64,000 bases of DNA from Microbacterium rhizosphaerae (GTDB lineage: Bacteria > Actinomycetota > Actinomycetes > Actinomycetales > Microbacteriaceae), in contig NZ_CP139368.1 in NCBI RefSeq assembly GCF_034120055.1, forward strand, positions 2,418,001-2,482,000, in the 5' to 3' direction. Shown here piece after piece: positions 1 to 64,000 of this stretch. The position numbers and the translations under genes are program-made. Position 1 is the stretch's first letter. The number at the start of each line of letters is the position of its first letter. The notes under the pieces are model-generated. The model did not search any database and had not been told where the DNA came from. It was given only the letters and a program-made list of their open reading frames with translations.

Positions 1-215
1 TTCCGGCGATGGACTACACGGAGGAGCTCTTCTACGAGCGCGACCTGCGCACCGTGACGGCGAACACGCGCGCGGACGGGGCCGCACTGCTGCGCCTCGC
101 CCGCAACCTCGACGTCGGCCCGACGGTCACCGGGTACTCGTTCGCGCGGGCCGGGGAGGCCGTCTCCGCGCTGCGCGACGGGCGCGCATCCGGCTCGCTC
201 GTCATCGTCATGTGA
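1..215 (+). CDS. zinc-type alcohol dehydrogenase, C-terminal end (partial)
   Basis: Only the last 70 or so codons are in the window; the frame is already open at base 3. The residues (ELFYERDLRTVTANTRADG early, then ALRDGRASGSLVIVM at the end) look like the C-terminal end of a medium-chain zinc-dependent alcohol dehydrogenase, where the last helix and strand close the catalytic domain. Zinc and NAD(P) sites would lie upstream and cannot be checked. It ends 7 nt before the convergent universal stress gene. Family call is from the tail only, so moderate confidence. Confidence 0.6.
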   Translation, partial: PAMDYTEELFYERDLRTVTANTRADGAALLRLARNLDVGPTVTGYSFARAGEAVSALRDGRASGSLVIVM

Positions 216-221
216 TGCGAC

Positions 222-989
222 TCATTCGACCCACGACGGCTGCCGGTCCCCCGCGCGCGGGCGCGTGATCAGGATCGGCGCATTCGCGTTGAACAGCACA
301 TCCAGTGCGATGTCACCCGGGCCCCCGCTCCGGCGGTCGGATTGCGCCAGTCCGGGATCGATCACGAGCAGGGTCGCCGCCTGGGCCGCGTCGAGAAGCG
401 CCGTCGCGGTATCGGCCGTCCGCGCTCGCGTACGCACCGTGAGCTGCGGCCATCCGTCGTGGATGACGCGCTCCGCGACCTTGACGGCGTCATCATCGCT
501 ATCAGAGCCGCCGCGACGTCCTGCGGATGAGATCACCTGGACGGCCTCGCCCCGTCGCGCAGCCTCCGTGGCAGCCATCGCGGCCGACGCCGCGGCGGTC
601 TCGGCACCGTCGACGCCCAGAACGACGCCCGAGCGGAACCGGAGATCGACATCCGGGATCACGACGACCGGACACGGCGCCAAGGCCACGATCCGCACCC
701 CGGTGAATCCGAACACACGTCCGTGCGCGAAGCCCGTCTTGCCCGTGCCGATGACGAGTACATCGTCGGGCCCGGCGAACGCCGCCAGCGTCTCGGGAAC
801 CTCGCCGGTCAGATGGACCGCCTCCGACGGTTCGCGACCCGGAGGGCGATCGTCCGTCCCCCGATCGTCGGCGAGGACGTGCACGGCGACGCACTGCACG
901 CCTTCCGCGTCGGCGCGCGTACGCGCCCATTCCCATGCGAGCCGGGCGGGGTGGGAATCGTCGAAGGCCACCACATATCGCCGCACCAT
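222..989 (-). CDS. tandem universal stress protein (two Usp domains)
   Basis: 255 aa. Two Usp-like halves: residues 1 to about 125 (opening MVRRYVVAFDDSHPARLAWEWA, then the nucleotide-loop-like VIGTGKTGFAHGRVFG and PCPVVVIPD) and a second half from about RSGVVLGVDGAE to NANAPILITRPRAG. Tandem Usp proteins of this size bind ATP and accumulate in dormancy in actinobacteria (Rv1996, Rv2623 in the M. tuberculosis DosR regulon). The ATG at 989 is chosen because GGGGGGAG lies just upstream; the open frame extends further but without a ribosome site. A DosR-like box with a -10 hexamer sits 38 bp upstream of the start. Confidence 0.85.
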   Translation of the reverse strand: MVRRYVVAFDDSHPARLAWEWARTRADAEGVQCVAVHVLADDRGTDDRPPGREPSEAVHLTGEVPETLAAFAGPDDVLVIGTGKTGFAHGRVFGFTGVRIVALAPCPVVVIPDVDLRFRSGVVLGVDGAETAAASAAMAATEAARRGEAVQVISSAGRRGGSDSDDDAVKVAERVIHDGWPQLTVRTRARTADTATALLDAAQAATLLVIDPGLAQSDRRSGGPGDIALDVLFNANAPILITRPRAGDRQPSWVE

Positions 990-1026
990 GGGACTCCCCC
1001 CGATCCACTTCGCCGTCCGGAACATC

Positions 1027-1069
1027 ATCGTGCGCGACGCCGGGCCGCCCTCGCAGGGCCGAAAGTCCC
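1027..1069 (-). promoter_or_regulatory. DosR-like box plus -10 for the universal stress gene
   Basis: Box GGGCCGAAAGTCCC (1056-1069), then on the minus strand 23 bp and the hexamer CACGAT (1027-1032). Predicted transcription start near 1020, leaving a 30-nt leader that carries GGGGGGAG before the ATG at 989. Confidence 0.65.
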
Positions 1070-1116
1070 GTCGACCGCGACGACGTCGAAGCCGCACCCG
1101 CGTCACGCGTCCGGAC

Positions 1117-1158
1117 AGGACCTTCGTCCCGAACCGAGAGTCTGAGGCCTCCTACGGT
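1117..1158 (+). promoter_or_regulatory. DosR-like box plus -10 for the cytochrome b operon
   Basis: Box AGGACCTTCGTCCC (1117-1130), 22 bp spacer, then TACGGT (1153-1158), a perfect TANNNT. Predicted start near 1165, followed by AGGAGG and the ATG at 1181. The divergent universal stress gene has its own box at 1056-1069. Confidence 0.7.
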
Positions 1159-1180
1159 GGCGACGAAAGAGGAGGCCAAT

Positions 1181-1330
1181 ATGGTCATCGTCGCCAGCGC
1201 GCCGGGAATCTACCTCGGCTGGGGCCCATACACCATCCAGCTCGGCAATCTCATCGTCATCGTGACCATGCTCCTGCTGTTCGCCCTGGCGCTGCTGCTG
1301 CCCTTCCCGAAGCCGAGGCGCCGGCGATGA
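1181..1330 (+). CDS. small membrane protein heading the cytochrome b operon
   Basis: 49 aa. A strong AGGAGG lies 5 nt before the ATG. One hydrophobic segment covers about residues 22-43 (LGNLIVIVTMLLLFALALLLPF), followed by a basic tail KPRRRR, so the N-terminus is probably outside and the tail inside. It overlaps the cytochrome b start by 4 nt (ATGA), so the two are translationally coupled. I do not recognise the family. Its size and position suggest a small assembly or stabilising subunit of the cytochrome b complex; that role is an inference. Confidence 0.7.
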   Translation: MVIVASAPGIYLGWGPYTIQLGNLIVIVTMLLLFALALLLPFPKPRRRR

Positions 1331-2055
1331 GCGCGCGGCAGTCTCAGTCCGAGCGGTCGCCGGAGCGCGGCGTATGGCCGTCGGAACCGCCCGCTCAGCC
1401 GGAGGACGAGATCTACACGTGGACCGGGCGCGCGCGCCGCTGGCTTCTGAAGCGTCTCCCCCCGGACAAGCTGCTCCCCCAGGACCAGCCGAGCTACGTC
1501 GCGTCGTGGATCTACGTCTTCGGGATGGCGTCGCTGACGTCCCTGGCGGTCGTGATCATCTCCGGATTCGTACTCGCCCTCAATGGACCGGCCTGGTACC
1601 ACCTGTCGAGCCTCGGGAGATTCACCAACAGCACGCATCTGTGGAGCGTCGAGCTGTTCTTCCTCTTCATGGTCGTGCACCTCTGGGGCAAGTACTGGAT
1701 GGCGGCCTGGCGCGGCGGCCGGGTGCTCACCTGGATCACCGGTGTGATCGCGTTCGCGGTCTCGATCGCCGCGGCGTTCACCGGCTACCTCCTGCAGACG
1801 AACTTCGACTCCCAGTGGATCGCCTTCGAGGCCAAGGACGCCCTCAACGCCGTCGGCATCGGCGCGTGGTTCAATGTGGCCGACCTCGGGCAGATGTTCA
1901 CGTGGCACATCGTGCTGCTGCCGCTCGGCGTGGGCGCCGTCGTCGCGCTCCACGTGCTGCTCGTGCGCATGCACGGCGTCGTGCCCCCCATCGATGCGAA
2001 GGAGACCGACGACCAGCTCGTCCATCCCGGCAACGAGTCGGAGGTGTCACGATGA
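1327..2055 (+). CDS. cytochrome b (b6-type N-terminal domain, four membrane helices)
   Basis: 242 aa, matching the N-terminal half of cytochrome b/b6. Four hydrophobic segments are visible after residue 60. Two histidine pairs fit bis-heme ligation: in THLWSVELFFLFMVVHLW the histidines are 14 residues apart, and in WHIVLLPLGVGAVVALHVLL they are 15 apart, the b6-like spacing in the fourth helix. The first 55 residues are hydrophilic. The gene starts inside the stop of the small membrane gene (ATGA) and overlaps the next gene the same way. There is no Rieske protein and no cytochrome c gene beside it, so this is not a standard bc1/b6f operon. Its DosR-like promoter implies use at low oxygen. 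Confidence 0.85.
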   Translation: MSARQSQSERSPERGVWPSEPPAQPEDEIYTWTGRARRWLLKRLPPDKLLPQDQPSYVASWIYVFGMASLTSLAVVIISGFVLALNGPAWYHLSSLGRFTNSTHLWSVELFFLFMVVHLWGKYWMAAWRGGRVLTWITGVIAFAVSIAAAFTGYLLQTNFDSQWIAFEAKDALNAVGIGAWFNVADLGQMFTWHIVLLPLGVGAVVALHVLLVRMHGVVPPIDAKETDDQLVHPGNESEVSR

Positions 2056-3101
2056 ACAGCACTCCGAGCATGACGTGGCGCGCACGGGGCGATCTGTTCA
2101 GCAAGCCGTGGCGCGGCCGCGTCCGCGACTACGACCTCTTCAAGGAGGTCACGATCGGATTCCTCGTCGTGGCCACGCTGACCCTGGTGCTCGCGGCGGT
2201 CTTCGGATCACCCGATGAACCGGGTGTCACCTTCGCCTCCTGGTCTGCGCACGACCCCGTGGACTTCGCCACGACGGCGACCGCGGAGCTCGCCGGCACC
2301 AGTGACACCGCGCAGTACGGGCCGCCGTACAACAGCACGGCGGATGCCACCCAGACCCTCGGTCCGCTCGACCTGCAGAGCCTGTCGGGGGTGCGCATCC
2401 CGATCGACACGGCGAACGCGTTCGTGATCGCCCCGCTCAAGACGCTCGTCCCCGTCCCGCCGGAGGTCGCGCAATGGACGGACGCGACGAACGCGCAGAA
2501 GACGGCCTGGACCGACGCCTACACGAAAGCGCTCGCCGCCGACAAGGGATCGACGCTGCCCGATCCGGCGGCGGGCGATTACGGTCCGGTTCCCGGGCTG
2601 ATCACCGCGCTCACCGGGATGGCGCGCAGCGGCGCTCTCGACGGCGCGCTGTCGAGCCAGAGCGGCTTCTACGAGCTGAACTACACGCCGGCGATCCTGT
2701 TCCTCGGCGACGGGCAGTACTTCCAGAACCTGGCGGCCGAGCAGCACCTCACGGGAGACCAGTGGGGGATGATGAACGAGACCGGCAACACGCCCGGGCA
2801 ATCCTGGCTGTGGCTGTTCTCGCTGTTCTATCAGGTGCCGCCCTTCTCGTCGGCCGACAACGCCGATCTGGTCGTCGTCCTGATCATGGGCGTGCTCACC
2901 GTCCTCCTGGCGCTCCTGCCCTTCATCCCGGGTCTGCGCACGTTCCCGCGATGGATCCCGCTGCACAAGCTCGTCTGGCGCGACTACTACCGCGCCGCGG
3001 GCGGTGCGCGGACGGAGCAGCACGCGACGAGCCCGGATCGACGCGAGCAGAGCGTGCTCGGATCGCCGGATGCGGATCTGCCCGCGCGGACTGCTCCCTG
3101 A
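2052..3101 (+). CDS. membrane-anchored partner of cytochrome b, unknown family
   Basis: 349 aa. One membrane segment near residues 33-52 (EVTIGFLVVATLTLVLAAVFG) and a second near 277-300 (LVVVLIMGVLTVLLALLPFIPG) enclose about 220 residues that should lie outside the cell. I see no CXXCH heme c motif and no cysteine in the external domain, so it is not an obvious electron carrier. The position of the second helix and the following RWIPLHKLVW resemble the place of the cytochrome b C-terminal part, but that match is weak. ATGA overlap with cytochrome b implies fixed stoichiometry. Substrate or redox partner is unknown. Confidence 0.65.
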   Translation: MNSTPSMTWRARGDLFSKPWRGRVRDYDLFKEVTIGFLVVATLTLVLAAVFGSPDEPGVTFASWSAHDPVDFATTATAELAGTSDTAQYGPPYNSTADATQTLGPLDLQSLSGVRIPIDTANAFVIAPLKTLVPVPPEVAQWTDATNAQKTAWTDAYTKALAADKGSTLPDPAAGDYGPVPGLITALTGMARSGALDGALSSQSGFYELNYTPAILFLGDGQYFQNLAAEQHLTGDQWGMMNETGNTPGQSWLWLFSLFYQVPPFSSADNADLVVVLIMGVLTVLLALLPFIPGLRTFPRWIPLHKLVWRDYYRAAGGARTEQHATSPDRREQSVLGSPDADLPARTAP

Positions 3102-3106
3102 CGTCG

Positions 3107-3145
3107 GCGCCGGTCGCGTCCGCCTCGAGCGGATGCGACCGGCGT
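3107..3145. terminator. bidirectional hairpin between convergent operons
   Basis: GCCGGTCGC (3109-3117) pairs with GCGACCGGC (3135-3143), and the inner CCGC pairs with GCGG (3120-3123 / 3129-3132). It lies exactly between the cytochrome b operon and the convergent esterase gene. No T-run, as is common in high-GC actinobacteria. Confidence 0.6.
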
Positions 3146-4449
3146 CAGTAGCCGCTGGGCGCCGTCTCGAACTCGTTCTCCTCGGGCGCCGTCTCGTGGT
3201 GGAGCGGCCGGAGCGCTCGGGTCTGCTCGACCCAGATGAGCGCGTCGTACCGCCGACCCATGACCGTCGGTACGTAGTTCCCCTCTTCGCGAGCAGGGTC
3301 GTAGACCACGCCGATCGCCCGATGTCCCGCGCGCGCCGAGAGCCACGGCGCCTCGCCGGCGCCCGTCCCACCGCCGAAGTCGAGCACGGCGGCCCCGTCG
3401 AATGCATGGTGCAGCACGTCCTCGTGACTGCCGGGGCGGGCGGCGGGGACGGGCATCCGCTCTTCGACGGCTCCCCATTCCTGCGCGGCCGTGACCTCCC
3501 CGGCATACGACGCCATCCCGACGAGCAGCACGTGGTCGGCGCCATACCTCTCACGCAGCAGCTGCCCGACGTTGAGCAGTCCGGCATGGCGCATGGATGT
3601 CGCGCGCGCATCTCCGACGTGCGTGTTGTGCGCCCAGATGGCGGCCTTGGCGCGCGGGCCCAGATGCTCCGTGAGCCGGTCGGCAGTGTCGACCATATGG
3701 ATGTCGCGGATGTTCCATGACCCCCGGTCGGTGCGCACCATCGCCCGGTAGTACTGCTCGGCATCCGCCGCGACGATGGCGTTCTGGAGCGCGTCGAACG
3801 CGTCGTCGCCGTCCGCGGCCGCGCGCCGGCGCACCTCGACGAGGAGGTCGACGACATCGTCCTCGCACGAGAGCGGGACGAGCCGTGTCTCCCACGCGTA
3901 GCGCTGCGGGTCCTCGTCGAACGGCGCGAAGCAGCGCCATGCCTTCATGGCGACCGGCAGTGCGTCCGGCTGGCGCTCGGCCAGCCAGGAGATCGTCCGC
4001 GCCAGCGAGTCCCACAGGGAGTACACGTCGAGCCCATAGAATCCGACCCGCTCGCTCTCGGGTCGACCGAGGTTGTGCGCGCGCAGCCAGTCGAGGAAGT
4101 CCGCGACCTCGGCGTTCGCCCACATCCACGTCGGCCACCGGCTGAATCCCGCGAGAACCTCGCGCGCGTCCATCGCCGGGCCGGCGAGACCGCGGACCCA
4201 GCGGTCGATCCGCCAGCAGTCGGGCCAGTCGCCCTCCACCCCGATCCACGTGACGCCGGCTTCCTCGATCAGCCGCCGGGTCAGCAGCGCTCGCAGCGTG
4301 TAGAACTCGTGCGTGCCGTGCGACGCCTCGCCGATCGCGATGATCCTCCGGGATCGCGCACGCTCGACGATCGCGTCGAACGATCCGGCCCCGGTCAACG
4401 GCACCGCCAGCCGGCGGACGTCCGAGAGGATGTCCGACGTGCCGCTCAT
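3145..4449 (-). CDS. erythromycin esterase-like protein
   Basis: 434 aa, the usual size for the erythromycin esterase (EreA/ChaN-like fold) family. Visible motifs are IIAIGEASHGTHEFYTL (about residues 36-52), VTWIGVEGDWPDCWRIDRWV and KAAIWAHNTHVGDARA, which hold the conserved Glu/His residues of the family. In M. tuberculosis the DosR-regulated protein Rv2030c carries a phosphoribosyltransferase domain fused to such a domain. Here the two are separate genes joined by a 4-nt ATGA overlap, which supports a joint function. A role in macrolide resistance should not be assumed; natural substrate is unknown. Confidence 0.85.
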   Translation of the reverse strand: MSGTSDILSDVRRLAVPLTGAGSFDAIVERARSRRIIAIGEASHGTHEFYTLRALLTRRLIEEAGVTWIGVEGDWPDCWRIDRWVRGLAGPAMDAREVLAGFSRWPTWMWANAEVADFLDWLRAHNLGRPESERVGFYGLDVYSLWDSLARTISWLAERQPDALPVAMKAWRCFAPFDEDPQRYAWETRLVPLSCEDDVVDLLVEVRRRAAADGDDAFDALQNAIVAADAEQYYRAMVRTDRGSWNIRDIHMVDTADRLTEHLGPRAKAAIWAHNTHVGDARATSMRHAGLLNVGQLLRERYGADHVLLVGMASYAGEVTAAQEWGAVEERMPVPAARPGSHEDVLHHAFDGAAVLDFGGGTGAGEAPWLSARAGHRAIGVVYDPAREEGNYVPTVMGRRYDALIWVEQTRALRPLHHETAPEENEFETAPSGY

Positions 4450-5081
4450 GATCCCACCCGTGCGGCGTCGAGGTGTGCGGCGACCTCGGCATCGGTCGTC
4501 GGGTCGAAGTTCCGGTAGTACTCACCGACGGCACGGAAGTCCGCGGGCGGCCTCAGGCAGATCACCCGGTCGGCTCCCTCGACCTGATGCATCGCGTCGC
4601 GTGCGCCGACAGGGGCGGCGACGATCACCCGGGCCGCGCCGAAGCGCCGGGCGACCGCGCACGCCGCCGAGGCGGTGGCGCCGGTCGCTATGCCGTCGTC
4701 GACGATCAGCGCGGTCTTGCCGCTCAGGTCCAGACGCGGTCGAGATCCGCGCAGACTCGCCACACGGGCCTCCAGCGTCTGGCGCTCGCGGCGCTCCACG
4801 GCCTCGAGCTGGGCCGTGGTGACACCCAGCCGGCGGATGAGGTCGGCATCCACGATCCGGACGCCGTCCTCCCCGATCGCCCCCATCGCGACCTCGGGAT
4901 GGTAGGGCAGGCCGAGTTTGCGCACCACGATCACGTCGAGCGGCAGCCCGAGACACGAGGCCACCTCGGCCGCGACGGGGACGCCCCCGCGCGGCAGCCC
5001 GAGCACGACCGACGCTCTGATCCCCTCGTCGACCAGGTAGCGCCCGAGCCGCTGCCCGGCGTCTTTGCGATCCGAGAACAT
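4446..5081 (-). CDS. phosphoribosyltransferase domain protein
   Basis: 211 aa. The PRPP-binding signature is clear: ALIVDDGIATGATASAA, with two acidic residues before the GIATGAT loop. LGLPRGGVPVAAEVA and VVRKLGLPYHPEVAMGAI fit the Rv0571c/Rv2030c type of dormancy-regulon phosphoribosyltransferase. The start at 5081 is chosen for GGGGGAGGAG upstream rather than the longer frame. Its stop overlaps the esterase start. The gene lies 40 nt after the DUF805 gene and shares its box-driven promoter. The base or nucleotide it acts on is unknown. Confidence 0.85.
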   Translation of the reverse strand: MFSDRKDAGQRLGRYLVDEGIRASVVLGLPRGGVPVAAEVASCLGLPLDVIVVRKLGLPYHPEVAMGAIGEDGVRIVDADLIRRLGVTTAQLEAVERRERQTLEARVASLRGSRPRLDLSGKTALIVDDGIATGATASAACAVARRFGAARVIVAAPVGARDAMHQVEGADRVICLRPPADFRAVGEYYRNFDPTTDAEVAAHLDAARVGS

Positions 5082-5120
5082 CTGATGCTCCTCCCCCTCC
5101 TGCGCCTGCAGAGCCTGCAC

Positions 5121-5498
5121 TCACAGCGGCGTCGAGGCCGCGGGATGCGCGCGCGTGCCGACCCGGTCGGGCTGGGCGCAGAGCACGATGAGGATGATGA
5201 GTCCTGCGACGGGGAGCAGGAGCCAGAACAGGTTCGCCCACGAGCGATCCGCGGAGCGCAGTCGGCGCACGGTCACGGCCAACGTCGGCACGAGGACGGC
5301 GATGGCCCAGAGACCCGTGAGGTTCGGTCCCACGGGGAATGTCGAGTGCACGGACACGTTCCAGACGCTGAGCGTGCTCAGCGCGGCGTTCACGAGTGCG
5401 GTGAAGAGGATCCACCACCAGAACTCCGCGCGTGACGCCGTGCCGGTGAAGTCCGCGTACTTGCGGAACACCGTCGAGATCGATTGCGGAAATGTCAT
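5121..5498 (-). CDS. DUF805 family membrane protein, leaderless
   Basis: 125 aa. It begins MTFPQSISTVFRKYADFTGTASRAEFWWW, the typical DUF805 opening (F-x-G-R-A/S-R-x-E-x-W), and has about three membrane helices (FTALVNAALSTLSVW, LWAIAVLVPTLAVTV, LFWLLLPVAGLIILIVLC). The start at 5498 is fixed by promoter geometry: box, 22 bp, GAGGAT, 6 bp, ATG. The apparent Shine-Dalgarno GAGGA is therefore probably the -10 element, and the message is leaderless. It heads the operon DUF805 - phosphoribosyltransferase - esterase. Function of DUF805 is not known. Confidence 0.85.
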   Translation of the reverse strand: MTFPQSISTVFRKYADFTGTASRAEFWWWILFTALVNAALSTLSVWNVSVHSTFPVGPNLTGLWAIAVLVPTLAVTVRRLRSADRSWANLFWLLLPVAGLIILIVLCAQPDRVGTRAHPAASTPL

Positions 5499-5504
5499 GA
5501 CAGG

Positions 5505-5546
5505 ATCCTCGCGCCGCCACGCCGACGGGATCGGGCCTAAGGTCCC
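5505..5546 (-). promoter_or_regulatory. DosR-like box plus -10, leaderless promoter of the DUF805 operon
   Basis: Box GGGCCTAAGGTCCC (5533-5546), 22 bp, GAGGAT (5505-5510), then 6 bp to the A of the ATG at 5498. Identical geometry is seen upstream of acsA, the MBL nuclease gene and ppsA. Confidence 0.75.
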
Positions 5547-5603
5547 TCGGGCTTGCGTCGAGCGCGACGCATCCCGACCGGCGCGCAATGCCGGCCGCGT
5601 GGC

Positions 5604-5714
5604 GGGGAGGCGCCCTCCGCCGAGAGCGCCTCCCCTGACTGCGACGGCCTGGGCAGTGCATCGACGCAGCTGATCGATCACTCCGTCCGAATCGGCCGTC
5701 CGGGGGCTGCCCGT
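5604..5714 (-). ncRNA. candidate small RNA A, box-driven, about 111 nt
   Basis: Minus-strand segment with its own DosR-like box and TACCGT -10. Predicted 5-prime end ACGGGCAGCCCCCGG at 5714. A central hairpin has ATCGAC (5660-5665) against ATCGAT (5673-5678) around GCAGCTG. The 3-prime end is a 9-bp stem GGGGAGGCG/CGCCTCCCC (5604-5612 / 5627-5635). No reading frame with a ribosome site is visible. The same 5-prime start, central hairpin and terminal stem recur in candidate B at 22084-22194. It lies between the DUF805 gene and the BON gene and does not overlap either. Transcription is inferred from sequence only. Confidence 0.6.
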
Positions 5715-5720
5715 GGCACA

Positions 5721-5762
5721 ACGGTAACTCGCGCCCGCCTGCCCCCTCGGGACATAGGTCCC
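5721..5762 (-). promoter_or_regulatory. DosR-like box plus -10 for candidate small RNA A
   Basis: Box GGGACATAGGTCCC (5749-5762), 22 bp, TACCGT (5721-5726) on the minus strand. Predicted start at 5714. There is no protein start within reach downstream; the nearest minus gene starts at 5498 and has its own box. Confidence 0.65.
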
Positions 5763-5802
5763 GCGACGCAGAGCGAGTGCGCCGATCGTTCGACCCGGCG
5801 AC

Positions 5803-5844
5803 GGGACCTAGGACCCTGTCCCACCGCTTCGCGCAGACCAGGGT
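5803..5844 (+). promoter_or_regulatory. DosR-like box plus -10 for the BON gene at 5884
   Basis: Box GGGACCTAGGACCC (5803-5816), 22 bp, CAGGGT (5839-5844). Predicted start near 5851, 33-nt leader with GGAAGGAGAG before the ATG. Confidence 0.65.
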
Positions 5845-5883
5845 GGTGGTGTGCATCCACGCACCGCATGGAAGGAGAGCCCG

Positions 5884-6546
5884 ATGGCCACCGCAACTGA
5901 TCGCGACCTCGACGTGCAGACCCTGGTCCGCGCCGAGCTCATGTGGACCCCGGACGTCGACGCCGCCGGCATCGGGGTCGAGGTGAAGGACGGCGCTGTC
6001 ACGCTCTCGGGTGACGTCGACACCCTCGCCGAGAAGCTCGCGGCCGAGAAGGCCGCATTCCGGGTGAGAGGAGTCCGCGCACTCGTGAACGGCCTCGAGG
6101 TGAGGCCGAAGACCTCGTGGTGGGTCGGAGAGACCGACGTCGCGCAGGAGGTCGACCACGCGCTGCGCGCGGCCAGCAATGTGCCGGAGACCGTCAAAGC
6201 CACGATCGCCGGCCACGCGGTGACCCTGATCGGCGAGGTGTCGCGGGAGTTCCAGCGGCGCGCGGCCGAGCATGCGGTGCGCAACCTGCGTGGCGTGTTC
6301 TCCCTGACCAATCTGATCACGCTCGCCGAGCGGCCCTCGGCACCGGATACCGAGAAGCGCATCCGCGAGGCCATCGCCCGCAACGCCCAGCTTGATGCGG
6401 ACAGCATCCACGTCGCCGTCGACGGCAACGTCGTGAGGCTGACCGGCACGGTGAAGTCCTGGGCGGAGCGCCACCAGGCGGCAGAGGCGGCATGGGCTTC
6501 ACCGCACGTCACCGAGGTGCGGAATGACATCTACATCGTCGCCTGA
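5884..6546 (+). CDS. triple BON-domain protein 1
   Basis: 220 aa made of three BON domains in series: about 5-70 (RDLDVQTLVRAEL to NGLEVRP), 80-148 (DVAQEVDHALRAA to LTNLITL) and 155-220 (EKRIREAIARNAQ to VRNDIYIVA). Each shows the alternating helix-strand pattern with the central glycine (VTLSGDV, VTLIGEV, VRLTGTV). No signal peptide, so it is cytoplasmic. BON domains bind phospholipid or small ligands. ATG 5884 is used because GGAAGGAGAG precedes it. A full paralogue lies at 10568-11230, also box-controlled. The stop lies 6 nt from the convergent flavodoxin stop. Confidence 0.85.
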   Translation: MATATDRDLDVQTLVRAELMWTPDVDAAGIGVEVKDGAVTLSGDVDTLAEKLAAEKAAFRVRGVRALVNGLEVRPKTSWWVGETDVAQEVDHALRAASNVPETVKATIAGHAVTLIGEVSREFQRRAAEHAVRNLRGVFSLTNLITLAERPSAPDTEKRIREAIARNAQLDADSIHVAVDGNVVRLTGTVKSWAERHQAAEAAWASPHVTEVRNDIYIVA

Positions 6547-6552
6547 ACCGTC

Positions 6553-7101
6553 TCAGCCGTCGCTGTCGCCCGGCACGGGCGGGACCGACTGCGCGCCTTG
6601 TCCGGTGAGGATCGTCGCGAGCTCCGCGCCCCAGCGGCGCGCCCGGTCGAGTTCACCCTCCACGAGCGGACCCCGGTAGCCCTGGACGTAGAAGCTCTTC
6701 GGCTCCAGGACGTGGAACCCCCGCCGGCGTGCGAGACGCGTCGCACTGCGGGATGCGGCGCCCGGGACGAGGGCCATGTCGGTCCGGGTGTCGAACGCCG
6801 CGAAGAAGAACGGTCGCGGATGCTCCGGCAGGGATTGCATCCATTCGCGGATTCCGAGCGGCGCGTCCTCGGGCGAGCCGCCGTGGCGAGCCGCATTCTC
6901 GCGTGTCGAGGGCCGCGACAGGGAGAAGACGTGCGTCGGTCCGCCCAGGATCAGCGCATCGAGATCCGCGGGGAGCGTGGTCGGCGCATCTCCGACATCA
7001 TGGATCTCCACCTCGGTCGAGGCCGCCAGGCCGGCGGCGACGGCCTGCGCGATCTGCTTCGTGTTGCCGAACATCGTCTCGAACACGACGAGAACTCTCA
7101 T
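6553..7101 (-). CDS. flavodoxin-domain protein 1
   Basis: 182 aa. The FMN phosphate loop is seen at the N-terminus, VVFETMFGNTKQIAQAV (residues 4-20), and ILGGPTHVFSLSRPSTREN fits the loop that packs on the flavin ring. The central FAAFDTRTD and the C-terminal helix ELDRARRWGAELA agree with the short-chain flavodoxin family found near stress genes in actinobacteria. Probably a single-electron carrier or quinone reductase. It lies 41 nt after the SHOCT gene in one operon. A second, similar gene lies at 31306-31872. Confidence 0.85.
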   Translation of the reverse strand: MRVLVVFETMFGNTKQIAQAVAAGLAASTEVEIHDVGDAPTTLPADLDALILGGPTHVFSLSRPSTRENAARHGGSPEDAPLGIREWMQSLPEHPRPFFFAAFDTRTDMALVPGAASRSATRLARRRGFHVLEPKSFYVQGYRGPLVEGELDRARRWGAELATILTGQGAQSVPPVPGDSDG

Positions 7102-7142
7102 GGCTCACCCGGCTCTTCCGTCAGTGTGTGCGACCGTCCGGG

Positions 7143-7394
7143 TCATCGTCCGCTGTGTGCGAGCTCGTCACGGCGTCGGATGTACTCGTCGTGGTCGATC
7201 TCGCCGCGCGCGTAGCGCTGGTCGAGGATGTCACGGGCCGGCGGTGCCGCCTCCGCTCCGACGGTCGGCCGCGCGCCGCCGCTCCTCGTGAGAAGACCGG
7301 CGATCGCGACGGCGGCAGCGATGATCAGGAGAGCCGTCACGATCCAGACCACCCACCACACCGGGTCGGTGCCTGTCATCATCCATCCGTACAT
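7143..7394 (-). CDS. SHOCT-domain small membrane protein
   Basis: 83 aa. It has one membrane helix at about 12-36 (VWWVVWIVTALLIIAAAVAIAGLL) and a C-terminal SHOCT motif, RDILDQRYARGEIDHDEYIRRRDEL. SHOCT domains are short two-helix modules of unknown role, often at the end of membrane proteins. The start at 7394 is preceded by AAGGAG at a good distance. Box-driven; co-transcribed with flavodoxin 1. Confidence 0.8.
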   Translation of the reverse strand: MYGWMMTGTDPVWWVVWIVTALLIIAAAVAIAGLLTRSGGARPTVGAEAAPPARDILDQRYARGEIDHDEYIRRRDELAHSGR

Positions 7395-7425
7395 CAGGTG
7401 CTCCTTCGACACGTCTTCATCTGTC

Positions 7426-7468
7426 AGGATGCCTTCCGGCGCCGCCACCCGATCAGGCCTTTGGTCCC
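7426..7468 (-). promoter_or_regulatory. DosR-like box plus -10 for the SHOCT-flavodoxin operon
   Basis: Box AGGCCTTTGGTCCC (7455-7468), 23 bp, CATCCT (7426-7431) on the minus strand, predicted start near 7419. The rest of the 7469-7595 gap holds nothing I recognise. Confidence 0.65.
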
Positions 7469-7595
7469 GCGTCGTCGTCTCTCGACCGGGTTCACCCGCT
7501 GCCCGTGCTCGTCGTGCACGGCAACAGGTCGCTTTCGGAGTGACCTCCGCGCCTGCGGATCGGCGCGTACCGCCCGGCCCGTCCCGCGAGCTCGA

Positions 7596-8561
7596 TCACC
7601 TCTCGGCGTCGGTACCAGGCTCCGGCGTATCGATCAGCCGCGTGTCCCTGGCGCCCTCCCGCAGGCCGGCTTCCATGGATGCGATGTCCCGCAGCGTCAG
7701 GAGCGGGTCCGTGTCGGACAGGCGCGAGCGCTCCGCCTCTCGCGCGCGCTGCGTCTGCTCCTTCACGACCGGGGCGGCGAGATCTGCGAGCTGGTCGGCG
7801 TCCAGCTCGTCCGCAGCGGCGAGCCCGGGCGCGAGGGGGAGGATCTGGGACGGTACGACCGAGTGCAGGATGACGTTGGCCTCGAGCATGCTGGCCAACG
7901 GCTCCGCGGCCGCGATGGCGAGCATCGCCCCGGCCTCCTGGACCACCGGCGCGACGTGCCTGATGAGCGCTTCGGCGTAGACGCGCAACCGCGTCATAGC
8001 CTCCTCCGAGAGGTGCGCGCCCGGAGCGGCTCGCTCATCCTCGGACTCGGTCTCTCGCTCGATGCCGGGAGGCGCGGGCGGGTCCTCGAGGTCGATGCTC
8101 CGCGCAGGATGCGCCGTCACGTCGATCAGTCGGGCCGAATCCTCGGAGGCGGCGAGGACGAACACGCGGGATGTCAGCGAGAGGGCCGCATCGACGAGCG
8201 GAGCGACGTCGAATCGATCGGATACCGTGACGCCCGGCGCGGCATCGGTGGTGAGGGGGAACACGTCGCACTCCTCAGGCGTCACGAAGATGCCGACGGA
8301 GCGGGGCCGGTGACCGAGCGGCGCAACGGCGAGACGCAACGAGGATGCCGCCCCCTCGAGCCGATCACGAACGCCGCCGATCACGCGCTCGGATGCCGCG
8401 GCATCCGTCAGTGCGCGTGCGACAAGCCGGATCTGGACCTCGGCCGCAGCGCTCGGGCGGTCCGATCCCAGCCACGCGTCCGCATCGCCGTAGACCGTGA
8501 CGCACCACGGCGCCCGCACATCCGCGATGCGGCGAACCTCCGCCAGAGACAACGTCGCCAC
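7596..8561 (-). CDS. baeRF-like (bacterial eRF1-like) protein 1, C-terminally shortened
   Basis: 321 aa. It aligns over its length with the divergent gene at 8881: SLAEVRRIADVRAPWCVTVYGDAD, RSVGIFVTPEECDVF, RVFVLAASEDSARLIDV, LRVYAEALIRHV and EPLASMLEANV all have counterparts. These features suit the bacterial archaeo-eukaryotic release factor (baeRF) families, cytoplasmic proteins thought to act at the ribosome. Compared with the paralogue it stops after RLIDTPEPGTDAER and lacks about 45 residues of the last domain, including the final SSRRVAAILRY strand. GTG at 8561 is chosen for GGAGGGAG upstream. Not secreted. The assignment rests on pattern recognition. Confidence 0.65.
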   Translation of the reverse strand: MATLSLAEVRRIADVRAPWCVTVYGDADAWLGSDRPSAAAEVQIRLVARALTDAAASERVIGGVRDRLEGAASSLRLAVAPLGHRPRSVGIFVTPEECDVFPLTTDAAPGVTVSDRFDVAPLVDAALSLTSRVFVLAASEDSARLIDVTAHPARSIDLEDPPAPPGIERETESEDERAAPGAHLSEEAMTRLRVYAEALIRHVAPVVQEAGAMLAIAAAEPLASMLEANVILHSVVPSQILPLAPGLAAADELDADQLADLAAPVVKEQTQRAREAERSRLSDTDPLLTLRDIASMEAGLREGARDTRLIDTPEPGTDAER

Positions 8562-8595
8562 GGCGCGCTCCCTCCCTCGAACGTCACGTGCTCTC

Positions 8596-8638
8596 AGACT
8601 CGCCCGCCGCGCGGCCGGGAAGCAGAGACTTTGGTCCC
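8596..8638 (-). promoter_or_regulatory. DosR-like box plus -10 for baeRF-like gene 1
   Basis: Box GAGACTTTGGTCCC (8625-8638), 23 bp, GAGTCT (8596-8601) on the minus strand. The stretch GGGCGAGTCTG around the -10 is repeated in the promoter of the second BON gene at 11270-11280. Confidence 0.65.
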
Positions 8639-8765
8639 GTCCTGCGTTCCGTGGAAGAGCCGGATGCACAGCATCACACCGACGGCGAACCGGCCGATCA
8701 CCGCCAGGACGAACAGGCGGTACCCACCCCCGACACGGGGCATCGACGCCGGCCCGGCTACCCGG

Positions 8766-8808
8766 AGGACTTTCGTCCCGATGACGAACCTCGTGCGGGC
8801 CGTAGCGT
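8766..8808 (+). promoter_or_regulatory. DosR-like box plus -10 for baeRF-like gene 2
   Basis: Box AGGACTTTCGTCCC (8766-8779), 23 bp, TAGCGT (8803-8808), a perfect TANNNT. Predicted start near 8815 and a leader of about 65 nt with GGAAGGGA before the GTG at 8881. Confidence 0.7.
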
Positions 8809-8880
8809 GCTCCCCACGCATCGCGCCCGTCTGGAAGAGCCACGGAGGTGGCGCCGGGCAGACGATGTGGAAGGGAACGG

Positions 8881-9984
8881 GTGAAAGCCATGGATGCGGC
8901 ACCGCTGTCCATGTCCGAAGTCCTCCGCGTGGCGAGCGTCGCCTCGCCGTGGTGCGTCTCCGTCTACAGCGACGACGACACGTGGCTCCGCGGGAACCAC
9001 CGCAACGAGGCCGCGCAGGTGCAGATCCGGCTTGCTGCTCATGCGATGAACCGCGCGGGAGCACCCGCACACGTCGTCGCCGCGGTGCGCGCCCAGATGG
9101 AGCAGGCAGCGTCGCCCTCCCGCCCGGAGGCGGTCTCGTTCGACCATCGGATCCGTTCGGTCGGCATCTTCGCGACCCCGGAGTCGTGCGACGTGTTCGC
9201 CCTCGCCACCCTGCCCGCCCCGCGCGTGCACGTGTCGAATCGGTTCGTGATCGGCCCCCTGCTGGATGCCGCCCTGGCGCTCGGCCCGCGGATCTGCGTG
9301 CTCGCCGCGTCGGAGAACGCGGCGCGCCTGGTCGATGTCACGTCGTACCCCGCGCGGCTCATTGAGGTGCCCGACCTTCCTCAGGACCTGGCCAGCACCG
9401 TGAACCTCGACCTCACCCACGACCGGCAGACTCTGGCGCACCGGCGGATATCGGAGGAGCCGAAAGAGCGGCTTCGCGTCTACGCGAAAGCCCTCCTGCG
9501 CGCGGTGCATGAGCCCGTCAGACACGCCAAAGCGATGCTCGCCATCGTGGCCGCGGAGCCTCTCGCGAGCCTTCTGCACGCCGAAGCCGACCCGCAGTTC
9601 GCGGCGCTGGCGCCCGTGCCGGGCAACCCGGACCGGCTCAGCCTCGAAGACCTCGCCAACCTCGTCACGCCGCGCGCCGATGCACACCGAGAGCGTGCGC
9701 GCCGGCTGCAGATCTCGCGCCTCGAGAGCACCGATCCCGGCCTCGTCCTGGCGGACGTCGCCCAGATCCACGCGGCTCTGCGAAACGGCGCGGTGGACAC
9801 GCTCTTCGTCGACCCGGATCCGCAGCGGGCCGTCGACGACGACCGACCGGAGAGTGCCGACCGCGCGGACGAGCTCATCCGCGAGGCCCTGGCCACCGAT
9901 GCGACGATCGTGCCCTTGCGAGCCGGCGACCCGCGCAGCAGCCGGCGGGTCGCCGCGATCCTCCGCTACCGCGTCGCGGAGTGA
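8881..9984 (+). CDS. baeRF-like (bacterial eRF1-like) protein 2, full length
   Basis: 367 aa from GTG 8881 (an ATG at 8890 is the alternative; GGAAGGGA is closer to the GTG). Three parts are visible: an N-terminal domain with SMSEVLRVASVASPWCVSVYS, a middle domain with ICVLAASENAARLVDVTSYPAR, and a C-terminal domain DELIREALATDATIVPLRAG ending SSRRVAAILRYRVAE, the last strand of the eRF1 domain-3 fold. This end is the best evidence for the baeRF family. Such proteins are expected to bind ribosomes or hydrolyse peptidyl-tRNA-like bonds; no catalytic GGQ motif is visible. Divergent paralogue at 7596-8561; both carry boxes. Confidence 0.7.
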   Translation: MKAMDAAPLSMSEVLRVASVASPWCVSVYSDDDTWLRGNHRNEAAQVQIRLAAHAMNRAGAPAHVVAAVRAQMEQAASPSRPEAVSFDHRIRSVGIFATPESCDVFALATLPAPRVHVSNRFVIGPLLDAALALGPRICVLAASENAARLVDVTSYPARLIEVPDLPQDLASTVNLDLTHDRQTLAHRRISEEPKERLRVYAKALLRAVHEPVRHAKAMLAIVAAEPLASLLHAEADPQFAALAPVPGNPDRLSLEDLANLVTPRADAHRERARRLQISRLESTDPGLVLADVAQIHAALRNGAVDTLFVDPDPQRAVDDDRPESADRADELIREALATDATIVPLRAGDPRSSRRVAAILRYRVAE

Positions 9985-10078
9985 ACCGACTCGGCCGACG
10001 CGTTCCGCCTCCCACCCGGCCTCCCGCCGACTGCGTCTCGTCGGGGCGTCCGATCGTCCATCCGCCGCCCGCACGAGC

Positions 10079-10110
10079 GCGGGGAGCCGTGTCGGTGCAC
10101 GGCTCCCCGC
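10079..10110. terminator. bidirectional terminator between baeRF-like 2 and hsp20
   Basis: A perfect 13-bp stem, GCGGGGAGCCGTG (10079-10091) against CACGGCTCCCCGC (10098-10110), with a 6-nt loop, between two convergent genes. Confidence 0.8.
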
Positions 10111-10112
10111 GT

Positions 10113-10553
10113 CTACTCGCCGGGCTGGCTCGTCGTGCTGATGGCGATCTGCCGTGGCGCGCTGGCGCCGTTGAGCGGGACGGTCACCTTCAGGATGCCG
10201 CCGCTGAAGGTGGCGGTGATGTGCTCGTCGTCGGCGCCGTCGGGAAGCGGGACGCTGCGGTAGAAGCTGCTGCTGCTCTCGCGGAGCATGTACGTCTTCT
10301 GCTTGTCCTCTTCCTTCTCGTGGTGCTCCGCATGGATGACGAGGGCGCCCTGGTCGACGTTCACCGTGATGTCCTTCTCCTCGAAGTTGGGGAGCTGGGC
10401 CTCGACGATCACCGTCTTCTCGTCCTCGGTGTACACATCCGTCGTCGGCATCGCGAATCCGCGCAGCGCGCGGAAGAACCGGTTGTCGAACAGCTCCCGG
10501 CTGAGGGAGTCGAGCTCGGCCAACGGGTCGAAACGGACGATGGTTCCTGCCAT
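10113..10553 (-). CDS. Hsp20/alpha-crystallin small heat shock protein
   Basis: 146 aa. The alpha-crystallin domain runs from about residue 37 to 135: PTTDVYTEDEKTVIVEAQLP at its start, then ESSSSFYRSVPLPDGAD and the diagnostic ATFSGGILKVTVPL (A-x-x-x-n-G-v-L motif). Short N-terminal arm MAGTIVRFDPLAELDSLSREL, as in HspX/Acr-type proteins that dominate the dormancy proteome of M. tuberculosis. ATP-independent holdase in the cytoplasm. ATG at 10553 is preceded by AAGGGGCAGGA. It follows the BON gene by 14 nt in one operon. Confidence 0.95.
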   Translation of the reverse strand: MAGTIVRFDPLAELDSLSRELFDNRFFRALRGFAMPTTDVYTEDEKTVIVEAQLPNFEEKDITVNVDQGALVIHAEHHEKEEDKQKTYMLRESSSSFYRSVPLPDGADDEHITATFSGGILKVTVPLNGASAPRQIAISTTSQPGE

Positions 10554-10567
10554 GATTCCTGCCCCTT

Positions 10568-11230
10568 TCAGAAGGCCTTGATGATGAGATGGTTGAGCAC
10601 CTCGGTGACGTGGGGAGACGCCCAGGCGGCATCTGCAGCCTGCGCCGACTCCGCCCACGAATGCACGATGCCGGTGAGCGTGACTCTGCTGCCCTCCACG
10701 GCCACGTGGATGCTCTCGGCATCCAGCTGGGCGTGACGGGTCAGCGCGTCGGCGATGCGCTGCTGCGTGTCCGGCGCGGAGGGACGCTGCGTCAGCCTGA
10801 TCATGTTGCTGATCGTGTAGACCCCGGGCAGATACTGCACCGCGTGCTGTGCGGCGTGCCGCTGGTACTCCCAGGCCGCCTCCCCGATGAGCAGCACGTG
10901 GTGGTCGGTGACCTCCGCCTGCACGCTCCGCGGCACGTTGACGGCGGTCTTGAGCGCATGATCGACCTCTCGCACGATGTCGATCTCACTCGGAGGAGTC
11001 CCCTTCGACCGCACGATGAGGTCGTCGGCGACCGTACGGACCCCGCGCACCCGCAACGCCGCGCTCTTGGCGGCGAGCTTCTCCGCATACGAGTCGACCT
11101 CGCCGGACAGGGTGACCGCGCCCTCCTCGACACTGACGCCGATGCCCGCGGAATCGACATCCGGCACCCACTCCAGTTCGTCACGGACCATGTCCTGGAC
11201 GTCCAGGTCGCTCAGCGTCGCCTTGGTCAT
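10568..11230 (-). CDS. triple BON-domain protein 2
   Basis: 220 aa, the same length and order as the BON protein at 5884: three BON repeats with glycines in VTLSGEV, VLLIGEA and VTLTGIV. Opening TKATLSDLDVQDMVRDELEWVPDVD matches DRDLDVQTLVRAELMWTPDVD of the paralogue. No signal peptide. GAGGAAGGGGG precedes the ATG at 11230. First gene of the BON-hsp20 operon, so its product and the chaperone are made together. Ligand unknown. Confidence 0.85.
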   Translation of the reverse strand: MTKATLSDLDVQDMVRDELEWVPDVDSAGIGVSVEEGAVTLSGEVDSYAEKLAAKSAALRVRGVRTVADDLIVRSKGTPPSEIDIVREVDHALKTAVNVPRSVQAEVTDHHVLLIGEAAWEYQRHAAQHAVQYLPGVYTISNMIRLTQRPSAPDTQQRIADALTRHAQLDAESIHVAVEGSRVTLTGIVHSWAESAQAADAAWASPHVTEVLNHLIIKAF

Positions 11231-11269
11231 CTGTTCCCCCTTCCTCCCGTGCACCTCGTGCACACCCCC

Positions 11270-11311
11270 AGACTCGCCCGCAGCCGGCTCGGACGCAGAG
11301 ACTAAAGTCCC
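11270..11311 (-). promoter_or_regulatory. DosR-like box plus -10 for the BON-hsp20 operon
   Basis: Box GAGACTAAAGTCCC (11298-11311), 22 bp, GAGTCT (11270-11275) on the minus strand. Predicted start near 11263, leader of about 32 nt with GAGGAAGGGGG. Confidence 0.7.
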
Positions 11312-11350
11312 GTGCCCCGGGCACCTCTTGCGCCGTGTAGCCGGGGCCGC

Positions 11351-11392
11351 GGGACCTTGGTCCCGGAGCGCACCGGACACGCGCCTCATCCT
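11351..11392 (+). promoter_or_regulatory. DosR-like box plus -10 for candidate small RNA C
   Basis: Box GGGACCTTGGTCCC (11351-11364), 22 bp, CATCCT (11387-11392) on the plus strand. The direction leads into the 3-prime end of the convergent P-type ATPase gene, so the product would be antisense to it. A minus-strand role as a second upstream box for the BON-hsp20 operon (53 bp away) is the alternative. Confidence 0.55.
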
Positions 11393-14031
11393 GGAAGGGA
11401 GGAGCTCCCCCCGGTTCGAGGTCGATCCGCGCGAATTCGGGAATCGCCGGAATCCCTCCCGGGGGCCGAATGCGAGGGGGCGTCGCTGGCGCGGACGCCC
11501 CCTCGTGCTCCACGGCGGATGAGCTTGTAGACGGCATCCACCACCGCCACGGCCGGGATGGCGGCTGCGGCGAGCAGCCATCCGGCCGGTGTCGGCCACG
11601 AGCCGCCGAGGACGGACGCCACCGCCGGGATGCCGAGGAGCGCGATCAGGAGTGCCACCTGGGCCCCCACGGCATACAGCACCAGCCGATTGGTCCGCAG
11701 GTCCAGGCGCCAGACGGGCCGCACGCTGCTCCGGCACGCGAACGCGTTGGCCGCCTGGCCGAGTACGATCGCCGCGAAAGCGGCCCCGGATGCGGTGCTC
11801 AGCAGCGCAGCCGACACGGAGGCGCCCCAGTGCCAGCCGCCGGCGAGAAGGATCACGAGGAACGCCGACATCGCCACGACGGCCTCCGTCATGCCGAGCA
11901 CCACGAATGCGCGCACGATGAGTCCGCCGTCGACGATGGACCGCCGGCGGCGACCCTGCATCACGTCGTCGCGCGGCGGCTCGGCCCCGAGCGCCAGGGC
12001 GGGGAGCATGTCGCTTCCGATGTCGAGGGCGATCACCTGGAGCACCCCGATGGCGAGCGGAACCAGACCGCCCGTCAATGCCCAGACCACGAACGGCGCG
12101 AGTTCGGCCACATTGTCGGTGAGGTGGTACGTCAGGAACCTGCGCACGTTCTTGAAGGTCGCACGACCGAGCTCGACCGCGATCACGATGGTGGCGAAAT
12201 GGTCGTCGAGCAGGACCAGATCGGCAGCCTCGCGCGCCACATCGCTGCCGCTCGCGCCCATCGCGACTCCCACGTCGGCCTCGCGCAGCGCCGGTGCGTC
12301 GTTCACCCCGTCGCCTGTCATGGCGACCACATGCCCGTGGCCGCGCAGCGCCCGCGCGATCCGCAGCTTGTCGGAGGGGGTCGCCCTCGCCACCACCACG
12401 CCGTCGTCGTGGTCGAGCGCGTCGGCGAGCTCGGCATCCGTCACCGGCAGGCTCGGTCCGTCCAGGACGACGCCGTGCGGACCGAGAAGTCCCACCTCGC
12501 GTGCGATCGCGGCACCGGTCCTGGGGTGGTCGCCCGTGATCATGGCGATGCGGATGCCGGCCGACCGACAGCGGTCGAGGGCCTCCGTCACGCCCTCCCG
12601 CGGCGGGTCCTCGAGGGCGAGCACCCCGACGAGATCGAGGTCGTGCTCCATCTCTACAGAGGCCTCGCCGGCCCAGTCCCTGCTCGCAACCGCGAGCACG
12701 CGCCGCCCGAGCCCGGTGAGCTCGTGCACCGCACGGGTCATCTCCTCGGGAACGCTCCGGCAGCGGGCGAACACCGCCTCGGTGCCGCCGAGGACGGAGA
12801 CCCGGCCGGCGTCGAGCGACGAGCTGAGCATGCGATCCGCGGAGTAGGGGATCCGCCGGCCGTCCGGCTCGACGTCGAGCCCGACGCGCAGGGCGAGGCA
12901 GTGGAACGCCGCCTCCATGGGATCGCCGGATGCGTTCCACCCGGCCGCTCCCTCTTCGACGCGGCCGGTGACGCAGCGCAACGCCGTGCGGGCGACCGCC
13001 GGCACACGTGCGACCGCCGCATCCGATCCCTCGATCCGGCCCGTGGGGGCATAGCCGTCGCCGTGCACATGGACGAGGCCCGCGGGGGTCACCACCTCGA
13101 CGACGTTCATCCGATTCTGCGTCAGCGTGCCGGTCTTGTCGGTGCAGATGAAGGTGGTCGCACCGAGCGTCTCGACGGCATCCAGTCGCCGCACGAGCGC
13201 ACGACGCTCCGCCATCGTCTCGGCGCCGCGGGCGAGCGAGAGCGTGACGGTGGGGAGCAGGCCCTCCGGGATCAGCGCCACCGCCACGCCGATGGCGAAG
13301 ATGAATGCGCCCGTGAGCGTCAGGCCCAGCAGCAGAGAGGCCGCGCCGAGACCGACCCCGACGATCGCGGCGATGACCGCCACGATCCGGACGACGCGCT
13401 TGAGCTCCACCGTCAGCGGGCTCGGCGGCCGCTTCGCGGAGACCGCGAGTCGTTCGATCTCGGCGAGCGCGGTGCCCGCACCCGTGGCCGCCACCACCGC
13501 GCGTCCCTCGCCCTGGACGACGAAGGTGCCGCTGCGCAGGCGGTCGCCCGCGCTGTGTGCAACCGCGACGCTCTCCCCTGTCACGAGCGACTCGTCCAGC
13601 TCGAGCCCGACCGCGTCCAGGACGTCGAGATCGGCGCCCACCCTGTCTCCGGCGGCCACCATGAGCAGGTCTCCCGGGACGAGCTCGGCAACCGGGATCG
13701 TCACCGTCACCCCGTCGCGGACGACCCGGGCAGCCGCGGGCAGCAGCTCTCGCAGACGCTGGACCGAGCGATCGGCTCGGTACTCCTGCCAAAAGGCGAA
13801 CATCGCGTTCAGGAGCACGATCGCGACGATCGCGACGGCGAGCACCGGTGTCCCGGCGAGCAGCGCCAGGCCGGCAGCCACCCACAGCAGCACAGCGAGA
13901 AGATGCGTGAGCTCGGCGAGCAGCATCCGCCAGGGCGGCTCCCGCTTCGCCGTCTCGACGGTGTTCGGTCCGACCTCGGCCAGTCGGGCCGCCGCCTCCG
14001 CGGTCGTGAGCCCACCGACCGCGGCCGTCAT
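11386..14031 (-). CDS. P2-type cation-transporting ATPase
   Basis: 881 aa. Cation-ATPase N-terminal domain (GGLTTAEAAARLAEVGPNTV), actuator motif LVTGES, PEGLLPTVTLSLARGA in the fourth membrane helix, phosphorylation loop CTDKTGTLT with Asp at residue 298, and hinge GDGVNDAPALREADVGVAMG. The PEGL motif is that of P2 (Ca2+- or monovalent-type) pumps; ion unknown. M. tuberculosis CtpF (Rv1997) is a DosR-regulated P2 ATPase. ATG 14031 shares one base with the stop of the GyrI-like gene (TGATG), and no Shine-Dalgarno is visible, so translation is probably coupled. The C-terminal tail after KLIRRGARGG is not membrane-like and lies opposite candidate small RNA C. Confidence 0.9.
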   Translation of the reverse strand: MTAAVGGLTTAEAAARLAEVGPNTVETAKREPPWRMLLAELTHLLAVLLWVAAGLALLAGTPVLAVAIVAIVLLNAMFAFWQEYRADRSVQRLRELLPAAARVVRDGVTVTIPVAELVPGDLLMVAAGDRVGADLDVLDAVGLELDESLVTGESVAVAHSAGDRLRSGTFVVQGEGRAVVAATGAGTALAEIERLAVSAKRPPSPLTVELKRVVRIVAVIAAIVGVGLGAASLLLGLTLTGAFIFAIGVAVALIPEGLLPTVTLSLARGAETMAERRALVRRLDAVETLGATTFICTDKTGTLTQNRMNVVEVVTPAGLVHVHGDGYAPTGRIEGSDAAVARVPAVARTALRCVTGRVEEGAAGWNASGDPMEAAFHCLALRVGLDVEPDGRRIPYSADRMLSSSLDAGRVSVLGGTEAVFARCRSVPEEMTRAVHELTGLGRRVLAVASRDWAGEASVEMEHDLDLVGVLALEDPPREGVTEALDRCRSAGIRIAMITGDHPRTGAAIAREVGLLGPHGVVLDGPSLPVTDAELADALDHDDGVVVARATPSDKLRIARALRGHGHVVAMTGDGVNDAPALREADVGVAMGASGSDVAREAADLVLLDDHFATIVIAVELGRATFKNVRRFLTYHLTDNVAELAPFVVWALTGGLVPLAIGVLQVIALDIGSDMLPALALGAEPPRDDVMQGRRRRSIVDGGLIVRAFVVLGMTEAVVAMSAFLVILLAGGWHWGASVSAALLSTASGAAFAAIVLGQAANAFACRSSVRPVWRLDLRTNRLVLYAVGAQVALLIALLGIPAVASVLGGSWPTPAGWLLAAAAIPAVAVVDAVYKLIRRGARGGVRASDAPSHSAPGRDSGDSRIRADRPRTGGSSSLPG
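11399..11505 (+). ncRNA. candidate small RNA C, box-driven, about 107 nt, antisense to the ATPase 3-prime end
   Basis: Predicted from the box and CATCCT -10 just upstream. The 5-prime end reads GAGGAGCTCCCCCCGG, similar to the AGC(C/T)CCC start of candidates A and B. The 3-prime end is a perfect 12-bp stem CGAGGGGGCGTC/GACGCCCCCTCG (11473-11484 / 11494-11505) with a 9-nt loop. The whole segment lies opposite the last codons of the ATPase gene. The hairpin might simply be a terminator element for the ATPase transcript, although the ATPase frame runs through it, so this candidate is weaker than A and B. Confidence 0.42.
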
Positions 14032-14495
14032 CAGGTGACCGGCCAGTGGATGAGCGTTCGCCAGTGCGACGGATCGGGCTCGACGCGAGGGTCGCTCAGA
14101 TAGCTCTCCCACATCGCGCCACCCGGAACCAGGCTGTGCGCCTCGATGAAGTCCTCGATGTCGTCATACGAGTCCGACATCGTCTCGTACGGCCCGATGT
14201 GGGTGGCTTCGACGGCGCGACCGCCGGGAAGGATGCCGGGTGCGACCTCGCCCGAGGCCGCGATCACCCGATCGACCGGGAAGCCGGCCTCGACATCGAC
14301 GACGTCGGTCGGCATGCCGTAGTACTTGGCGAACGGGGGGCCGACGGGATGCGCACCCTGCGCGGAGACAGCCCGCATCGTGGCCGAGAAGGCCGTGGAG
14401 AAGAAGTCGCGCAAGTCGTCCATCGGCACGGTCCGGCGGACACCCGCCGTGTGCACCTCCTCGACCTGCTCGGTGATGTGGATGTCGTTCGCCAT
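14031..14495 (-). CDS. GyrI-like / AraC effector-binding domain protein
   Basis: 154 aa. Reads as a single GyrI-like small-molecule binding domain: ATMRAVSAQGAHPVGPPFAKYYGMP, then DVEAGFPVD, AVEATHIGPYETMSDSYDDIEDFIEAHSL and SYLSDPRVEPDPSHWRTLIHWPV. Stand-alone members bind hydrophobic cations or act as inhibitors; no DNA-binding part is present. AAAGGAAG precedes the ATG at 14495. It is translationally coupled to the P-type ATPase (TGATG), which suggests a ligand sensor or accessory factor for the pump; that link is an inference. Confidence 0.8.
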   Translation of the reverse strand: MANDIHITEQVEEVHTAGVRRTVPMDDLRDFFSTAFSATMRAVSAQGAHPVGPPFAKYYGMPTDVVDVEAGFPVDRVIAASGEVAPGILPGGRAVEATHIGPYETMSDSYDDIEDFIEAHSLVPGGAMWESYLSDPRVEPDPSHWRTLIHWPVT

Positions 14496-14527
14496 GGTCC
14501 TGCTTCCTTTCGCTTGCCGCAGCACAC

Positions 14528-14569
14528 ACCTTGCGCTACGCCGTCCGAGCCCCGTAGGCCGTTGGTCCC
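14528..14569 (-). promoter_or_regulatory. DosR-like box plus -10 for the GyrI-like/ATPase operon
   Basis: Box AGGCCGTTGGTCCC (14556-14569), 22 bp, CAAGGT (14528-14533) on the minus strand. Predicted start near 14521, short leader with AAAGGAAG. Confidence 0.65.
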
Positions 14570-14607
14570 GCGGGGATGCGCGTCGACCGGCGCATCCCGC
14601 CCGCGAA

Positions 14608-14649
14608 GGGACCAAAGACCCGGGCGGCTCCGGTTCGCCGCCATAGCGT
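14608..14649 (+). promoter_or_regulatory. DosR-like box plus -10, leaderless promoter of the acsA-PDH operon
   Basis: Box GGGACCAAAGACCC (14608-14621), 22 bp, TAGCGT (14644-14649), 6 bp, then the ATG at 14656. The box centre falls at -41.5 if transcription starts at the A of the ATG. Confidence 0.75.
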
Positions 14650-14655
14650 CTGGGC

Positions 14656-16454
<1,799 letters not shown>

Positions 16455-16458
<4 letters not shown>

Positions 16459-17456
16459 CCGGTGAAGTGATCGCCGAGCGCATCTCCGGCGACCCGGCGC
16501 AGGCCCGGCACCTGCTGAAGCAGATGCTGCGCGTGCGACGCTTCGAAGAGGCGTGCGTCGAGCTCTACAGCGCGACGAAGATCCGCGGATTCCTGCACGT
16601 GTACATCGGCGAAGAGGCCGTCGCGGCCGGCGTGATGTCGGCGATCGGACCGGAGGACGCGGTCGTCGCGACGTACCGTGAGCACGGTCACGCGCTGCTG
16701 CGCGGTGTGCCCGCGAACACGATCATGGCCGAGATGTGCGGGCGTGCCGAGGGATGCTGCCGCGGACGCGGCGGCTCCATGCATCTGTTCGACGCGTCCA
16801 CCCGGTTCTACGGCGGCAACGCCATCGTCGCGGGCGGACTTCCCCTCGCGGTCGGCCTGGCACTGGCCGACCGGATGTCGCATCGCGATCGCGTGACGGT
16901 GTGCTTCTTCGGGGAGGGCGCCGTGGCCGAGGGCGAGTTCCACGAGAGCATGAATCTGGCCGCGCTCTGGAACCTGCCCGTGCTGTTCTGCTGTGAGAAC
17001 AATCTCTACGCGATGGGAACGGCACTGGATCGATCCGAGTCCCAGACCGACCTCGCACTCAAGGCCGCCGGCTACGAGGTCGCCGCCTGGTCGGTGGACG
17101 GCATGGACGCGCTTGCCACCCAGGACGCGGCGCGGCGCGCCGTCGACGCCATCCGTGCCGGAGGCGGGCCGCACTTCCTCGAGATGCGCACCTACCGGTT
17201 CCGAGCGCATTCGATGTTCGATCCCGAGCTGTACCGCGACAAGGCTGAGGTTCAGCGCTGGATGGAACGCGATCCCCTCACGCAGCTGCGCGACGCGCTG
17301 ACGTCGGCGGACGCCCTGAGCCCCGAGGCGTGGTCGGCCCTCGAGCAGGAGGTCGACGCGGAGATCCGCGCCGCCGTCGCGTTCGCCGACGCCGGCACGC
17401 TCGAACCGGTCGAGGAGCTCACGCGCTTCGTATACAGCGAACGGACGGCATCGTGA
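16455..17456 (+). CDS. pdhA: pyruvate/2-oxoacid dehydrogenase E1 component, alpha subunit
   Basis: 333 aa. Opens with [36 protein letters not shown], characteristic of the alpha subunit of heterotetrameric E1. The thiamine diphosphate/Mg site is [31 protein letters not shown] (positions split here: GEGA, then NLA, then ENN); the usual GDG reads [16 protein letters not shown] near the end is the pyruvate/acetoin-type signature. Starts ATGA inside the acsA stop, preceded by GGAGG. Substrate could be pyruvate or acetoin; the adjacent E2 and ACP do not settle this. Confidence 0.88.
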
Positions 17457-18433
17457 AGACCACCTATCGAGAGGCCATGCGCGCCGCCATGCGGGAGGCC
17501 ATGCAGCGGGATGACCGTGTGTTCCTCATGGGAGAGGACGTGGGCCGCTACGGCGGCGGGTTCGCGGTGAGCCTCGGCCTGCTCGAGGAGTTCGGTCCTG
17601 CCCGCATCCGCGACACACCCCTGTCGGAGGCGGGCTTCGTCGGCGCAGGGATCGGCGCCGCGCTCGGCGGCATGCGGCCCATCGTCGAGATCATGACCGT
17701 CAACTTCAGCCTGCTCGCCCTCGACCAGATCGTGAACAACGCCGCGACGCTCCTGCACATGTCGGGAGGCCAGTTCAACGTGCCCCTCGTCATCCGCATG
17801 ACGACGGGCGGCGGACGACAGCTCGCCGCGCAGCACTCGCACAGCCTCGAGGGCTGGCTCGCGCACATCCCCGGCCTCCGCATCCTCGCACCGGCCACTC
17901 TCGAGGATGCGCGCGGCATGCTGTGGACCGCGCTCGAGGATCCCGACCCGGTCCTGATCTTCGAGCACGGATCGCTCTACAACGTCGGCGGCGAACTCCC
18001 CGACGACGCGGGTGCGGTGGACATCGATCGCGCGGCGATCCGCCGAGCGGGCGGCGACGTCTCGATCATCACGTACGGCGGAACGCTGCCGACGACGCTC
18101 GAGGCGGCCGCCTCCCTCGCTGAGGACGGCATCGATGCCGAGGTGATCGATCTCCGGTCGCTGCGCCCGCTCGACGACGCGACGATCCTCGCGAGCGTCG
18201 CGAAGACGCATCGCGCCGTGATCGTCGACGAGGGCTGGCGAAGCGGGAGCATCTCCGCCGAGATCAGCGCCCGCATCGGCGAAGCGGCCTTCTACGAGCT
18301 CGACGCGCCCGTGACCCGGGTCTGCAGCGCCGAGGTCCCCGTCCCCTATGCACGCCACCTCGAACTGGCGACTCTCCCGTCGGCGGCGCGCGTCGCCGCC
18401 GCCGCGCACGAGACGGTCGGGGCTCATGGGTGA
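17453..18433 (+). CDS. pdhB: pyruvate/2-oxoacid dehydrogenase E1 component, beta subunit
   Basis: 326 aa from a GTG that overlaps the alpha-subunit stop (GTGA). Motifs include [38 protein letters not shown], the [16 protein letters not shown] segment with the beta-subunit histidine region, and the C-terminal [11 protein letters not shown]. With the alpha subunit it forms the alpha2beta2 decarboxylase. Length is normal for the family. Overlaps the E2 start by 8 nt. Confidence 0.9.
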
Positions 18434-19826
18434 GTTCCGCATGCCCTCGCTCGGGGCGGACATGGAAAGCGGCAAGGTCGTCGAATGGCTGGTCGCACCC
18501 GGCGACTACGTCCACCGCGGCGACCTCATCGCGGAGGTCGACACCGAGAAGACGGTGATGGAGATCGAGTCGTTCGAGGAGGGCGTCGTCACCGAGTTCC
18601 TCGTCGACCTCGGCCAGTCGGTGCCCGTGGGAACCCCCATCGCCCGCATCACCGGGACACCGGCCGACGGTGCGCACGTCGGCGCCCCTGTCGCGTCGGG
18701 GACGACCACGCCGAGTGCTCCGTCGCCGATGGCGACGACCCTCGCCGAGCCTCCCGAGGCGGAGGAACCGGCACCGGCGGTGACGCCGCCCGTCCGACGT
18801 CTGGCCCACGTGCTCGGCGTGGATCTCACGCGGCTCCAGGGCACCGGGAAGCATGGCGCCATCACCCGGTCGGATGTGGAGACCGCCGCGGGCCACGGCA
18901 TCCCGCCCGCCGCATCCGCGCCCCTCGCTCCGTCGCCCGCGCCGGCAGGGGTTCGCCTGCGCTCCTCTCCTCGCGCGCGCCGGCTCGCCGCCGAGCGGGG
19001 CATCGACCTCGCCGAGGTCCGCGGCAGCGGACCCGACGGCGCCGTGCTCGCCGAGGACATCGCCCGCGCGGGCAGCCGCGAGACGCCTCCGCCGACGGCT
19101 GAGTCCTCCCCCGCCCCCGCCGCACCCGAGGCTCGTGCCCCTGCGGAGAGCACCACCGACCGCGTCGCGAAGATGCATCGGGCCGTGGGAACGCTGATGG
19201 CGCGATCGAAGAGAGAGATCCCTCACTACTACCTGAGCACGACCATCGACCTCACCGCGGCGGTCGACTGGATGCAGCGCACCAACGCCGGCCGGCCCAT
19301 CGCGCAGAGGCTCGTCCCGGCCGCACTGCTCCTGTCCGCGTGCGCGCGGGCGGCGAAGGAGGTCCCCGACGTGAACGGGTTCTTCCTCGACGGGGCGTTC
19401 CAGCCGAGCACCGCCGTCCATCTCGGCGTCGCCGTGGCGCTGCGCGGCGGCGGTCTCATCGCGCCGGCCATCCACGATGCGGACACCCTGTCGGTCGACG
19501 AGGTCATGGGCCGACTGCGCGACCTGGTCGCGCGGGCCCGCGCCGGACGCCTCCAGCGCGCGGAGATGGCCGATCCGACGATCACGGTGACCAACCTCGG
19601 CGATCTCGGAGTCGAGTCGATCTTCGGCGTCATCTATCCGCCGCAGGTCGCGCTCGTCGGCTTCGGCCGCGTCGTCGAGCGGCCGGTCGCCCGCGACGGC
19701 CTGATCGGCGTGCGACCGACCGTCATCGCTACTCTGTCCGCAGATCATCGTGCGAGCGACGGCCTGGTGGGCGGCCGCCTCCTCGCACGGATCGACGAAC
19801 TGCTGCAGAAACCGGAGGAGCTGTGA
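18426..19826 (+). CDS. pdhC: dihydrolipoamide acyltransferase (E2) with one lipoyl and two E1/E3-binding domains
   Basis: 466 aa. Lipoyl domain at residues 2-77 with the modified lysine K42 in [12 protein letters not shown]. Ala/Pro linkers separate two peripheral-subunit-binding domains, [19 protein letters not shown] and [20 protein letters not shown]; two copies are unusual. The catalytic domain from about 240 has NFL-like core strands and [17 protein letters not shown], holding the H-x-x-x-D-G active site. Start at ATG 18426, 8 nt inside the E1-beta gene. No E3 (lipoamide dehydrogenase) gene follows, so E3 must be shared with the main complex. Confidence 0.9.
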
Positions 19827-20065
19827 ACGAACAGGATGCACGCGCGGCCGTCCTGGCCGCGATCACCGACGTCGCACCGGACATCGACGTGGACGGGTTG
19901 GACGAATCCGCCCGACTCCGCCAGGATCTCGAACTCGACTCGCTCGATTTCCTCGGAATCCTCGAGCGTCTCGCCGCATCGACCGGGGTGACCACGCCGG
20001 AGGAGGACTACGGGGCGCTGACCACCGTGCAGGCCCTCACCGGCTACATCGCCTCGCGCGCCTGA
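19823..20065 (+). CDS. acyl carrier protein
   Basis: 80 aa, acidic. The phosphopantetheine site is DLELDSLDFLGILERL with Ser40 in D-S-L-D. GTG at 19823 overlaps the E2 stop (GTGA). An ACP inside a PDH-type operon is not usual. It could receive an acyl group from the E2 or the AMP ligase, or help provide octanoyl groups for lipoylation of the E2; these are inferences. Expression is tied to the dormancy-type promoter at 14608. Confidence 0.88.
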   Translation: MNEQDARAAVLAAITDVAPDIDVDGLDESARLRQDLELDSLDFLGILERLAASTGVTTPEEDYGALTTVQALTGYIASRA

Positions 20066-20083
20066 CGGCGGGGCGGACCGCAC

Positions 20084-22045
20084 ATGCCCTACTGGCTCGC
20101 CGTCGGTCTGTTCGGGGTGGGATTCGCCGTGCTCGCGGCCTGGGCGGCACGCCGCCTCCTCGACCGATCGGTGGGATGGATGCGCTCCGTCGTGACCGCT
20201 TTCATCGTCTTCATCGTCGCGCTGCCCCTCACCACGTGGTCGCTGGACGCCGCGGGGGTCGTCCGCGGTGGTCAGGTCGTCGCCGAGCTCCCCATCGCCG
20301 TGTCGTTCTTCGTGGTGACGCTCGGGTGGCTGTTCGCCGGGGTGGTGGTGTGCATCGTGACCCTCGAGTTCGCCTGGCCCTCCCACGGGCTGCGCAATCC
20401 GATCGCATCCGTCCGGGAGGCGTTCCGCCGCCGCGACCGCGCGAAGAGGTACACGCAGATCCTGTCGATCGCCTCGCGACACGGGGTCGCGCTGTTCGGC
20501 GCGCCGCGCACGGCGCCCCGCGACCTTCCCACCGCGCTCGTGGACGCGATGAACGAGGCCGGCGTGACGTTCGTCAAGCTCGGTCAGGTGCTCTCGGCCA
20601 GGGACGATCTGCTTCCGCGCGAGTTCGTGGACGCCTTCGCGACTCTGCAGATGGAGTCGACGCCGATCTCCTGGGCGGACGCGGAGGCGGCGATCCGTGC
20701 CGAGCTGCGCCGGCCGCTCGACGAGGTCTTCGCCCGGATCGATCCGGAGCCCCTCGCCGCGGCATCGGTCGCGCAGGTGCATGCCGCGCAACTGCGGGAC
20801 GGGAACGAGGTGATCGTCAAGATCCAGCGACCCCTCGCACGCCGGCAGGTGACGACCGATCTCGACATCCTGCGTCGCCTCGCCGCTGACCTCGAGCGCC
20901 GCACGGACTGGGCGAAGGAGTATGGTGCTGCGGCGCTGGTCGAGGAGTTCGCGAGAGGGCTGTATGACGAACTCGATTACCGGATCGAGATCGACAACGC
21001 CGAGATGCTCCGCGTCGCGACCGCCCAGTCGCCGTCACGGCTGCGCATCCCCATGAGCTACGCACAATTGTCCACCGAGCGCATGCTCGTGCAGGAGCGC
21101 GTGCGAGGGACCCCGCTGACGCACGTGTCCTCGGTCGAGCTGCCCGCGCAGGAGGCATCCGCGATCGCCGATGAGATCGCGTCGGCTGTCTTCGACCAGG
21201 TCCTGCTGCGCGGTGTGTTCCATGCCGACCTCCATGCGGGCAACCTCATCCTCGGCGCGCGGCGCGGCGAGGGAGAGCCCCGAGATGTCACCCTCATCGA
21301 CTTCGGCTCGGTGGGAATCATCGAGAAGAGCCTCCGGCGCCTCCTCGTCCCGCTCCTCATCGCCATCGCGAACGAGGACGACACCGTGGCGACGGACCTC
21401 GTGCTGCTGATCTGCGGCTACGGCGACTCGCTGCGCAAGCCCGCCCTGCAGCGCGACATCGGTGTCGTCATCACCCGCGTGCGCAACAGCCCGACGCACG
21501 ACGACATCTTCCGTCTGCTGCTCGATGCTCTGCGCCGGCACCGCCTCGCCATCCCCCCGTCCCTGCTGCTGGTGCTGCGCACGTTGAGCTCGCTGGAAGG
21601 CACGCTGCGGCTGATCCAGCCGGACTACGACCTGACCCGGCGGGGGCTCGAGCTCGCCCCCACCGCCGCCGTGCAGCAGCTCTCGATCCGGGATGCGATC
21701 CTCAGCGCTCAGTCGCGAGGGGCCGTTCTGATGGAGGGCGCTCGGCGACTCAGCCGACGGATCGAGAGCGTGTCACGCGCCCTCGACGAGGGTACGTTCT
21801 CGCTGCGGATGCGGGTCTTCGAGACCGGTGCGGAGCGCTCATGGGTCGACGCGCTGATGTCGCGCATGACGATCACGGTCATCGGCGTCACCCTCGTGAT
21901 CGCCGGTGTCCTGCTCGCCGTCAGCAGCACCGGCCCGATGCTGACGACGGACGTGCGCGCCTTCGGGTTCCTCGGCAGCGTGCTCGCCCTCGGCGGCCTG
22001 CTCCTGCTGCTGCGCAGCCTCGGTCGCTCGTTCCGCGGCCGCTGA
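20084..22045 (+). CDS. ubiB: UbiB/ABC1 (ADCK) atypical kinase-like membrane protein
   Basis: 653 aa. Three N-terminal helices (LAVGLFGVGFAVLAAWAA, VVTAFIVFIVALPL, AVSFFVVTLGWLFAGVVVCIV), a cytoplasmic UbiB domain and two C-terminal helices. Family motifs are clear: FVKLGQVLSARDDLLP (K-x-G-Q), AAASVAQVHAAQL, EVIVKIQRP, FHADLHAGNLI and LIDFGSVG. UbiB-type ATPases support quinone synthesis or lipid handling. Here it ends the acsA-PDH-ACP operon 18 nt after ACP, with only a weak ribosome site. Actinobacteria of this type make menaquinone, so a quinone role would be with menaquinone. Confidence 0.85.
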   Translation: MPYWLAVGLFGVGFAVLAAWAARRLLDRSVGWMRSVVTAFIVFIVALPLTTWSLDAAGVVRGGQVVAELPIAVSFFVVTLGWLFAGVVVCIVTLEFAWPSHGLRNPIASVREAFRRRDRAKRYTQILSIASRHGVALFGAPRTAPRDLPTALVDAMNEAGVTFVKLGQVLSARDDLLPREFVDAFATLQMESTPISWADAEAAIRAELRRPLDEVFARIDPEPLAAASVAQVHAAQLRDGNEVIVKIQRPLARRQVTTDLDILRRLAADLERRTDWAKEYGAAALVEEFARGLYDELDYRIEIDNAEMLRVATAQSPSRLRIPMSYAQLSTERMLVQERVRGTPLTHVSSVELPAQEASAIADEIASAVFDQVLLRGVFHADLHAGNLILGARRGEGEPRDVTLIDFGSVGIIEKSLRRLLVPLLIAIANEDDTVATDLVLLICGYGDSLRKPALQRDIGVVITRVRNSPTHDDIFRLLLDALRRHRLAIPPSLLLVLRTLSSLEGTLRLIQPDYDLTRRGLELAPTAAVQQLSIRDAILSAQSRGAVLMEGARRLSRRIESVSRALDEGTFSLRMRVFETGAERSWVDALMSRMTITVIGVTLVIAGVLLAVSSTGPMLTTDVRAFGFLGSVLALGGLLLLLRSLGRSFRGR

Positions 22046-22083
22046 TCGGCTCCGCGTGGGCAGCGCCGTGCGGTCCGGGGTCA

Positions 22084-22194
22084 GGGGAGGCGGCCCCCAG
22101 CGCACGCCTCCCCTTTGCTGCCGCAACCTCGGCTCCGATTGATGCAGCCCATCAATTCCTGCCGTCTTCGCCGGTCGCCGCGGGAGCTACCCGT
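22084..22194 (-). ncRNA. candidate small RNA B, box-driven, about 111 nt
   Basis: Minus-strand segment with 5-prime end ACGGGTAGCTCCCG at about 22194, a central hairpin ATTGAT/ATCAAT (22138-22143 / 22151-22156) around a GCTGC-containing loop, and a 9-bp terminal stem GGGGAGGCG/CGCCTCCCC (22084-22092 / 22105-22113). The same elements occur in candidate A in the same order and at about the same total length. On the plus strand the terminal stem is followed by TTT and may also end the ubiB operon. A 21-codon ATG frame inside has no ribosome site. No protein gene uses this promoter. Confidence 0.6.
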
Positions 22195-22201
22195 GCGACA
22201 C

Positions 22202-22244
22202 AGGTTAGAGCCCGGACGGATGGCACGGTCGGGACCAAAGTCCC
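22202..22244 (-). promoter_or_regulatory. DosR-like box plus -10 for candidate small RNA B
   Basis: Box GGGACCAAAGTCCC (22231-22244), 23 bp, TAACCT (22202-22207) on the minus strand, a perfect TANNNT. In the plus direction, toward the kinase gene, no matching hexamer exists at 21-24 bp. Confidence 0.65.
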
Positions 22245-22388
22245 GCAGGGCCGCCACACTCCCGCGCCGGGGAGCTGTCGAGGCGCGAGTGCTTTCCGGC
22301 GAACGTGCCAGGCGGGCCGCCCACCACTTTCTCCATCCGTCGGACCCATGCGGGTAGGATGTGGCCCGGACATGGTGAGGCTGGGGTC

Positions 22389-24062
22389 ATGGAACATGAA
22401 TCTCTGCGGTTCCCCGATGTTCCGCGCGCAGAGCTCGAGAGCACGATCAACGACCTGATCTCACAGGCGCAGCGTGTCCTCACGGCGCAAGGGCGTCTTC
22501 GTGCCCTGCTGCAGGCCTACCGCGCGGTGATCGAGGAGCTCGATCTCGATCGCGTGCTGTCGCGCATCGTCGAGGCCGGCGCCACCCTCGTCGGCGCGGG
22601 TTACGCCGCCCTGGGCGTCATCGACAGCCGAGGCCAGCTGGAGCGCTTCATCCATGTCGGAATCCCGCCGGAGCAGGTCGATCTGATCGGCCACCTCCCC
22701 CAGGGCCGGGGACTGCTGGGCGCCGTCATCGACGCGGGTGCGACCATCCGCTTGGAGCGTCTCGGCGACGACCCGCGGTCGGTCGGGTTCCCCGAGCACC
22801 ATCCGCCGATGGACGGGTTCCTCGGCGTCCCGGTGCGAGTGCGTGACCAGATCTTCGGGAATCTCTACCTCACCGAACCTCAGGCGGGCGCGTTCACGGA
22901 GGAGGACCAGGAGCTCATCGAGTCGCTGGCGGTCGCCGCTGGGATCGCCATCGAGAACGCCAGGCTGTACGACGAGGCTCGCCGCCAGGAGCGGCTGAGC
23001 ACGGCCCTGTCGGAGGTGCGGGCAGCGCTCCTCTCTCCCGACACCGTGGACGTCTTCGGCGTCGTGGCCGAACGCGTCGCATCCGTCGTCCCGGTCGAGC
23101 TGGTCATGATCGTGGTGCCGATGGACTCCGACCATGAGATGCGCGTGGATGCCGCGCGCGGGCCGGATGCCGAACGCCTCGCCCGCATCGTGCTTCCGGC
23201 CGACTCGACGCCGGGTCGCGCGATGAGTTCGGGCGGTCTCATCACCGACGAGGCCTGGGCGATCCCGGATCGCGGCATCGAGCTCGGTCCCACGGCCGCC
23301 GTGCCCTTGATGACGGCCGGGCGGCCCATCGGCGCCCTGTGCGTCTCGCGGAGCCCGGGTGGCGGTGCGTTCACGCATCCCGAGCTGTCGGCGATCTCGG
23401 AATTCGCCGCGCAGGCCGGCATCGCCGTCACCCTGGCGTGGGCACGCCAGGACCGCGAGCGCCTCGAAGTCGTCGAGGAGCGCAGCCGCATCGCCCGCGA
23501 CCTCCACGACCACGTCATCCAGAGGCTGTTCGCGACCGGGCTGGGCCTGCAGGCGCTCGCCTCATCCGATCCGGCCCATGCCGTCGAGCTCGACGAGCGT
23601 GTCGGAGAGATCGATGCCGCCATCACCGACATCCGCACGGCCATCTTCGCGCTGCGGGGCAGGGGCACCGCGACCGTTCTGGCCCGGCACCGCCTCCTCG
23701 ATGTCGTCAGTGAGCTCGCCCCGGCGCTGATCTCCACCCCCCGCATCACCTTCACCGGCCCGGTCGATCTGATCCTCCGAGAGTCGCTCGCCGACGACGT
23801 GGTCGCCGTCGTGCGCGAGTCCCTCGCCAACGTCGCTCGCCACGCGAACGCCGAGACCTCGGAGGTGATCGTCCTCGTCACCGACTCCGAGGTCGCGGTG
23901 AGCATCGAGGACGACGGAGACGGCGTGGATCCCGATGCCATTGGAAAGGGCGGCACCGGCAACCTCGCCCAGCGGGCCGCGGGCCGCGGCGGCACTTACA
24001 CACTGGAGCGCCGCGCCGTGCGGGGAACCCGCGCGCAGTGGAGAGTACCGATCCCGGGGTGA
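22389..24062 (+). CDS. devS: DosS/DevS-like GAF-GAF sensor histidine kinase
   Basis: 557 aa. Two GAF domains (about 55-195 and 215-360): VLSRIVEAGATLVGAGYAALGVID begins the first, and EFAAQAGIAVTLAWARQDRERLE ends the second. A HisKA_3 box follows, ERSRIARDLHDHVIQRLFATGL, with phospho-His at residue 373, then an HATPase domain with VVRESLANVARHANA and IEDDGDGVDPDAIG. This order matches mycobacterial DosS/DosT, which sense oxygen, NO and CO through heme in the first GAF; the heme ligand cannot be confirmed by eye. ATG 22389 follows GAGG. No NarL/FixJ-type regulator gene is next to it, which is unusual. Confidence 0.88.
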   Translation: MEHESLRFPDVPRAELESTINDLISQAQRVLTAQGRLRALLQAYRAVIEELDLDRVLSRIVEAGATLVGAGYAALGVIDSRGQLERFIHVGIPPEQVDLIGHLPQGRGLLGAVIDAGATIRLERLGDDPRSVGFPEHHPPMDGFLGVPVRVRDQIFGNLYLTEPQAGAFTEEDQELIESLAVAAGIAIENARLYDEARRQERLSTALSEVRAALLSPDTVDVFGVVAERVASVVPVELVMIVVPMDSDHEMRVDAARGPDAERLARIVLPADSTPGRAMSSGGLITDEAWAIPDRGIELGPTAAVPLMTAGRPIGALCVSRSPGGGAFTHPELSAISEFAAQAGIAVTLAWARQDRERLEVVEERSRIARDLHDHVIQRLFATGLGLQALASSDPAHAVELDERVGEIDAAITDIRTAIFALRGRGTATVLARHRLLDVVSELAPALISTPRITFTGPVDLILRESLADDVVAVVRESLANVARHANAETSEVIVLVTDSEVAVSIEDDGDGVDPDAIGKGGTGNLAQRAAGRGGTYTLERRAVRGTRAQWRVPIPG

Positions 24063-24083
24063 CCGCGGGGCGCCGCATCCGGG

Positions 24084-24125
24084 GTGACCAAAGTCCCCCG
24101 CCGCGACGACGCGGTCGACGATCAT
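24084..24125 (+). promoter_or_regulatory. DosR-like box plus -10, leaderless promoter of the MBL nuclease gene
   Basis: Box GTGACCAAAGTCCC (24084-24097), 22 bp, GATCAT (24120-24125), 6 bp, ATG at 24132. Same geometry as the DUF805, acsA and ppsA promoters. The box begins 22 nt after the kinase stop. Confidence 0.75.
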
Positions 24126-24131
24126 GGCGGA

Positions 24132-25502
24132 ATGTCCGCGACTCTCACGTTCCTCGGCGCCACCGACACCGTCACCGGCTCGCGCTACCTGATCGAGGCC
24201 GACGGTACGCGGCTGCTCGTCGACTGCGGTCTCTTCCAGGGCTACAAGCTGCTCCGCGAGCGCAACCGGCGGCCGTTTCCCGTCGAACCGGCGAGCATCG
24301 ACGCCGTCGTGGTCACGCACGCGCATCTCGACCACACGGGCTACCTCCCGGCCCTGGTCCGAGACGGCTTCCGCGGCCGCATCCACAGTACGCACGGCAC
24401 AGCGGAGCTGAGCACCCTGGTGCTGCCCGACGCGGGCCGGCTGCAGGAGGAGGAGGCGTCGCACCACCGGCGGCACGGCACATCCCGGCACGATGCGCCC
24501 CAGCCGCTCTACACCGAGGAGGACGCGCACCTCGCGCTCGAGCACTTCGCACCGCACCCGTTCGACGAGGACGTCTCGATCGGCGGGATCCGCGTGCGCT
24601 TCGTGCCGGCGGGCCATATCCTCGGGGCGGCCCAGCTGCAGATCACCGCGGATGCGCGGCGCGTGCACTTCACGGGAGACCTCGGTCGCGTGGACGATCC
24701 GCTGATGCGTCCGCCGCGGCCCCTGGAGACGACGGATGTGCTCGTCTCGGAGTCCACGTACGGCGACCGCCGTCATCCCGGGGAGGACCCCACGGCGGCG
24801 CTGGGACGGATCGTCCGTGACGTCACCGGACGCGGCGGCGTCGTCATCCTGCCCGCGTTCGCCATCGGCCGCGCGGAGACGCTCCTGCTGCACCTCAGCC
24901 GGCTGGGCGAATCGGGCGCCATCCCCGAGGTCCCGATCTTCCTCAACAGCCCGATGGCCGTCGACGGCAGCGAGATCTACGCGCGTCATCCGGAGGAGCA
25001 CCGCCTCCCGCCCGACCAGTTCCGCGCGATGTACCGGCTCGCGACTCTCGTGCGCACGGTCGATGAATCCAAGCTGCTGAACCTTCGCGGCGGCCCCGCC
25101 GTCATCATCTCGGCGAGCGGGATGCTCGAGGGCGGTCGCGTGCTCCACCACATCGCCGCGTACGGCTCGGACCCCGCGAACGCCATCGTGCTGACCGGCT
25201 TCCAGGCGGGCGGCACGCGCGGCCGCGCTCTGGAGCAGGGCGAGCGTACGCTGCGCATCTACGGGCGCGACGTCCCGATCAGAGCCCAGGTCCACGTGCT
25301 CGAGATGCTCTCGGCGCATGCGGACGCCGGGCAGATCGTCGACTGGATGCGCACGGCTCCCCAGCCGCCGCACGCGGTCTACCTCACCCACGGCGAGCCA
25401 CCGGCATCCGACGCGCTCCGCATCCGCATCCGCCGCGAGCTCGGCTGGACCGCGCGCGTGCCCGAGCTGGCTCAGACCGTCGACCTCTCAGCGAGCCTGT
25501 GA
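24132..25502 (+). CDS. MBL-fold beta-CASP nuclease (CPSF73/RNA-specificity type)
   Basis: 456 aa. Metallo-beta-lactamase core with HAHLDHTG (residues 63-70) and two later histidines in FVPAGHILGAAQ and VHFTGDLGR. The beta-CASP insert contains VVILPAFAIGRAETLLLHL and VIISASGMLEGGRVLHHI, and the C-terminal RNA-metabolising part has EMLSAHADAGQIVDWM and HGEPPASDALRIRI. These are the landmarks of CPSF73-like RNA nucleases. The start at 24132 is fixed by leaderless geometry; the longer frame to 24084 begins inside the box. With the baeRF-like genes and small RNAs it points to RNA and translation control in the regulon. The last 15 nt overlap the convergent mgtA. Confidence 0.88.
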   Translation: MSATLTFLGATDTVTGSRYLIEADGTRLLVDCGLFQGYKLLRERNRRPFPVEPASIDAVVVTHAHLDHTGYLPALVRDGFRGRIHSTHGTAELSTLVLPDAGRLQEEEASHHRRHGTSRHDAPQPLYTEEDAHLALEHFAPHPFDEDVSIGGIRVRFVPAGHILGAAQLQITADARRVHFTGDLGRVDDPLMRPPRPLETTDVLVSESTYGDRRHPGEDPTAALGRIVRDVTGRGGVVILPAFAIGRAETLLLHLSRLGESGAIPEVPIFLNSPMAVDGSEIYARHPEEHRLPPDQFRAMYRLATLVRTVDESKLLNLRGGPAVIISASGMLEGGRVLHHIAAYGSDPANAIVLTGFQAGGTRGRALEQGERTLRIYGRDVPIRAQVHVLEMLSAHADAGQIVDWMRTAPQPPHAVYLTHGEPPASDALRIRIRRELGWTARVPELAQTVDLSASL

Positions 25503-28157
25503 GGGCGCGGAACGCTCCGTGAACCGCGCGGCGCGGCGCAGCACCCTCGTCGTGAGGCCGCGGCGTCGCACCGTCGGCACCGGAGCGCTGAGCTTCCTGA
25601 AGTACCAGACCTTCGCCGTCTCCACCAGCACGAGGTAGCCGAGGATCATGGCCACGAGCGCCAGAAAGAACGGGGCGGGCAGCGGCGAGAACCCGAGCAG
25701 CGCGCTCAACGGCGAATACGGCAGCAGCGCGCCGATGAGGACGACCCCGAGGACCGACACGGTCAGCGCGAGGGACGGGCGGCTGCGCAGGAACGGAACC
25801 CGTCGCGTGCGGACGGCGAACACGATCAGCGTCTGCGTCGCGATCGACTCGATGAACCATCCGGATCGGAATTCCGGGGGCGCGGCGTGGAAGACGGTCA
25901 GCATCATCCAGAACGTCGCGAAATCGAAGATCGACGAGATGGGTCCGAACAGGAGCATGAATCGCCGAATGGCGCCGATGTCCCAGTGCGAGGGTGCACG
26001 CAATTGCTCGGCATCCACCCGGTCGGTCGGAATGGCGAGCTGGCTGCTGTCGTAGAGCAGATTGTTGAGCAGGATCTGACCGGGGAGCATCGGCAGGAAC
26101 GGCAGGATGACCGACGCGATCGAGGCGCTGAACATGTTGCCGAAGTTGCTCGAGGTGCCCATCATCACGTACTTGATGGTGTTCGCGAAGATGCGCCTCC
26201 CCTCGGTCACACCTGCGGCCAGCACGTCGAGATCCTTGTCCAGGAGCAGCACATCCGCCGCGTCTTTCGCGACGTCGACCGCGGAGTCCACCGAGATCCC
26301 GATGTCCGCCCGGTGCAGGGCGAGCGCATCGTTGACGCCGTCGCCGAGGAAGCCGACCGCCCGTCCTTTGTGGCGGAGCGCCCGGATGACGCGTGCCTTC
26401 TGCTCCGGCGAGACCCTCGCGAAGATCGTCGCGTCCACGGCCGCCGCGGTCAGTCGTCTATCGTCCAGCGCGTCGACCTGGTCGCCGGTGAGCGTGACCC
26501 CCTTCGGCATCCCCAACCGCTCCCAGACGTGCTCCGCGACCGCGGCGCTGTCGCCGGTGGCGATCTTCACCGCGACCCCGAGCTCCGACAAGCGACGCAG
26601 CGAGTCCGCGGCCCCGATCTTCACCGCATCCGTGAAGACGAGGAAGCCTCGCAGGAGGAGGTCGTGCTCCTCCCCGGCCTCGAGGCTCCGCACGTCGCCG
26701 ACGGATCTCGTCGCCACCGCCACGACTCGGCATCCCTCCTCGTAGAGCTGCTCGAGGGCCGTCAGGGACGTAGCCGACACCGCCCCGCACAGGGGCAGGA
26801 CCGACTCGGGCGCGCCCTTCACGACGAGAAGCCCACCGTCGTCCGCCGCGACGATCGCGCTCGACCTGCGACGCTCATGGTCGAAAGGCAGCACGTCGAT
26901 CCGACGGAAGGCGAGGATCTCGTCGTCCGCGGCGCTTCGGACCTCCGCCAGCGCGGCATCCAGGGTGTTGAGCCCGACGACCGTGGCCGTTCCCGGATCG
27001 ACATCGGACGCGAGGATGCCCAGGGCGAGCAGCCGCGATTCACCTGCACCCTCGACGGGGACGGCGCGCTCGAACTCGATGCGTCCCGTGGTGAGGGTGC
27101 CCGTCTTGTCGGTGACCAGCAGATCCAAGTCGCCGAGATCCTCGATGCACACCATGCGCTTCACGAGCACCCGGCGGCGTGCCATCGCCTTCGAGCCGGC
27201 GGCCAGGCTCGTGCTGACGACCGCCGGAAGCAGCTGCGGCGTGATCCCGACGGCGATCGCGAGGGAGAAGAGCAGCGATTCGATGATCGGTCTTCCCAGG
27301 AGCACGGCCGTGACGAAGATCCCGGTGGTCAGCACGAGCGCGACGATCAGCAGGAAGGAGGAGAACTGCCCGAGTCCTCGCTGGAACTCGGTCTGCGGTT
27401 CATGCGCGGACAGCCCGACGGCGATGCGCCCGAACTCCGTCTGCGACCCGGTCGCCACGACGACGCCCACCCCGCCCCCCGCGTGCACGACGGTCCCCAT
27501 GAGCGCGCAGCCCGTGAGGTCTCCGACCCCGGTGCCCGGTGCGACGGCCGCTGTGGACTTCTCCACGGCGACGGACTCCCCCGTGAGGATGCCCTCATCG
27601 CATCTGAGGGCATCGCACGCCACGAGACGCAGGTCTGCCGGGACGACCGTTCCGACCGACAGGACCACCCGGTCGCCGGGGACGATCTCGGTCACATCGA
27701 TGTTCCGCCGCGCGCCCTCGCGGATCACGACGCACATGTGGCGGAGTCGATCGTGCATCGCGTCGGCGGCCCGCTCGGCCCGGAACTCGTTCACGAACCC
27801 GAGCACCACGCTCACCACCAGGATGACGGCGATCACCGCGGCATCCGTGCTGTCGCCCACGAGAGCGGCGATCGTCGCGGTGGCGAACAGCAGCAGCAGG
27901 ATCGGGCTGCGGAGCTGTCTGAGAAGCACATGCCAGGGCCGCGCGCGATGCATATGGATGACGTTCTCGCCATACCGCTCGAGCCGCTCGTGCGCTTCGG
28001 CCGTCGAGAGGCCCCCGCTGCCCGAGCCGAGCCCCGCATCCACGTCCGCCGCGACGACGGTCGCCGCCTGCCGAATCGGGCTGATCAGCGGAGCGTCGGC
28101 CCCTCTCGGTGGGCTCGCATCCACGATGCCGACGTCCACCCCGGGATCGGTCCTCAC
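25488..28157 (-). CDS. mgtA: P3-type Mg2+-transporting ATPase (MgtA-like)
   Basis: 889 aa. Opens with a hydrophilic N-terminus, then GLSTAEAHERLERYGENVI, actuator EGILTGESVAVEK, GITPQLLPAVVSTSLAAGSKAMARRRVLV in helix 4, phosphorylation site LVTDKTGTLTTG with Asp350, and GDGVNDALALHRADIGISVDSAVDVAKDAADV, typical of MgtA/MgtB (shown in parts). Ten membrane helices fit. GTG at 28157 overlaps the ppsA stop (GTGA), so it is translated with ppsA. Mg2+ import would supply Mg-ATP-dependent PEP synthase; this pairing is inferred from the coupling. Confidence 0.88.
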   Translation of the reverse strand: MRTDPGVDVGIVDASPPRGADAPLISPIRQAATVVAADVDAGLGSGSGGLSTAEAHERLERYGENVIHMHRARPWHVLLRQLRSPILLLLFATATIAALVGDSTDAAVIAVILVVSVVLGFVNEFRAERAADAMHDRLRHMCVVIREGARRNIDVTEIVPGDRVVLSVGTVVPADLRLVACDALRCDEGILTGESVAVEKSTAAVAPGTGVGDLTGCALMGTVVHAGGGVGVVVATGSQTEFGRIAVGLSAHEPQTEFQRGLGQFSSFLLIVALVLTTGIFVTAVLLGRPIIESLLFSLAIAVGITPQLLPAVVSTSLAAGSKAMARRRVLVKRMVCIEDLGDLDLLVTDKTGTLTTGRIEFERAVPVEGAGESRLLALGILASDVDPGTATVVGLNTLDAALAEVRSAADDEILAFRRIDVLPFDHERRRSSAIVAADDGGLLVVKGAPESVLPLCGAVSATSLTALEQLYEEGCRVVAVATRSVGDVRSLEAGEEHDLLLRGFLVFTDAVKIGAADSLRRLSELGVAVKIATGDSAAVAEHVWERLGMPKGVTLTGDQVDALDDRRLTAAAVDATIFARVSPEQKARVIRALRHKGRAVGFLGDGVNDALALHRADIGISVDSAVDVAKDAADVLLLDKDLDVLAAGVTEGRRIFANTIKYVMMGTSSNFGNMFSASIASVILPFLPMLPGQILLNNLLYDSSQLAIPTDRVDAEQLRAPSHWDIGAIRRFMLLFGPISSIFDFATFWMMLTVFHAAPPEFRSGWFIESIATQTLIVFAVRTRRVPFLRSRPSLALTVSVLGVVLIGALLPYSPLSALLGFSPLPAPFFLALVAMILGYLVLVETAKVWYFRKLSAPVPTVRRRGLTTRVLRRAARFTERSAPSQAR

Positions 28158-30601
28158 GCCGTACCCGACGTGGGCGCACCCGCGGTTCCGCTCCGGCTGT
28201 GCGGTGCGGGGCCGGCCAGCCGCGTCCACGTCGAGACCACGGCATCCGGGTTGAGCGACATCGATCGGATGCCGTGCTCCAGCAGCCACGCGGCGAAGTC
28301 GGCGTGGTCCGACGGTCCCTGCCCGCAGATTCCGACGTACTTCCCGCGCCGGTTGCAGGCGCTGATCGCGAGGTCGAGCAGCGCCAGCACCGCGGGGTCG
28401 CGCTCATCGAACGATCCGGCGACGAGCTCCGAGTCCCGATCGACGCCGAGAGTCAGTTGGGTGAGGTCGTTCGACCCGATCGAGAAGCCGTCGAACAGGT
28501 CGAGGAATGCGTCGGCCAGCAGGGCGTTGGAGGGGATCTCGCACATCATCATGACCTCGAGGCCGTTCTCTCCCCGTCGCAGGCCGTGGCTCGCCAGGGC
28601 GTCCAGCACCGCGGTGGCCTCGTGCGTCGTCCGAACGAACGGGACCATGATCCGGAGGTTCGTCAGGCCCATGTCGTCGCGCACGTGCTTGAGGGCCTCG
28701 CACTCCATGGCGAAGCACTCGGCGAAGCCCGCGGTGACGTACCGCGAAGCGCCGCGCCATCCGAGCATCGGGTTCTCCTCATGCGGCTCGTAGAGCTCGC
28801 CGCCCAGGAGGCCCGCGTACTCGTTGGTCTTGAAGTCGCTCAGACGCACGATCACCGGCTTCGGCGCGAACGCGGCCGCGATCGCCGACACCCCTTCGGC
28901 GACGCGCCGGACGAAGTAATCGCGCGGCGACGGGTAGGCGGCGGTGCGCGCCAGGACCTCGCTCCGCAGGGCGTCGGGCAGCCGATCGGCCTCGGCGAGC
29001 GCGCGGGGATGGATCCCGACCATCGAGCTGATGATGAACTCGAGGCGTGCGAGGCCCACGCCGGCGTTCGGAAGCCGGGCGAGCGAGAACGCCTGGTCCG
29101 GGATGGCCACGTTCATCATGATCTCGACCGGCAGCTCAGGAAGGTCGTCGACGACGGTCTCCTCGACCTCGAAGGCGAGCGCACCGCGGTAGACGCGTCC
29201 CTCATCGCCGCCGGCGCACGAGACCGTGACGCTGCCTTCGTCGTCGAGACGCGAGGTCGCGTCGGCGGTGCCGACGACCGCGGGGATGCCGAGCTCCCGG
29301 GCCACGATCGCCGCGTGGCAGGTCCGGCCGCCCTCGTCGGTGACGATCGCCGCGGCCCTGCGCATGATCGGCTCCCAGTCGGGGTCCGTGCGCTCGGCCA
29401 CGAGCACCTCGCCGTCCGCGAACAGGTGCATGTCGGCGAGGCTGCGCATCACACGGGCCGGGCCCGCGCCGATCTTCGCGCCGACCGCGTGCCCGCTGAC
29501 CAGCACCTCGCCCGGTTCGGTGAGCCGGTAGGTCTCGACCCGACTCGGATCCCGGAGGCCGACCGTCGTCACCGGCCGCGCCTGCACGATGTACAGCGTC
29601 CCGTCGACGCCGTCCTTGGCCCATTCGATGTCCATCGGGCGCCCGTAGTGCGCCTCGATGACGAGTCCCATCCGGGCGAGCTCCTCGGCCTCGTGGTCGT
29701 CGATGCTGAACCGCGCCCGCTCGGACGCGCCAACCGGGACGACCTCGGTGCTCGTCCCGGAGCGCGTCGTGGCGGTGAATCTCATCGCCACCGCCTTGGC
29801 GCCCACCTCGCGCTTGACGATCGCGGGTCGGCCGGCGCGCAGTGCCGGCTTGTAGATGCAGAACTCGTCGGGGTTGACGGCGCCCTGCACGACCATCTCC
29901 CCGAGTCCGTATGTGCTCGTGACGACCACGACGTCGTCGAAGCCGGACTCCGTGTCGACGGTGAACATCACGCCGGATGAGCCGATGTCGGACCGCACCA
30001 TCCGCTCGACCCCCGCAGAGATGGCGACCGATTCCGCGCCGTACCCGTGCTGCGCCCGGTAGACGATGGCGCGATCGGTGTAGAGCGACGCGTACACCTT
30101 GCGCACGGCATCCAGGATGTTCTCGACGCCGGCGATGTGCAGGTAGGTCTCCTGCTGTCCGGCGAACGACGCATCCGGCAGGTCCTCCGCCGTCGCGGAC
30201 GAGCGTACGGCCCAGGTCACCGACGCCGGGTCGTCCTCGGATGCGACGAGCTCCTGGTGCGCCGATCGGATGTCGCGCTCCAGCTCCTCGGGGAAGGGCT
30301 GGGATCGCACCCACTCGCGGATCGACGACGCGGTGGCGGCGAGAGCCGTCACATCCTCGACGTCCAGCGCGGCGATCGCATCCTCGATCCGCCGGTCGAA
30401 GTCGCCGTGCCGCAGGAATTCGCGGAAGGCGTCGGCGGTGGTCGCATACCCCTCGGGCACCCGCACGCCCGCCTGGGAGAGTGTGCCGATCATCTCGCCG
30501 AGCGACGCGTTCTTGCCGCCGACCACGGGAAGATCCGACATCGTGATGTCGCGGAACCAGAGAACGCGATCCGTCGCCTGGCGCACAGAGGTGGTGTTCA
30601 T
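28154..30601 (-). CDS. ppsA: phosphoenolpyruvate synthase, leaderless
   Basis: 815 aa, normal for PpsA (about 790-815). The ATP-grasp N-terminal domain begins VVGGKNASLGEMIGTL, the phospho-histidine domain has GGRTCHAAIVARELGIP with His at residue 429, and the C-terminal PEP/pyruvate barrel has GSNDLTQLTLGVDRDS and GICGQGPSDHADFA (catalytic Cys). Converts pyruvate plus ATP to PEP, AMP and phosphate, opening gluconeogenesis. The start at 30601 has no Shine-Dalgarno; the promoter places transcription on the A of this ATG. The much longer open frame upstream is not coding. Confidence 0.93.
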   Translation of the reverse strand: MNTTSVRQATDRVLWFRDITMSDLPVVGGKNASLGEMIGTLSQAGVRVPEGYATTADAFREFLRHGDFDRRIEDAIAALDVEDVTALAATASSIREWVRSQPFPEELERDIRSAHQELVASEDDPASVTWAVRSSATAEDLPDASFAGQQETYLHIAGVENILDAVRKVYASLYTDRAIVYRAQHGYGAESVAISAGVERMVRSDIGSSGVMFTVDTESGFDDVVVVTSTYGLGEMVVQGAVNPDEFCIYKPALRAGRPAIVKREVGAKAVAMRFTATTRSGTSTEVVPVGASERARFSIDDHEAEELARMGLVIEAHYGRPMDIEWAKDGVDGTLYIVQARPVTTVGLRDPSRVETYRLTEPGEVLVSGHAVGAKIGAGPARVMRSLADMHLFADGEVLVAERTDPDWEPIMRRAAAIVTDEGGRTCHAAIVARELGIPAVVGTADATSRLDDEGSVTVSCAGGDEGRVYRGALAFEVEETVVDDLPELPVEIMMNVAIPDQAFSLARLPNAGVGLARLEFIISSMVGIHPRALAEADRLPDALRSEVLARTAAYPSPRDYFVRRVAEGVSAIAAAFAPKPVIVRLSDFKTNEYAGLLGGELYEPHEENPMLGWRGASRYVTAGFAECFAMECEALKHVRDDMGLTNLRIMVPFVRTTHEATAVLDALASHGLRRGENGLEVMMMCEIPSNALLADAFLDLFDGFSIGSNDLTQLTLGVDRDSELVAGSFDERDPAVLALLDLAISACNRRGKYVGICGQGPSDHADFAAWLLEHGIRSMSLNPDAVVSTWTRLAGPAPHSRSGTAGAPTSGTA

Positions 30602-30607
30602 GCCTTG

Positions 30608-30649
30608 AGCCTCCGGCCTCGCGGGCGGCTCGCCAGGGACGAAGGTCCT
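30608..30649 (-). promoter_or_regulatory. DosR-like box plus -10, leaderless promoter of ppsA-mgtA
   Basis: Box GGGACGAAGGTCCT as read on the plus strand (30636-30649), then on the minus strand 22 bp, GAGGCT (30608-30613), 6 bp and the ATG at 30601. The box touches the end of the upstream membrane protein gene, whose stop is at 30652. Confidence 0.72.
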
Positions 30650-30651
30650 AT

Positions 30652-31125
30652 CTATCGCGCGCGCATCACGGGGTGGCGGGTCGATGCTCGGCGGACGGAG
30701 CCGTGGCGCAGGACGCCGGCGGGATGCAGCACCCCCATCCCGAGGAGCAGCAGCCCCAGCTCCAGCATGCCGAAAGCGAAGTAGACCGCCTGGAGCGGGC
30801 TGAAGGGGATGTAGATCATCTGCACGAAGATCCAGATCAGGCACGAGAATCCGGCTGCCGCACACGCGGCCGGCGCCCACGGCCAACGGACCCCGCATCC
30901 GATCGATGCGACCGCCTGCGGACCTCCCACGAGAAGCATCAGGACGAGGCCCGGCACGGCATAGCCGGAGAACGGCGATCCCCGCAGATAGTCGGCGGGC
31001 GGCACCAGGACGCTGCCGAGCCCGGGAGAGAGACTGCCCATGATCAGCACGGCTCCGCCCAGGAACGCCGTGAGCGCGACGAAGCCGGTCACCGCCACCA
31101 GCGTGAGCCGGATGCCTCTGTTCAT
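30652..31125 (-). CDS. four-helix membrane protein of unknown function
   Basis: 157 aa. Four hydrophobic segments: LVAVTGFVALTAFLGGAVLIMG, YAVPGLVLMLLVGGPQAVASIG, WAPAACAAAGFSCLIWIFVQMI and AVYFAFGMLELGLLLLGMGVL. ATG at 31125 is preceded by GGAGGTGGGGGAG. I do not recognise the family. It has its own box at 31198-31211 and is followed after 50 nt by ppsA, which also has one. A role in the stress membrane is only suggested by regulation. Confidence 0.8.
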   Translation of the reverse strand: MNRGIRLTLVAVTGFVALTAFLGGAVLIMGSLSPGLGSVLVPPADYLRGSPFSGYAVPGLVLMLLVGGPQAVASIGCGVRWPWAPAACAAAGFSCLIWIFVQMIYIPFSPLQAVYFAFGMLELGLLLLGMGVLHPAGVLRHGSVRRASTRHPVMRAR

Positions 31126-31169
31126 CTCCCCCACCTCCGGGTGCGCCGGCACGGCGGCGCTTCACCGGA

Positions 31170-31211
31170 ACGCTAAGGCGCCTGCAGCAGGTCTGCGGGG
31201 TCGAAAGTCCC
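31170..31211 (-). promoter_or_regulatory. DosR-like box plus -10 for the four-helix membrane protein
   Basis: Box GGGTCGAAAGTCCC (31198-31211), 22 bp, TAGCGT (31170-31175) on the minus strand, a perfect TANNNT. Confidence 0.7.
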
Positions 31212-31221
31212 GCGGACCGGC

Positions 31222-31263
31222 GGGACCTTCGACCCACATGCGAGAGGGGACTCCACGTGGACT
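31222..31263 (+). promoter_or_regulatory. DosR-like box upstream of flavodoxin 2, weak -10
   Basis: Box GGGACCTTCGACCC (31222-31235), 22 bp, TGGACT (31258-31263). The hexamer has T at positions 1 and 6 but lacks the A at position 2, so this is the only one of the 20 boxes without a NANNNT element. It lies 10 bp from the divergent box at 31198-31211. Confidence 0.5.
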
Positions 31264-31305
31264 GGGCTGAACGAACGGACCGGGCTGAACAGAAGGGGCC
31301 GTGCG

Positions 31306-31872
31306 ATGAACGGACGAATCCACCACCCGCCGCGCGTCTCGATCGTGTACGAGTCGATGTTCGGGAACACGCGCCGGATCGCCGAGGCCATCGGCGAGGG
31401 ACTGCGCGAGACGGTGCCGGTCGAGGTCGCTGCGGTGCATCGCCTCGAGCCCTGGCCCCTCGAGCCGGACATCGCCATCGTCGGCGCGCCGACGCATGTC
31501 CACGGATTGAGCCGGCCGTCCACACGGTCGGAGGCGGCCCGCTGGGCCGAGGATGCCGAGCGTGGACTGGAGCTCGACACGTCCGCACGCGGGATCGGGA
31601 TGCGGGAGTGGCTCGACGACGCCCGGCTCGAGGTGGAGTTGTTCGCGGCATTCGACACGCGGGCCGACATGCCCGAGATCTTCACGGGCTCGGCCGCCGC
31701 GTCGATCGACCGCCGACTCCGATCGGAGGGCATCGCGCGGCTCGCGGACCCCCACAGCTTCCTCGTGGACCGGGAGAACCGTCTCGAGGAGGGCGAGGTC
31801 GAACGCGCGCGGGCATGGGGACGCGAACTCGGCGCGGCGCTGGCTCCCTACCGCGGCGAGTCGGAGGTATGA
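31306..31872 (+). CDS. flavodoxin-domain protein 2
   Basis: 188 aa. FMN loop SIVYESMFGNTRRIAEAIGEGL near the N-terminus, then IVGAPTHVHGLSRPSTRSEA and FAAFDTRADMPEIFTGSAA. It matches flavodoxin 1 at 6553-7101 in order and length (THV-x-S/G-LSRPSTR and AAFDTR are shared). The ATG at 31306 follows AGAAGGGG. It is followed after 88 nt by the PNPOx-like gene, which has a separate box. Confidence 0.85.
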   Translation: MNGRIHHPPRVSIVYESMFGNTRRIAEAIGEGLRETVPVEVAAVHRLEPWPLEPDIAIVGAPTHVHGLSRPSTRSEAARWAEDAERGLELDTSARGIGMREWLDDARLEVELFAAFDTRADMPEIFTGSAAASIDRRLRSEGIARLADPHSFLVDRENRLEEGEVERARAWGRELGAALAPYRGESEV

Positions 31873-31880
31873 AGCGCGGC

Positions 31881-31922
31881 AGGACCTTCGGCCCACCGGG
31901 CCCGGGCACGCCGTCGCATCCT
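31881..31922 (+). promoter_or_regulatory. DosR-like box plus -10 for the PNPOx-like gene
   Basis: Box AGGACCTTCGGCCC (31881-31894), 22 bp, CATCCT (31917-31922). Predicted start near 31929. The box begins 8 nt after the flavodoxin stop. Confidence 0.65.
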
Positions 31923-31960
31923 GATGCTCACGATGGCGACGCAGAGGGGATGGTGGATCG

Positions 31961-32398
31961 ATGAACGAGCTCTCAGAGCCTGTCCTGGTCATGTCCGACG
32001 ACGAGTGCTGGGGACGGCTTGCCACGCAGGAGGTGGGACGGATCGTCACCCGCATCGCGGACCGCATCGACATCTTCCCGGTGAACTACGTGGTCGACGA
32101 CGGGAGTCTGCTGATGCGCACCGCGCAGGGCAGCAAGCTGTTCGAGCTGACGGTCAACGACGAAGTCCTCTTCGAGGTGGATGGTCACGACGACGCGCAT
32201 GCGTGGAGCGTCGTGGTGCGCGGCCGGGCGCACGCACTCGACACGTCCGCGGAGGTGGAGCATGCCGACAGCCTGGGCTTGCGGCCGTGGATCCCGACGC
32301 TCAAGCGCGTCTACGTGCGGATCGTGCCGGAGTCCATGAGCGGGCGCAGCTTCGAACGCGGCCCCGAGCCGGACCGGTACGGAGTCCAGCCGTATTGA
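31961..32398 (+). CDS. pyridoxamine 5-phosphate oxidase-like flavin/F420-binding protein
   Basis: 145 aa. Short split-barrel protein: MSDDECWGRLATQEVGRIVTRI, then IDIFPVNYVVDDGSLLMRTAQGSKL (the phosphate-binding strand pair) and EVLFEVDGHDDAHAWSVVVRGRA. This is the small PNPOx-like group common in dormancy regulons of actinobacteria (Rv3129-type in M. tuberculosis). Cofactor may be FMN or F420; substrate unknown. GAGGGGATGG precedes the ATG. Confidence 0.85.
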   Translation: MNELSEPVLVMSDDECWGRLATQEVGRIVTRIADRIDIFPVNYVVDDGSLLMRTAQGSKLFELTVNDEVLFEVDGHDDAHAWSVVVRGRAHALDTSAEVEHADSLGLRPWIPTLKRVYVRIVPESMSGRSFERGPEPDRYGVQPY

Positions 32399-32402
32399 GG
32401 AT

Positions 32403-32433
32403 CGCCGGGGTTCGGTGCAGGCCCCTGCCGGCG
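32403..32433. terminator. hairpin between convergent PNPOx-like and ABC genes
   Basis: CGCCGG (32403-32408) pairs with CCGGCG (32428-32433), with additional GG/CC pairing inside. Modest stem, no T-run; placed between two convergent stops. Confidence 0.4.
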
Positions 32434-32457
32434 TCGACGACCTCGGGCTGAGCGCGC

Positions 32458-34038
32458 TCAGAGGGGGAAGGCCTTGACGCGCCGAAGAAGGTCGGGACCC
32501 GTGCGGTCCAGGATGCGGCCGCCGACGGTCACGCCCGCGACGATGGCACCGACTCCCACGAGGATGCCGACGACCAGCGCGAGCGCGCCGAGCGGGGCGG
32601 ATGCGGTGGCCATCGCGACGATCGCGAGCACGGAGGCCGGCGCGCCCAGCACCAGGCAGGCTCCCATCACGACGAACACGATGAGGCCGCTGGCGACGCT
32701 CTGCCCCGGCACCGTCTTGAAGGGGCTGTCGCCGGCGGCGGGGACCGGTACGACCACGAGCGCCGACGACACGGCCGACGCGCCATAGCCGACCAGGAGC
32801 AGTCCGAGCGCGCCGCCCAGCACGGCCAGGAGGTGGTCCCACGTGCCCCCGATCGCCGCGACGGCGACCGCGACGGCGGTGACGGCTGGCAGCCCGACGG
32901 ATGCCGCACCCAGCACTCGGCCCCAGCGGTCGGCGCGACCCGTGGCCCCCGAGGACAGCACGGCAGCGAATGCCGTGCCGTCATAGGAGATGTCGGCATA
33001 GCCGGTGACCGCCAGGATCAGCGCGACCATCACGGCCGAGACGCTGAAGAGCCATCCGTGGATTCCGCCGGTGAACGCGAACAGCGCCGGGAAGAGCGGG
33101 ATGAAGATCAGCTGTCGCACGTAGCGCGGATCGCGCAGCCATGACGTCAGCGAGCGCGCCCAGGTCGCGCCCACCGCGCCCGTGGGCATGCCGCCGAACA
33201 GCCCGAGGGCACCCGACTTCGCCACCCGGGCGGCGCGTGCCGGCCGCGTCCCGCTCGACGCGTGCAGTGCGGAGGCCCACGCGGCCCACAGCAGCGCCAG
33301 GGTCGCCGCCGCGATCGCCAGCTTGCACACGGCCGACAGCCACCTCCCCGCAGCGACGTCACCGGGAACCGCCCACGCGGCGCCGATCGGCGTCCACCCG
33401 AGGATCGCGCCGGCGCGTCCGATCTGCGCGGAGAGGTCGCCCGCAGCGTCCAGCACACCGAGGATGCCCGTCAGGATCGGCCCGACCATGATCACGAGAC
33501 CCAGCATCACGGTTCCGACGATCTCGCGGCCCCTCCGCCGCCCCGCAAGGCCCGTCGACACCGTGGTGACCAGCCGGCTCGCGACGACGCAGGTCAGCAC
33601 ACCGATCGCGATCGCCGGCAGCGCGGACACGGCCGCTGCCGGCCACCGCACCCACAGGACGATCGTCGCCGCAGCGGCAAGGGCCGTCACGATCCCGGGT
33701 ATGCCGGCCAGTCCGGCGCCGGTCAGCGCGGCCATGAGCTGCGCCCTCGTGAGCGGGAACGGCGCGAGGCGCCCGGCATCCACCATCGCATCCGTCCCCG
33801 CGATCAGCAGTGGGCCGAGCACCCAGCCGAGCACGAGGAACGAGCCGCCGACGACCGCGATCGCGCGCGCGGTGGCGAGATCCCCCAGGATGCTCGCGGC
33901 GACTAGTCCGGCCACGACGGCCCCGAGCAGCCACAGCGCACCGAGGATGCCGAAGATGAAGCCGACCATCTGCCACGGGCTGCGGGCGAGGGTGTTCCCG
34001 AGGAGGCGGTAGCGCAGCCTCAGGACTGTCGCAACCAC
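32458..34038 (-). CDS. ABC exporter permease, multi-helix
   Basis: 526 aa from the GTG at 34038, which overlaps the ATPase gene by 19 nt. About 12 hydrophobic segments, including GFIFGILGALWLLGAVVAGLV, IVMLGLVIMVGPIL and VVGILVGVGAIVAGVTVGG. Loops such as YADISYDGTAFAAVLSSGATGRADRWGR are typical of large actinobacterial ABC-2-like permeases with no signature residues. Paired with the ATPase at 34020. Substrate unknown. The longer frame upstream of 34038 belongs to the ATPase gene. Confidence 0.8.
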   Translation of the reverse strand: MVATVLRLRYRLLGNTLARSPWQMVGFIFGILGALWLLGAVVAGLVAASILGDLATARAIAVVGGSFLVLGWVLGPLLIAGTDAMVDAGRLAPFPLTRAQLMAALTGAGLAGIPGIVTALAAAATIVLWVRWPAAAVSALPAIAIGVLTCVVASRLVTTVSTGLAGRRRGREIVGTVMLGLVIMVGPILTGILGVLDAAGDLSAQIGRAGAILGWTPIGAAWAVPGDVAAGRWLSAVCKLAIAAATLALLWAAWASALHASSGTRPARAARVAKSGALGLFGGMPTGAVGATWARSLTSWLRDPRYVRQLIFIPLFPALFAFTGGIHGWLFSVSAVMVALILAVTGYADISYDGTAFAAVLSSGATGRADRWGRVLGAASVGLPAVTAVAVAVAAIGGTWDHLLAVLGGALGLLLVGYGASAVSSALVVVPVPAAGDSPFKTVPGQSVASGLIVFVVMGACLVLGAPASVLAIVAMATASAPLGALALVVGILVGVGAIVAGVTVGGRILDRTGPDLLRRVKAFPL

Positions 34039-34796
34039 TCGGGCCCCTCCGAGGTGTGTCGACCGCCGACGAGCGTCAGGAACCGGGACTGCAGGCTCTC
34101 GCCACCGCGGACCTCTTCCACCGTTCCCGCGGCACGTACGCCGCCGGCGACGATGATCGCGACGTGATCGCACATGCGCTGCACGAGGTCCATCGAGTGA
34201 CTCGAGACGACGACGCTGCCGCCCGAGGAGGTGTAGCTGCGCAGGACATCCTCGATGTTGGCCGCCGACACGGGGTCGACGGACTCGAAGGGCTCGTCGA
34301 GCACGAGCAGGCGCGGCGCATGCACGAGCGCGCACGCGAGGGCGATCTTCTTCGTCATGCCCGCGGAATAGTCCGCGACCATCGTGCCGGCCGCCTCGCG
34401 GAGATCCATGAGGTCCAGGAGGTCGGCGACCCGCGGCGCGATCTCGGGGCGCGGGATGCCGAACATCATCGCCGTGAAGGTGATGAGCTGCTCACCGGTG
34501 AGCCGGTCGAACAGCCGCACCCCGTCGGCGAGGTTGCCGATGATCCGCTTGGCTTCGACCGGGTGCTGCCACACGTCGATGCCGTGGACCTCGGCCGTCC
34601 CGGCATCGGGGCGCAGCAGTCCCGTCGCCATGGAGAGTGTCGTCGTCTTGCCGGCCCCGTTCGGCCCGACGAGCCCGAAGAACGATCCCGTCGGCACCTC
34701 GAGGTCGAGGCCGGCGACGGCGAGCTTCGCGCCGAACCGCTTGACGAGTCCCGACAACCGCAGGGCGGGAGCGGCTGGTGTCTGCTGCACAGTCAC
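34020..34796 (-). CDS. ABC transporter ATP-binding protein
   Basis: About 258 aa. Walker A is LVGPNGAGKTTTLSMATGLL, the signature is DYSAGMTKKIALACALVHAP (a variant of LSGGQ), and Walker B is LLVLDEPFESVDP. The start is uncertain: GTG 34796 or GTG 34790. TAGGGT lies 7 nt before the second, which would make the transcript leaderless at 34790. Forms an exporter with the permease that overlaps its 3-prime end. The signature SAGM replaces SGGQ, seen in some ABC-2 exporters. Confidence 0.82.
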   Translation of the reverse strand: MTVQQTPAAPALRLSGLVKRFGAKLAVAGLDLEVPTGSFFGLVGPNGAGKTTTLSMATGLLRPDAGTAEVHGIDVWQHPVEAKRIIGNLADGVRLFDRLTGEQLITFTAMMFGIPRPEIAPRVADLLDLMDLREAAGTMVADYSAGMTKKIALACALVHAPRLLVLDEPFESVDPVSAANIEDVLRSYTSSGGSVVVSSHSMDLVQRMCDHVAIIVAGGVRAAGTVEEVRGGESLQSRFLTLVGGRHTSEGPEWLRQS

Positions 34797-34864
34797 GACC
34801 CTAACGAGTCCGCCAGAAGGCGCGGCCGGGCGCTCATCGCCGCACCGTGTCCGGGATGCGGCGA

Positions 34865-35587
34865 CTATCGCCCGCGCCGCACCGGACGTCGGCGATACTT
34901 GGCGATCGTCAGCCGGTTCGTGCGGTGATACGCGACGAGTTTGCGGTAGCGGAGCGTGCGTTCCACGGCGATGGTGACCAGCATTCCCGGATCGTGGCCG
35001 ATTCTCTGGCCTGAATGCAGGAGCGCCAGCGTGACGTCGAGGTCTTCGCTGATGGCAGCATCGCCGCTGGTGACGACATCCCGGATCGCAGCCCACGCGG
35101 TGCGCCTGAGCGCCATGTTGTGGCCGTACATCACCGGTCGCTCGCCGATGATCAGCTCGTGCATCGTCCGGCCGAACGCATAGGCCGCGCGGCCGACCAC
35201 GTGATCGCCCGACGAGAGGCGGGTGAAGCCGGCCGGCCCGGTCAGTCCCGCGAGGTCCGGATCGGCCGCGAACGCTCGACGGATGGATGCCGCCCAGCCT
35301 CGGGTGACCATCGTGTCCGTATCGATGCGCGCGATGACCTCGCTACTCGCGGCGTCGAAACCGGTGGTGCGGGCGTACGTGATGCCGCGCCGCGGCTCGG
35401 TCATGACGACCACACCGGCGTGCGAACGAGCGGTGGCAGCGGTGCCGTCGCTCGAGTCGTTGTCGACCACGATGATCTCGTCCACGGGATCGGATTGGAG
35501 GCTCAGGGCGGTCAGGCAGGCCTCGAGCATGACCTCGTCGTCGCGCGCCGGGATGACGACGCTGACGCTCACACGCTCATCGGTCAC
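34865..35587 (-). CDS. family 2 glycosyltransferase
   Basis: 240 aa. GT-A fold opening VSVSVVIPARDDEVMLEACLTAL, then IIVVDNDSSDGTAATA (nucleotide-sugar binding) and ARIDTDTMVTRGWAA, which holds the D-x-D metal motif. GDAAISEDLDVTLALL supplies the catalytic acidic residues. No membrane helix, so cytoplasmic or peripheral. Sugar donor and acceptor cannot be told. It stands alone between the ABC pair and the biotin regulator. Confidence 0.85.
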   Translation of the reverse strand: MTDERVSVSVVIPARDDEVMLEACLTALSLQSDPVDEIIVVDNDSSDGTAATARSHAGVVVMTEPRRGITYARTTGFDAASSEVIARIDTDTMVTRGWAASIRRAFAADPDLAGLTGPAGFTRLSSGDHVVGRAAYAFGRTMHELIIGERPVMYGHNMALRRTAWAAIRDVVTSGDAAISEDLDVTLALLHSGQRIGHDPGMLVTIAVERTLRYRKLVAYHRTNRLTIAKYRRRPVRRGR

Positions 35588-35713
35588 AGACCTGATTCTC
35601 CCGCACCCCGCTCCCGAGCGCCGAGCCCGTTGACAGCGACGGATGCGCGAGGTACCCCGGGCTCCCGCGGCTGCTCCGGCGCGACGAGTCTTGGTCGGTC
35701 CGGGAGCCCATGC

Positions 35714-36352
35714 TCACTCGGCGAGCGGCGAAGCGGTCCCGCCCGGCAGGTTCGACGGGGCGCGGCGGAGGCGCTCGAGTCCGCCGACGAACAGCTCGAC
35801 GCCGAAGGCGAACTCGTCCGCGGTGTCGCCGCCGTTCTGCGGCGAGAGGCCGGCGGCGGGCACGACCACGCCGAGGCTGTCGTACTGCATGCGCTGCTGC
35901 TCGTGCGACACATGCCCGATGACGAAGTGCAGCAGGACGGTCGCGGCACGCGCCGCGAGGTCGGCGTCGTATCCGTCCGCCACGATGGCCGCTGTCAGCC
36001 GATCGTGAGCGGTCGTGCTGCCGAGCCCGAGCGCGAGGGTGCTGGAGACCACCTCCGCGCCGTCGCGGTAGGCGAGCAGAGCGTCGCGGAGCGCGGCCGC
36101 CGCGCCGTGGGTGTGCGACGCATCCCTCCCCGTACGCGGTGGGGCGGGCTGCGCGACGATCCGGTCCGCGAGGTCGGCGAGCAGGCTCTGCTTGTTCGGG
36201 AAATGCCAGTAGAGCGCGCTGGGCTGCAGGTCGAGGGCGGCCGCCAGTCGCCGCATCGTCAGCTCGGGCAGCCCGTCGTCGTCGAGGATGCGCAGGGCTG
36301 CCCGCGCGACATCGTCTCGCGTGTGACGACGCCCGCTTTCCGTTCCGGCCAT
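35714..36352 (-). CDS. bioQ: BioQ-type TetR repressor of biotin genes
   Basis: 212 aa. N-terminal TetR helix-turn-helix: TRDDVARAALRILDDDGLPELTMRRLAAALDLQPSALYWHFPNKQSLL (shown as the family pattern T-M-R-R-L-A then A-L-Y-W-H-F). The C-terminal ligand domain resembles TetR_C. The divergent neighbour is bioY and the space between holds three TGAAC-N3-GTTCA palindromes; BioQ of Corynebacterium recognises TGAAC-N3-GTTAC-like sites. ATG 36352 follows GGGGGG; the same stretch puts TATAGT exactly 6 nt before the ATG, so the gene may instead be leaderless. Probably autoregulated. Confidence 0.85.
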   Translation of the reverse strand: MAGTESGRRHTRDDVARAALRILDDDGLPELTMRRLAAALDLQPSALYWHFPNKQSLLADLADRIVAQPAPPRTGRDASHTHGAAAALRDALLAYRDGAEVVSSTLALGLGSTTAHDRLTAAIVADGYDADLAARAATVLLHFVIGHVSHEQQRMQYDSLGVVVPAAGLSPQNGGDTADEFAFGVELFVGGLERLRRAPSNLPGGTASPLAE

Positions 36353-36365
36353 CCCCCCACTATAG

Positions 36366-36408
36366 TGAACGCCGTTCAGGTGAACGGTGTTCAGGTGAAC
36401 GGTGTCCA
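36366..36408. promoter_or_regulatory. three tandem BioQ operators between bioQ and bioY
   Basis: Three palindromes repeat every 15 bp: TGAACGCCGTTCA (36366-36378), TGAACGGTGTTCA (36381-36393) and TGAACGGTGTCCA (36396-36408, one mismatch). TATAGT at 36361-36366 is a -10 readable on both strands and touches the first operator, so binding should block both promoters. Confidence 0.85.
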
Positions 36409-36429
36409 AGAACGGTGAAGGAGACGTAG

Positions 36430-37053
36430 ATGACCGATCAGCCCCGAGCGCGACGCATGGATGCGACGGACATGGCGCGCGTGGCCGTGTTCGCGGCGAT
36501 CGTCGCAGTCCTCGGCCTCCCGGGAGGCTTCACGGTCTTCGGCGCTGTGCCGATCACGGCGCAGACGCTCGGCGTGATGCTCGCCGGCGCGATCCTCGGG
36601 CCGTGGCTCGGCGCGCTGTCGATGACGGTGCTCCTCGCGCTGGTCGCCGTCGGGCTGCCCCTGCTGGCCGGTGGACGCGGAGGGATCGGGGTCTTCTTCG
36701 GGCCCTCCGCGGGCTACCTGGTCGGGTGGGTCGCCGGTGCGCTCGTGATCGGCCTCATCGTGCATGCCGGCGGTCGCAAGCCGGTGACCTGGCGGACCGT
36801 CCTGGGAATCGTCACGGGCGGGATCCTCGTCGTGTACGTGCTCGGCATCCCGGTGCAGAGTGCCGTGACCCACCTGCCTCTGGCCGACACCGCACTCCTG
36901 AGCCTCGTGTTCGTCCCGGGTGATCTCGTCAAGGCCGTGATCGCGACGGCGGTCGTGATGACGCTCGTGCGCGCGTACCCGCGTGCGTTCCGCCGCACGT
37001 GGCCGGCGCGCGTGCACGCCGCCGAGCCCGCAGAGCCGGTGCGCGTGCCGTGA
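36430..37053 (+). CDS. bioY: biotin transporter S component BioY
   Basis: 207 aa. About six membrane helices. The BioY pattern is clear: TDMARVAVFAAIVAVLGLPG, VPITAQTLGVMLAGAILGPWLGALSM, then GPSAGYLVGWVAGALVIGLI and FVPGDLVKAVIATAVVM at the end. Ligand-binding S component of an ECF transporter; the energising parts bioM and bioN lie three genes downstream in the same operon. GAAGGAGACGT precedes the ATG. Overlaps the ligase gene by 4 nt (GTGA). Controlled by the BioQ operators just upstream. Confidence 0.93.
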   Translation: MTDQPRARRMDATDMARVAVFAAIVAVLGLPGGFTVFGAVPITAQTLGVMLAGAILGPWLGALSMTVLLALVAVGLPLLAGGRGGIGVFFGPSAGYLVGWVAGALVIGLIVHAGGRKPVTWRTVLGIVTGGILVVYVLGIPVQSAVTHLPLADTALLSLVFVPGDLVKAVIATAVVMTLVRAYPRAFRRTWPARVHAAEPAEPVRVP

Positions 37054-38156
37054 TCGTCCCGGTCCGCGGCGACACCGCAGGGCTTCTCAACCGACTCGGC
37101 GCCCTGCGCGCGGCCGGCGACGTTCCACTCGTCGGCGACGAGCGCTGGCCGCAGGCGCATCGGGATGCGGTTCAGGCCATCGCCGGCGGCACCGAGCCGC
37201 CGGCGGACGCCGCCTGGGCGACCCTGACGTCGGGCAGCAGCGGATCGCCCCGGATCGTGCTGCGTACCGCCGAGTCGTGGTCGGCGTCGTTCGCCGCCGT
37301 CGGGCGCTTGATGGATGCCGGCCCCGACGACGCGGTGCTGCTGCCGGCCCCGCCGGCAGCCTCCATGACGCTGTTCTCTCTCGCGCACGCACTCGGCGGC
37401 GGGCCGCGCCCGGTACTGGGCTCCGCGGACCGGTCCCGCGCGAGCTGCCTGCACGGCACGCCGCAGGCCCTGCGCGCCGTCCTGGACGCCGGGCCCCCGC
37501 CGGGGCTGCGCGCGGCGCTCGTGGGCGGTTCCCATGTCGATGATGCGCTGCGGGCTCGGGCGGCGGATGCCGGCGTCCGCGTGTGCGGGTACTACGGGGC
37601 TGCGGAGCTCTCCTTCGTCGCGGTCGACGAGGGAGACGGCCTCCGCGCGTTCCCCGGGGTGGAGCTGAGCATCCGGGATGGCGAGCTGTGGGTGCGCTCC
37701 CCCTTCATCGCCCTCGGCTACCTGGGCCCGGGCGGCCCGCTGCGGCGGGACGGCGACTGGGCCACGGTCGGCGACCGGGCGGAGCTGGTCGACGGACGAC
37801 TGCGCCTGCTCGGCCGGGCGGATGATGCCATCCTCAGCGCATCGGCGACGATCGTGCCCGAGGAGGTCGAGGCTGTGCTCCGAGCCGTTCCGGGCGTCCG
37901 GGATGCCGTCGTGTTCGGACTGCCGCAGACGCGCGTCGGCGCCCTCGTCGCGGCCTTCGTGGAACTGGACGGCACATCGGGCGGAGCCGGGGCGAGGAAG
38001 AGCCTCCGCGCCGCGAGCCTCACTCGACTCGCCCCGGCGCACCGACCGCGGCGCTGGTACGCGGGAGAGCTCCCCCGCACAGCCTCGGGCAAGCCGGCGC
38101 GGGCCGAGGCGATCCGCCGAGCACGGGCCGGGGAGGTCGATCGCCTTGGCGTCTGA
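37050..38156 (+). CDS. acyl-CoA ligase, short AMP-binding type (MenE-like)
   Basis: 368 aa from GTG 37050, overlapping the bioY stop. Small member of the adenylating superfamily: AWATLTSGSSGSPRIVLRTAESW (P-loop), YYGAAELSFVAV, GDWATVGDRAELVDGRLRLLGRADDAILSASATIVPEE and ELPRTASGKPARAEAIRRA with the terminal lysine. About 130 residues shorter than typical ligases at the N-terminus. Placement in a biotin operon suggests activation of a pimelate-type or longer acid for biotin synthesis; the substrate is not shown by sequence. Confidence 0.82.
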   Translation: MIVPVRGDTAGLLNRLGALRAAGDVPLVGDERWPQAHRDAVQAIAGGTEPPADAAWATLTSGSSGSPRIVLRTAESWSASFAAVGRLMDAGPDDAVLLPAPPAASMTLFSLAHALGGGPRPVLGSADRSRASCLHGTPQALRAVLDAGPPPGLRAALVGGSHVDDALRARAADAGVRVCGYYGAAELSFVAVDEGDGLRAFPGVELSIRDGELWVRSPFIALGYLGPGGPLRRDGDWATVGDRAELVDGRLRLLGRADDAILSASATIVPEEVEAVLRAVPGVRDAVVFGLPQTRVGALVAAFVELDGTSGGAGARKSLRAASLTRLAPAHRPRRWYAGELPRTASGKPARAEAIRRARAGEVDRLGV

Positions 38157-39267
38157 CCGGCATCCCGTCATCATCGCCGCGCGGCGCACTCCCATCGGCA
38201 CCCGCGGTCGCGCCCTCGCCGAGCTCGACGTCGCAGCGCTGGCCGCTCCCGTCATCCGCGCCACGCTCGCGGATGCGGAGGCGGCCCTGGGCCGACGTGT
38301 CACCGTCGCCGACGTGCTGCTCGGCAACTGCATGGGACCGGGCGGCAATCCGGGGCGCGTGGCGGCGCTCGCCTCGGGCCTCGGCCCTCTCGTTCCGGGC
38401 GGCACGGTCGACCGACAGTGCGGCAGCGGTCTCGCCGCGATCCTCGACGCCGCCGCCGCGACCCGCGGCGACGAGCGGATGCGCATCGCGGGAGGTGTCG
38501 AGAGCGCCTCCACGGCCCCCGTGCGCTCGAGGGGCGGTGTCCCGTACGCCAAGGCCCCGTTCGCCCCGGACGGCTTCCCCGACCCCGACATGACGCGCGC
38601 CGCCGAAGACCTGGCCGCAGAGGACGACATCCCCCGATCGCGCCAGGACGCGCACGCCGCGCGCAGCCACGCCCGCGCGCGGACGGCGCGCGACGCCGGT
38701 CGCTTCGACGCCGAGCTCGTCCCGTTCGCCGAGCTCGATCACGACGACGCCATCGGCACCGCCGAGCGTCTGCTCCCCCGTCTGGCCCCCCTCTTTCCCG
38801 GCGGGTCGCTGACGGCGGGGACCTCGACCCGCATCGGTGACGGCGCCGCCGCCGTCCTCGTCTCCCCCGGCGGCACGGGGCCCGGCCTCGCCGTCCGCGC
38901 CTGCGCGATCGTCGGCTGCGACCCGGCGCTGCCCGGCATCGGTGCGGCGCCTGCCGTACGGGCCGCTCTCACGTCCGCCGGTGCGACGGTCGCCGACGTC
39001 ACCGCCTTCGAGATCGTGGAAGCGTTCGCAGCACAGAGCCTCGCCGTGCTCGACCGGCTCGGCATCGCCGAGGACGATCCGCGCGTGTGCGCGGACGGCG
39101 GCGCGCTCGCCCTCGGGCACCCCTGGGGAGCGAGCGGAGCCGTCGCCGTCGTGCGCCTGTTCAGCCGTCTCGTGCGCCGCGGCGCCGTGCCCGGCACTCT
39201 CGGGGTCGCCGCGGCATCCGTCGGCGGCGGTCTCGGCGTCGCCGCCGTCCTGGAGGTGGTCCGATGA
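38146..39267 (+). CDS. thiolase-fold protein with altered active site
   Basis: 373 aa from TTG 38146 (GGGGAGG lies 9 nt before it; no ATG fits). Nucleophile cysteine is present in DRQCGSGLAAILDAAA, and the histidine loop is LALGHPWGASGAVAV. Two usual catalytic residues are changed: N-E-A-F reads VEAFAAQS, and the C-terminal C-x-G-G-G reads ASVGGGLG, with Ser for Cys. So condensation or cleavage by the normal two-cysteine mechanism is doubtful. Cotranscribed with the acyl-CoA ligase and bioM/bioN; a role in supplying a biotin precursor is a guess. Confidence 0.85.
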   Translation: MASDRHPVIIAARRTPIGTRGRALAELDVAALAAPVIRATLADAEAALGRRVTVADVLLGNCMGPGGNPGRVAALASGLGPLVPGGTVDRQCGSGLAAILDAAAATRGDERMRIAGGVESASTAPVRSRGGVPYAKAPFAPDGFPDPDMTRAAEDLAAEDDIPRSRQDAHAARSHARARTARDAGRFDAELVPFAELDHDDAIGTAERLLPRLAPLFPGGSLTAGTSTRIGDGAAAVLVSPGGTGPGLAVRACAIVGCDPALPGIGAAPAVRAALTSAGATVADVTAFEIVEAFAAQSLAVLDRLGIAEDDPRVCADGGALALGHPWGASGAVAVVRLFSRLVRRGAVPGTLGVAAASVGGGLGVAAVLEVVR

Positions 39268-39947
39268 GCATCCAGCTGGAGACCGTGTCGGTGCGCCTCG
39301 GGGATGCCGTCGTCCTGCGCGACGTGTCGGCCGACCTCGACGCGCGCACCGTCGCGGTGATCGGCGAGAACGGGTCGGGCAAGTCGACGTTCGCCCGGCT
39401 CATCGGCGGCCTCGTCGGTCCCACCGGCGGAACGATGCGGATCCTCGGTCTCGACCCCGTCACGCACGCCAAGCAGCTCCAGCGGCGCACCGCGCTCGTC
39501 TTCAGCAATCCGGATGCGCAGATCCTGATGCCCACCGTCGCCGAAGACGTCGCCTTCTCCCTCCGCGCCGACCGCCTCCCCGCGGTCGAGTTGCGTGAGC
39601 GCGTCCGCATCGCCCTCGACGGATTCGGACTCGCGGACCTCGCCGACCGCGCATCCCACGACCTGTCCGGCGGGCAGAAGCAGCTGCTGGCCCTCTGCGG
39701 TGCCTTCATCCGCAGGCCCGAGCTCGTCGTCGCCGATGAACCGACCGCCTATCTCGACGCCCGCAACGCGCGTCGCGTCGCCGATCATCTGTTCGCCGAC
39801 ACCGGGCACCGCCTCGTGCTCGTCACGCACGACCTCGACCTCGCACGGCGATGCGACACCGCCGTCCTGTTCGCCGAGGGACGGCTGGTCGCCGCCGGAG
39901 AGCCTGCGGCGATCGTCGCAGACTACGAAGCGATCCTGCGATGCTGA
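39264..39947 (+). CDS. bioM: ECF transporter ATPase BioM
   Basis: 227 aa. Walker A IGENGSGKSTFARLIGG, ECF Q-loop FSNPDAQILMPTVAEDVAFSL (the Q-I-L-x-P-T-V-x-E-D motif typical of ECF ATPases), signature HDLSGGQKQLLALCGAF and Walker B LVVADEPTAYLDA. ATG 39264 overlaps the thiolase stop. Partners are BioN (8-nt overlap) and BioY. Confidence 0.93.
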   Translation: MSIQLETVSVRLGDAVVLRDVSADLDARTVAVIGENGSGKSTFARLIGGLVGPTGGTMRILGLDPVTHAKQLQRRTALVFSNPDAQILMPTVAEDVAFSLRADRLPAVELRERVRIALDGFGLADLADRASHDLSGGQKQLLALCGAFIRRPELVVADEPTAYLDARNARRVADHLFADTGHRLVLVTHDLDLARRCDTAVLFAEGRLVAAGEPAAIVADYEAILRC

Positions 39948-40552
39948 CCCTCTACCGCCCCGGAGAAGGGCGCCTGCACCGCATGCCCGCGGGCCGCAAG
40001 ACTCTGCTCGTCCTCGCCCTCGTGCTCGGCGTCTCCCTCCTGCCGTCGTCGTGGTGGGCCGCCGTGGTCGCCGCCTCGGCGACACTCCTCGCGTACGTCC
40101 TCGCCGAACTGCAGGACGGGATGCTGGGCATGCGCGAACTCGCCCGCCAGGTCGCCGCGCTGCGCTGGATCCTCGTGATCACGATCGTCAGCCAGCTCGT
40201 CTTCCTCGGCCCCGAGGCTGCCGTCGCCAACACGGCTCGCGTCGCCGCGGCGATCGTCCTCAGCGCGCTTCTGGTGCTGACCACCCGCGTCACCGCGCTG
40301 CTGGATGCGCTCGAACGCGGACTGCGACCGCTCGCTCGCCTCCGGCTCGACCCTCAGCTGGCGGCCCTCCTGCTCACCGTGACCCTGACCACCATCCCCA
40401 CGCTCGCCCGGCTCGCGAGGGAGGTGCGCGACGCGCAGCGCGCCCGTGGCGCCCGCGGCAGCCTGCGCACCTTCGCCGTGCCGTTCCTCATCCTCGCCTC
40501 CCAGCACGCGTTCGAGCTCGGCGACGCCCTCACCGCGCGAGGCATCCGGTGA
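39941..40552 (+). CDS. bioN: ECF transporter T component BioN
   Basis: 203 aa. EcfT-type membrane protein: LYRPGEGRLHRMPAGRKTLLVLAL at the start, four to five helices, and the coupling helices with two Ala-Arg-Gly motifs (RARGARGSLRTF and the terminal ARGIR). Links BioM to BioY. Overlaps both neighbours (8 nt with bioM, GTGA with the next gene). Confidence 0.9.
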   Translation: MLTLYRPGEGRLHRMPAGRKTLLVLALVLGVSLLPSSWWAAVVAASATLLAYVLAELQDGMLGMRELARQVAALRWILVITIVSQLVFLGPEAAVANTARVAAAIVLSALLVLTTRVTALLDALERGLRPLARLRLDPQLAALLLTVTLTTIPTLARLAREVRDAQRARGARGSLRTFAVPFLILASQHAFELGDALTARGIR

Positions 40553-40890
40553 TCGACCCCCGGCCGCGCGTCCTCGGCGCGGTCGTCGACGACCAGACCC
40601 GGTGCATCCACTACGGCACGCCGCTCGACATCATCGCCATTCGATTCGCGTGCTGCCGCGAGTTCTACCCCTGCCACCTCTGCCACGCCGAGACCGCCGG
40701 ACACCCCGCAGAACAATGGCCCATCGCAGACCGGGAGGAGCACGCCCTCCTCTGCGGGGTGTGCGGACACCTGCTCACCATCGCCGAGTACCTCGAAGCC
40801 GACCGCTGCCCGGCGTGCCGCTCGGCCTTCAACCCCGGGTGCAAGCTCCACACCCACCTGTACTTCCGGGTGGATGCGATCAAGCCGTGA
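40549..40890 (+). CDS. CHY zinc-finger protein
   Basis: 113 aa. Cys/His-rich: RCIHYGTPLDIIAIRFACCREFYPCHLCHAE, LLCGVCGHLLTI and DRCPACRSAFNPGCKLHTHLYF (parts). This is the CHY-type zinc finger of small proteins related to yeast Hot13. GTG 40549 overlaps the bioN stop, so it belongs to the biotin operon. Its last 11 nt overlap the convergent alcohol dehydrogenase. Role in biotin metabolism is unknown. Confidence 0.85.
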   Translation: MIDPRPRVLGAVVDDQTRCIHYGTPLDIIAIRFACCREFYPCHLCHAETAGHPAEQWPIADREEHALLCGVCGHLLTIAEYLEADRCPACRSAFNPGCKLHTHLYFRVDAIKP

Positions 40891-41935
40891 GGATGACCTT
40901 CAGCGCCTTCGTCTCGGCCGCTCGGCCGAACGTGTCGTAGGCGCTCAGGATGTCATCGAGGGCGAAGCGATGGCTGATGAACCCCGCCACGTCGATCTTT
41001 CCCTGGGCGAGCAGTTTGATCAGCATGCGCGACGTGTCTGTGTTGACGAGCCCGGTGGTGATCGTGAGGTTCTGTATCCAGGCCTTCTCGAGCGGGAACG
41101 TCACGGGCTTGCCGTGCACGCCCACGTTGGCGACATGGCCGCCGGGCCTCACGATGGCCAGCGTCATGTCCCAGGTGGCCGGCACGCCGACCGCTTCGAT
41201 GGCGACATCCACGCCGAGACCGTCCGTCAGGGCGATCACCTGCTCTTTCCAGTCCGCGTCCGACGAGACGATGCCGTCGCTCGCGCCGAAGCGCTTCGCC
41301 TGCTCCACGCGGTTGGCATCCAGGTCGATCGCGATGACACGGCTCGGTCCATAGAGGGCGGCTGTGGTCATCGCCGCAAGACCGACCGGACCCGCGCCGA
41401 TGACCGCGACGACATCGCCCGGCTTGACGGCGCCGTAGCGGATGCCGATCTCATGCCCCGTGGGCAGGATGTCGCTGATCATCGCCGCTTCCTCGGGCAC
41501 AACGCCCTCCGGCAGCTTGTGGAGCGACGTCTCGGCGAAGGGGACCCGCACGTATTCGGCCTGCGTGCCGTCGATCAGATGCCCGAGGATCCAGCCGATC
41601 CCCGATGCTCCTTCGTCGGCCAGACAATGGGAGTACATGCCCTCGAGACAGTAGCTGCACTTGCCGCAGGCCGAGATGCACGAGACGATCACGCGATCTC
41701 CCACGGCGATCTCGGTCACCGCCTCACCGACCTCGGTGACGACGCCGACTCCTTCGTGACCGAGGATGCGACCGGGTTGCACCGCGGGCACGTCCCCCTT
41801 GAGGATGTGCAGGTCCGTCCCGCAGATCGTCGTCGTCGCGATCTTGACGATCGCGTCTGTCGGCTTCAGAATCCGGGGATCCGGCACCTCCTGCCAGACG
41901 ATCGAATTCGGTCCCTGATACACCAACGCTCTCAT
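40880..41935 (-). CDS. zinc-dependent alcohol dehydrogenase
   Basis: 351 aa, medium-chain family. Catalytic zinc ligands in TTICGTDLHIL (Cys) and GRILGHEGVGVV (His-Glu). The structural zinc loop has four cysteines in CGKCSYCLEGMYSHC. Rossmann motif VVAVIGAGPVGLAAMT, then VIAIDLDANRVEQAKRFGAS, indicating NAD preference (Asp at the strand end). Shape resembles formaldehyde/threonine-type dehydrogenases; substrate not set. AGGAGAG precedes the ATG at 41935. A DosR-like box sits upstream. Confidence 0.9.
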   Translation of the reverse strand: MRALVYQGPNSIVWQEVPDPRILKPTDAIVKIATTTICGTDLHILKGDVPAVQPGRILGHEGVGVVTEVGEAVTEIAVGDRVIVSCISACGKCSYCLEGMYSHCLADEGASGIGWILGHLIDGTQAEYVRVPFAETSLHKLPEGVVPEEAAMISDILPTGHEIGIRYGAVKPGDVVAVIGAGPVGLAAMTTAALYGPSRVIAIDLDANRVEQAKRFGASDGIVSSDADWKEQVIALTDGLGVDVAIEAVGVPATWDMTLAIVRPGGHVANVGVHGKPVTFPLEKAWIQNLTITTGLVNTDTSRMLIKLLAQGKIDVAGFISHRFALDDILSAYDTFGRAAETKALKVILTA

Positions 41936-41973
41936 GATCTCTCCTCGGCATTTCGCGGTGTGCGCTGATACCC

Positions 41974-42014
41974 ATCGTGCGGCGCGCGGAAGGCGGGGCC
42001 GGGACCTTCGTCCC
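41974..42014 (-). promoter_or_regulatory. DosR-like box plus -10 for the alcohol dehydrogenase
   Basis: Box GGGACCTTCGTCCC (42001-42014), 21 bp, CACGAT (41974-41979) on the minus strand. The same hexamer is used by the universal stress gene promoter. Confidence 0.65.
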
Positions 42015-42054
42015 ACCGTCTGGTGCGGGGATCCTCCTGCCCGCCCTGCCGTGG

Positions 42055-42816
42055 TCAGGAACGCGGGGGGTTGGCGGGAAGCCACTCCGCCAGCGTGGTG
42101 GGGAAGATCTCCGCACCGTCCAGGGGAATGAGAGTGCGCTCCTCGATGTGTGCGCCGTAGTACTGCGCGTCCGGATCCTGCACGACCGTCCGGGGATCGC
42201 CACGGAACGCGAGGCCTCGCCGGACGAACTCGTCCATGGGGAACTGCTCGGGTCCGGCGATCTCGAGATCGCCGTTGATCGGCCGCCCGGCTGCCGTGCG
42301 AGCCACGGCGGTGGCGACATCCTCCGCGGCGATCGGCTGGATGAGGGCTCCGGGCAGATGCACGGTGCCGTCGGCCACCACCGAGATGTCGGCGATGCTG
42401 CCCAGGAACTCGAAGAACTGGGTGGCGTGGACGAGCGAGTACGGCATCCCGGACTCCGTGATGAGCTTCTCCTGCGCGGTCTTGGCCCGGAAGTAGGGGA
42501 TGTTCTGGGGGCGGTTGGTGCCGACGATGGTCAGCGCCACGTGGTGACCGACACCGGCGGCCGCCTCCGCGGCGAGCAGGTTGCGAGTGGAGGTGGTGAA
42601 GAACTCCAGCACGGCGTTCTCTTCGAAGGACGGCGAGTTCGAGACGTCGACGACGACCTGCGCTCCCGTCATCGCATCTGCGAGTCCCTCACCCGTCAGG
42701 GTGTCGACGCCGGTGCTGGGCGCCGCCGCGACGGCTTCGTGACCGTGCTCGGACAGCTTCGCGACCACTTTGGATCCGATGAGCCCGGTTCCGCCGACGA
42801 CGATGATCTTCGCCAT
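42055..42816 (-). CDS. NmrA-like / SDR NAD(P)-binding protein
   Basis: 253 aa. Atypical short-chain dehydrogenase opening with IIVVGGTGLIGSKVVAKL (G-x-x-G-x-x-G). Lacks the YxxxK catalytic pair in the usual place; FRAKTAQEKLITESGMPYSLVHATQFFEF is the NmrA/SDR_a5-type segment. Such proteins reduce quinones or sense NADP. AAAGG precedes the ATG. Confidence 0.85.
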   Translation of the reverse strand: MAKIIVVGGTGLIGSKVVAKLSEHGHEAVAAAPSTGVDTLTGEGLADAMTGAQVVVDVSNSPSFEENAVLEFFTTSTRNLLAAEAAAGVGHHVALTIVGTNRPQNIPYFRAKTAQEKLITESGMPYSLVHATQFFEFLGSIADISVVADGTVHLPGALIQPIAAEDVATAVARTAAGRPINGDLEIAGPEQFPMDEFVRRGLAFRGDPRTVVQDPDAQYYGAHIEERTLIPLDGAEIFPTTLAEWLPANPPRS

Positions 42817-42897
42817 GTTCGTGCCTTTCGTTCGGGGGTGGCGCCGGAAGGGCGCCTCATGAGTGGTGACCGATCGTCGGGTCGCTTTGTGACACCG

Positions 42898-43263
42898 TCA
42901 GGGCATGTTCCAGTGCCGGAGCTTGTCGGGATTGACCACGAGCCATACGTCCGACGCCCTTCGTCCGCGAAGACGCAGAGCGAGCACCGCGACCACGCGC
43001 GCACCTTCATGGAACGCGATCGCGGGCGCGCCGTTGACGGTGGCCATCGTGGAACTCGACGCCGCGGTGGGCGTCAGCAGCTCGACAAGCGCACCGGCGG
43101 CGGCCCTGCGTCCCACGATCGGCGCGCTCGGCGCGGCGACGCGTCCCCCGCCGTCGACCAGCAGCGTGACCCCGCGGCGCAGCATCCGCTCCACACGCGT
43201 GCGATCGCCGACGCCCAGCGAGTCGCGGATCGCCTCGGCGACAGCCGCCTCGCGGCACGTCAT
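42898..43263 (-). CDS. stand-alone SnoaL-like domain related to the SigJ C-terminus
   Basis: 121 aa from ATG 43263. It resembles only the last part of the neighbouring sigma factor: VAEAIRDSLGVGDRTRVERMLRRGVTLLVDGGG, then GARVVAVLALRLRGRRASDVWLVVNPDKLRHW compares with ENGILQLLWQMSPDKLHHI. It lacks sigma regions 2 and 4. It lies 52 nt downstream of sigJ on the same strand, probably in the same operon. Possibly a detached regulatory domain; function unproven. Confidence 0.7.
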   Translation of the reverse strand: MTCREAAVAEAIRDSLGVGDRTRVERMLRRGVTLLVDGGGRVAAPSAPIVGRRAAAGALVELLTPTAASSSTMATVNGAPAIAFHEGARVVAVLALRLRGRRASDVWLVVNPDKLRHWNMP

Positions 43264-43315
43264 CGGCTCTTCCGAGGGGCGATGCTGCGAGACCACGACG
43301 CGGCGACGCGCGGCG

Positions 43316-44224
43316 TCATGCTCCGGCCGGTGCGATGTGATGCAGCTTGTCGGGGCTCATCTGCCAGAGGAGCTGTAGGATGCCGTTCTCGGATGCGGTG
43401 ACCGTCACAGCGGTGGTGACGACGCCGTTCTCAGACAGCGTCGCCGCCGGCTGACCGTTGATCTCGACCCAGCCGACGGTCTTCCCCGTCCAGAAATGCC
43501 CGGAGAACGCGGCGACGAACTTCGCGACGCGCTCGCGCCCGCGCACCGGGACCCGTGCCGCGAGCTTCACGCCGTTGCCATCGGTGTAGCTGACCACGTC
43601 CGAGGCGAACAGGTCCTCCAGGGCGCCCACATCCCCGCTCTTGGCCGCCGTGAGGAACGTCTCCAGCAACCGTCGATGCTCGCTCGCGGGGACCTCGGTG
43701 CGTCTGCTCCCGGAGAGATGCTTGCGCGCTCTGCTCACCAGCTGGCGCGCCGCGGGCGCCGTCGACCGCACGATGACGGCGATCCGCTCGTACGGATAGT
43801 CCAGGGCTTCGCGAAGCACGTACGCGGCACGTTCGGTCGGTGTGAGCTTCTCGAGCAGGAGCAGCACCGCGAACTGCAGGGCCTCCCCGCGCTCTGCCCC
43901 GAGCAGTGGATCGTCCTCCGTGTTCACCGGCTCGGGCAGCCACGGACCGATATACGTCTCCCGGCGCGAGTGGGCCGACTTCGCCTCGTTGATGCAGAGC
44001 CGCGTGGTCACTGTCGTCAGAAACGCCGCCGGCTCCTTCACCGCCGACCGATCCGTGTGCTGCCACCGGATCCACGCCTCCTGCACGATGTCTTCGGCGT
44101 CTGCGACGGTGCCCAGCATCCGATAGGCGATGCCGAACAGTCGGCGCCGCTCGCCTGCGAACACCGCTGCCGCCGCGTCGAGATCCGCCCGATCGCCCAT
44201 CTCCCGGTCGTCCGTGTGTCTCAC
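43316..44224 (-). CDS. sigJ: ECF41/SigJ-type sigma factor with C-terminal SnoaL-like domain
   Basis: 302 aa. Region 2: RRRLFGIAYRMLGTVADAEDIVQEAWIRW (-10 recognition and core binding). Region 4: LTPTERAAYVLREALDYPYERIAVIV. The extra C-terminal domain of about 120 residues, with GVKLAARVPVRGRERVAKFV, is the SnoaL-like extension of ECF41/SigJ factors that modulates activity without an anti-sigma factor. Start may be GTG 44224 or ATG 44197; neither has a clear ribosome site. Confidence 0.9.
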   Translation of the reverse strand: MRHTDDREMGDRADLDAAAAVFAGERRRLFGIAYRMLGTVADAEDIVQEAWIRWQHTDRSAVKEPAAFLTTVTTRLCINEAKSAHSRRETYIGPWLPEPVNTEDDPLLGAERGEALQFAVLLLLEKLTPTERAAYVLREALDYPYERIAVIVRSTAPAARQLVSRARKHLSGSRRTEVPASEHRRLLETFLTAAKSGDVGALEDLFASDVVSYTDGNGVKLAARVPVRGRERVAKFVAAFSGHFWTGKTVGWVEINGQPAATLSENGVVTTAVTVTASENGILQLLWQMSPDKLHHIAPAGA

Positions 44225-44422
44225 CCTTCGCCGGACCGATTCTGTCTCGCGCCGTCGTTCTTCGCAGCGCCCTACTCATCTTGACCGGATCGCCCTTCCG
44301 GATGTGACGTGCACCGCGGATCTTCCGCGCGATCGCACCGCCGAACTCTCCGGTGGGTCTCCCCGGCACCGGCTGGGGAGACCGGTTTGCGTCAGCGTGA
44401 TCAAGCAGGAGACGATCTGGGG

Positions 44423-44971
44423 ATGCCCGTGCACGATCTGCTCGCCAGCCTCGAGGAACTGCCGGCAAGCGATCTGCGGGACTCGTACATCCGCTGGGTC
44501 CGCACCGAAGGTGACACGGCGCTGCGTCGCGAGGGTGGGCCCGAGCACGTGACCGCATCCTGCCTCGTGTTCTCGCCGGAGTTCGACCGGGTCCTGCTCT
44601 GCTTCCACCGCAAGGGCCAGTTCTGGCTGCAGTTCGGCGGCCACATCGAGCCGGCCGACGCATCGGTGGCCGACGCGGCGCAGCGGGAGGCTCGGGAAGA
44701 GTCCGGCATAGCCGACCTCACGCTGCTCTCCCCTGCCATCGTCGATCTGGATCGCCACGACCTGCACGCGGGATTCTCCTGCGCCGCGCACTGGGACGTC
44801 GTGTACGCCGCCGTGGTACCCGCCGACGCCCATCTCACCGTGAGCGAGGAGAGCGAGGATGTCCGCTGGTTCCCGCTCGATGAGCTTCCCGAGAATGTGC
44901 CGCCGGGCTGGCGGTTGCGGGTACGGCAGGCTGCGCGCGAGGCGTCCTCGCGACAGCTTCGCCACAGCTGA
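44423..44971 (+). CDS. Nudix hydrolase
   Basis: 182 aa. The Nudix box is GGHIEPADASVADAAQREAREESGI (read as G-x5-E-x7-R-E-x2-E-E-x-G; written in part). ATG 44423 follows AGGAGA. Hydrolyses a nucleoside diphosphate-linked substrate; specificity unknown. Its stop abuts the stop of the convergent YdcF-like gene with no spacer. Confidence 0.88.
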   Translation: MPVHDLLASLEELPASDLRDSYIRWVRTEGDTALRREGGPEHVTASCLVFSPEFDRVLLCFHRKGQFWLQFGGHIEPADASVADAAQREAREESGIADLTLLSPAIVDLDRHDLHAGFSCAAHWDVVYAAVVPADAHLTVSEESEDVRWFPLDELPENVPPGWRLRVRQAAREASSRQLRHS

Positions 44972-45547
44972 CTATGACGCGCAGGGCTCGAATATCGCGG
45001 GGACCATGGCCGCCGTCTGGTACGCGAATTCATACAGCCACCCGAGGATCGATCGGTGGGAGTCGTCTGCGACGAACTGCGCGCGGCCACCGAAGCACCG
45101 AGCGAAGATGAGGCGGGCGCGGAGGATGTGCGGTGCTTGGGTGACGACCACCACCGTGCTGAGCTGGCCGCGGTCGTACATCTCCTGCGCGTACGCCGCT
45201 TCCCCCCTCGTGGTGAACGGCGACGGGACGAAGCACGCGACGTCGATGCCTGGAGGCGGCGCGGGGCAGTACACGAGCTTTCCGGACGACGGCACGCGGT
45301 CGCTCGGAATCGAGACGATGACTTTGTCGGACACGCCCGCCTCCGCCAGGCGGTAGGCGGTGCGGATGCGGGGCTCCAGGGGCGGGCCGAGAACAAGAAT
45401 CGCGTCGGCTTTCACGGGCGAGTCAGTCGCAGGGGTCACGTACAGCGCGACGCACACCGCTGCGAGCAGCGCCGCGACGGCCGCAGCCCCGGCAGCGAAC
45501 CTGACCCACAGCGATACGCGTCGACCTTGCTTTCGCGCATCACCCAC
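44972..45547 (-). CDS. YdcF/DUF218-like membrane-anchored protein
   Basis: 191 aa. A membrane anchor near residues 10-35 (VRFAAGAAAVAALLAAVCVALYV) leads to a DUF218 domain: DAILVLGPPLEPRIRTAYRLAEAG, SPFTTRGEAAYAQEMYD and TVVVVTQAPHILRARLIFARCF. The usual SxxxxxEA motif reads TTRGEAAYA. GTG 45547 is used because TGGTGGAAG precedes it; the open frame extends upstream. DUF218 proteins may handle envelope precursors such as vancomycin-resistance SanA. Confidence 0.75.
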   Translation of the reverse strand: MGDARKQGRRVSLWVRFAAGAAAVAALLAAVCVALYVTPATDSPVKADAILVLGPPLEPRIRTAYRLAEAGVSDKVIVSIPSDRVPSSGKLVYCPAPPPGIDVACFVPSPFTTRGEAAYAQEMYDRGQLSTVVVVTQAPHILRARLIFARCFGGRAQFVADDSHRSILGWLYEFAYQTAAMVPAIFEPCAS

Positions 45548-45686
45548 GGTCTTCCACCATAGGCGCCTCGGGTTCCGGCGCCCTCGCATCAGCAGTCGCG
45601 AGCCGATATCTACCGTCGACGGATAACACCGGTGTGGCCGGAGGCTGCTGGCGCGGCCCCCGGCCATCTCGCCCGCTCGTCGGCGC

Positions 45687-46754
45687 CTAGCCCTTCATAG
45701 CGGGCTGGAGCAGGCCCAGCAGGCCGTCCGACTCCCCGTTCGGCCCCGCGCTGAACCACACGGACTCGGTGCCACCGGCAACCTGGGTGCCGACGATGAG
45801 GCCCCAGAGGCCGTCGATGACCAGCGGTCCGCCAGACGTGCCGCGGAGAAGTCCGAGGACCGCCCCGGTCTGCGGGTCGAACACGTGGATGCGCCCGTCG
45901 CCGAAGTTCCCGACGAGCAGGTCGCCGCCGAACTGGCCGAAGCTCGCGGGTGCGAGCGTCATGCCCCACGGCGAGTTGAGCACGCCGTGGGTCGCGAACC
46001 GCTTCACGAAGTCGCCGCCCGTCGTGTAGACGTCGATGAATCCGTGGGCCGGCCCCGCGACGTCGTCGTGCAACGTCGCATCCTGCTTGGCGTACGTCAC
46101 GAACACCTGGCCGTTGATCTCAGCCACGTTGAAGGGCGCGTAGCCGGCGGGCAGGTTCGGGTCGTGGAACATCGACGGCGTCGACACGAGGGTCCACGAC
46201 GAGTTCCATGCGTCGATCCGGTTGGCGCGGAAGTTCGTCGCGAGCAGCAGCGGTCCGGTCGGGCTCTGCACCAGCGCCAGGCCTTTGAAGACCGAGTCGG
46301 GCATCTGCCCGCCGACCTGTGTGGCTGCGGCGCCTCCGGCCCATGCGGAGATGAAGCCGTCCTCGCCGGCGAAGATGAACCGTGCCGGTGTGGTGGTCCC
46401 CGGGACGTCGAACCCCGATCCGCTGTTGTTGAACACCTGGCCGGTCGGGGCTCCGCCCGGGATGGCGACCGAGAGCACCTTGGTCACCGGGCTGCCGGCG
46501 ATGTCCGTCCGGTAGAGCGTCGTCTGATCGGATCCGTTGTCCGAGACCCAGACGGGCGTGTTGGGCCCGTGCGACAGGCCCCACGCGTTCACGAGCGCCG
46601 GATCCGTGAGCGCCGCGACCCCCGGTTGGTTCGACACGAGGTTGATCTGCTGAAATGTGCCGGTTCCGGCCGCGTTCGCCGGTCCGGCGGCCGCCACGGC
46701 CAGTGCCAGCGCTAGGCTCGCGGCTCCCCCGACGATGGTTCCTTTGGCAACCAT
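45687..46754 (-). CDS. TIGR03118-family secreted protein
   Basis: 355 aa. Signal peptide about 1-28 (TIVGGAASLALALAVAAAG, ending ANAAGTG). Mature part is a beta-propeller-like protein: FQQINLVSNQPGVAALTDPALVNAWGLSH, GFDVPGTTTPARFIFAGEDGFISAW, NSPWGMTLAP and LLVGNFGDGRIHVFD, the TIGR03118 pattern (NHL-like). GAGGAGG precedes the ATG at 46754. Function unknown. On the far side of the box at 46861, CAGCAT at 21 bp could give it a box-driven promoter. Confidence 0.88.
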   Translation of the reverse strand: MVAKGTIVGGAASLALALAVAAAGPANAAGTGTFQQINLVSNQPGVAALTDPALVNAWGLSHGPNTPVWVSDNGSDQTTLYRTDIAGSPVTKVLSVAIPGGAPTGQVFNNSGSGFDVPGTTTPARFIFAGEDGFISAWAGGAAATQVGGQMPDSVFKGLALVQSPTGPLLLATNFRANRIDAWNSSWTLVSTPSMFHDPNLPAGYAPFNVAEINGQVFVTYAKQDATLHDDVAGPAHGFIDVYTTGGDFVKRFATHGVLNSPWGMTLAPASFGQFGGDLLVGNFGDGRIHVFDPQTGAVLGLLRGTSGGPLVIDGLWGLIVGTQVAGGTESVWFSAGPNGESDGLLGLLQPAMKG

Positions 46755-46860
46755 GACATGTGCCTCCTCAAGGTTCGGCCTGCAACGGCGCAGACCCGTC
46801 CTCACACACACGAGGTGGACGCCGCCAGGGTTCATGCTGTGGTGGTTCTTCGGCGAACGC

Positions 46861-46903
46861 GGGACCTTCGCCCCTGTCGGTCGGTCGGCTGACTCGAAAG
46901 ACT
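46861..46903 (+). promoter_or_regulatory. DosR-like box shared by a divergent pair
   Basis: Box GGGACCTTCGCCCC (46861-46874), 23 bp, AAGACT (46898-46903) toward the plus-strand membrane gene at 46964. On the minus strand CAGCAT (46834-46839) lies 21 bp from the box, toward the TIGR03118 gene. Confidence 0.55.
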
Positions 46904-46963
46904 CGGCATGAGTACACGCGCCATCGCGTGCTCATCAGCCGGGTTGATGGAGGAGGCGAGACG

Positions 46964-47440
46964 ATGTCGGCGAACCTGCAGACGACGCCCGAGCTGCCGG
47001 CGACTCGTCGCAGACCGAGCACGGCAGCCCGACGGTTCGGGTATCTGATCGCCATCCTCGTCAACGCTGCGATCCTGTATCTCATCAACGTGGAGCCGAG
47101 TTGGCGCGTGGTGCCATTCCTCACATCCGCGACTGTCGCGGTCCTTCCGTGGATCAATGGATCGATCATCGTCGGCATGGCGGCGAATCTGGTCTACCTC
47201 TTCACCGATCAGCGATGGGTGAGGGCGGCCGGCGACCTGGCGACAACGGCAGTCGGCCTTGCGGCGATGTTCCAGCTGTGGATCGTCTTCCCCTTCGAAT
47301 TCCATCCGGCAGCGCCCTGGACACTTCTGACCCGCATCCTCATCACCCTCGCGATCGCCGGATCTGCCATCGCCATCGTCGTTCAGCTCATCCGATTCGT
47401 GCAGGTACTGGCCCGCCCGCCACGACACGATGGAACCTGA
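46964..47440 (+). CDS. four-helix membrane protein of unknown function
   Basis: 158 aa. Four hydrophobic segments: FGYLIAILVNAAILYLINV, TVAVLPWINGSIIVGMAANLVYLFT, LATTAVGLAAMFQLWIVFPFEF and ILITLAIAGSAIAIVVQLIRFV. GGAGGAGGCGAG precedes the ATG. I cannot place the family. Its box makes it a likely outlying member of the dormancy-type regulon. Confidence 0.82.
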   Translation: MSANLQTTPELPATRRRPSTAARRFGYLIAILVNAAILYLINVEPSWRVVPFLTSATVAVLPWINGSIIVGMAANLVYLFTDQRWVRAAGDLATTAVGLAAMFQLWIVFPFEFHPAAPWTLLTRILITLAIAGSAIAIVVQLIRFVQVLARPPRHDGT

Positions 47441-47511
47441 ATTCCGGACACCGATGGCAACGGCGTGGTGCTGCGCGGGCGTTCAGCCACCGAAGTGGGT
47501 GTGGATGATGA

Positions 47512-49548
47512 ATGTCCGGGGGTCTCGTTACCGTCAGCTCCGTGGCAGTAAGTGACGCGCTCGCCGGGCTGGACCCCGCACAGCTCGAGGCGGTCGAGCA
47601 CGGCGATGGGCCGCTGGTGGTCGCGGCAGGGGCGGGCACGGGCAAGACGCGCGTGCTCACCGCGCGGGTTGCGCGGCTGCTCGAGGCAGGGGTGCCCCCT
47701 GAACGGATCCTGCTGCTGACGTTCACGCGGCGCGCGGCATCCGCGATGCTCTCTCGCGCCGCGGTCATGTGCGGCGACGCGCAGGCGGCACAGCGCATCG
47801 CCGGCGGCACGTTCCATGCGGTCGCGCACCGCATCGTCGCGGAGCACGCACAGCATCTGGGGCTGGCGGACGTGACGGTCATCGATCCCGACGACGTCAT
47901 CGACCTGATCGACCTGCTGCGTGCGGAGCACGGGCTCGACGGCACCGAGGTGCGGCTGCCCACGACGCGCACCATCGCCGACATCGCCTCCCGCGCGATC
48001 AACACCGCGACGCCGGCCCGCGCGGTCATCGAAGAGCAGTTTCCCTGGGCGCTGGAACAGGCCGATGCGATCGCCGGTCTGTTGCGCCACTACCGCGCCC
48101 GCAAGCGCGAGCGCGGCCTGCTCGATCTGGATGATCTGCTCATCGCCTGGCGGGCGCTGGTCGCTGACCCCGATGTGGGAGCGCGGCTGCGCGCGCGCTG
48201 GGACTGGGTGCTCGTCGACGAGTACCAGGACGTCAACCAGCTTCAGGTCGACATCGTGCGCGGGCTCAGTCCCGACGGCCGCGGGCTCACGGTCGTCGGC
48301 GACGACGCACAGGCGATCTACGCGTTCCGAGGGGCGAGCGCCGGCCACCTGCTCGAACTCGTCGAGGCCTACCCCGATGCCACGCTCGTGCGTCTCGAAC
48401 GCAATTTCCGTTCCACGCAGCAGATCCTCGACCTCGCGAACCAGGTGCGCCCGGGCGAACTGAGGCTGCGGCTCGTCGCCGACCGTCCGCAGCCGGGCGC
48501 CCGACCGACGCTGGTGACCTGCCGGAATGCAGACGACGAGGCGCGCACGATCGCGGACCGCATCCTCGCCGCACACGTCGATGGCACGCCACTGCGTTCG
48601 CAGGCCGTGCTGATGCGCACCGGATCCCACAGCGCGCAGCTGGAGGTCGAGCTCAAGGTGCGGGGGATCCCGTTCCACAAGTTCGGCGGGATCGGCTACC
48701 TGGAGACGTCGCATGTGCGCGACCTGCTGGCGAGCTTCCGAGTGGTGCTCAATGCGGCAGACGAGGTGTCCTGGTACCGCCTGCTCACCCGGCACCGCGC
48801 GATCGGCAAAGCGAGTGCGCGCGCACTCGCAGGGATCCTCGCGGACGGGGGCATCGATCGCGCGGCCGACGCGGTCGCGGCGGCACCCGCGAAGGGGCGC
48901 ACCCTACTTGCCTCGACCTTGTCGCTGCTCGGCGCCGTCGACTCCACGACCGTCGTGCCGGAGCTGGTCGAGGCGTGCCGAGGCGCGGTGGATCCGCTGC
49001 TGCGCGCGTACTACCCGGATTGGCAGCGTCGGGTGACCGAGGTCGACGGCATCGCGCAGGCGGCCGCTCGACAGAGCGATCTCCGCACGTTCGTCAGCGA
49101 GCAGGCGATCGACCCGGTGAACGTCGCCGGCGACTGGGCGAAACAGCCACATCTCGACGAGGACTGGCTGACCCTCTCCACGATCCACTCCGCGAAGGGC
49201 CTGGAGTGGGACACGGTGCACCTCCTGCGCGCGAACGACGGCGCGATGCCCTCCGACATGGCTCTCACCTCGTCCGTCGGCCTCGCCGAGGAGGAGCGCC
49301 TCTTCTACGTCGCGCTCACCCGGGCGCGCGACGTCGTCGACGTGTACGTGCCCGCGCAGCTGCCCACGCATCCCTCAGCGTTCATGGCGAAGCATGTCGC
49401 CGCCAAGCCCAGCAGGTTCCTGACCGAGCCCGCACGCGCTCTCATGGAGTCGGTCAGCACGGCGGCCGTCACGTCCGGGCCTGCGATCACCCGGGCTGTC
49501 GGGGCGCCGCGCGTGCGCACGGATGCGTTCGACGAACTCTTCGCCTGA
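47512..49548 (+). CDS. UvrD/Rep-type superfamily 1 DNA helicase
   Basis: 678 aa. All helicase motifs are present: Walker A VAAGAGTGKTRVLTARVA, LLLTFTRRAASAML, GTFHAVAHRIV, Walker B VLVDEYQDVNQLQ, VVGDDAQAIYAFRGA, LERNFRSTQQIL, LSTIHSAKGLEWDTVHLL and EEERLFYVALTRARDV. A 3-to-5-prime helicase in repair, similar to actinobacterial UvrD2 but without a C-terminal HRDC domain. The start is unclear: ATG 47512 or a GTG a little downstream; neither has a good ribosome site. Confidence 0.92.
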   Translation: MSGGLVTVSSVAVSDALAGLDPAQLEAVEHGDGPLVVAAGAGTGKTRVLTARVARLLEAGVPPERILLLTFTRRAASAMLSRAAVMCGDAQAAQRIAGGTFHAVAHRIVAEHAQHLGLADVTVIDPDDVIDLIDLLRAEHGLDGTEVRLPTTRTIADIASRAINTATPARAVIEEQFPWALEQADAIAGLLRHYRARKRERGLLDLDDLLIAWRALVADPDVGARLRARWDWVLVDEYQDVNQLQVDIVRGLSPDGRGLTVVGDDAQAIYAFRGASAGHLLELVEAYPDATLVRLERNFRSTQQILDLANQVRPGELRLRLVADRPQPGARPTLVTCRNADDEARTIADRILAAHVDGTPLRSQAVLMRTGSHSAQLEVELKVRGIPFHKFGGIGYLETSHVRDLLASFRVVLNAADEVSWYRLLTRHRAIGKASARALAGILADGGIDRAADAVAAAPAKGRTLLASTLSLLGAVDSTTVVPELVEACRGAVDPLLRAYYPDWQRRVTEVDGIAQAAARQSDLRTFVSEQAIDPVNVAGDWAKQPHLDEDWLTLSTIHSAKGLEWDTVHLLRANDGAMPSDMALTSSVGLAEEERLFYVALTRARDVVDVYVPAQLPTHPSAFMAKHVAAKPSRFLTEPARALMESVSTAAVTSGPAITRAVGAPRVRTDAFDELFA

Positions 49549-49621
49549 CCTGCACACGCCGGCTGCCGGACCGGAACCACGGTCACAGCTGGGTGTGATC
49601 GGGGGCGCGTACGTTGGCGGC

Positions 49622-50545
49622 ATGGTCGGCGGATTGGTCTCGTTGTCGCCGCTGCAGGCGCTCGGGATTCCGGTCGCCCTGCTCGGATCGGTGTTCCTGG
49701 CTTTCGGGGCCCAGTTCCAGCAGCGCGGCGTGGCCAGAGTCGACGCCGACAGCCGAGCCGACGCGAAGACGGGGCTCGGTGTGGGTCACCTGCTGGCGTT
49801 GGCCCGCCGGCCCGCGTGGCTCGTGGGAACGCTGATACTCGCCGGCGCCATCGTGCTGCAACTCCTCAGCCTGCTTCTCGCCCCGCTGACCGTCGTGCAG
49901 CCCCTGGGTGCGCTCGCACTCGTGATCACGGCCCTTCTCAACGCGCGCGCGACCAGGACGCGCCTCAGCAACTCGGCGATCCGCGCCATCCTCCTCTGCG
50001 TCGGCGGCATCGGCGTCTTCGTCGCGGTCGCCGCATACACAACGACCTCGATCCCGATCCAGACCGAGCAGCTCGTGATCGTGCTGATCATCCTCGCCTG
50101 CGTTCTCGCCATCCTCGCTGCAGGCTTCGTCCTCTTCCGTCGACGCTCGCCGACCGTCTACTACATCATCGCCGGAGGCATTCTCTTCGGGTTCGTGGCC
50201 ACGCTCGCGAAGGTCGTCATCGACCGCGTCCAGACCATCGTCATGCACGGTTTCGCACTCGCGCCCGGTGACGGCCTGACCGTTCTCGCCGTCCTTGCGA
50301 TCATCGTCGCGGCCCTCGCCGGCTCCTACCTGGTCCAGACCGCCTACTCGAGCGGATCTGCCGCCCTGGTCGTCGCCGGTCTCACGGTCATCGACCCCAT
50401 GGTCGGCGTCACGATCGGCATCGTCGTTCTCGGCGAGGCGGTCGCCGCGCCCTCGTGGGTCGGGATCGTCTTCGTGCTCGCCGGCGCGGTCGCCGTCCTG
50501 GGCGTGTTCCGTCTTGCCCGGCTGAAGGAATCAGCACCCGCGTGA
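49622..50545 (+). CDS. DMT/NIPA-like multi-helix membrane transporter, leaderless
   Basis: 307 aa, about nine membrane helices from GIPVALLGSVFLAFGAQFQQRGVA to IVFVLAGAVAVLGVFRLA. Two repeated halves (LTVVQPLGALALVITALLNA and LTVIDPMVGVTIGIVVLGEA) are typical of the DMT superfamily / magnesium-transporter NIPA group. The start at 49622 is set by TACGTT at 49610-49615, 6 nt before the ATG, with no Shine-Dalgarno. Substrate unknown. A strong terminator follows. Confidence 0.8.
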   Translation: MVGGLVSLSPLQALGIPVALLGSVFLAFGAQFQQRGVARVDADSRADAKTGLGVGHLLALARRPAWLVGTLILAGAIVLQLLSLLLAPLTVVQPLGALALVITALLNARATRTRLSNSAIRAILLCVGGIGVFVAVAAYTTTSIPIQTEQLVIVLIILACVLAILAAGFVLFRRRSPTVYYIIAGGILFGFVATLAKVVIDRVQTIVMHGFALAPGDGLTVLAVLAIIVAALAGSYLVQTAYSSGSAALVVAGLTVIDPMVGVTIGIVVLGEAVAAPSWVGIVFVLAGAVAVLGVFRLARLKESAPA

Positions 50546-50562
50546 CCCCGTGTAAGCCCCCA

Positions 50563-50600
50563 TGCACCCCGCCGCCGTGTGGATGCGGCGGCGGGGTGCA
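50563..50600. terminator. strong 15-bp hairpin terminator
   Basis: TGCACCCCGCCGCCG (50563-50577) pairs perfectly with CGGCGGCGGGGTGCA (50586-50600) around an 8-nt loop, between the DMT gene and the convergent histidine kinase gene. Confidence 0.88.
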
Positions 50601-50722
50601 GGCGTTGCACCGGCGAGGGATGCCGGGCCACGGTCATCCACGCCCCGGGACGCGCATCCGCTGTCAGGGCGGCGGGTCTTGCGGTGGAGGCGCACGACCG
50701 CGGGCCGCTCTCGTGAGCCGGC

Positions 50723-51946
50723 TCAGCGCGGCTGATCGGTCGAGGCATGAACACCGCTTCGGACCGCGGCCGGCTGCCGACTTCTCGGGAATGTCACGGT
50801 GATGTCCAGTCCCCCTGTCGGGGGTGCCACCGTTTCGACGGTCGCGGCGTGCGCGTGGGCGATCGACTGCACGATGCTCAGCCCCAGGCCGAAGCCGTCA
50901 CCGGTCCGATCATCGAGCCGCGTGAAGGGTTCGAACAGCCGGGCGACCTCCCCGGGCGGCACCGGCGGTCCGCTGTTGACGACCCGCAGCATCACGTGCA
51001 TCTCGTCCTCCGCGACGGAGACCCGGACAGTGCCGCCGCGTTCGTTGTAGCGGACGGCATTGTCCACGAGGTTTGCGACGAGGCGCCCGAGCAGGCTCGG
51101 ATCGCCGTCGACCTCACCGGGCGCCGTCGCCACCGCGATCGTCATGTCTTCGGCACGAATCCGCTCCACCGCCATGCGCACGATATCGCCGAGCGCGACC
51201 GGCCCGGCGCTGTGCACGATGGCGTCGCTGCGGGCGAGGGTCAGAAGCGCGTCGATCAACGCGTCCGCTCGATCGGTCTCATCGCGCACGTCCTCTCCCA
51301 TCCGTCGGAGCTCGCCGATCGAGGGCGACGTCCTGGCCAGGACAACGTCCACCGCGGTGCGGATGACGGTCAGCGGGGTGCGGAGCTCATGGCTGGCATT
51401 GGCGATGAAGCGCCTCTGCGAGACGAATGCCGCTTGCAGCCGATCGAGCATGCCGTCGAAGGTGTCAGCGAGCTCCCGCAGCTCGTCGTGCGGACCGTCA
51501 AGAGCGAGCCGGGCGGAAAGGTCCCCCTCCCCCGCAGCCCGAGCTGCATCCGTGATCCGCTTCACCGGTCGGAGGATGCGCCCCGCCACCACCCATCCGA
51601 TCACGCCGGACAGGAGAGTCAGCACAGCAAGTGCGATCAGCGCATCCACCGCGAGCGTCTGCAGCATGGCGCCGCGCTGCACGGCGGCGAACGCGGCGGA
51701 GCTGTGCGAGAGGAGCACCGCGCACTTCTCGCGGAGATTCGCGTCGACGGGAACGCCCGTGGTGCCGAGATTGGTGCACGTCTTGAGCAGCTTCTCGTAG
51801 TCGGGCGGAACGCTGATGTCGGATGCATGAACGTTCGCGGAGACGAGGAGATACGTGAGCCCGACCAGGGCGGCGCCCGCGACGGCGAACAGGCCCATGA
51901 ACAGGAGCGCCAGCCGCGCGCGGGCTGTCGAGAACAACCGTCTCAC
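50723..51946 (-). CDS. sensor histidine kinase of the export operon
   Basis: 407 aa. First helix LALLFMGLFAVAGAALVGLTYLL, an external sensor loop of about 80 residues with two cysteines (LLKTCTNLG and REKCAVLL) that may form a disulphide, second helix VDALIALAVLTLLSGVIGWVVAG, HAMP, phospho-His in ANASHELRTPLTVI, then NLVDNAVRYNERG and DGFGLGLSIV. GTG 51946 overlaps the regulator stop (GTGA). Faces the lipoprotein/MacB-like operon, which it likely controls. Confidence 0.92.
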   Translation of the reverse strand: MRRLFSTARARLALLFMGLFAVAGAALVGLTYLLVSANVHASDISVPPDYEKLLKTCTNLGTTGVPVDANLREKCAVLLSHSSAAFAAVQRGAMLQTLAVDALIALAVLTLLSGVIGWVVAGRILRPVKRITDAARAAGEGDLSARLALDGPHDELRELADTFDGMLDRLQAAFVSQRRFIANASHELRTPLTVIRTAVDVVLARTSPSIGELRRMGEDVRDETDRADALIDALLTLARSDAIVHSAGPVALGDIVRMAVERIRAEDMTIAVATAPGEVDGDPSLLGRLVANLVDNAVRYNERGGTVRVSVAEDEMHVMLRVVNSGPPVPPGEVARLFEPFTRLDDRTGDGFGLGLSIVQSIAHAHAATVETVAPPTGGLDITVTFPRSRQPAAVRSGVHASTDQPR

Positions 51947-52593
51947 AGCCGGTACCCCGCCCCCACGACCGTCTCGATCACCGGGGGATCCCCGAGCTTC
52001 TTGCGAAGCCGCGCGAGCGTCACCGCGACGGTGTTGCTGAACGGATCCGCGTTGACGTCCCACACATGCTCGAGCAGCTCTTCGGCGCTCACCACGGCGC
52101 CGTCCGCGGCGGCCAGGCACTCCAGCACGCCGAACTCCTTCAGCGTGAGCGGCAGTGGACGCCCCGCGCGCGTGCAGCGCATCCGCGGCCGGTCGATCAC
52201 GAGATCCCCGCGCCGGATGACCGCAGCTTTCGAGGGCTCACGGCGACCGAGCGCGCGGATGCGGGCGACCAGCTCTTCGAAGGCGAACGGCTTGCCGAGG
52301 TAGTCGTCGGCGCCGAGTTCCAACCCGTCCACTCGATCGGCGACATCGGCTGCGGCCGTGAGCATGATGATGCGCACCGGATCCTCCCGGCTGGCGAGCT
52401 CGCGGCACACCCTGTCTCCATGCACGACGGGCAGGTCGCGGTCGAGCACGACGACGTCATAGTCGACCTCCTCGGTCTGCTCGAGGGCGCGGGCGCCGTC
52501 GTAGACGACATCGGCGGCGAAGCCCGCATCAGTCAGGCCCTCGGCGATCAGGTGAGCCAATTGCCGATGGTCCTCTACAACGAGAACGCGCAT
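51943..52593 (-). CDS. OmpR-family response regulator
   Basis: 216 aa. Receiver domain opening VLVVEDHRQLAHLIAEGL, phosphorylated Asp in YDVVVLDRDLPVVHG, Lys in LGKPFAFEELVARIRAL, then a winged-helix effector domain: PLTLKEFGVLECLAAADGAVVSAEELLEHVW to TVAVTLARLRKKLG and the terminal VGAGYRL (read in parts). GACAAT 6 nt before the ATG at 52593 fits a leaderless start. Couples to the kinase by GTGA overlap. Confidence 0.93.
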   Translation of the reverse strand: MRVLVVEDHRQLAHLIAEGLTDAGFAADVVYDGARALEQTEEVDYDVVVLDRDLPVVHGDRVCRELASREDPVRIIMLTAAADVADRVDGLELGADDYLGKPFAFEELVARIRALGRREPSKAAVIRRGDLVIDRPRMRCTRAGRPLPLTLKEFGVLECLAAADGAVVSAEELLEHVWDVNADPFSNTVAVTLARLRKKLGDPPVIETVVGAGYRL

Positions 52594-52653
52594 GAACTCA
52601 TTGTCGCGGCGACGGGATGACGCGGGCATAACACGCCGCGTTCGGCTCGTGTC

Positions 52654-52714
52654 ATCCACCTCCGGATACAACGGGTTCATCGCCCCACGAGGGGCCGACA
52701 TTCCGGAGGTGGAT
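52654..52714 (+). promoter_or_regulatory. 12-bp inverted repeat enclosing the Shine-Dalgarno of the lipoprotein gene
   Basis: ATCCACCTCCGG (52654-52665) is the exact complement of CCGGAGGTGGAT (52703-52714), 1 nt before the ATG at 52716. The loop of 37 nt contains a further CCCC/GGGG stem (52684-52695). In RNA the ribosome site GGAGG would be fully paired. In DNA it could instead be an operator for the divergent regulator. Confidence 0.65.
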
Positions 52715-52715
52715 C

Positions 52716-53327
52716 ATGAAACGCGGCCTCACCGCCCTCGCCGCGCTCACGCTGCTCGGCGCACTCGTCCTGGCCGGGTGCTCGTCGGCCGGGGGCCCGA
52801 CGGTTCCCGCGCTCGGCTCGACATCGGGCACCGCGAACGCCGACGGCGGCTCAGGAGGCGATCGCGCCGCGAAGGTGCACGCGGTCGCCGAATGCATCCG
52901 CTCTCACGGCGCGCCGACCTACCAGGAGCCGGTCATCGACGCCGCCGGTCACGTGTACTCGGACACCCGGAGCCTCGACCGGCTGAGCCGCTCGGCCCTG
53001 GACGAGCTGGACCAGTCCTGCGGCGCATTGGCCGCGGCCGCCGGATACAGCCCGACCGACGAGCCCCCCGCCCCGCCGGCGCTGGTCGCCGCCGGGGTTC
53101 GCTCGGCCCAGTGTCTGCGCCAGCACGGTCTGCCGTCCATGCACGATCCGACGAGCGCATCGGCGTACACGCCGGGTCACGGATTCGGGCTCCGTGCCGG
53201 CGACCTGCCCAACAACGGCGCGCTGGGCAAGGACGACCCGGCGGTGCAGCGGGCCTTCGCCGCGTGCCGCGCGCTGCTCGACGCAGAGATCCGAGCCTCG
53301 GAGTTGACGAGCCTTGCGAAGGATTGA
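52716..53327 (+). CDS. lipoprotein heading the export operon
   Basis: 203 aa. Lipoprotein signal: TALAALTLLGALVLAGCSS, with lipobox LAGC (Cys at about 22). The mature part has paired cysteines (VAECIRSHGAPTYQEP, DQSCGALAAAAG, SAQCLRQHGLPSMHDP, FAACRALLDAEI), giving two similar halves each with C-x-R/Q-x-H-G. Family known only as actinobacterial lipoprotein next to MacB-like exporters. SD CGGAGGTGG lies in an inverted repeat. Confidence 0.85.
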   Translation: MKRGLTALAALTLLGALVLAGCSSAGGPTVPALGSTSGTANADGGSGGDRAAKVHAVAECIRSHGAPTYQEPVIDAAGHVYSDTRSLDRLSRSALDELDQSCGALAAAAGYSPTDEPPAPPALVAAGVRSAQCLRQHGLPSMHDPTSASAYTPGHGFGLRAGDLPNNGALGKDDPAVQRAFAACRALLDAEIRASELTSLAKD

Positions 53328-54408
53328 TCGCTCCGCCCTCTCGTGGGCTGCGGCCGCCGTTGCGCTCGTGGTCCTCGCGGCGGTCGGTGGCGGGGCGTGG
53401 GCGACATCCGCGGCCCATCCGACGGCGACCGTCGCGGCCGTGCCCACGAAGACCGCGACGGTCGAGCGGACGACCCTGTCGAGTACGACACAGCTGTCGG
53501 GCACCCTCGGGCACGGCGCCTCGCGGCCGCTCTTCAGCCCGGCATCCGGAACGGTCACCGCGGTCCCGATGCTCGGGTCGACGATCACCGCCGGCGGTGT
53601 CCTCTTCACGGTCGACGGACGACCGATCGTGCTGATGGGAGGCGCTGAACCAGCGTGGCGGGACTTCCACGTCGGCATGAGCGCGGGAGCGGACGTCCGC
53701 CAGTTGGAGGCCGATCTCGTCGACCTGGGGTTCGCGTCGGGCCTCGGCCTGACAGTCGACGACACCTACACGTCGCGAACGGCGACCGCCGTCGGGCGGT
53801 GGCAGCGTTCGCTCGGCCTTCCCGCGACCGGGTCGGTGAGCCGCTCCGACCTCGTGTTCGAGCCCGGCGCCGTGCGGATCCTGGGCCTCACGGCGCCACT
53901 CGGCTCCCGTGTCTCGGACGGCGAGCCGGCACTCATGGTCGGCTCGACATCGGTCGAGGTCACCGCTGCCGTCCCCGCCGCCCAGACCGACCTCGTCCAC
54001 CCCGGCGACAGGGTCACGGTGACGCTGCCGGCGGGACGGAGCGTGGCGGGTGCGGTGACTGCGGTGTCCACGGTCGCCGCATCCGACTCATCCGGCGCCG
54101 GCGGCCAGCAGAACAACGGTCCCGTCACCATCCCGGCCACGATCGTCCTGGACGACCCCTTACAGGCGGCCGGCCTCGACGAGGCGCCGGTCACCGTGCA
54201 GGTCACCGACCGGACCGTCACCGGCGTCCTCGCCGTGCCGATCACCGCCCTCGTCGCTCTCGCGGGCGGCGGCTACGGCGTCTACGTGGCACACGGATCC
54301 GCCCGCGATCTCGTCGCCGTCACGCCGGGCGTGTTCGCGGGGACCCGGGTTCAGGTCGATTCCGCCGCGCTGCGAGCCGGCGACCGAGTGGTGGTCCCGG
54401 CATCATGA
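53314..54408 (+). CDS. membrane fusion-type protein with peptidoglycan-binding domain
   Basis: 364 aa from TTG 53314, 14 nt inside the lipoprotein gene, with GGAG upstream. N-terminal helix SWAAAAVALVVLAAVGGGAWA. A PG_binding_1 domain is seen at about 120-175: SAGADVRQLEADLVDLGFASGLGLTVDDTYTSRTATAVGRWQRSLGL (in part). Flanking biotinyl-lipoyl-like strands fit the HlyD/MacA adapter fold common in Gram-positive ABC exporters. Partner of the next two genes. Confidence 0.85.
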   Translation: MRRIDRSALSWAAAAVALVVLAAVGGGAWATSAAHPTATVAAVPTKTATVERTTLSSTTQLSGTLGHGASRPLFSPASGTVTAVPMLGSTITAGGVLFTVDGRPIVLMGGAEPAWRDFHVGMSAGADVRQLEADLVDLGFASGLGLTVDDTYTSRTATAVGRWQRSLGLPATGSVSRSDLVFEPGAVRILGLTAPLGSRVSDGEPALMVGSTSVEVTAAVPAAQTDLVHPGDRVTVTLPAGRSVAGAVTAVSTVAASDSSGAGGQQNNGPVTIPATIVLDDPLQAAGLDEAPVTVQVTDRTVTGVLAVPITALVALAGGGYGVYVAHGSARDLVAVTPGVFAGTRVQVDSAALRAGDRVVVPAS

Positions 54409-55091
54409 CCCATCTCGTCAGCATGGACAGGGTGAGCAAGGTGTACGGCTCCCCGGTTCCGTTCACCGCCCTTCGGGACGCCTCCCTGACGATCGATGCC
54501 GGCGACACTGTCGCGGTCGTCGGGCCGTCAGGGTCGGGGAAGACCACGCTGCTCGGCATCCTCGGGGGACTCGAGCGTCCCAGCAGCGGGGCGGTGCAGA
54601 TCCTCGGGAACGATCTGGCCGCGCTGCCGGATGCGCAGGTGGCGGGCATCCGGGCCCACCGGATCGGCTTCGTCTTCCAGCGTTTCCACCTCATCGAGCA
54701 CCTGACGGTTCTTGAGAACGTGGCGACGGGCCTGCTGTACCACGGCGTCGGCGGCCGCGCGCGCCGCAGTTCCGCACAGGCGGCGCTCGAACGCGTCGGA
54801 CTCCATCGTCGCGCGTCGGAACGGGTCAGTCACCTCTCGGGCGGCGAGCGCCAGCGGGTCGCGATCGCACGGGCGATCATCGGGCATCCGAACCTGATCC
54901 TCGCCGATGAGCCGACGGGAAACCTCGACTCGGTGAACGGAGGGATGGTGATGAGCCTGCTCACGGGTCTTGCGGATGCCGACACCGCAGTCGTCGTCGT
55001 GACACACGACCCGACCGTCGCCACGAGACTCGGTCGTACGATCACCGTGCGTGACGGCGGGATCGTCGACAACACCGGGGAATCCGCATGA
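54405..55091 (+). CDS. MacB-type ABC transporter ATPase
   Basis: 228 aa. Walker A VVGPSGSGKTTLLGILGGLE, Q-loop GFVFQRFHLIEHLTVLENV, signature SHLSGGERQRVAIARAI and Walker B LILADEPTGNLDSV, all of the LolD/MacB class. ATGA overlap with the adapter gene and with the permease gene. Energises a mechanotransmission exporter for a peptide or lipid. Confidence 0.93.
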   Translation: MTHLVSMDRVSKVYGSPVPFTALRDASLTIDAGDTVAVVGPSGSGKTTLLGILGGLERPSSGAVQILGNDLAALPDAQVAGIRAHRIGFVFQRFHLIEHLTVLENVATGLLYHGVGGRARRSSAQAALERVGLHRRASERVSHLSGGERQRVAIARAIIGHPNLILADEPTGNLDSVNGGMVMSLLTGLADADTAVVVVTHDPTVATRLGRTITVRDGGIVDNTGESA

Positions 55092-56290
55092 GCGCGGAAT
55101 CGCCGCGGTCCGTGCTGCGTGTCAGCGACGCCGTCGCCGCAGGACTGATCGGGATGCGGGCGCGGAAGGCCCGCAGCATCCTCTCCGTCGTCGGCATCGC
55201 CGTCGCCGTCGCATCCCTCGTCTGCGTGACCGGCCTCGCCGCGTCCGCCCAGGCAGCCCTGATCGATCAACTCGGCAGGGACGGAAACCTCCTCACGGTC
55301 GCGGCCGGGCAGACGTTCAGCGGCAACCCCACGCCCCTGCCGCCGACCGCGGCGGCGATGATCCGCGCGATCCCGCCGGTCAGCTCGGTCGTCCAGGTCG
55401 GCTCCGTGCCCGGCGCGACTGTGCGCCGCACTGCCGCCATCCCCGCTCTCCAGACCAACGGCATCAGCGTGCTCGCAGCCGATCCCGCCCTTCTCGACGT
55501 GATCACCGCTCCGGTGATCGCCGGGCACTACCTCGACCCGGTCGGCCAGACCTACCCGGAAGTCGTCCTCGGCTACAGCGCCGCGCAGAACCTCGGCGTC
55601 GACCGGATCGACGCTGAGACCTCGGTCGTCATCGACGGAAGCACCTGGCCTGTCGTCGGCATCCTCGCGCCATCGAGCCTCGCCCCCGAGATCGACGACT
55701 CCGCACTCGTGTCCTTCCCGATCGCCCAGCGCCTCCTTCGGTTCGACGGCGCTGCCACGCGGATCTACCTACGCGCAGACCCCGACGAGGTCGCGGCGGT
55801 CGCCGCCATCCTCCCCTTCACCGCGTCTCCGCAGCAGCCGGAAGCCGTCGCGGTGCGCAGGCCATCCGCGATTCTGATCGCCCGCATCGCCGCCAAAGAC
55901 GCCTTCACCGGACTCTTCATCGCCCTGGCCGGCGTCGTGCTCCTGGTCGGCGGTCTCAGCATCGCCAACGTCATGGTCGTGTCGGTCATCGAGCGCCGAT
56001 CCGAGATCGGGCTCCGCCGCGCGCTCGGAGCGCGGTCACGCCACATCGCGACGCAGTTCCTCGCGGAATCGACCCTTCTCGCTCTGGGCGGAGGGGTAGC
56101 CGGCGCAGTCCTCGGTGCCGGCATCACGGCCGCGGTTGCGAGCGTGCAGCGCGAGGTCGTCGTGCTTCCGCCCCTGGCGCTGGCCGCCGCATTGACGGCG
56201 TCGATGGTGGTGGGAATCGCCGCCGGCGTCTACCCGGCGATCCGCGCGGCGCGGCTTCCCCCCGCCGAGGCGCTCCGTGCTCCCGAGTAG
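55088..56290 (+). CDS. MacB/FtsX-family ABC permease
   Basis: 400 aa. First helix at about 30-50 (ILSVVGIAVAVASLVCVTGLAA), an external domain of about 200 residues, then three C-terminal helices with the FtsX pattern: GLFIALAGVVLLVGGLSIANVMVVSVIERRSEIGLRRALGA, then GGGVAGAVLGAGITAAVA and ALTASMVVGIAAGVYPAIRAARL (in parts). Starts ATGA inside the ATPase gene. Last gene of the operon. Confidence 0.92.
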   Translation: MSAESPRSVLRVSDAVAAGLIGMRARKARSILSVVGIAVAVASLVCVTGLAASAQAALIDQLGRDGNLLTVAAGQTFSGNPTPLPPTAAAMIRAIPPVSSVVQVGSVPGATVRRTAAIPALQTNGISVLAADPALLDVITAPVIAGHYLDPVGQTYPEVVLGYSAAQNLGVDRIDAETSVVIDGSTWPVVGILAPSSLAPEIDDSALVSFPIAQRLLRFDGAATRIYLRADPDEVAAVAAILPFTASPQQPEAVAVRRPSAILIARIAAKDAFTGLFIALAGVVLLVGGLSIANVMVVSVIERRSEIGLRRALGARSRHIATQFLAESTLLALGGGVAGAVLGAGITAAVASVQREVVVLPPLALAAALTASMVVGIAAGVYPAIRAARLPPAEALRAPE

Positions 56291-56560
56291 CAGACCATCG
56301 CGCTGTAAGAGCCGACCGCACCGGTCGAGCCGATCTGAGTGCAGACCGAGGTCATCCGAGCGTGACGCGCAATGACCGAATGGGGATGGCAAACGCGTGG
56401 TCTGGACGCCGTACGCGATGTGCCTCCATCAGGCATCGCGCGCTGCTGATCATGTCCTGACCTCGGGGCTGCACGGGGCGACTCAAGGGGGGACCTCTCG
56501 TCGCTATTGTGACGATAGGCAAGCGTGGTTTGCCCATCGGTATCGCGAAGGAGCGCTGGG
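56291..56560. other. intergenic gap, 270 bp
   Basis: Between the permease stop and the hydrolase start. I see no box of the dormancy type, no clear hairpin and no reading frame with a ribosome site. Confidence 0.5.
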
Positions 56561-57352
56561 ATGCTCGTGACCACTGCCTCAGACGGGACCGATGTCGAGG
56601 CGTTCGACGAGGGTTCCGGCCCGATCATCCTCGTTGTGCCGCCGGGGATGGACGATGGCTCCGGCTATGCGCGGGTCGCGGCAACTCTGGCCGACCGCTT
56701 CCGCGTGCTGCGGCTGCGCAGGCGCCAGTACCGCCTTGACCTGCCCGCACCGGTCACGATCGCCGACGAGGTGCGCGATATCGAGGCGCTGGTTCGGGCA
56801 GTGGACGAACAGATGCTCCTTGTCGGCCACTCCTCCGGCGCTGTGGTCGCGCTCGAGGCGCTGGTGGCGATGCCGCACGCGTTCATCGGCGCCGTGCTGT
56901 ACGAGCCCCCGGTGGTTACGGACCTGCCGCTCGGCGAGCCCGGAGCCGAGGCAGCCACCCGCGCAGCAGTGGATGCGGGCAAGCCCGGTGCAGCGTTGGC
57001 GATCTTCTTACGAGACGTCGTCCGCATCCCCGCGGCGGCTGCTTGGCTGACCCGTGCCGCCCTGCCGTTCATGCCGAAATACAAAGCTCTCGTCCCTCGC
57101 CAGATCGACGACCTCAGCTCGCTCATCGCGCTCGGCGACCGGCGCGATGCATACCGCGGCATCGCCACGCCCGTGCTCCTGCTCGGAGGGGGCAAGAGCC
57201 CCTCCCATCTCGCCGCCAGGCTGGACGCGCTTCAGGAGATCCTGCCCCACTGCAGCCGCGCCGTCATGCCGTCCCAGGGCCACACCGCGAACACCCAAGG
57301 CGTTGACGAACTCGCCAAGATCATCGCCCGATATGCCGAGACCCGCGACTGA
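56561..57352 (+). CDS. alpha/beta hydrolase
   Basis: 263 aa. Canonical order: oxyanion segment GPIILVVPPGMDDGSGYA, nucleophile elbow LLVGHSSGAVVALEAL, acidic residue near TPVLLLGGGKSP and histidine in MPSQGHTANTQGVDELAK. No signal peptide. GAAGGAGCG precedes the ATG at 56561. Substrate not predictable. No operon partners. Confidence 0.9.
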   Translation: MLVTTASDGTDVEAFDEGSGPIILVVPPGMDDGSGYARVAATLADRFRVLRLRRRQYRLDLPAPVTIADEVRDIEALVRAVDEQMLLVGHSSGAVVALEALVAMPHAFIGAVLYEPPVVTDLPLGEPGAEAATRAAVDAGKPGAALAIFLRDVVRIPAAAAWLTRAALPFMPKYKALVPRQIDDLSSLIALGDRRDAYRGIATPVLLLGGGKSPSHLAARLDALQEILPHCSRAVMPSQGHTANTQGVDELAKIIARYAETRD

Positions 57353-57724
57353 CCCGACGACACCTAACCGGCTGTGGTTTCGGTCCTGGGGTATGGCAGC
57401 AGACTGCCCAACATCGCCTCCACCGCGCGATGCCCGGTTGAGCATCCTTTGGCAAACGTGCGCCGACGAGCCGGGTAGCGAGGTGGGCAAGCACCTTCGC
57501 GGCCACTGGCGGCGTGGTCAGGGCTGATTCGGGTAACCGGAGGCCCAATTTGGGACGTATCCGGTGATGCACCTGCGACCGTGAATCGAGACCGGTTGCG
57601 CCCGCATCGCTGCATGCGATCGCGGCGGCCGAGTTGGTATCAACAGACCCGGCACGGCCTCTCCGGGTACGAGGGAGAGGTCCATCACGACGGGCGACAC
57701 CGTCGTCGATTCAAGGGAGCCATC
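57353..57724. other. gap of 372 bp without a recognised gene
   Basis: The open frame of the next gene extends to 57581, but the first 48 codons look non-coding (Arg/His-rich, no ribosome site). The only motif I see is GGGAG just before the GTG at 57725. Confidence 0.5.
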
Positions 57725-59284
57725 GTGCCACACGTGACGATCCAATCTCCACAGCCCGACTTCGTCGTGCCCGACGGTCAGGCCCTGCACGTCGCCGGGG
57801 TGGCGACAGGGACCGGTGGGTTCGAGCCCGTGCTCGTGGACGCAGTGCAGGTCAGCGTCGACGGCGGCCCGGCGGTGGCGGCGACCAAGCATGTGGTCGC
57901 TCATCAGAAGGTCCCGACCGTGACGTTCTCCGCCTCCGTCGCCGTGGGCGACCAACCGGGTGCGCACACGGTGACCGTGGTCGTGACCGACGACAACCAG
58001 GCCCACGCGTCGGCGTCGGTCCAGGTGCTGCGCGACATCTCCGTCGTCGTGCCGCCGCCGGCGATCCTCATCGACCTCGAACCTCCGTTCCCGACGACGG
58101 CGGACGACCCGTCGGTTCAGGACCTCGTCGGCACGGTGGCGCAGACGCTGGCCACCCAGGCCTCCCAGCTGACGTCGGCCGGGCTGCTGCTGGTCGGGCC
58201 CAACGTCATCGCTACGCAGGACGGCAGCGGCATACCGATCCTGCGACTCGGGGTCTGGCTGCTGGATGCGGGCTTCCCGGTGCAACCGCCGGCACCGCCG
58301 CAGTTCCCGCTCCCCCGCCTGTCCCCGCCGCAAGCGGTCGCCGGGTTCGCCCTCGTGCCGCCCCTGCGGCGCGGGCACCGCACCGGGTTCACCGACACAC
58401 CCTTCGGTGTCCGTGTCCCCGAGACCACGCTGCAACGCCTCGCTGACTTCGCTCGTGTGCAGGCGGGGAACTCCGACGTGGAGTCGATCACGGTCACCCT
58501 GTCGGCGCCGGCCACTGCGTCGACCGTGGTGAGCGGCTCACACCTGGGGATCAGCTTCTCGATCGACATCGAGGAAACCCTGTCTGTCGCGCCGGTTGCC
58601 GGTGTCGATCCGCCTCAGTCGATTCCGCACGTCGACTCGGAGTATTCGACGAATGTGGGCAGCTTTCTGGACTGGCTGATCGGCGCGCTGATCCCCATCG
58701 TCGGCGGCATCCTCGTCATCGGATCTGTCGAGCTGGCGGAGAACGCCGACCAAGTGCCCGGCGTGGTCACCGGGCTGCTGTCCGGTCTCCCGGGCCGCGT
58801 GGCGGTGCACAACACGAGCCTGCCTGCGCAGGCGCAATCGCAGTTCGACTTTCCCCAGGTCGTACTCGACTGGTCGGCATTCGGCGTCAACGATGACGGG
58901 CTGGAAGGCGCCGGTGACGCGATCATCGCCGAGCGCAATCAGGCCGGTGCCCGCCTGACCGTGGCCGGCCCGGGATCGCTCAACATCCCCCACGGAGAAT
59001 TCGACGTCGACACCGTGTACCGGCTCCAGCTCTGGCAGATCCGACCCGACGACGGCGGTCTCACCTGGCGGTTCCATCCCCCCGTCGGCACCGAGCACAC
59101 CGGCACCGCCGACCCCGGAGTACTGGCCGAGGGCGCTGACGTCGACTTCGACTTCGTGCTCCCGCCCCACTCCCTGCAGGGGACATTCACCATCTCGGCC
59201 ACCGCCATCGAGACATGCGGCACAGATGCCACCAAGACGATTTCCGCGACGGCGACGAAGTCCATCCTCGTCCGCACGCACTGA
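57725..59284 (+). CDS. large hypothetical protein with an N-terminal Ig-like domain
   Basis: 519 aa from GTG 57725 (AAGGGAG upstream). Residues about 1-100 read as an Ig-like beta sandwich: VTIQSPQPDFVVPDGQALHVAG, VDAVQVSVDGGPAVAAT and PGAHTVTVVVTDDNQAHASASV. The middle has a Pro-rich piece and ISFSIDIEETLSVAP; a single hydrophobic stretch (FLDWLIGALIPIVGGILVIGSVEL) occurs near 310-335. The C-terminal part is again beta-rich. No signal peptide. I do not recognise the full-length family. Confidence 0.75.
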   Translation: MPHVTIQSPQPDFVVPDGQALHVAGVATGTGGFEPVLVDAVQVSVDGGPAVAATKHVVAHQKVPTVTFSASVAVGDQPGAHTVTVVVTDDNQAHASASVQVLRDISVVVPPPAILIDLEPPFPTTADDPSVQDLVGTVAQTLATQASQLTSAGLLLVGPNVIATQDGSGIPILRLGVWLLDAGFPVQPPAPPQFPLPRLSPPQAVAGFALVPPLRRGHRTGFTDTPFGVRVPETTLQRLADFARVQAGNSDVESITVTLSAPATASTVVSGSHLGISFSIDIEETLSVAPVAGVDPPQSIPHVDSEYSTNVGSFLDWLIGALIPIVGGILVIGSVELAENADQVPGVVTGLLSGLPGRVAVHNTSLPAQAQSQFDFPQVVLDWSAFGVNDDGLEGAGDAIIAERNQAGARLTVAGPGSLNIPHGEFDVDTVYRLQLWQIRPDDGGLTWRFHPPVGTEHTGTADPGVLAEGADVDFDFVLPPHSLQGTFTISATAIETCGTDATKTISATATKSILVRTH

Positions 59285-59535
59285 CATGCAATCAGGCGGC
59301 GAGCCCCGTTGCCGCATCAGCGTCGCCGTGCAAGAAAGACGCCGCGACCACTCGTCCGCGGACGTCTCGATGCTCAGCAACGCGGGTTACCGTCGGAGCA
59401 GACATCGCACGCTATCCGTTCTCACCCGCCACGGCGCGGATGGCGTCCGTCGACGTGCCTTTTTTGTGTACGGGATCTGGGACTTTTCGTCGTACGGATG
59501 TTCTAACGGATTGAACCGCGGCATCATGGATATTC

Positions 59536-59871
59536 GTGGGGACGAACCGGCGATATCCGCACCACGCGGGCCAGCTAGCGGAGGAACGGGTGCTCCGCGA
59601 GGCCGCGCAGCACGGCCCGTTGCAATCCCTCACCCCTGAGCAAGTCAGGTATGGTGCTGTCCCCCTCACGACGGTTCCGGATCGGACGGTCGTGTGGGGG
59701 CTCGCCTGGCTGCGCTTCGGGGACGCGGATGTGCGGGCGACGGTGCAGATCCGCAGATGGACGGACAACGCGGTGGATGTGGTGGTCGACGTCGACGGGC
59801 AGGAGCAGCGCGTATGGATCTGGAGGTCTGCATGTGACCCCCTCAAGAACAGGCAAGACGCCTGGTCGTAG
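59536..59871 (+). CDS. hypothetical protein, 111 aa
   Basis: From GTG 59536. Contains SLTPEQVRYGAVPLTTVPDRTVVWGLAWLRFGDADVRATVQIRRWTDNAVDVVVDVDGQE (in part), a small beta-strand-rich protein. No ribosome site is clear. Codon use looks coding. Family not recognised; start uncertain. Confidence 0.6.
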   Translation: MGTNRRYPHHAGQLAEERVLREAAQHGPLQSLTPEQVRYGAVPLTTVPDRTVVWGLAWLRFGDADVRATVQIRRWTDNAVDVVVDVDGQEQRVWIWRSACDPLKNRQDAWS

Positions 59872-59881
59872 CGTCAGCGCC

Positions 59882-60091
59882 ATGATGAACCTCGACGAAG
59901 GGCTCTATATCAAGCCCGATGGCACGTCTGTGCGGATTCCGCGTCGGAATCTCCCTCCGAACGCGCAGAACAAGAACTACGTGATCGGGATCTCGTTCTA
60001 CGACGGTGACGGCGGGGACAAGGTGCTCGGGGACGTGGAAGAGCTCGAGGTGTGGGCGGCTCCCGGAGTGGGATTCCGGCCGCTGTCGTAG
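59882..60091 (+). CDS. hypothetical protein, 69 aa, possibly leaderless
   Basis: MMNLDEGLYIKPDGTSVRIP at the start, then NYVIGISFYDGDGGDKVLGDV. TAGCGT lies at 59869-59874, 7 nt before the ATG at 59882, a leaderless-type arrangement. Acidic, soluble, unknown function. Confidence 0.6.
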   Translation: MMNLDEGLYIKPDGTSVRIPRRNLPPNAQNKNYVIGISFYDGDGGDKVLGDVEELEVWAAPGVGFRPLS

Positions 60092-60146
60092 CTTCGCTAT
60101 CGCACGTATATTGCACGACCGCTTCAGAACGGTCGACGCGACAAAC

Positions 60147-60172
60147 GCAAAACCCCCGGATTACCGGGGGTT
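60147..60172 (-). terminator. rho-independent terminator of tRNA-Gln
   Basis: Stem CCCCCGG/CCGGGGG (60153-60159 / 60164-60170) with a 4-nt loop, followed on the minus strand by TTTT. Immediately downstream of the tRNA. Confidence 0.88.
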
Positions 60173-60180
60173 GTCGTTTG

Positions 60181-60252
60181 CTGGGGTACCTGGACTCGAA
60201 CCAAGAACAACTGAACCAGAATCAGCCGTGTTGCCAATTACACCATACCCCA
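60181..60252 (-). tRNA. tRNA-Gln (anticodon CUG)
   Basis: 72 nt on the minus strand, CCA not encoded. Acceptor stem TGGGGTA/TACCCCA, D arm around GTGTAATTGGCAACAC, anticodon arm GCTGA-TTCTGGT-TCAGT with anticodon CTG, and T arm CTTGG-TTCGAGT-CCAGG. Followed by a good terminator, and 84 nt from gltX on the same strand. Confidence 0.95.
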
Positions 60253-60336
60253 AGGCTTTTCGACCGAAGTCGTGCCGAGGATCGAGCTTACCCGATCCCC
60301 GGCACGCGGCCAAACCGAGCGCGCCGCTCGGGCGCG

Positions 60337-61875
60337 TCAGCCGACGGTCTGCACGAGGGCGCCGAGGCGGCGCACCGTCTCGGCCTTGCCGAGCAGCTCC
60401 ATCGACTCGAAAAGCGGCGGCGAGACACGGCGGCCGCTCGTCGCGACGCGCAGCGGACCGTAGGCGACGCGCGGCTTCAGGCCGAGGCCGCCCTCCTCGA
60501 CGGGGCTCACGAGCGCGTCGACGAGGGCGTGCTGGATGCCCTCCGCGGTGAAGTCGGCTTCGGGCACGAGCTGGAGCGCGCCGACGGAGGCGACGAGCAC
60601 CTCGCCCGCGTTCGCGGGCAGGGAGGCGAGGGCGTCCTCCTGGTAGGAGACCTCGTCCGTGAAGAGGAAGCCGAGGAGCCCCGGAAGCTCGCCGAGCAGC
60701 TGCACGCGCCCCTGGACGAGCGGTGCGGCGCGGAACGCGAGCACGAGCTGCTCATGCGTCGGCTCGGCCTTGCCCGCGCCGAAGACGTCGGCATCGACGA
60801 GGTACGGCAGCATCCGCTCCGCGAAGTCCTTCTCCGCAAGCATGCGGATGTGATCGCCGTTGATCGCCTCCGCCTTCTTCTGGTCGAAGCGAGCCGGGTT
60901 CGGGTTGACGTTGACGATGTCGAACGCCTCCACCAGCTCGGCACGCGAGAAGACGTCACGATCGGGTGCGAGCGACCAGCCGAGCAGCGACAGGTAGTTG
61001 AGCAGGCCCTCGTGGATGAAGCCGCTCGCCCGCAGCAGGAACAGGTCCGCCTTCGGGTCCCGCTTCGACAGCTTCTTGGTGCCGGTCTCGCCGAGGACGA
61101 GAGGCATGTGCGCGAAGCGCGGGACGAACGTCGTGACGCCGGCATCCACCAGCGCGCCGTACAGCGCGAGCTGGCGCGCGGTCGACGGCATGAGGTCCTC
61201 GCCGCGGATCACGTGGGTGATGCCCATCAACGCGTCGTCGACGGGGTTCGTGAACGGGTAGAGCGGCACTCCCCCGGCGCGCACGAGCACGAAGTCCGGG
61301 AACGACCCGGCCGGGAACGTCACCTCGCCCCGGATCATGTCGACGTACGTGATGTCGTCGTCCGGTACGCGCAGGCGCCACGCGGGCTCGCGTCCCTCGG
61401 CGCGGAAGGCCGCCTTCTGCTCGTCGCTGAGATCGCGGTCGAAGTTGTCGTAGCCGAGCTGCTTCGCGCGCCCGTTCGCCTCGTTGCGCGCGTCGATCTC
61501 CTCGGGCGTCGAGTACGACTCGTAGACGGCACCGGATGCGATGAGCTTGTCGAGCACCTCGCGGTAGATGTCATGACGCTGCGACTGGCGGTACGGGCCG
61601 TGCGGGCCGCCCTTCTCGACCCCCTCGTCCCAGTCGATCTCGAGCCACGTCAGCGCGTCGACGAGCTGCTGGTAGCTCTCCTCGCTGTCGCGCGCGGCAT
61701 CCGTGTCCTCCACGCGGAAGACCATCTTGCCGCCGGTGTGCCGCGCGTATGCCCAGTTGAACAGGGCCGTGCGGACCATGCCGACGTGCGGCAGTCCGGT
61801 GGGCGAGGGACAGAACCGCACGCGCACATCGGCGCCGCTCGCGGTCGTGGTTCGGGGATCGGGTGCAGAAGCCAT
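60337..61875 (-). CDS. gltX: glutamyl-tRNA synthetase
   Basis: 512 aa, class I. HIGH region [23 protein letters not shown] (H-V-G-M variant), KMSKS region [18 protein letters not shown], and [19 protein letters not shown]. Actinobacteria without GlnRS use a non-discriminating GluRS that also charges tRNA-Gln, followed by GatCAB amidation; the neighbouring tRNA-Gln fits but does not prove this. Start at ATG 61875; TAGACT lies 7 nt upstream, suggesting a leaderless message. Confidence 0.95.
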
Positions 61876-61902
61876 CCTGCCCAGTCTATTCGGCGGCACC
61901 TC

Positions 61903-62859
61903 TCAGCCGAGGGGCGCCATGGCCGCCGACGCGGCCTCGAGTGCGCGCAGGAGCGCCGCGAGGGTCGTGCGCACGGACGGCACGCGATCCGCGCCCTGCG
62001 CCGTCACCACGTGCAGCGTCCGCTCGTCGCCGGGCGGGAGTGCCCGCGTCACGATCCCCGGCATCGGCGGGAAGGATGCGACCGCCAGCCGCGGCAGCGT
62101 CGCCACCCCGATTCCCTGCGCGACCAGGCCCTCGACGGCTGCGACGTTGTCGGTCTCGAACGTGATCCGAGGCTCGAAGCCGGCGCGGTCGCACACCTCG
62201 AGGAGGTGCCCCCGGCAGCGCGGGCAGCCCGCGATCCAGTCCTCGCTCGCCAGCGACGCCAGGTCGATGGATGCGGCTGCGGCCGCGGGGTGCCCGATCG
62301 GCAGCACGGCGAGCAGCTCGTCGCGCCCGATCGTCTGCACGGCAAGTCCCCGTGCACTGAGGCGGTGCGGGTCGTCGCGGTCGCCCGGATAGCTGAACGT
62401 CAGCGCGATGTCGACGCGGTCGTCGCGGACCGCCTCCACCGCCTCCGGCGGCTCGGCCTCGAGATAGGTCACCGTGATCCCGGGGTGGTGCTCGGCGAGG
62501 TCGGCGAGCAACCGGGGCACGAGGGTGGGCGATGCCGACGGGAACCCTGCGAGGCGCACGCGACCCGATCTGAGTCCCCGAAGCTCGGCCAGCTCTCCGG
62601 CCGCGGCATCCAGCGCCGTCGTGACCGCGGGAGCGTGGCGGGCCAGCACCCGGCCTGCCTCGGTGAGACGGACGCGCCGTCCCGCCCGCTCGACGATCGG
62701 CACGCCGAGCCGCTGCTCGAGCCGGCGCATCTGCTGGCTCAAGGCCGGCTGGCTGTATCCGAGCGCCTCGGCGGCGGCCGTGAGCGACCCCTCGTCGGCG
62801 ATCGCCTTGACGACGCGCAGCGTCTGGACGTCGAAGTCCAGGTCATCGAAGTCGGCCAT
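61903..62859 (-). CDS. LysR-type transcriptional regulator, leaderless
   Basis: 318 aa. N-terminal helix-turn-helix FDVQTLRVVKAIADEGSLTAAAEALGYSQPALSQQMRRLEQRLG (in part), then the periplasmic-binding-like effector domain with SGRVRLAGFPSASPTLVPRLLADL. The start at 62859 is set by TATGAT 6 nt upstream and no Shine-Dalgarno. Divergent from the aminotransferase, which it probably controls; LysR regulators usually act on the gene next to them. Confidence 0.93.
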   Translation of the reverse strand: MADFDDLDFDVQTLRVVKAIADEGSLTAAAEALGYSQPALSQQMRRLEQRLGVPIVERAGRRVRLTEAGRVLARHAPAVTTALDAAAGELAELRGLRSGRVRLAGFPSASPTLVPRLLADLAEHHPGITVTYLEAEPPEAVEAVRDDRVDIALTFSYPGDRDDPHRLSARGLAVQTIGRDELLAVLPIGHPAAAAASIDLASLASEDWIAGCPRCRGHLLEVCDRAGFEPRITFETDNVAAVEGLVAQGIGVATLPRLAVASFPPMPGIVTRALPPGDERTLHVVTAQGADRVPSVRTTLAALLRALEAASAAMAPLG

Positions 62860-62937
62860 GAACCGATCATAATCCCGCGTTATGGATGACATGATCACCA
62901 TGCCGTAGACGAATCACTTGCGGCTCGGCACCCTGGA

Positions 62938-64000
62938 ATGGTGAGCACGCAGACCATCGGCCGGACGCGGATGCCGGACATCGGTCATGCGTTCGTGGGC
63001 GGTGCCGGGTATCTGTCCGCCTGCACGACGGGGCTTCCCCCGCAGGTGTCGCGCGACGCGATCATCGCGGACGTCCTGGCCGCAGCATCCGGCCGTCCCG
63101 ACCCGATGGCCTACTCGGCCGCGGCGGAGCGCAGCCGCGCGCACTTCGCCCGGCTGGTGTCGACGGATGCCGACCACATCGCGATCGGATCGCAGACCTC
63201 CGTGCTCGCCGCCCTCGTCGCCACGGCGCTGCCCGACGGCGCCGTGGTCCTCTGCGCCGACGGCGACTTCTCGTCGATCGTGCTGCCGTTCGTGCACGCG
63301 GGTCGCGGAATCACCGTCCGCACCGCTCCCCTCGCGGAGCTCGCCGACGCGATCTCGGCCGAGACCGCCCTGGTCGCGTTCTCCGCCGTTCAATCGAGCA
63401 CGGGCGAGGTCGCGCATCTCGACGCCATCGTTCGGGCGGCCGCGGCAGTCGGCGCCCTCACCCTGTGCGACGCGACCCAGGCGGTCGGGTGGATGCCGGT
63501 CGACGCCTCCCGCTTCGACGCCGTCGTCTGCCACGCCTACAAGTGGCTGTGCGCGCCGCGCGGCGTCGCCTTCCTCACCCTCTCGCCGCGCCTTCAGCGC
63601 CTGGCACGTCCCGTGTTCGCGGGCTGGTATGCGGGCGACGACCCCTGGTCGTCCTGCTACGGACACGACGTGGAGCTCGCTGCGTCGGCTCGCCGCTTCG
63701 ACGTCTCTCCCGCCTGGCAGGCGTTCGTCGGGGCCGAGCCGGCACTCGCCCTCTTCGCCGACGCGGACGCCCGCGAGCTCTACGACTACACCACCCGGCT
63801 CGCCGCATCGTTCCGGGAGCGGTGCGGCATCCCGCAGCCCGCGCGTCCCTCCGCCATCGTGACCTGGCAGGATCCGACAGGCTGCGACCTTGCGCGTCTC
63901 ATCGCGGCGGGTATCACCGCCTCCGGACGCGCGGGGCGCGCCCGCGTCGCCTTCCACGTCTTCAACGACGCGGGCGACGTCGCCCTCGCAGCCGCGGTCC
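62938..64000 (+). CDS. class V aminotransferase-like protein (partial)
   Basis: At least 354 aa; the frame runs off the window end. PLP lysine in VVCHAYKWLCAPRGVAFLTL, with aspartate in LTLCDATQAVGWMPVD upstream, the class V (cysteine desulfurase / kynureninase-like) layout. Opens at ATG 62938 or GTG 62941, near the LysR gene. Substrate could be an amino acid or a sulfur compound; not settled. Confidence 0.85.
   Translation, partial: MVSTQTIGRTRMPDIGHAFVGGAGYLSACTTGLPPQVSRDAIIADVLAAASGRPDPMAYSAAAERSRAHFARLVSTDADHIAIGSQTSVLAALVATALPDGAVVLCADGDFSSIVLPFVHAGRGITVRTAPLAELADAISAETALVAFSAVQSSTGEVAHLDAIVRAAAAVGALTLCDATQAVGWMPVDASRFDAVVCHAYKWLCAPRGVAFLTLSPRLQRLARPVFAGWYAGDDPWSSCYGHDVELAASARRFDVSPAWQAFVGAEPALALFADADARELYDYTTRLAASFRERCGIPQPARPSAIVTWQDPTGCDLARLIAAGITASGRAGRARVAFHVFNDAGDVALAAAV

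Follow-up and report, generated by a model that had tools for sequence, protein, structure and literature searches.

The window is the whole stretch of DNA that was analyzed, 64,000 nucleotides of the single-contig, 4.06-Mb genome of Microbacterium rhizosphaerae (C1:2418001-2482000). Its minus strand carries two putative small RNA genes, designated A and B. The features of the two loci and of the genes discussed with them are as follows.

22084..22194, minus strand: small RNA gene B, 111 nt, supported by covariance models R1-R3 and by covariation; both ends inferred
22231..22244, minus strand: DosR/DevR-type palindromic box of B, GGGACTTTGGTCCC, matching 10/10 fixed positions
22202..22207, minus strand: -10-like element of B, TAACCT, 23 bp after the box and 7 bp before the proposed start
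22181..22193, minus strand: helix P1 of B, the 5' stem-loop CGGG-UAGCU-CCCG, seen in 6 distinct sequences
22123..22178, minus strand: helix P2 of B, GCGACC (22178-22173) with GGUUGC (22128-22123), supported by covariation
22131..22163, minus strand: lower P3 of B, GG (22163-22162) with CC (22132-22131), supported by covariation
22138..22156, minus strand: helix P3 of B, AUUGAU (22156-22151) with AUCAAU (22143-22138), apical loop GGGCUGC
22084..22113, minus strand: terminal stem of B, GGGGAGGCG ... CGCCUCCCC
22389..24059, plus strand: DevS-like sensor kinase gene (Pfam: GAF, GAF, HisKA_3, HATPase_c)
24063-25499, plus strand: MBL/beta-CASP/RMMBL nuclease-like gene, after the kinase gene
5604..5714, minus strand: paralogous small RNA gene A, 111 nt; both ends proposed
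5749..5762, minus strand: DosR-type box of A, GGGACCTATGTCCC, matching 10/10 fixed positions
5721..5726, minus strand: -10-like element of A, TACCGT, 22 bp after the box
5533..5546, minus strand: separate box GGGACCTTAGGCCC, 9/10, between A and the downstream DUF805 gene
14034-14495, minus strand: GyrI-like protein gene with boxes, each at least 8/10, at -126 and -74 of its start

The perfect box of B reads GGGACCAAAGTCCC at 22231-22244, and 36 bp separate it from the proposed start, A22194, where the minus-strand segment opens with ACGGGTAGCTCCCG. The corresponding distance in A is 34 bp. A sequence-only reading of this DNA had placed a perfect box at 22231, a TANNNT 23 bp from it and a 111-nt minus-strand segment beyond; all three hold (10/10 at 22231-22244, TAACCT, and 22194-22084). 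It had also assigned A and B a shared promoter. Both genes do have the box and the -10-like element, but the spacer of A is 22 bp rather than 23 bp. In the direction of the kinase gene, whose start is ~145 bp off, inspection by eye of the equivalent position on that side of the box of B showed no TANNNT.

That A and B have a start in common, as had been claimed, is borne out by ACGGGYAGCYCCCG, which has two perfect matches in the window, one in A (5701-5714) and one in B (22181-22194). With up to two mismatches the motif occurs 6 times in the window against 5.3 expected, so that it is special only as an exact match. The claims of a shared end stem and equal length stand as well, since A and B each measure 111 nt from the start A to the end of GGGGAGGCG...CGCCTCCCC. 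The stem had been read as the end of the RNA; it is common to A and B, but the RNA strand has no U-tract, and the end given here is a proposed one. On the plus strand, TTTGCTG comes after the stem of B, which begins 38 bp past the stop codon of the convergent, plus-strand ABC1-kinase gene. The stem may serve this convergent gene on the plus strand, and it may work for both strands.

Local alignment of A with B gives a score of 35, and scores of 30 or less were obtained in 1,128 comparisons of A with the other 111-base pieces of the window on both strands. On its own this score is no more than suggestive of kinship; the changes at paired positions between these two sequences alone lack significance (71/500 shuffles were equally high). 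It is the independent homologues in other genomes, described below, that settle the kinship. Core identity is 66% between A and B, 65-70% between A and the other copies, and 53-66% between B and the other copies, values that argue against a recent duplication. These two were the only copies found in the source genome (search at E up to 10, with 150 of 539 first-look candidates scored).

The boxes conform to the consensus GGGACNNNNGTCCC, of which 10 fixed positions were scored and which we take to be of the DosR type. This assignment fits the passage of PMC5069765 in which the 16-base palindrome of OsdR, AGGGCCGATCGGCCCT, is described as close to the mycobacterial box. Bases 1-32000 of the window contain 16 boxes that match at least 9/10 positions, compared with a mean of 3.8 and a maximum of 7 in 30 dinucleotide shuffles, and 3 perfect boxes, compared with a mean of 0.3 in 30 shuffles. 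Bases 32001-64000 contain 2 boxes at 9/10 or better. When boxes with up to two mismatches are counted, the window as a whole is not enriched (70 versus 87.9 expected). The first half of the window is thus a dense cluster of DosR-type boxes, an island of the dormancy type. One perfect box, GGGACCTTCGTCCC at 42001-42014, falls outside this cluster and inside a minus-strand stop-to-stop frame (40883-42688).

In addition to the DevS-like kinase, the region encodes a beta-CASP nuclease-like protein, two P-type ATPases, a PPDK-domain protein, Hsp20, a GyrI-like protein and a BON-domain protein. A gene for a DevR/DosR-like regulator (L199:1471-2106) ends ~2.6 kb before the start of the window; its best PDB match is DevR (3c3w, E 1.3e-64), 75 bits above the next, and its neighbor was read by eye as universal stress protein-like. 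With the DosR/DevR regulon of M. tuberculosis and the OsdR regulon of Streptomyces (PMC5069765), the region shares the kind of GC-rich palindromic box, a DevS-like kinase, a DevR-like regulator, Hsp20 and a universal-stress-like protein (the last by eye). The main text of PMC5069765 contains no occurrence of "small rna".

Homologues of A and B were sought with three successive covariance models. The first, R1, had A and B as its sole input; over 29 genus kinase loci it matched L092 and L098, from genomes G109 and G315, at 49.4 bits, with the next match at 15.6 bits. The copies of G109 and G315 are identical in their core. Addition of L092 to the rows of R1 gave R2, which among 366 genus genomes yielded new matches in G373 (74.3 bits), G168 (63.9 bits) and G075 (50.5 bits). 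R3 was made from all seven rows, which represent six distinct sequences, and places the RNA in at least 6 of 366 genus genomes, the source genome included, and in at least 1 of 299 genomes of a family sample, namely the source genome. These counts are lower bounds because the large genome searches scored 12-23 first-look candidates per genome and because R1, applied to 198 genus genomes, returned the source-genome copies only, although G109, inferred to be in that sample, carries one. The kinase is found in 107 of 366 genus genomes and the RNA in 6 of 366, which indicates that the regulon does not as a rule include the RNA. The sequence-only reading had proposed this kind of covariance search and had staked the family on conserved copies in related genomes and on a transcript; such copies are present in G109, G315, G373, G168 and G075, five further genus genomes.

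Full cmsearch runs covered the window, all 80 named loci and 29 genus loci with R1; 93 loci, the 80 named ones among them, with R2; and 88 sources, among which were 47 of the named 80, plus 24 more and 56 of 59 further loci with R3, where L209, L227 and L232 were left aside as repeats of earlier ground. This set of loci omits ~10 kinase places, mostly on small contigs. Beyond the reported members, none of the fully searched loci reached 27 bits. The best non-member, L123 (26.7 bits, E 0.35), has no P3 and no box in the nearby letters and was dropped by eye. A weak match to R3 (24.3 bits, E 0.86), outside the member count, is present at L159:10962-11250 in genome G278, where a box AGGACGAAAGTCAC (8/10) is followed after 22 bp by TACGTT and then by ACGGGTCGCGCCCG. 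It precedes a gene that by eye resembles that for a universal stress protein, and no second box was noticed there; it could be a diverged relative that has turned into a leader.

Members were also recovered by pattern. In the window and 120 loci, a box of at least 8/10 followed after 22-24 bp by TANNNT occurs at 79 places, 8 of which continue with a GGG/CCC hairpin: five members, L159, and L021 and L040, which look unrelated. A looser pattern found 3 places in L163-L193, all of them family members, and the promoter-plus-hairpin pattern had no match in the 59 further loci; these patterns were modelled on A and B. The further copies behind DosR-like boxes that the sequence-only reading had suggested looking for exist in other genomes; in the source genome only two copies were found. 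No match to B was found in 72,556 plasmid records, and a scan of viral contigs for the kinase gave three distant loci that were of no use. In a DNA search of 58 genomes, the source included, the sole outside match to B (29 aligned bases in G007) was judged by eye to be chance coding similarity and set aside. Against Rfam release 15, the window gave tRNA only at gathering scores, with no likeness of the RNA to any family above its cut-off; at E up to 5, the six member-bearing loci yielded a pair of weak matches, each at a distance of over 1 kb from the RNA.

Comparison of the promoter and INDEPENDENCE across members reveals that a box followed 22-23 bp later by a -10 element is kept in A, B and four other lineages, which are listed here.

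G109: box GAGACTTTCGTCCC, spacer 22 bp, -10 element TATCGT
G168: box GGGACCTTGGTCCC, spacer 23 bp, -10 element TAGGTT
G373: box GGGCCCTTGGTCCC, spacer 23 bp, -10 element TAACCT
G075: box GGGCCGTTAGCCCC (8/10), spacer 22 bp, -10 element TGACCT; box and -10 both degraded

The boxes of A, B, G109, G168 and G373 match 9-10 of the 10 fixed positions, and they stand upstream of proposed start sites.

The seven-row alignment points to a common fold. Overall, 98.1% of its cells pair, and both sides are changed in 9 of 18 pairs (16 cells) among the six distinct sequences. P1 is paired in 100% of cells across the 6 distinct sequences, with one pair that varies on one side only. Both sides are changed in 3 of 6 pairs of P2 (97.2% of cells paired), 2 of 2 pairs of lower P3 (100%) and 4 of 6 pairs of P3 (97.2%). 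In 500 shuffles neither the percentage of paired cells nor the covariation score was ever reached; the count of doubly changed pairs was equaled in 6 of them, and that of further pair types in 84. When the structure was slid along the alignment, only 20-53% of cells paired. Because the alignment was fitted to the model, it favors the structure, and it comprises only six distinct sequences; RNAalifold, with its own prediction on this alignment, recovers these helices, with 11 doubly changed pairs in a total of 22. The alignment has 7 G-U cells versus 1 A-C cell, which favors the proposed minus strand.

Folding of single sequences is weak support for an RNA. With short flanks, A has a z of -2.4 and B one of -1.2; P1 is missing from both minimum-energy folds, and P3 from that of B. 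Trimmed sequences are predicted to form P1, P2 and P3 in A (114 nt), and P1 and P3 without P2 in B (111 nt).

Unpaired residues are conserved in the apical loop of P3 (RGCUGY) and in a GCAGY linker after P2. The 9-nt internal loop between P2 and P3 is GAUUCGGAC in A, G373 and G075, GUUUCGGAC in G109 and GGUUCGGAC in G168, and has diverged in B. A long GC-rich terminal stem is found in 5 of 6 distinct sequences; the 3' stem of G075 is another sequence. Columns 1 and 16 form G-C in 4 of 7 rows and A-U in one, and are an unpaired A-G in both window copies; nucleotide 1 is thus paired in the G109/G315, G373, G075 and G168 rows and unpaired in A and B. A kissing interaction between the 5' loop and the P3 loop, considered from A and B, was rejected on the G109 loop, UCGCA, which does not fit.

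The anatomy of the RNA resembles in outline that of DrrS (MTS1338/ncRv11733), a DosR-dependent RNA of M. tuberculosis that we compared by its description only. As described in the pertinent sections of PMC5360333, DrrS has one DosR site 34 bp upstream of its main start, measures 108-109 nt, and begins with a GC-rich stem-loop from nucleotide 1. The same sections describe a long terminal stem that lacks a U-tract, a 3' end made by processing, and a half-life of more than 6 hours that is due in part to the 5' stem-loop. Several of these features appear to be matched by the Microbacterium RNA, with 34 bp in A and 36 bp in B between box and proposed start (34 bp in DrrS as PMC5360333 counts), a length of 111 nt, a GC-rich 5' stem-loop and a 3' stem without a U-tract. 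It differs in that two copies are present in one genome.

We consider it probable, at roughly three chances in four, that A and B belong to a single noncoding RNA family, which is driven by DosR and acts in trans. Comparison among genomes establishes, at the level of sequence, a conserved fold preceded by a DosR-type box and, 22-23 bp past the box, a predicted -10 element, along with the likely strand and the presence of a putative DosR-like regulator and kinase. Conserved copies, covariation and a common promoter layout also uphold the earlier proposal of a family of small RNA genes driven by DosR boxes. In the model we favor, low oxygen or a related signal would cause the DevS-like kinase and the DosR/DevR-like regulator to activate the promoter, with the regulator bound adjacent to -35. 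Protected by its 5' hairpin and 3' stem, the ~111-nt RNA would build up in low oxygen, as DrrS does, and act in trans, most likely on mRNAs with which its conserved, exposed loops would pair. This pairing is the least certain step, and we rate it an even bet; a crude duplex test for a target in the linked GyrI-like mRNA gave no signal (z -0.2 and -0.7, source genome only).

The RNA could instead bind a protein, which it would sequester or guide, and the beta-CASP nuclease-like protein is one candidate. The conserved letters lie mostly in helices and loops and not in a long unpaired seed, and the beta-CASP/RMMBL gene, besides following the kinase gene in the window, adjoins the RNA in G109 (L129) and G168 (L142). 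We nevertheless find protein binding doubtful, as 15 of the 17 loci (among 40) in which the gene was matched lack the RNA, and the G373 and G075 loci gave no match to it.

Somewhat less likely still is that the element is a 5' leader, attenuating or stabilizing, of downstream DosR-regulated genes. Three copies do stand upstream of genes on the same strand (DUF805 behind A, beta-CASP behind the G168 copy and hsp20 behind the G373 copy), and the weak possible relative in G278 precedes a universal stress protein-like gene, judged by eye, with no further box seen. These three neighbors vary by genome, however, and each carries its own box after the RNA (9/10 behind A, 10/10 in G168 and 10/10 in G373), so that the RNA looks like a separate gene, and we reject a leader for all members. 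Behind B, G109 and G075, the next gene recognized is convergent; in the other genomes this survey covered ORFs of 150 aa or longer and may have missed a short gene on the same strand. Past the DUF805 gene downstream of A, within 3148-5120 on the minus strand, lie a gene of the erythromycin esterase family (Pfam, E 2.6e-114) and a phosphoribosyltransferase-domain gene (4446-5117).

It is very improbable that the segments encode a small DosR-induced peptide. B has an ATG with AGGA 4 nt upstream and a frame of 23 codons, and G373 and G075 have an ATG, their common start codon, at the same place and initially in the same frame. Across members, though, the starts, the frames relative to GCTG and the lengths vary; the G168 frame in the register of B stops after 9 codons, and the G109 GTG aligned with the G373 start stops after two. 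Moreover, sequence changes follow base pairing. No reading frame is common to all members, and we reject a peptide on this ground.

Scarcely credible is the notion that the stem of B is only a terminator of the ABC1-kinase gene and that A and B resemble each other by chance in GC-rich DNA: the plus-strand TTTGCTG, the 38-bp distance to the stop codon, the modest A:B similarity by simple alignment and the non-significant pair changes agree with it, but independent homologues with the same fold, promoter and (except in G075) kind of stem, together with covariation, rule out chance similarity.

In the literature we searched, mycobacterial DrrS was the one DosR-dependent small RNA found to be well described. 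Among the matches listed for DosR/DevR, small RNAs, Microbacterium/Microbacteriaceae and Actinobacteria, the present RNA family is not described; a search for Microbacterium with DosR and small RNA found none, one for covariance-modelled small RNAs of Microbacterium or actinobacteria found ANTAR RNAs only, and among the matches listed around small RNA and Microbacteriaceae none names Microbacteriaceae. The Microbacterium RNAs would be a second, covariation-backed family, similar to DrrS in type of promoter and in outer architecture. If this is true, the need of dormancy regulons for a stable RNA, and the role of that RNA, become testable outside a pathogen. It is a speculative and rather unlikely extension that dormancy regulons throughout Actinobacteria have a stable, structured RNA of ~110 nt under direct DosR control as an output, either ancient or evolved more than once; DrrS and the Microbacterium family, doubled here, would then be two branches of one kind or true homologues.

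The distribution of the GyrI-like gene offers a lead only. At E up to 1e-30, this gene occurs in 12 of 335 genus genomes, five of which bear the RNA (the source, G075, G109, G168 and G373; G315 is not among the 12), a count that ignores relatedness. The loci around the gene in the seven genomes without a detected RNA contained no copy. The G075 copy (L161:9862-10020) is situated ~2 Mb from the kinase and is perhaps a member that has left the regulon.
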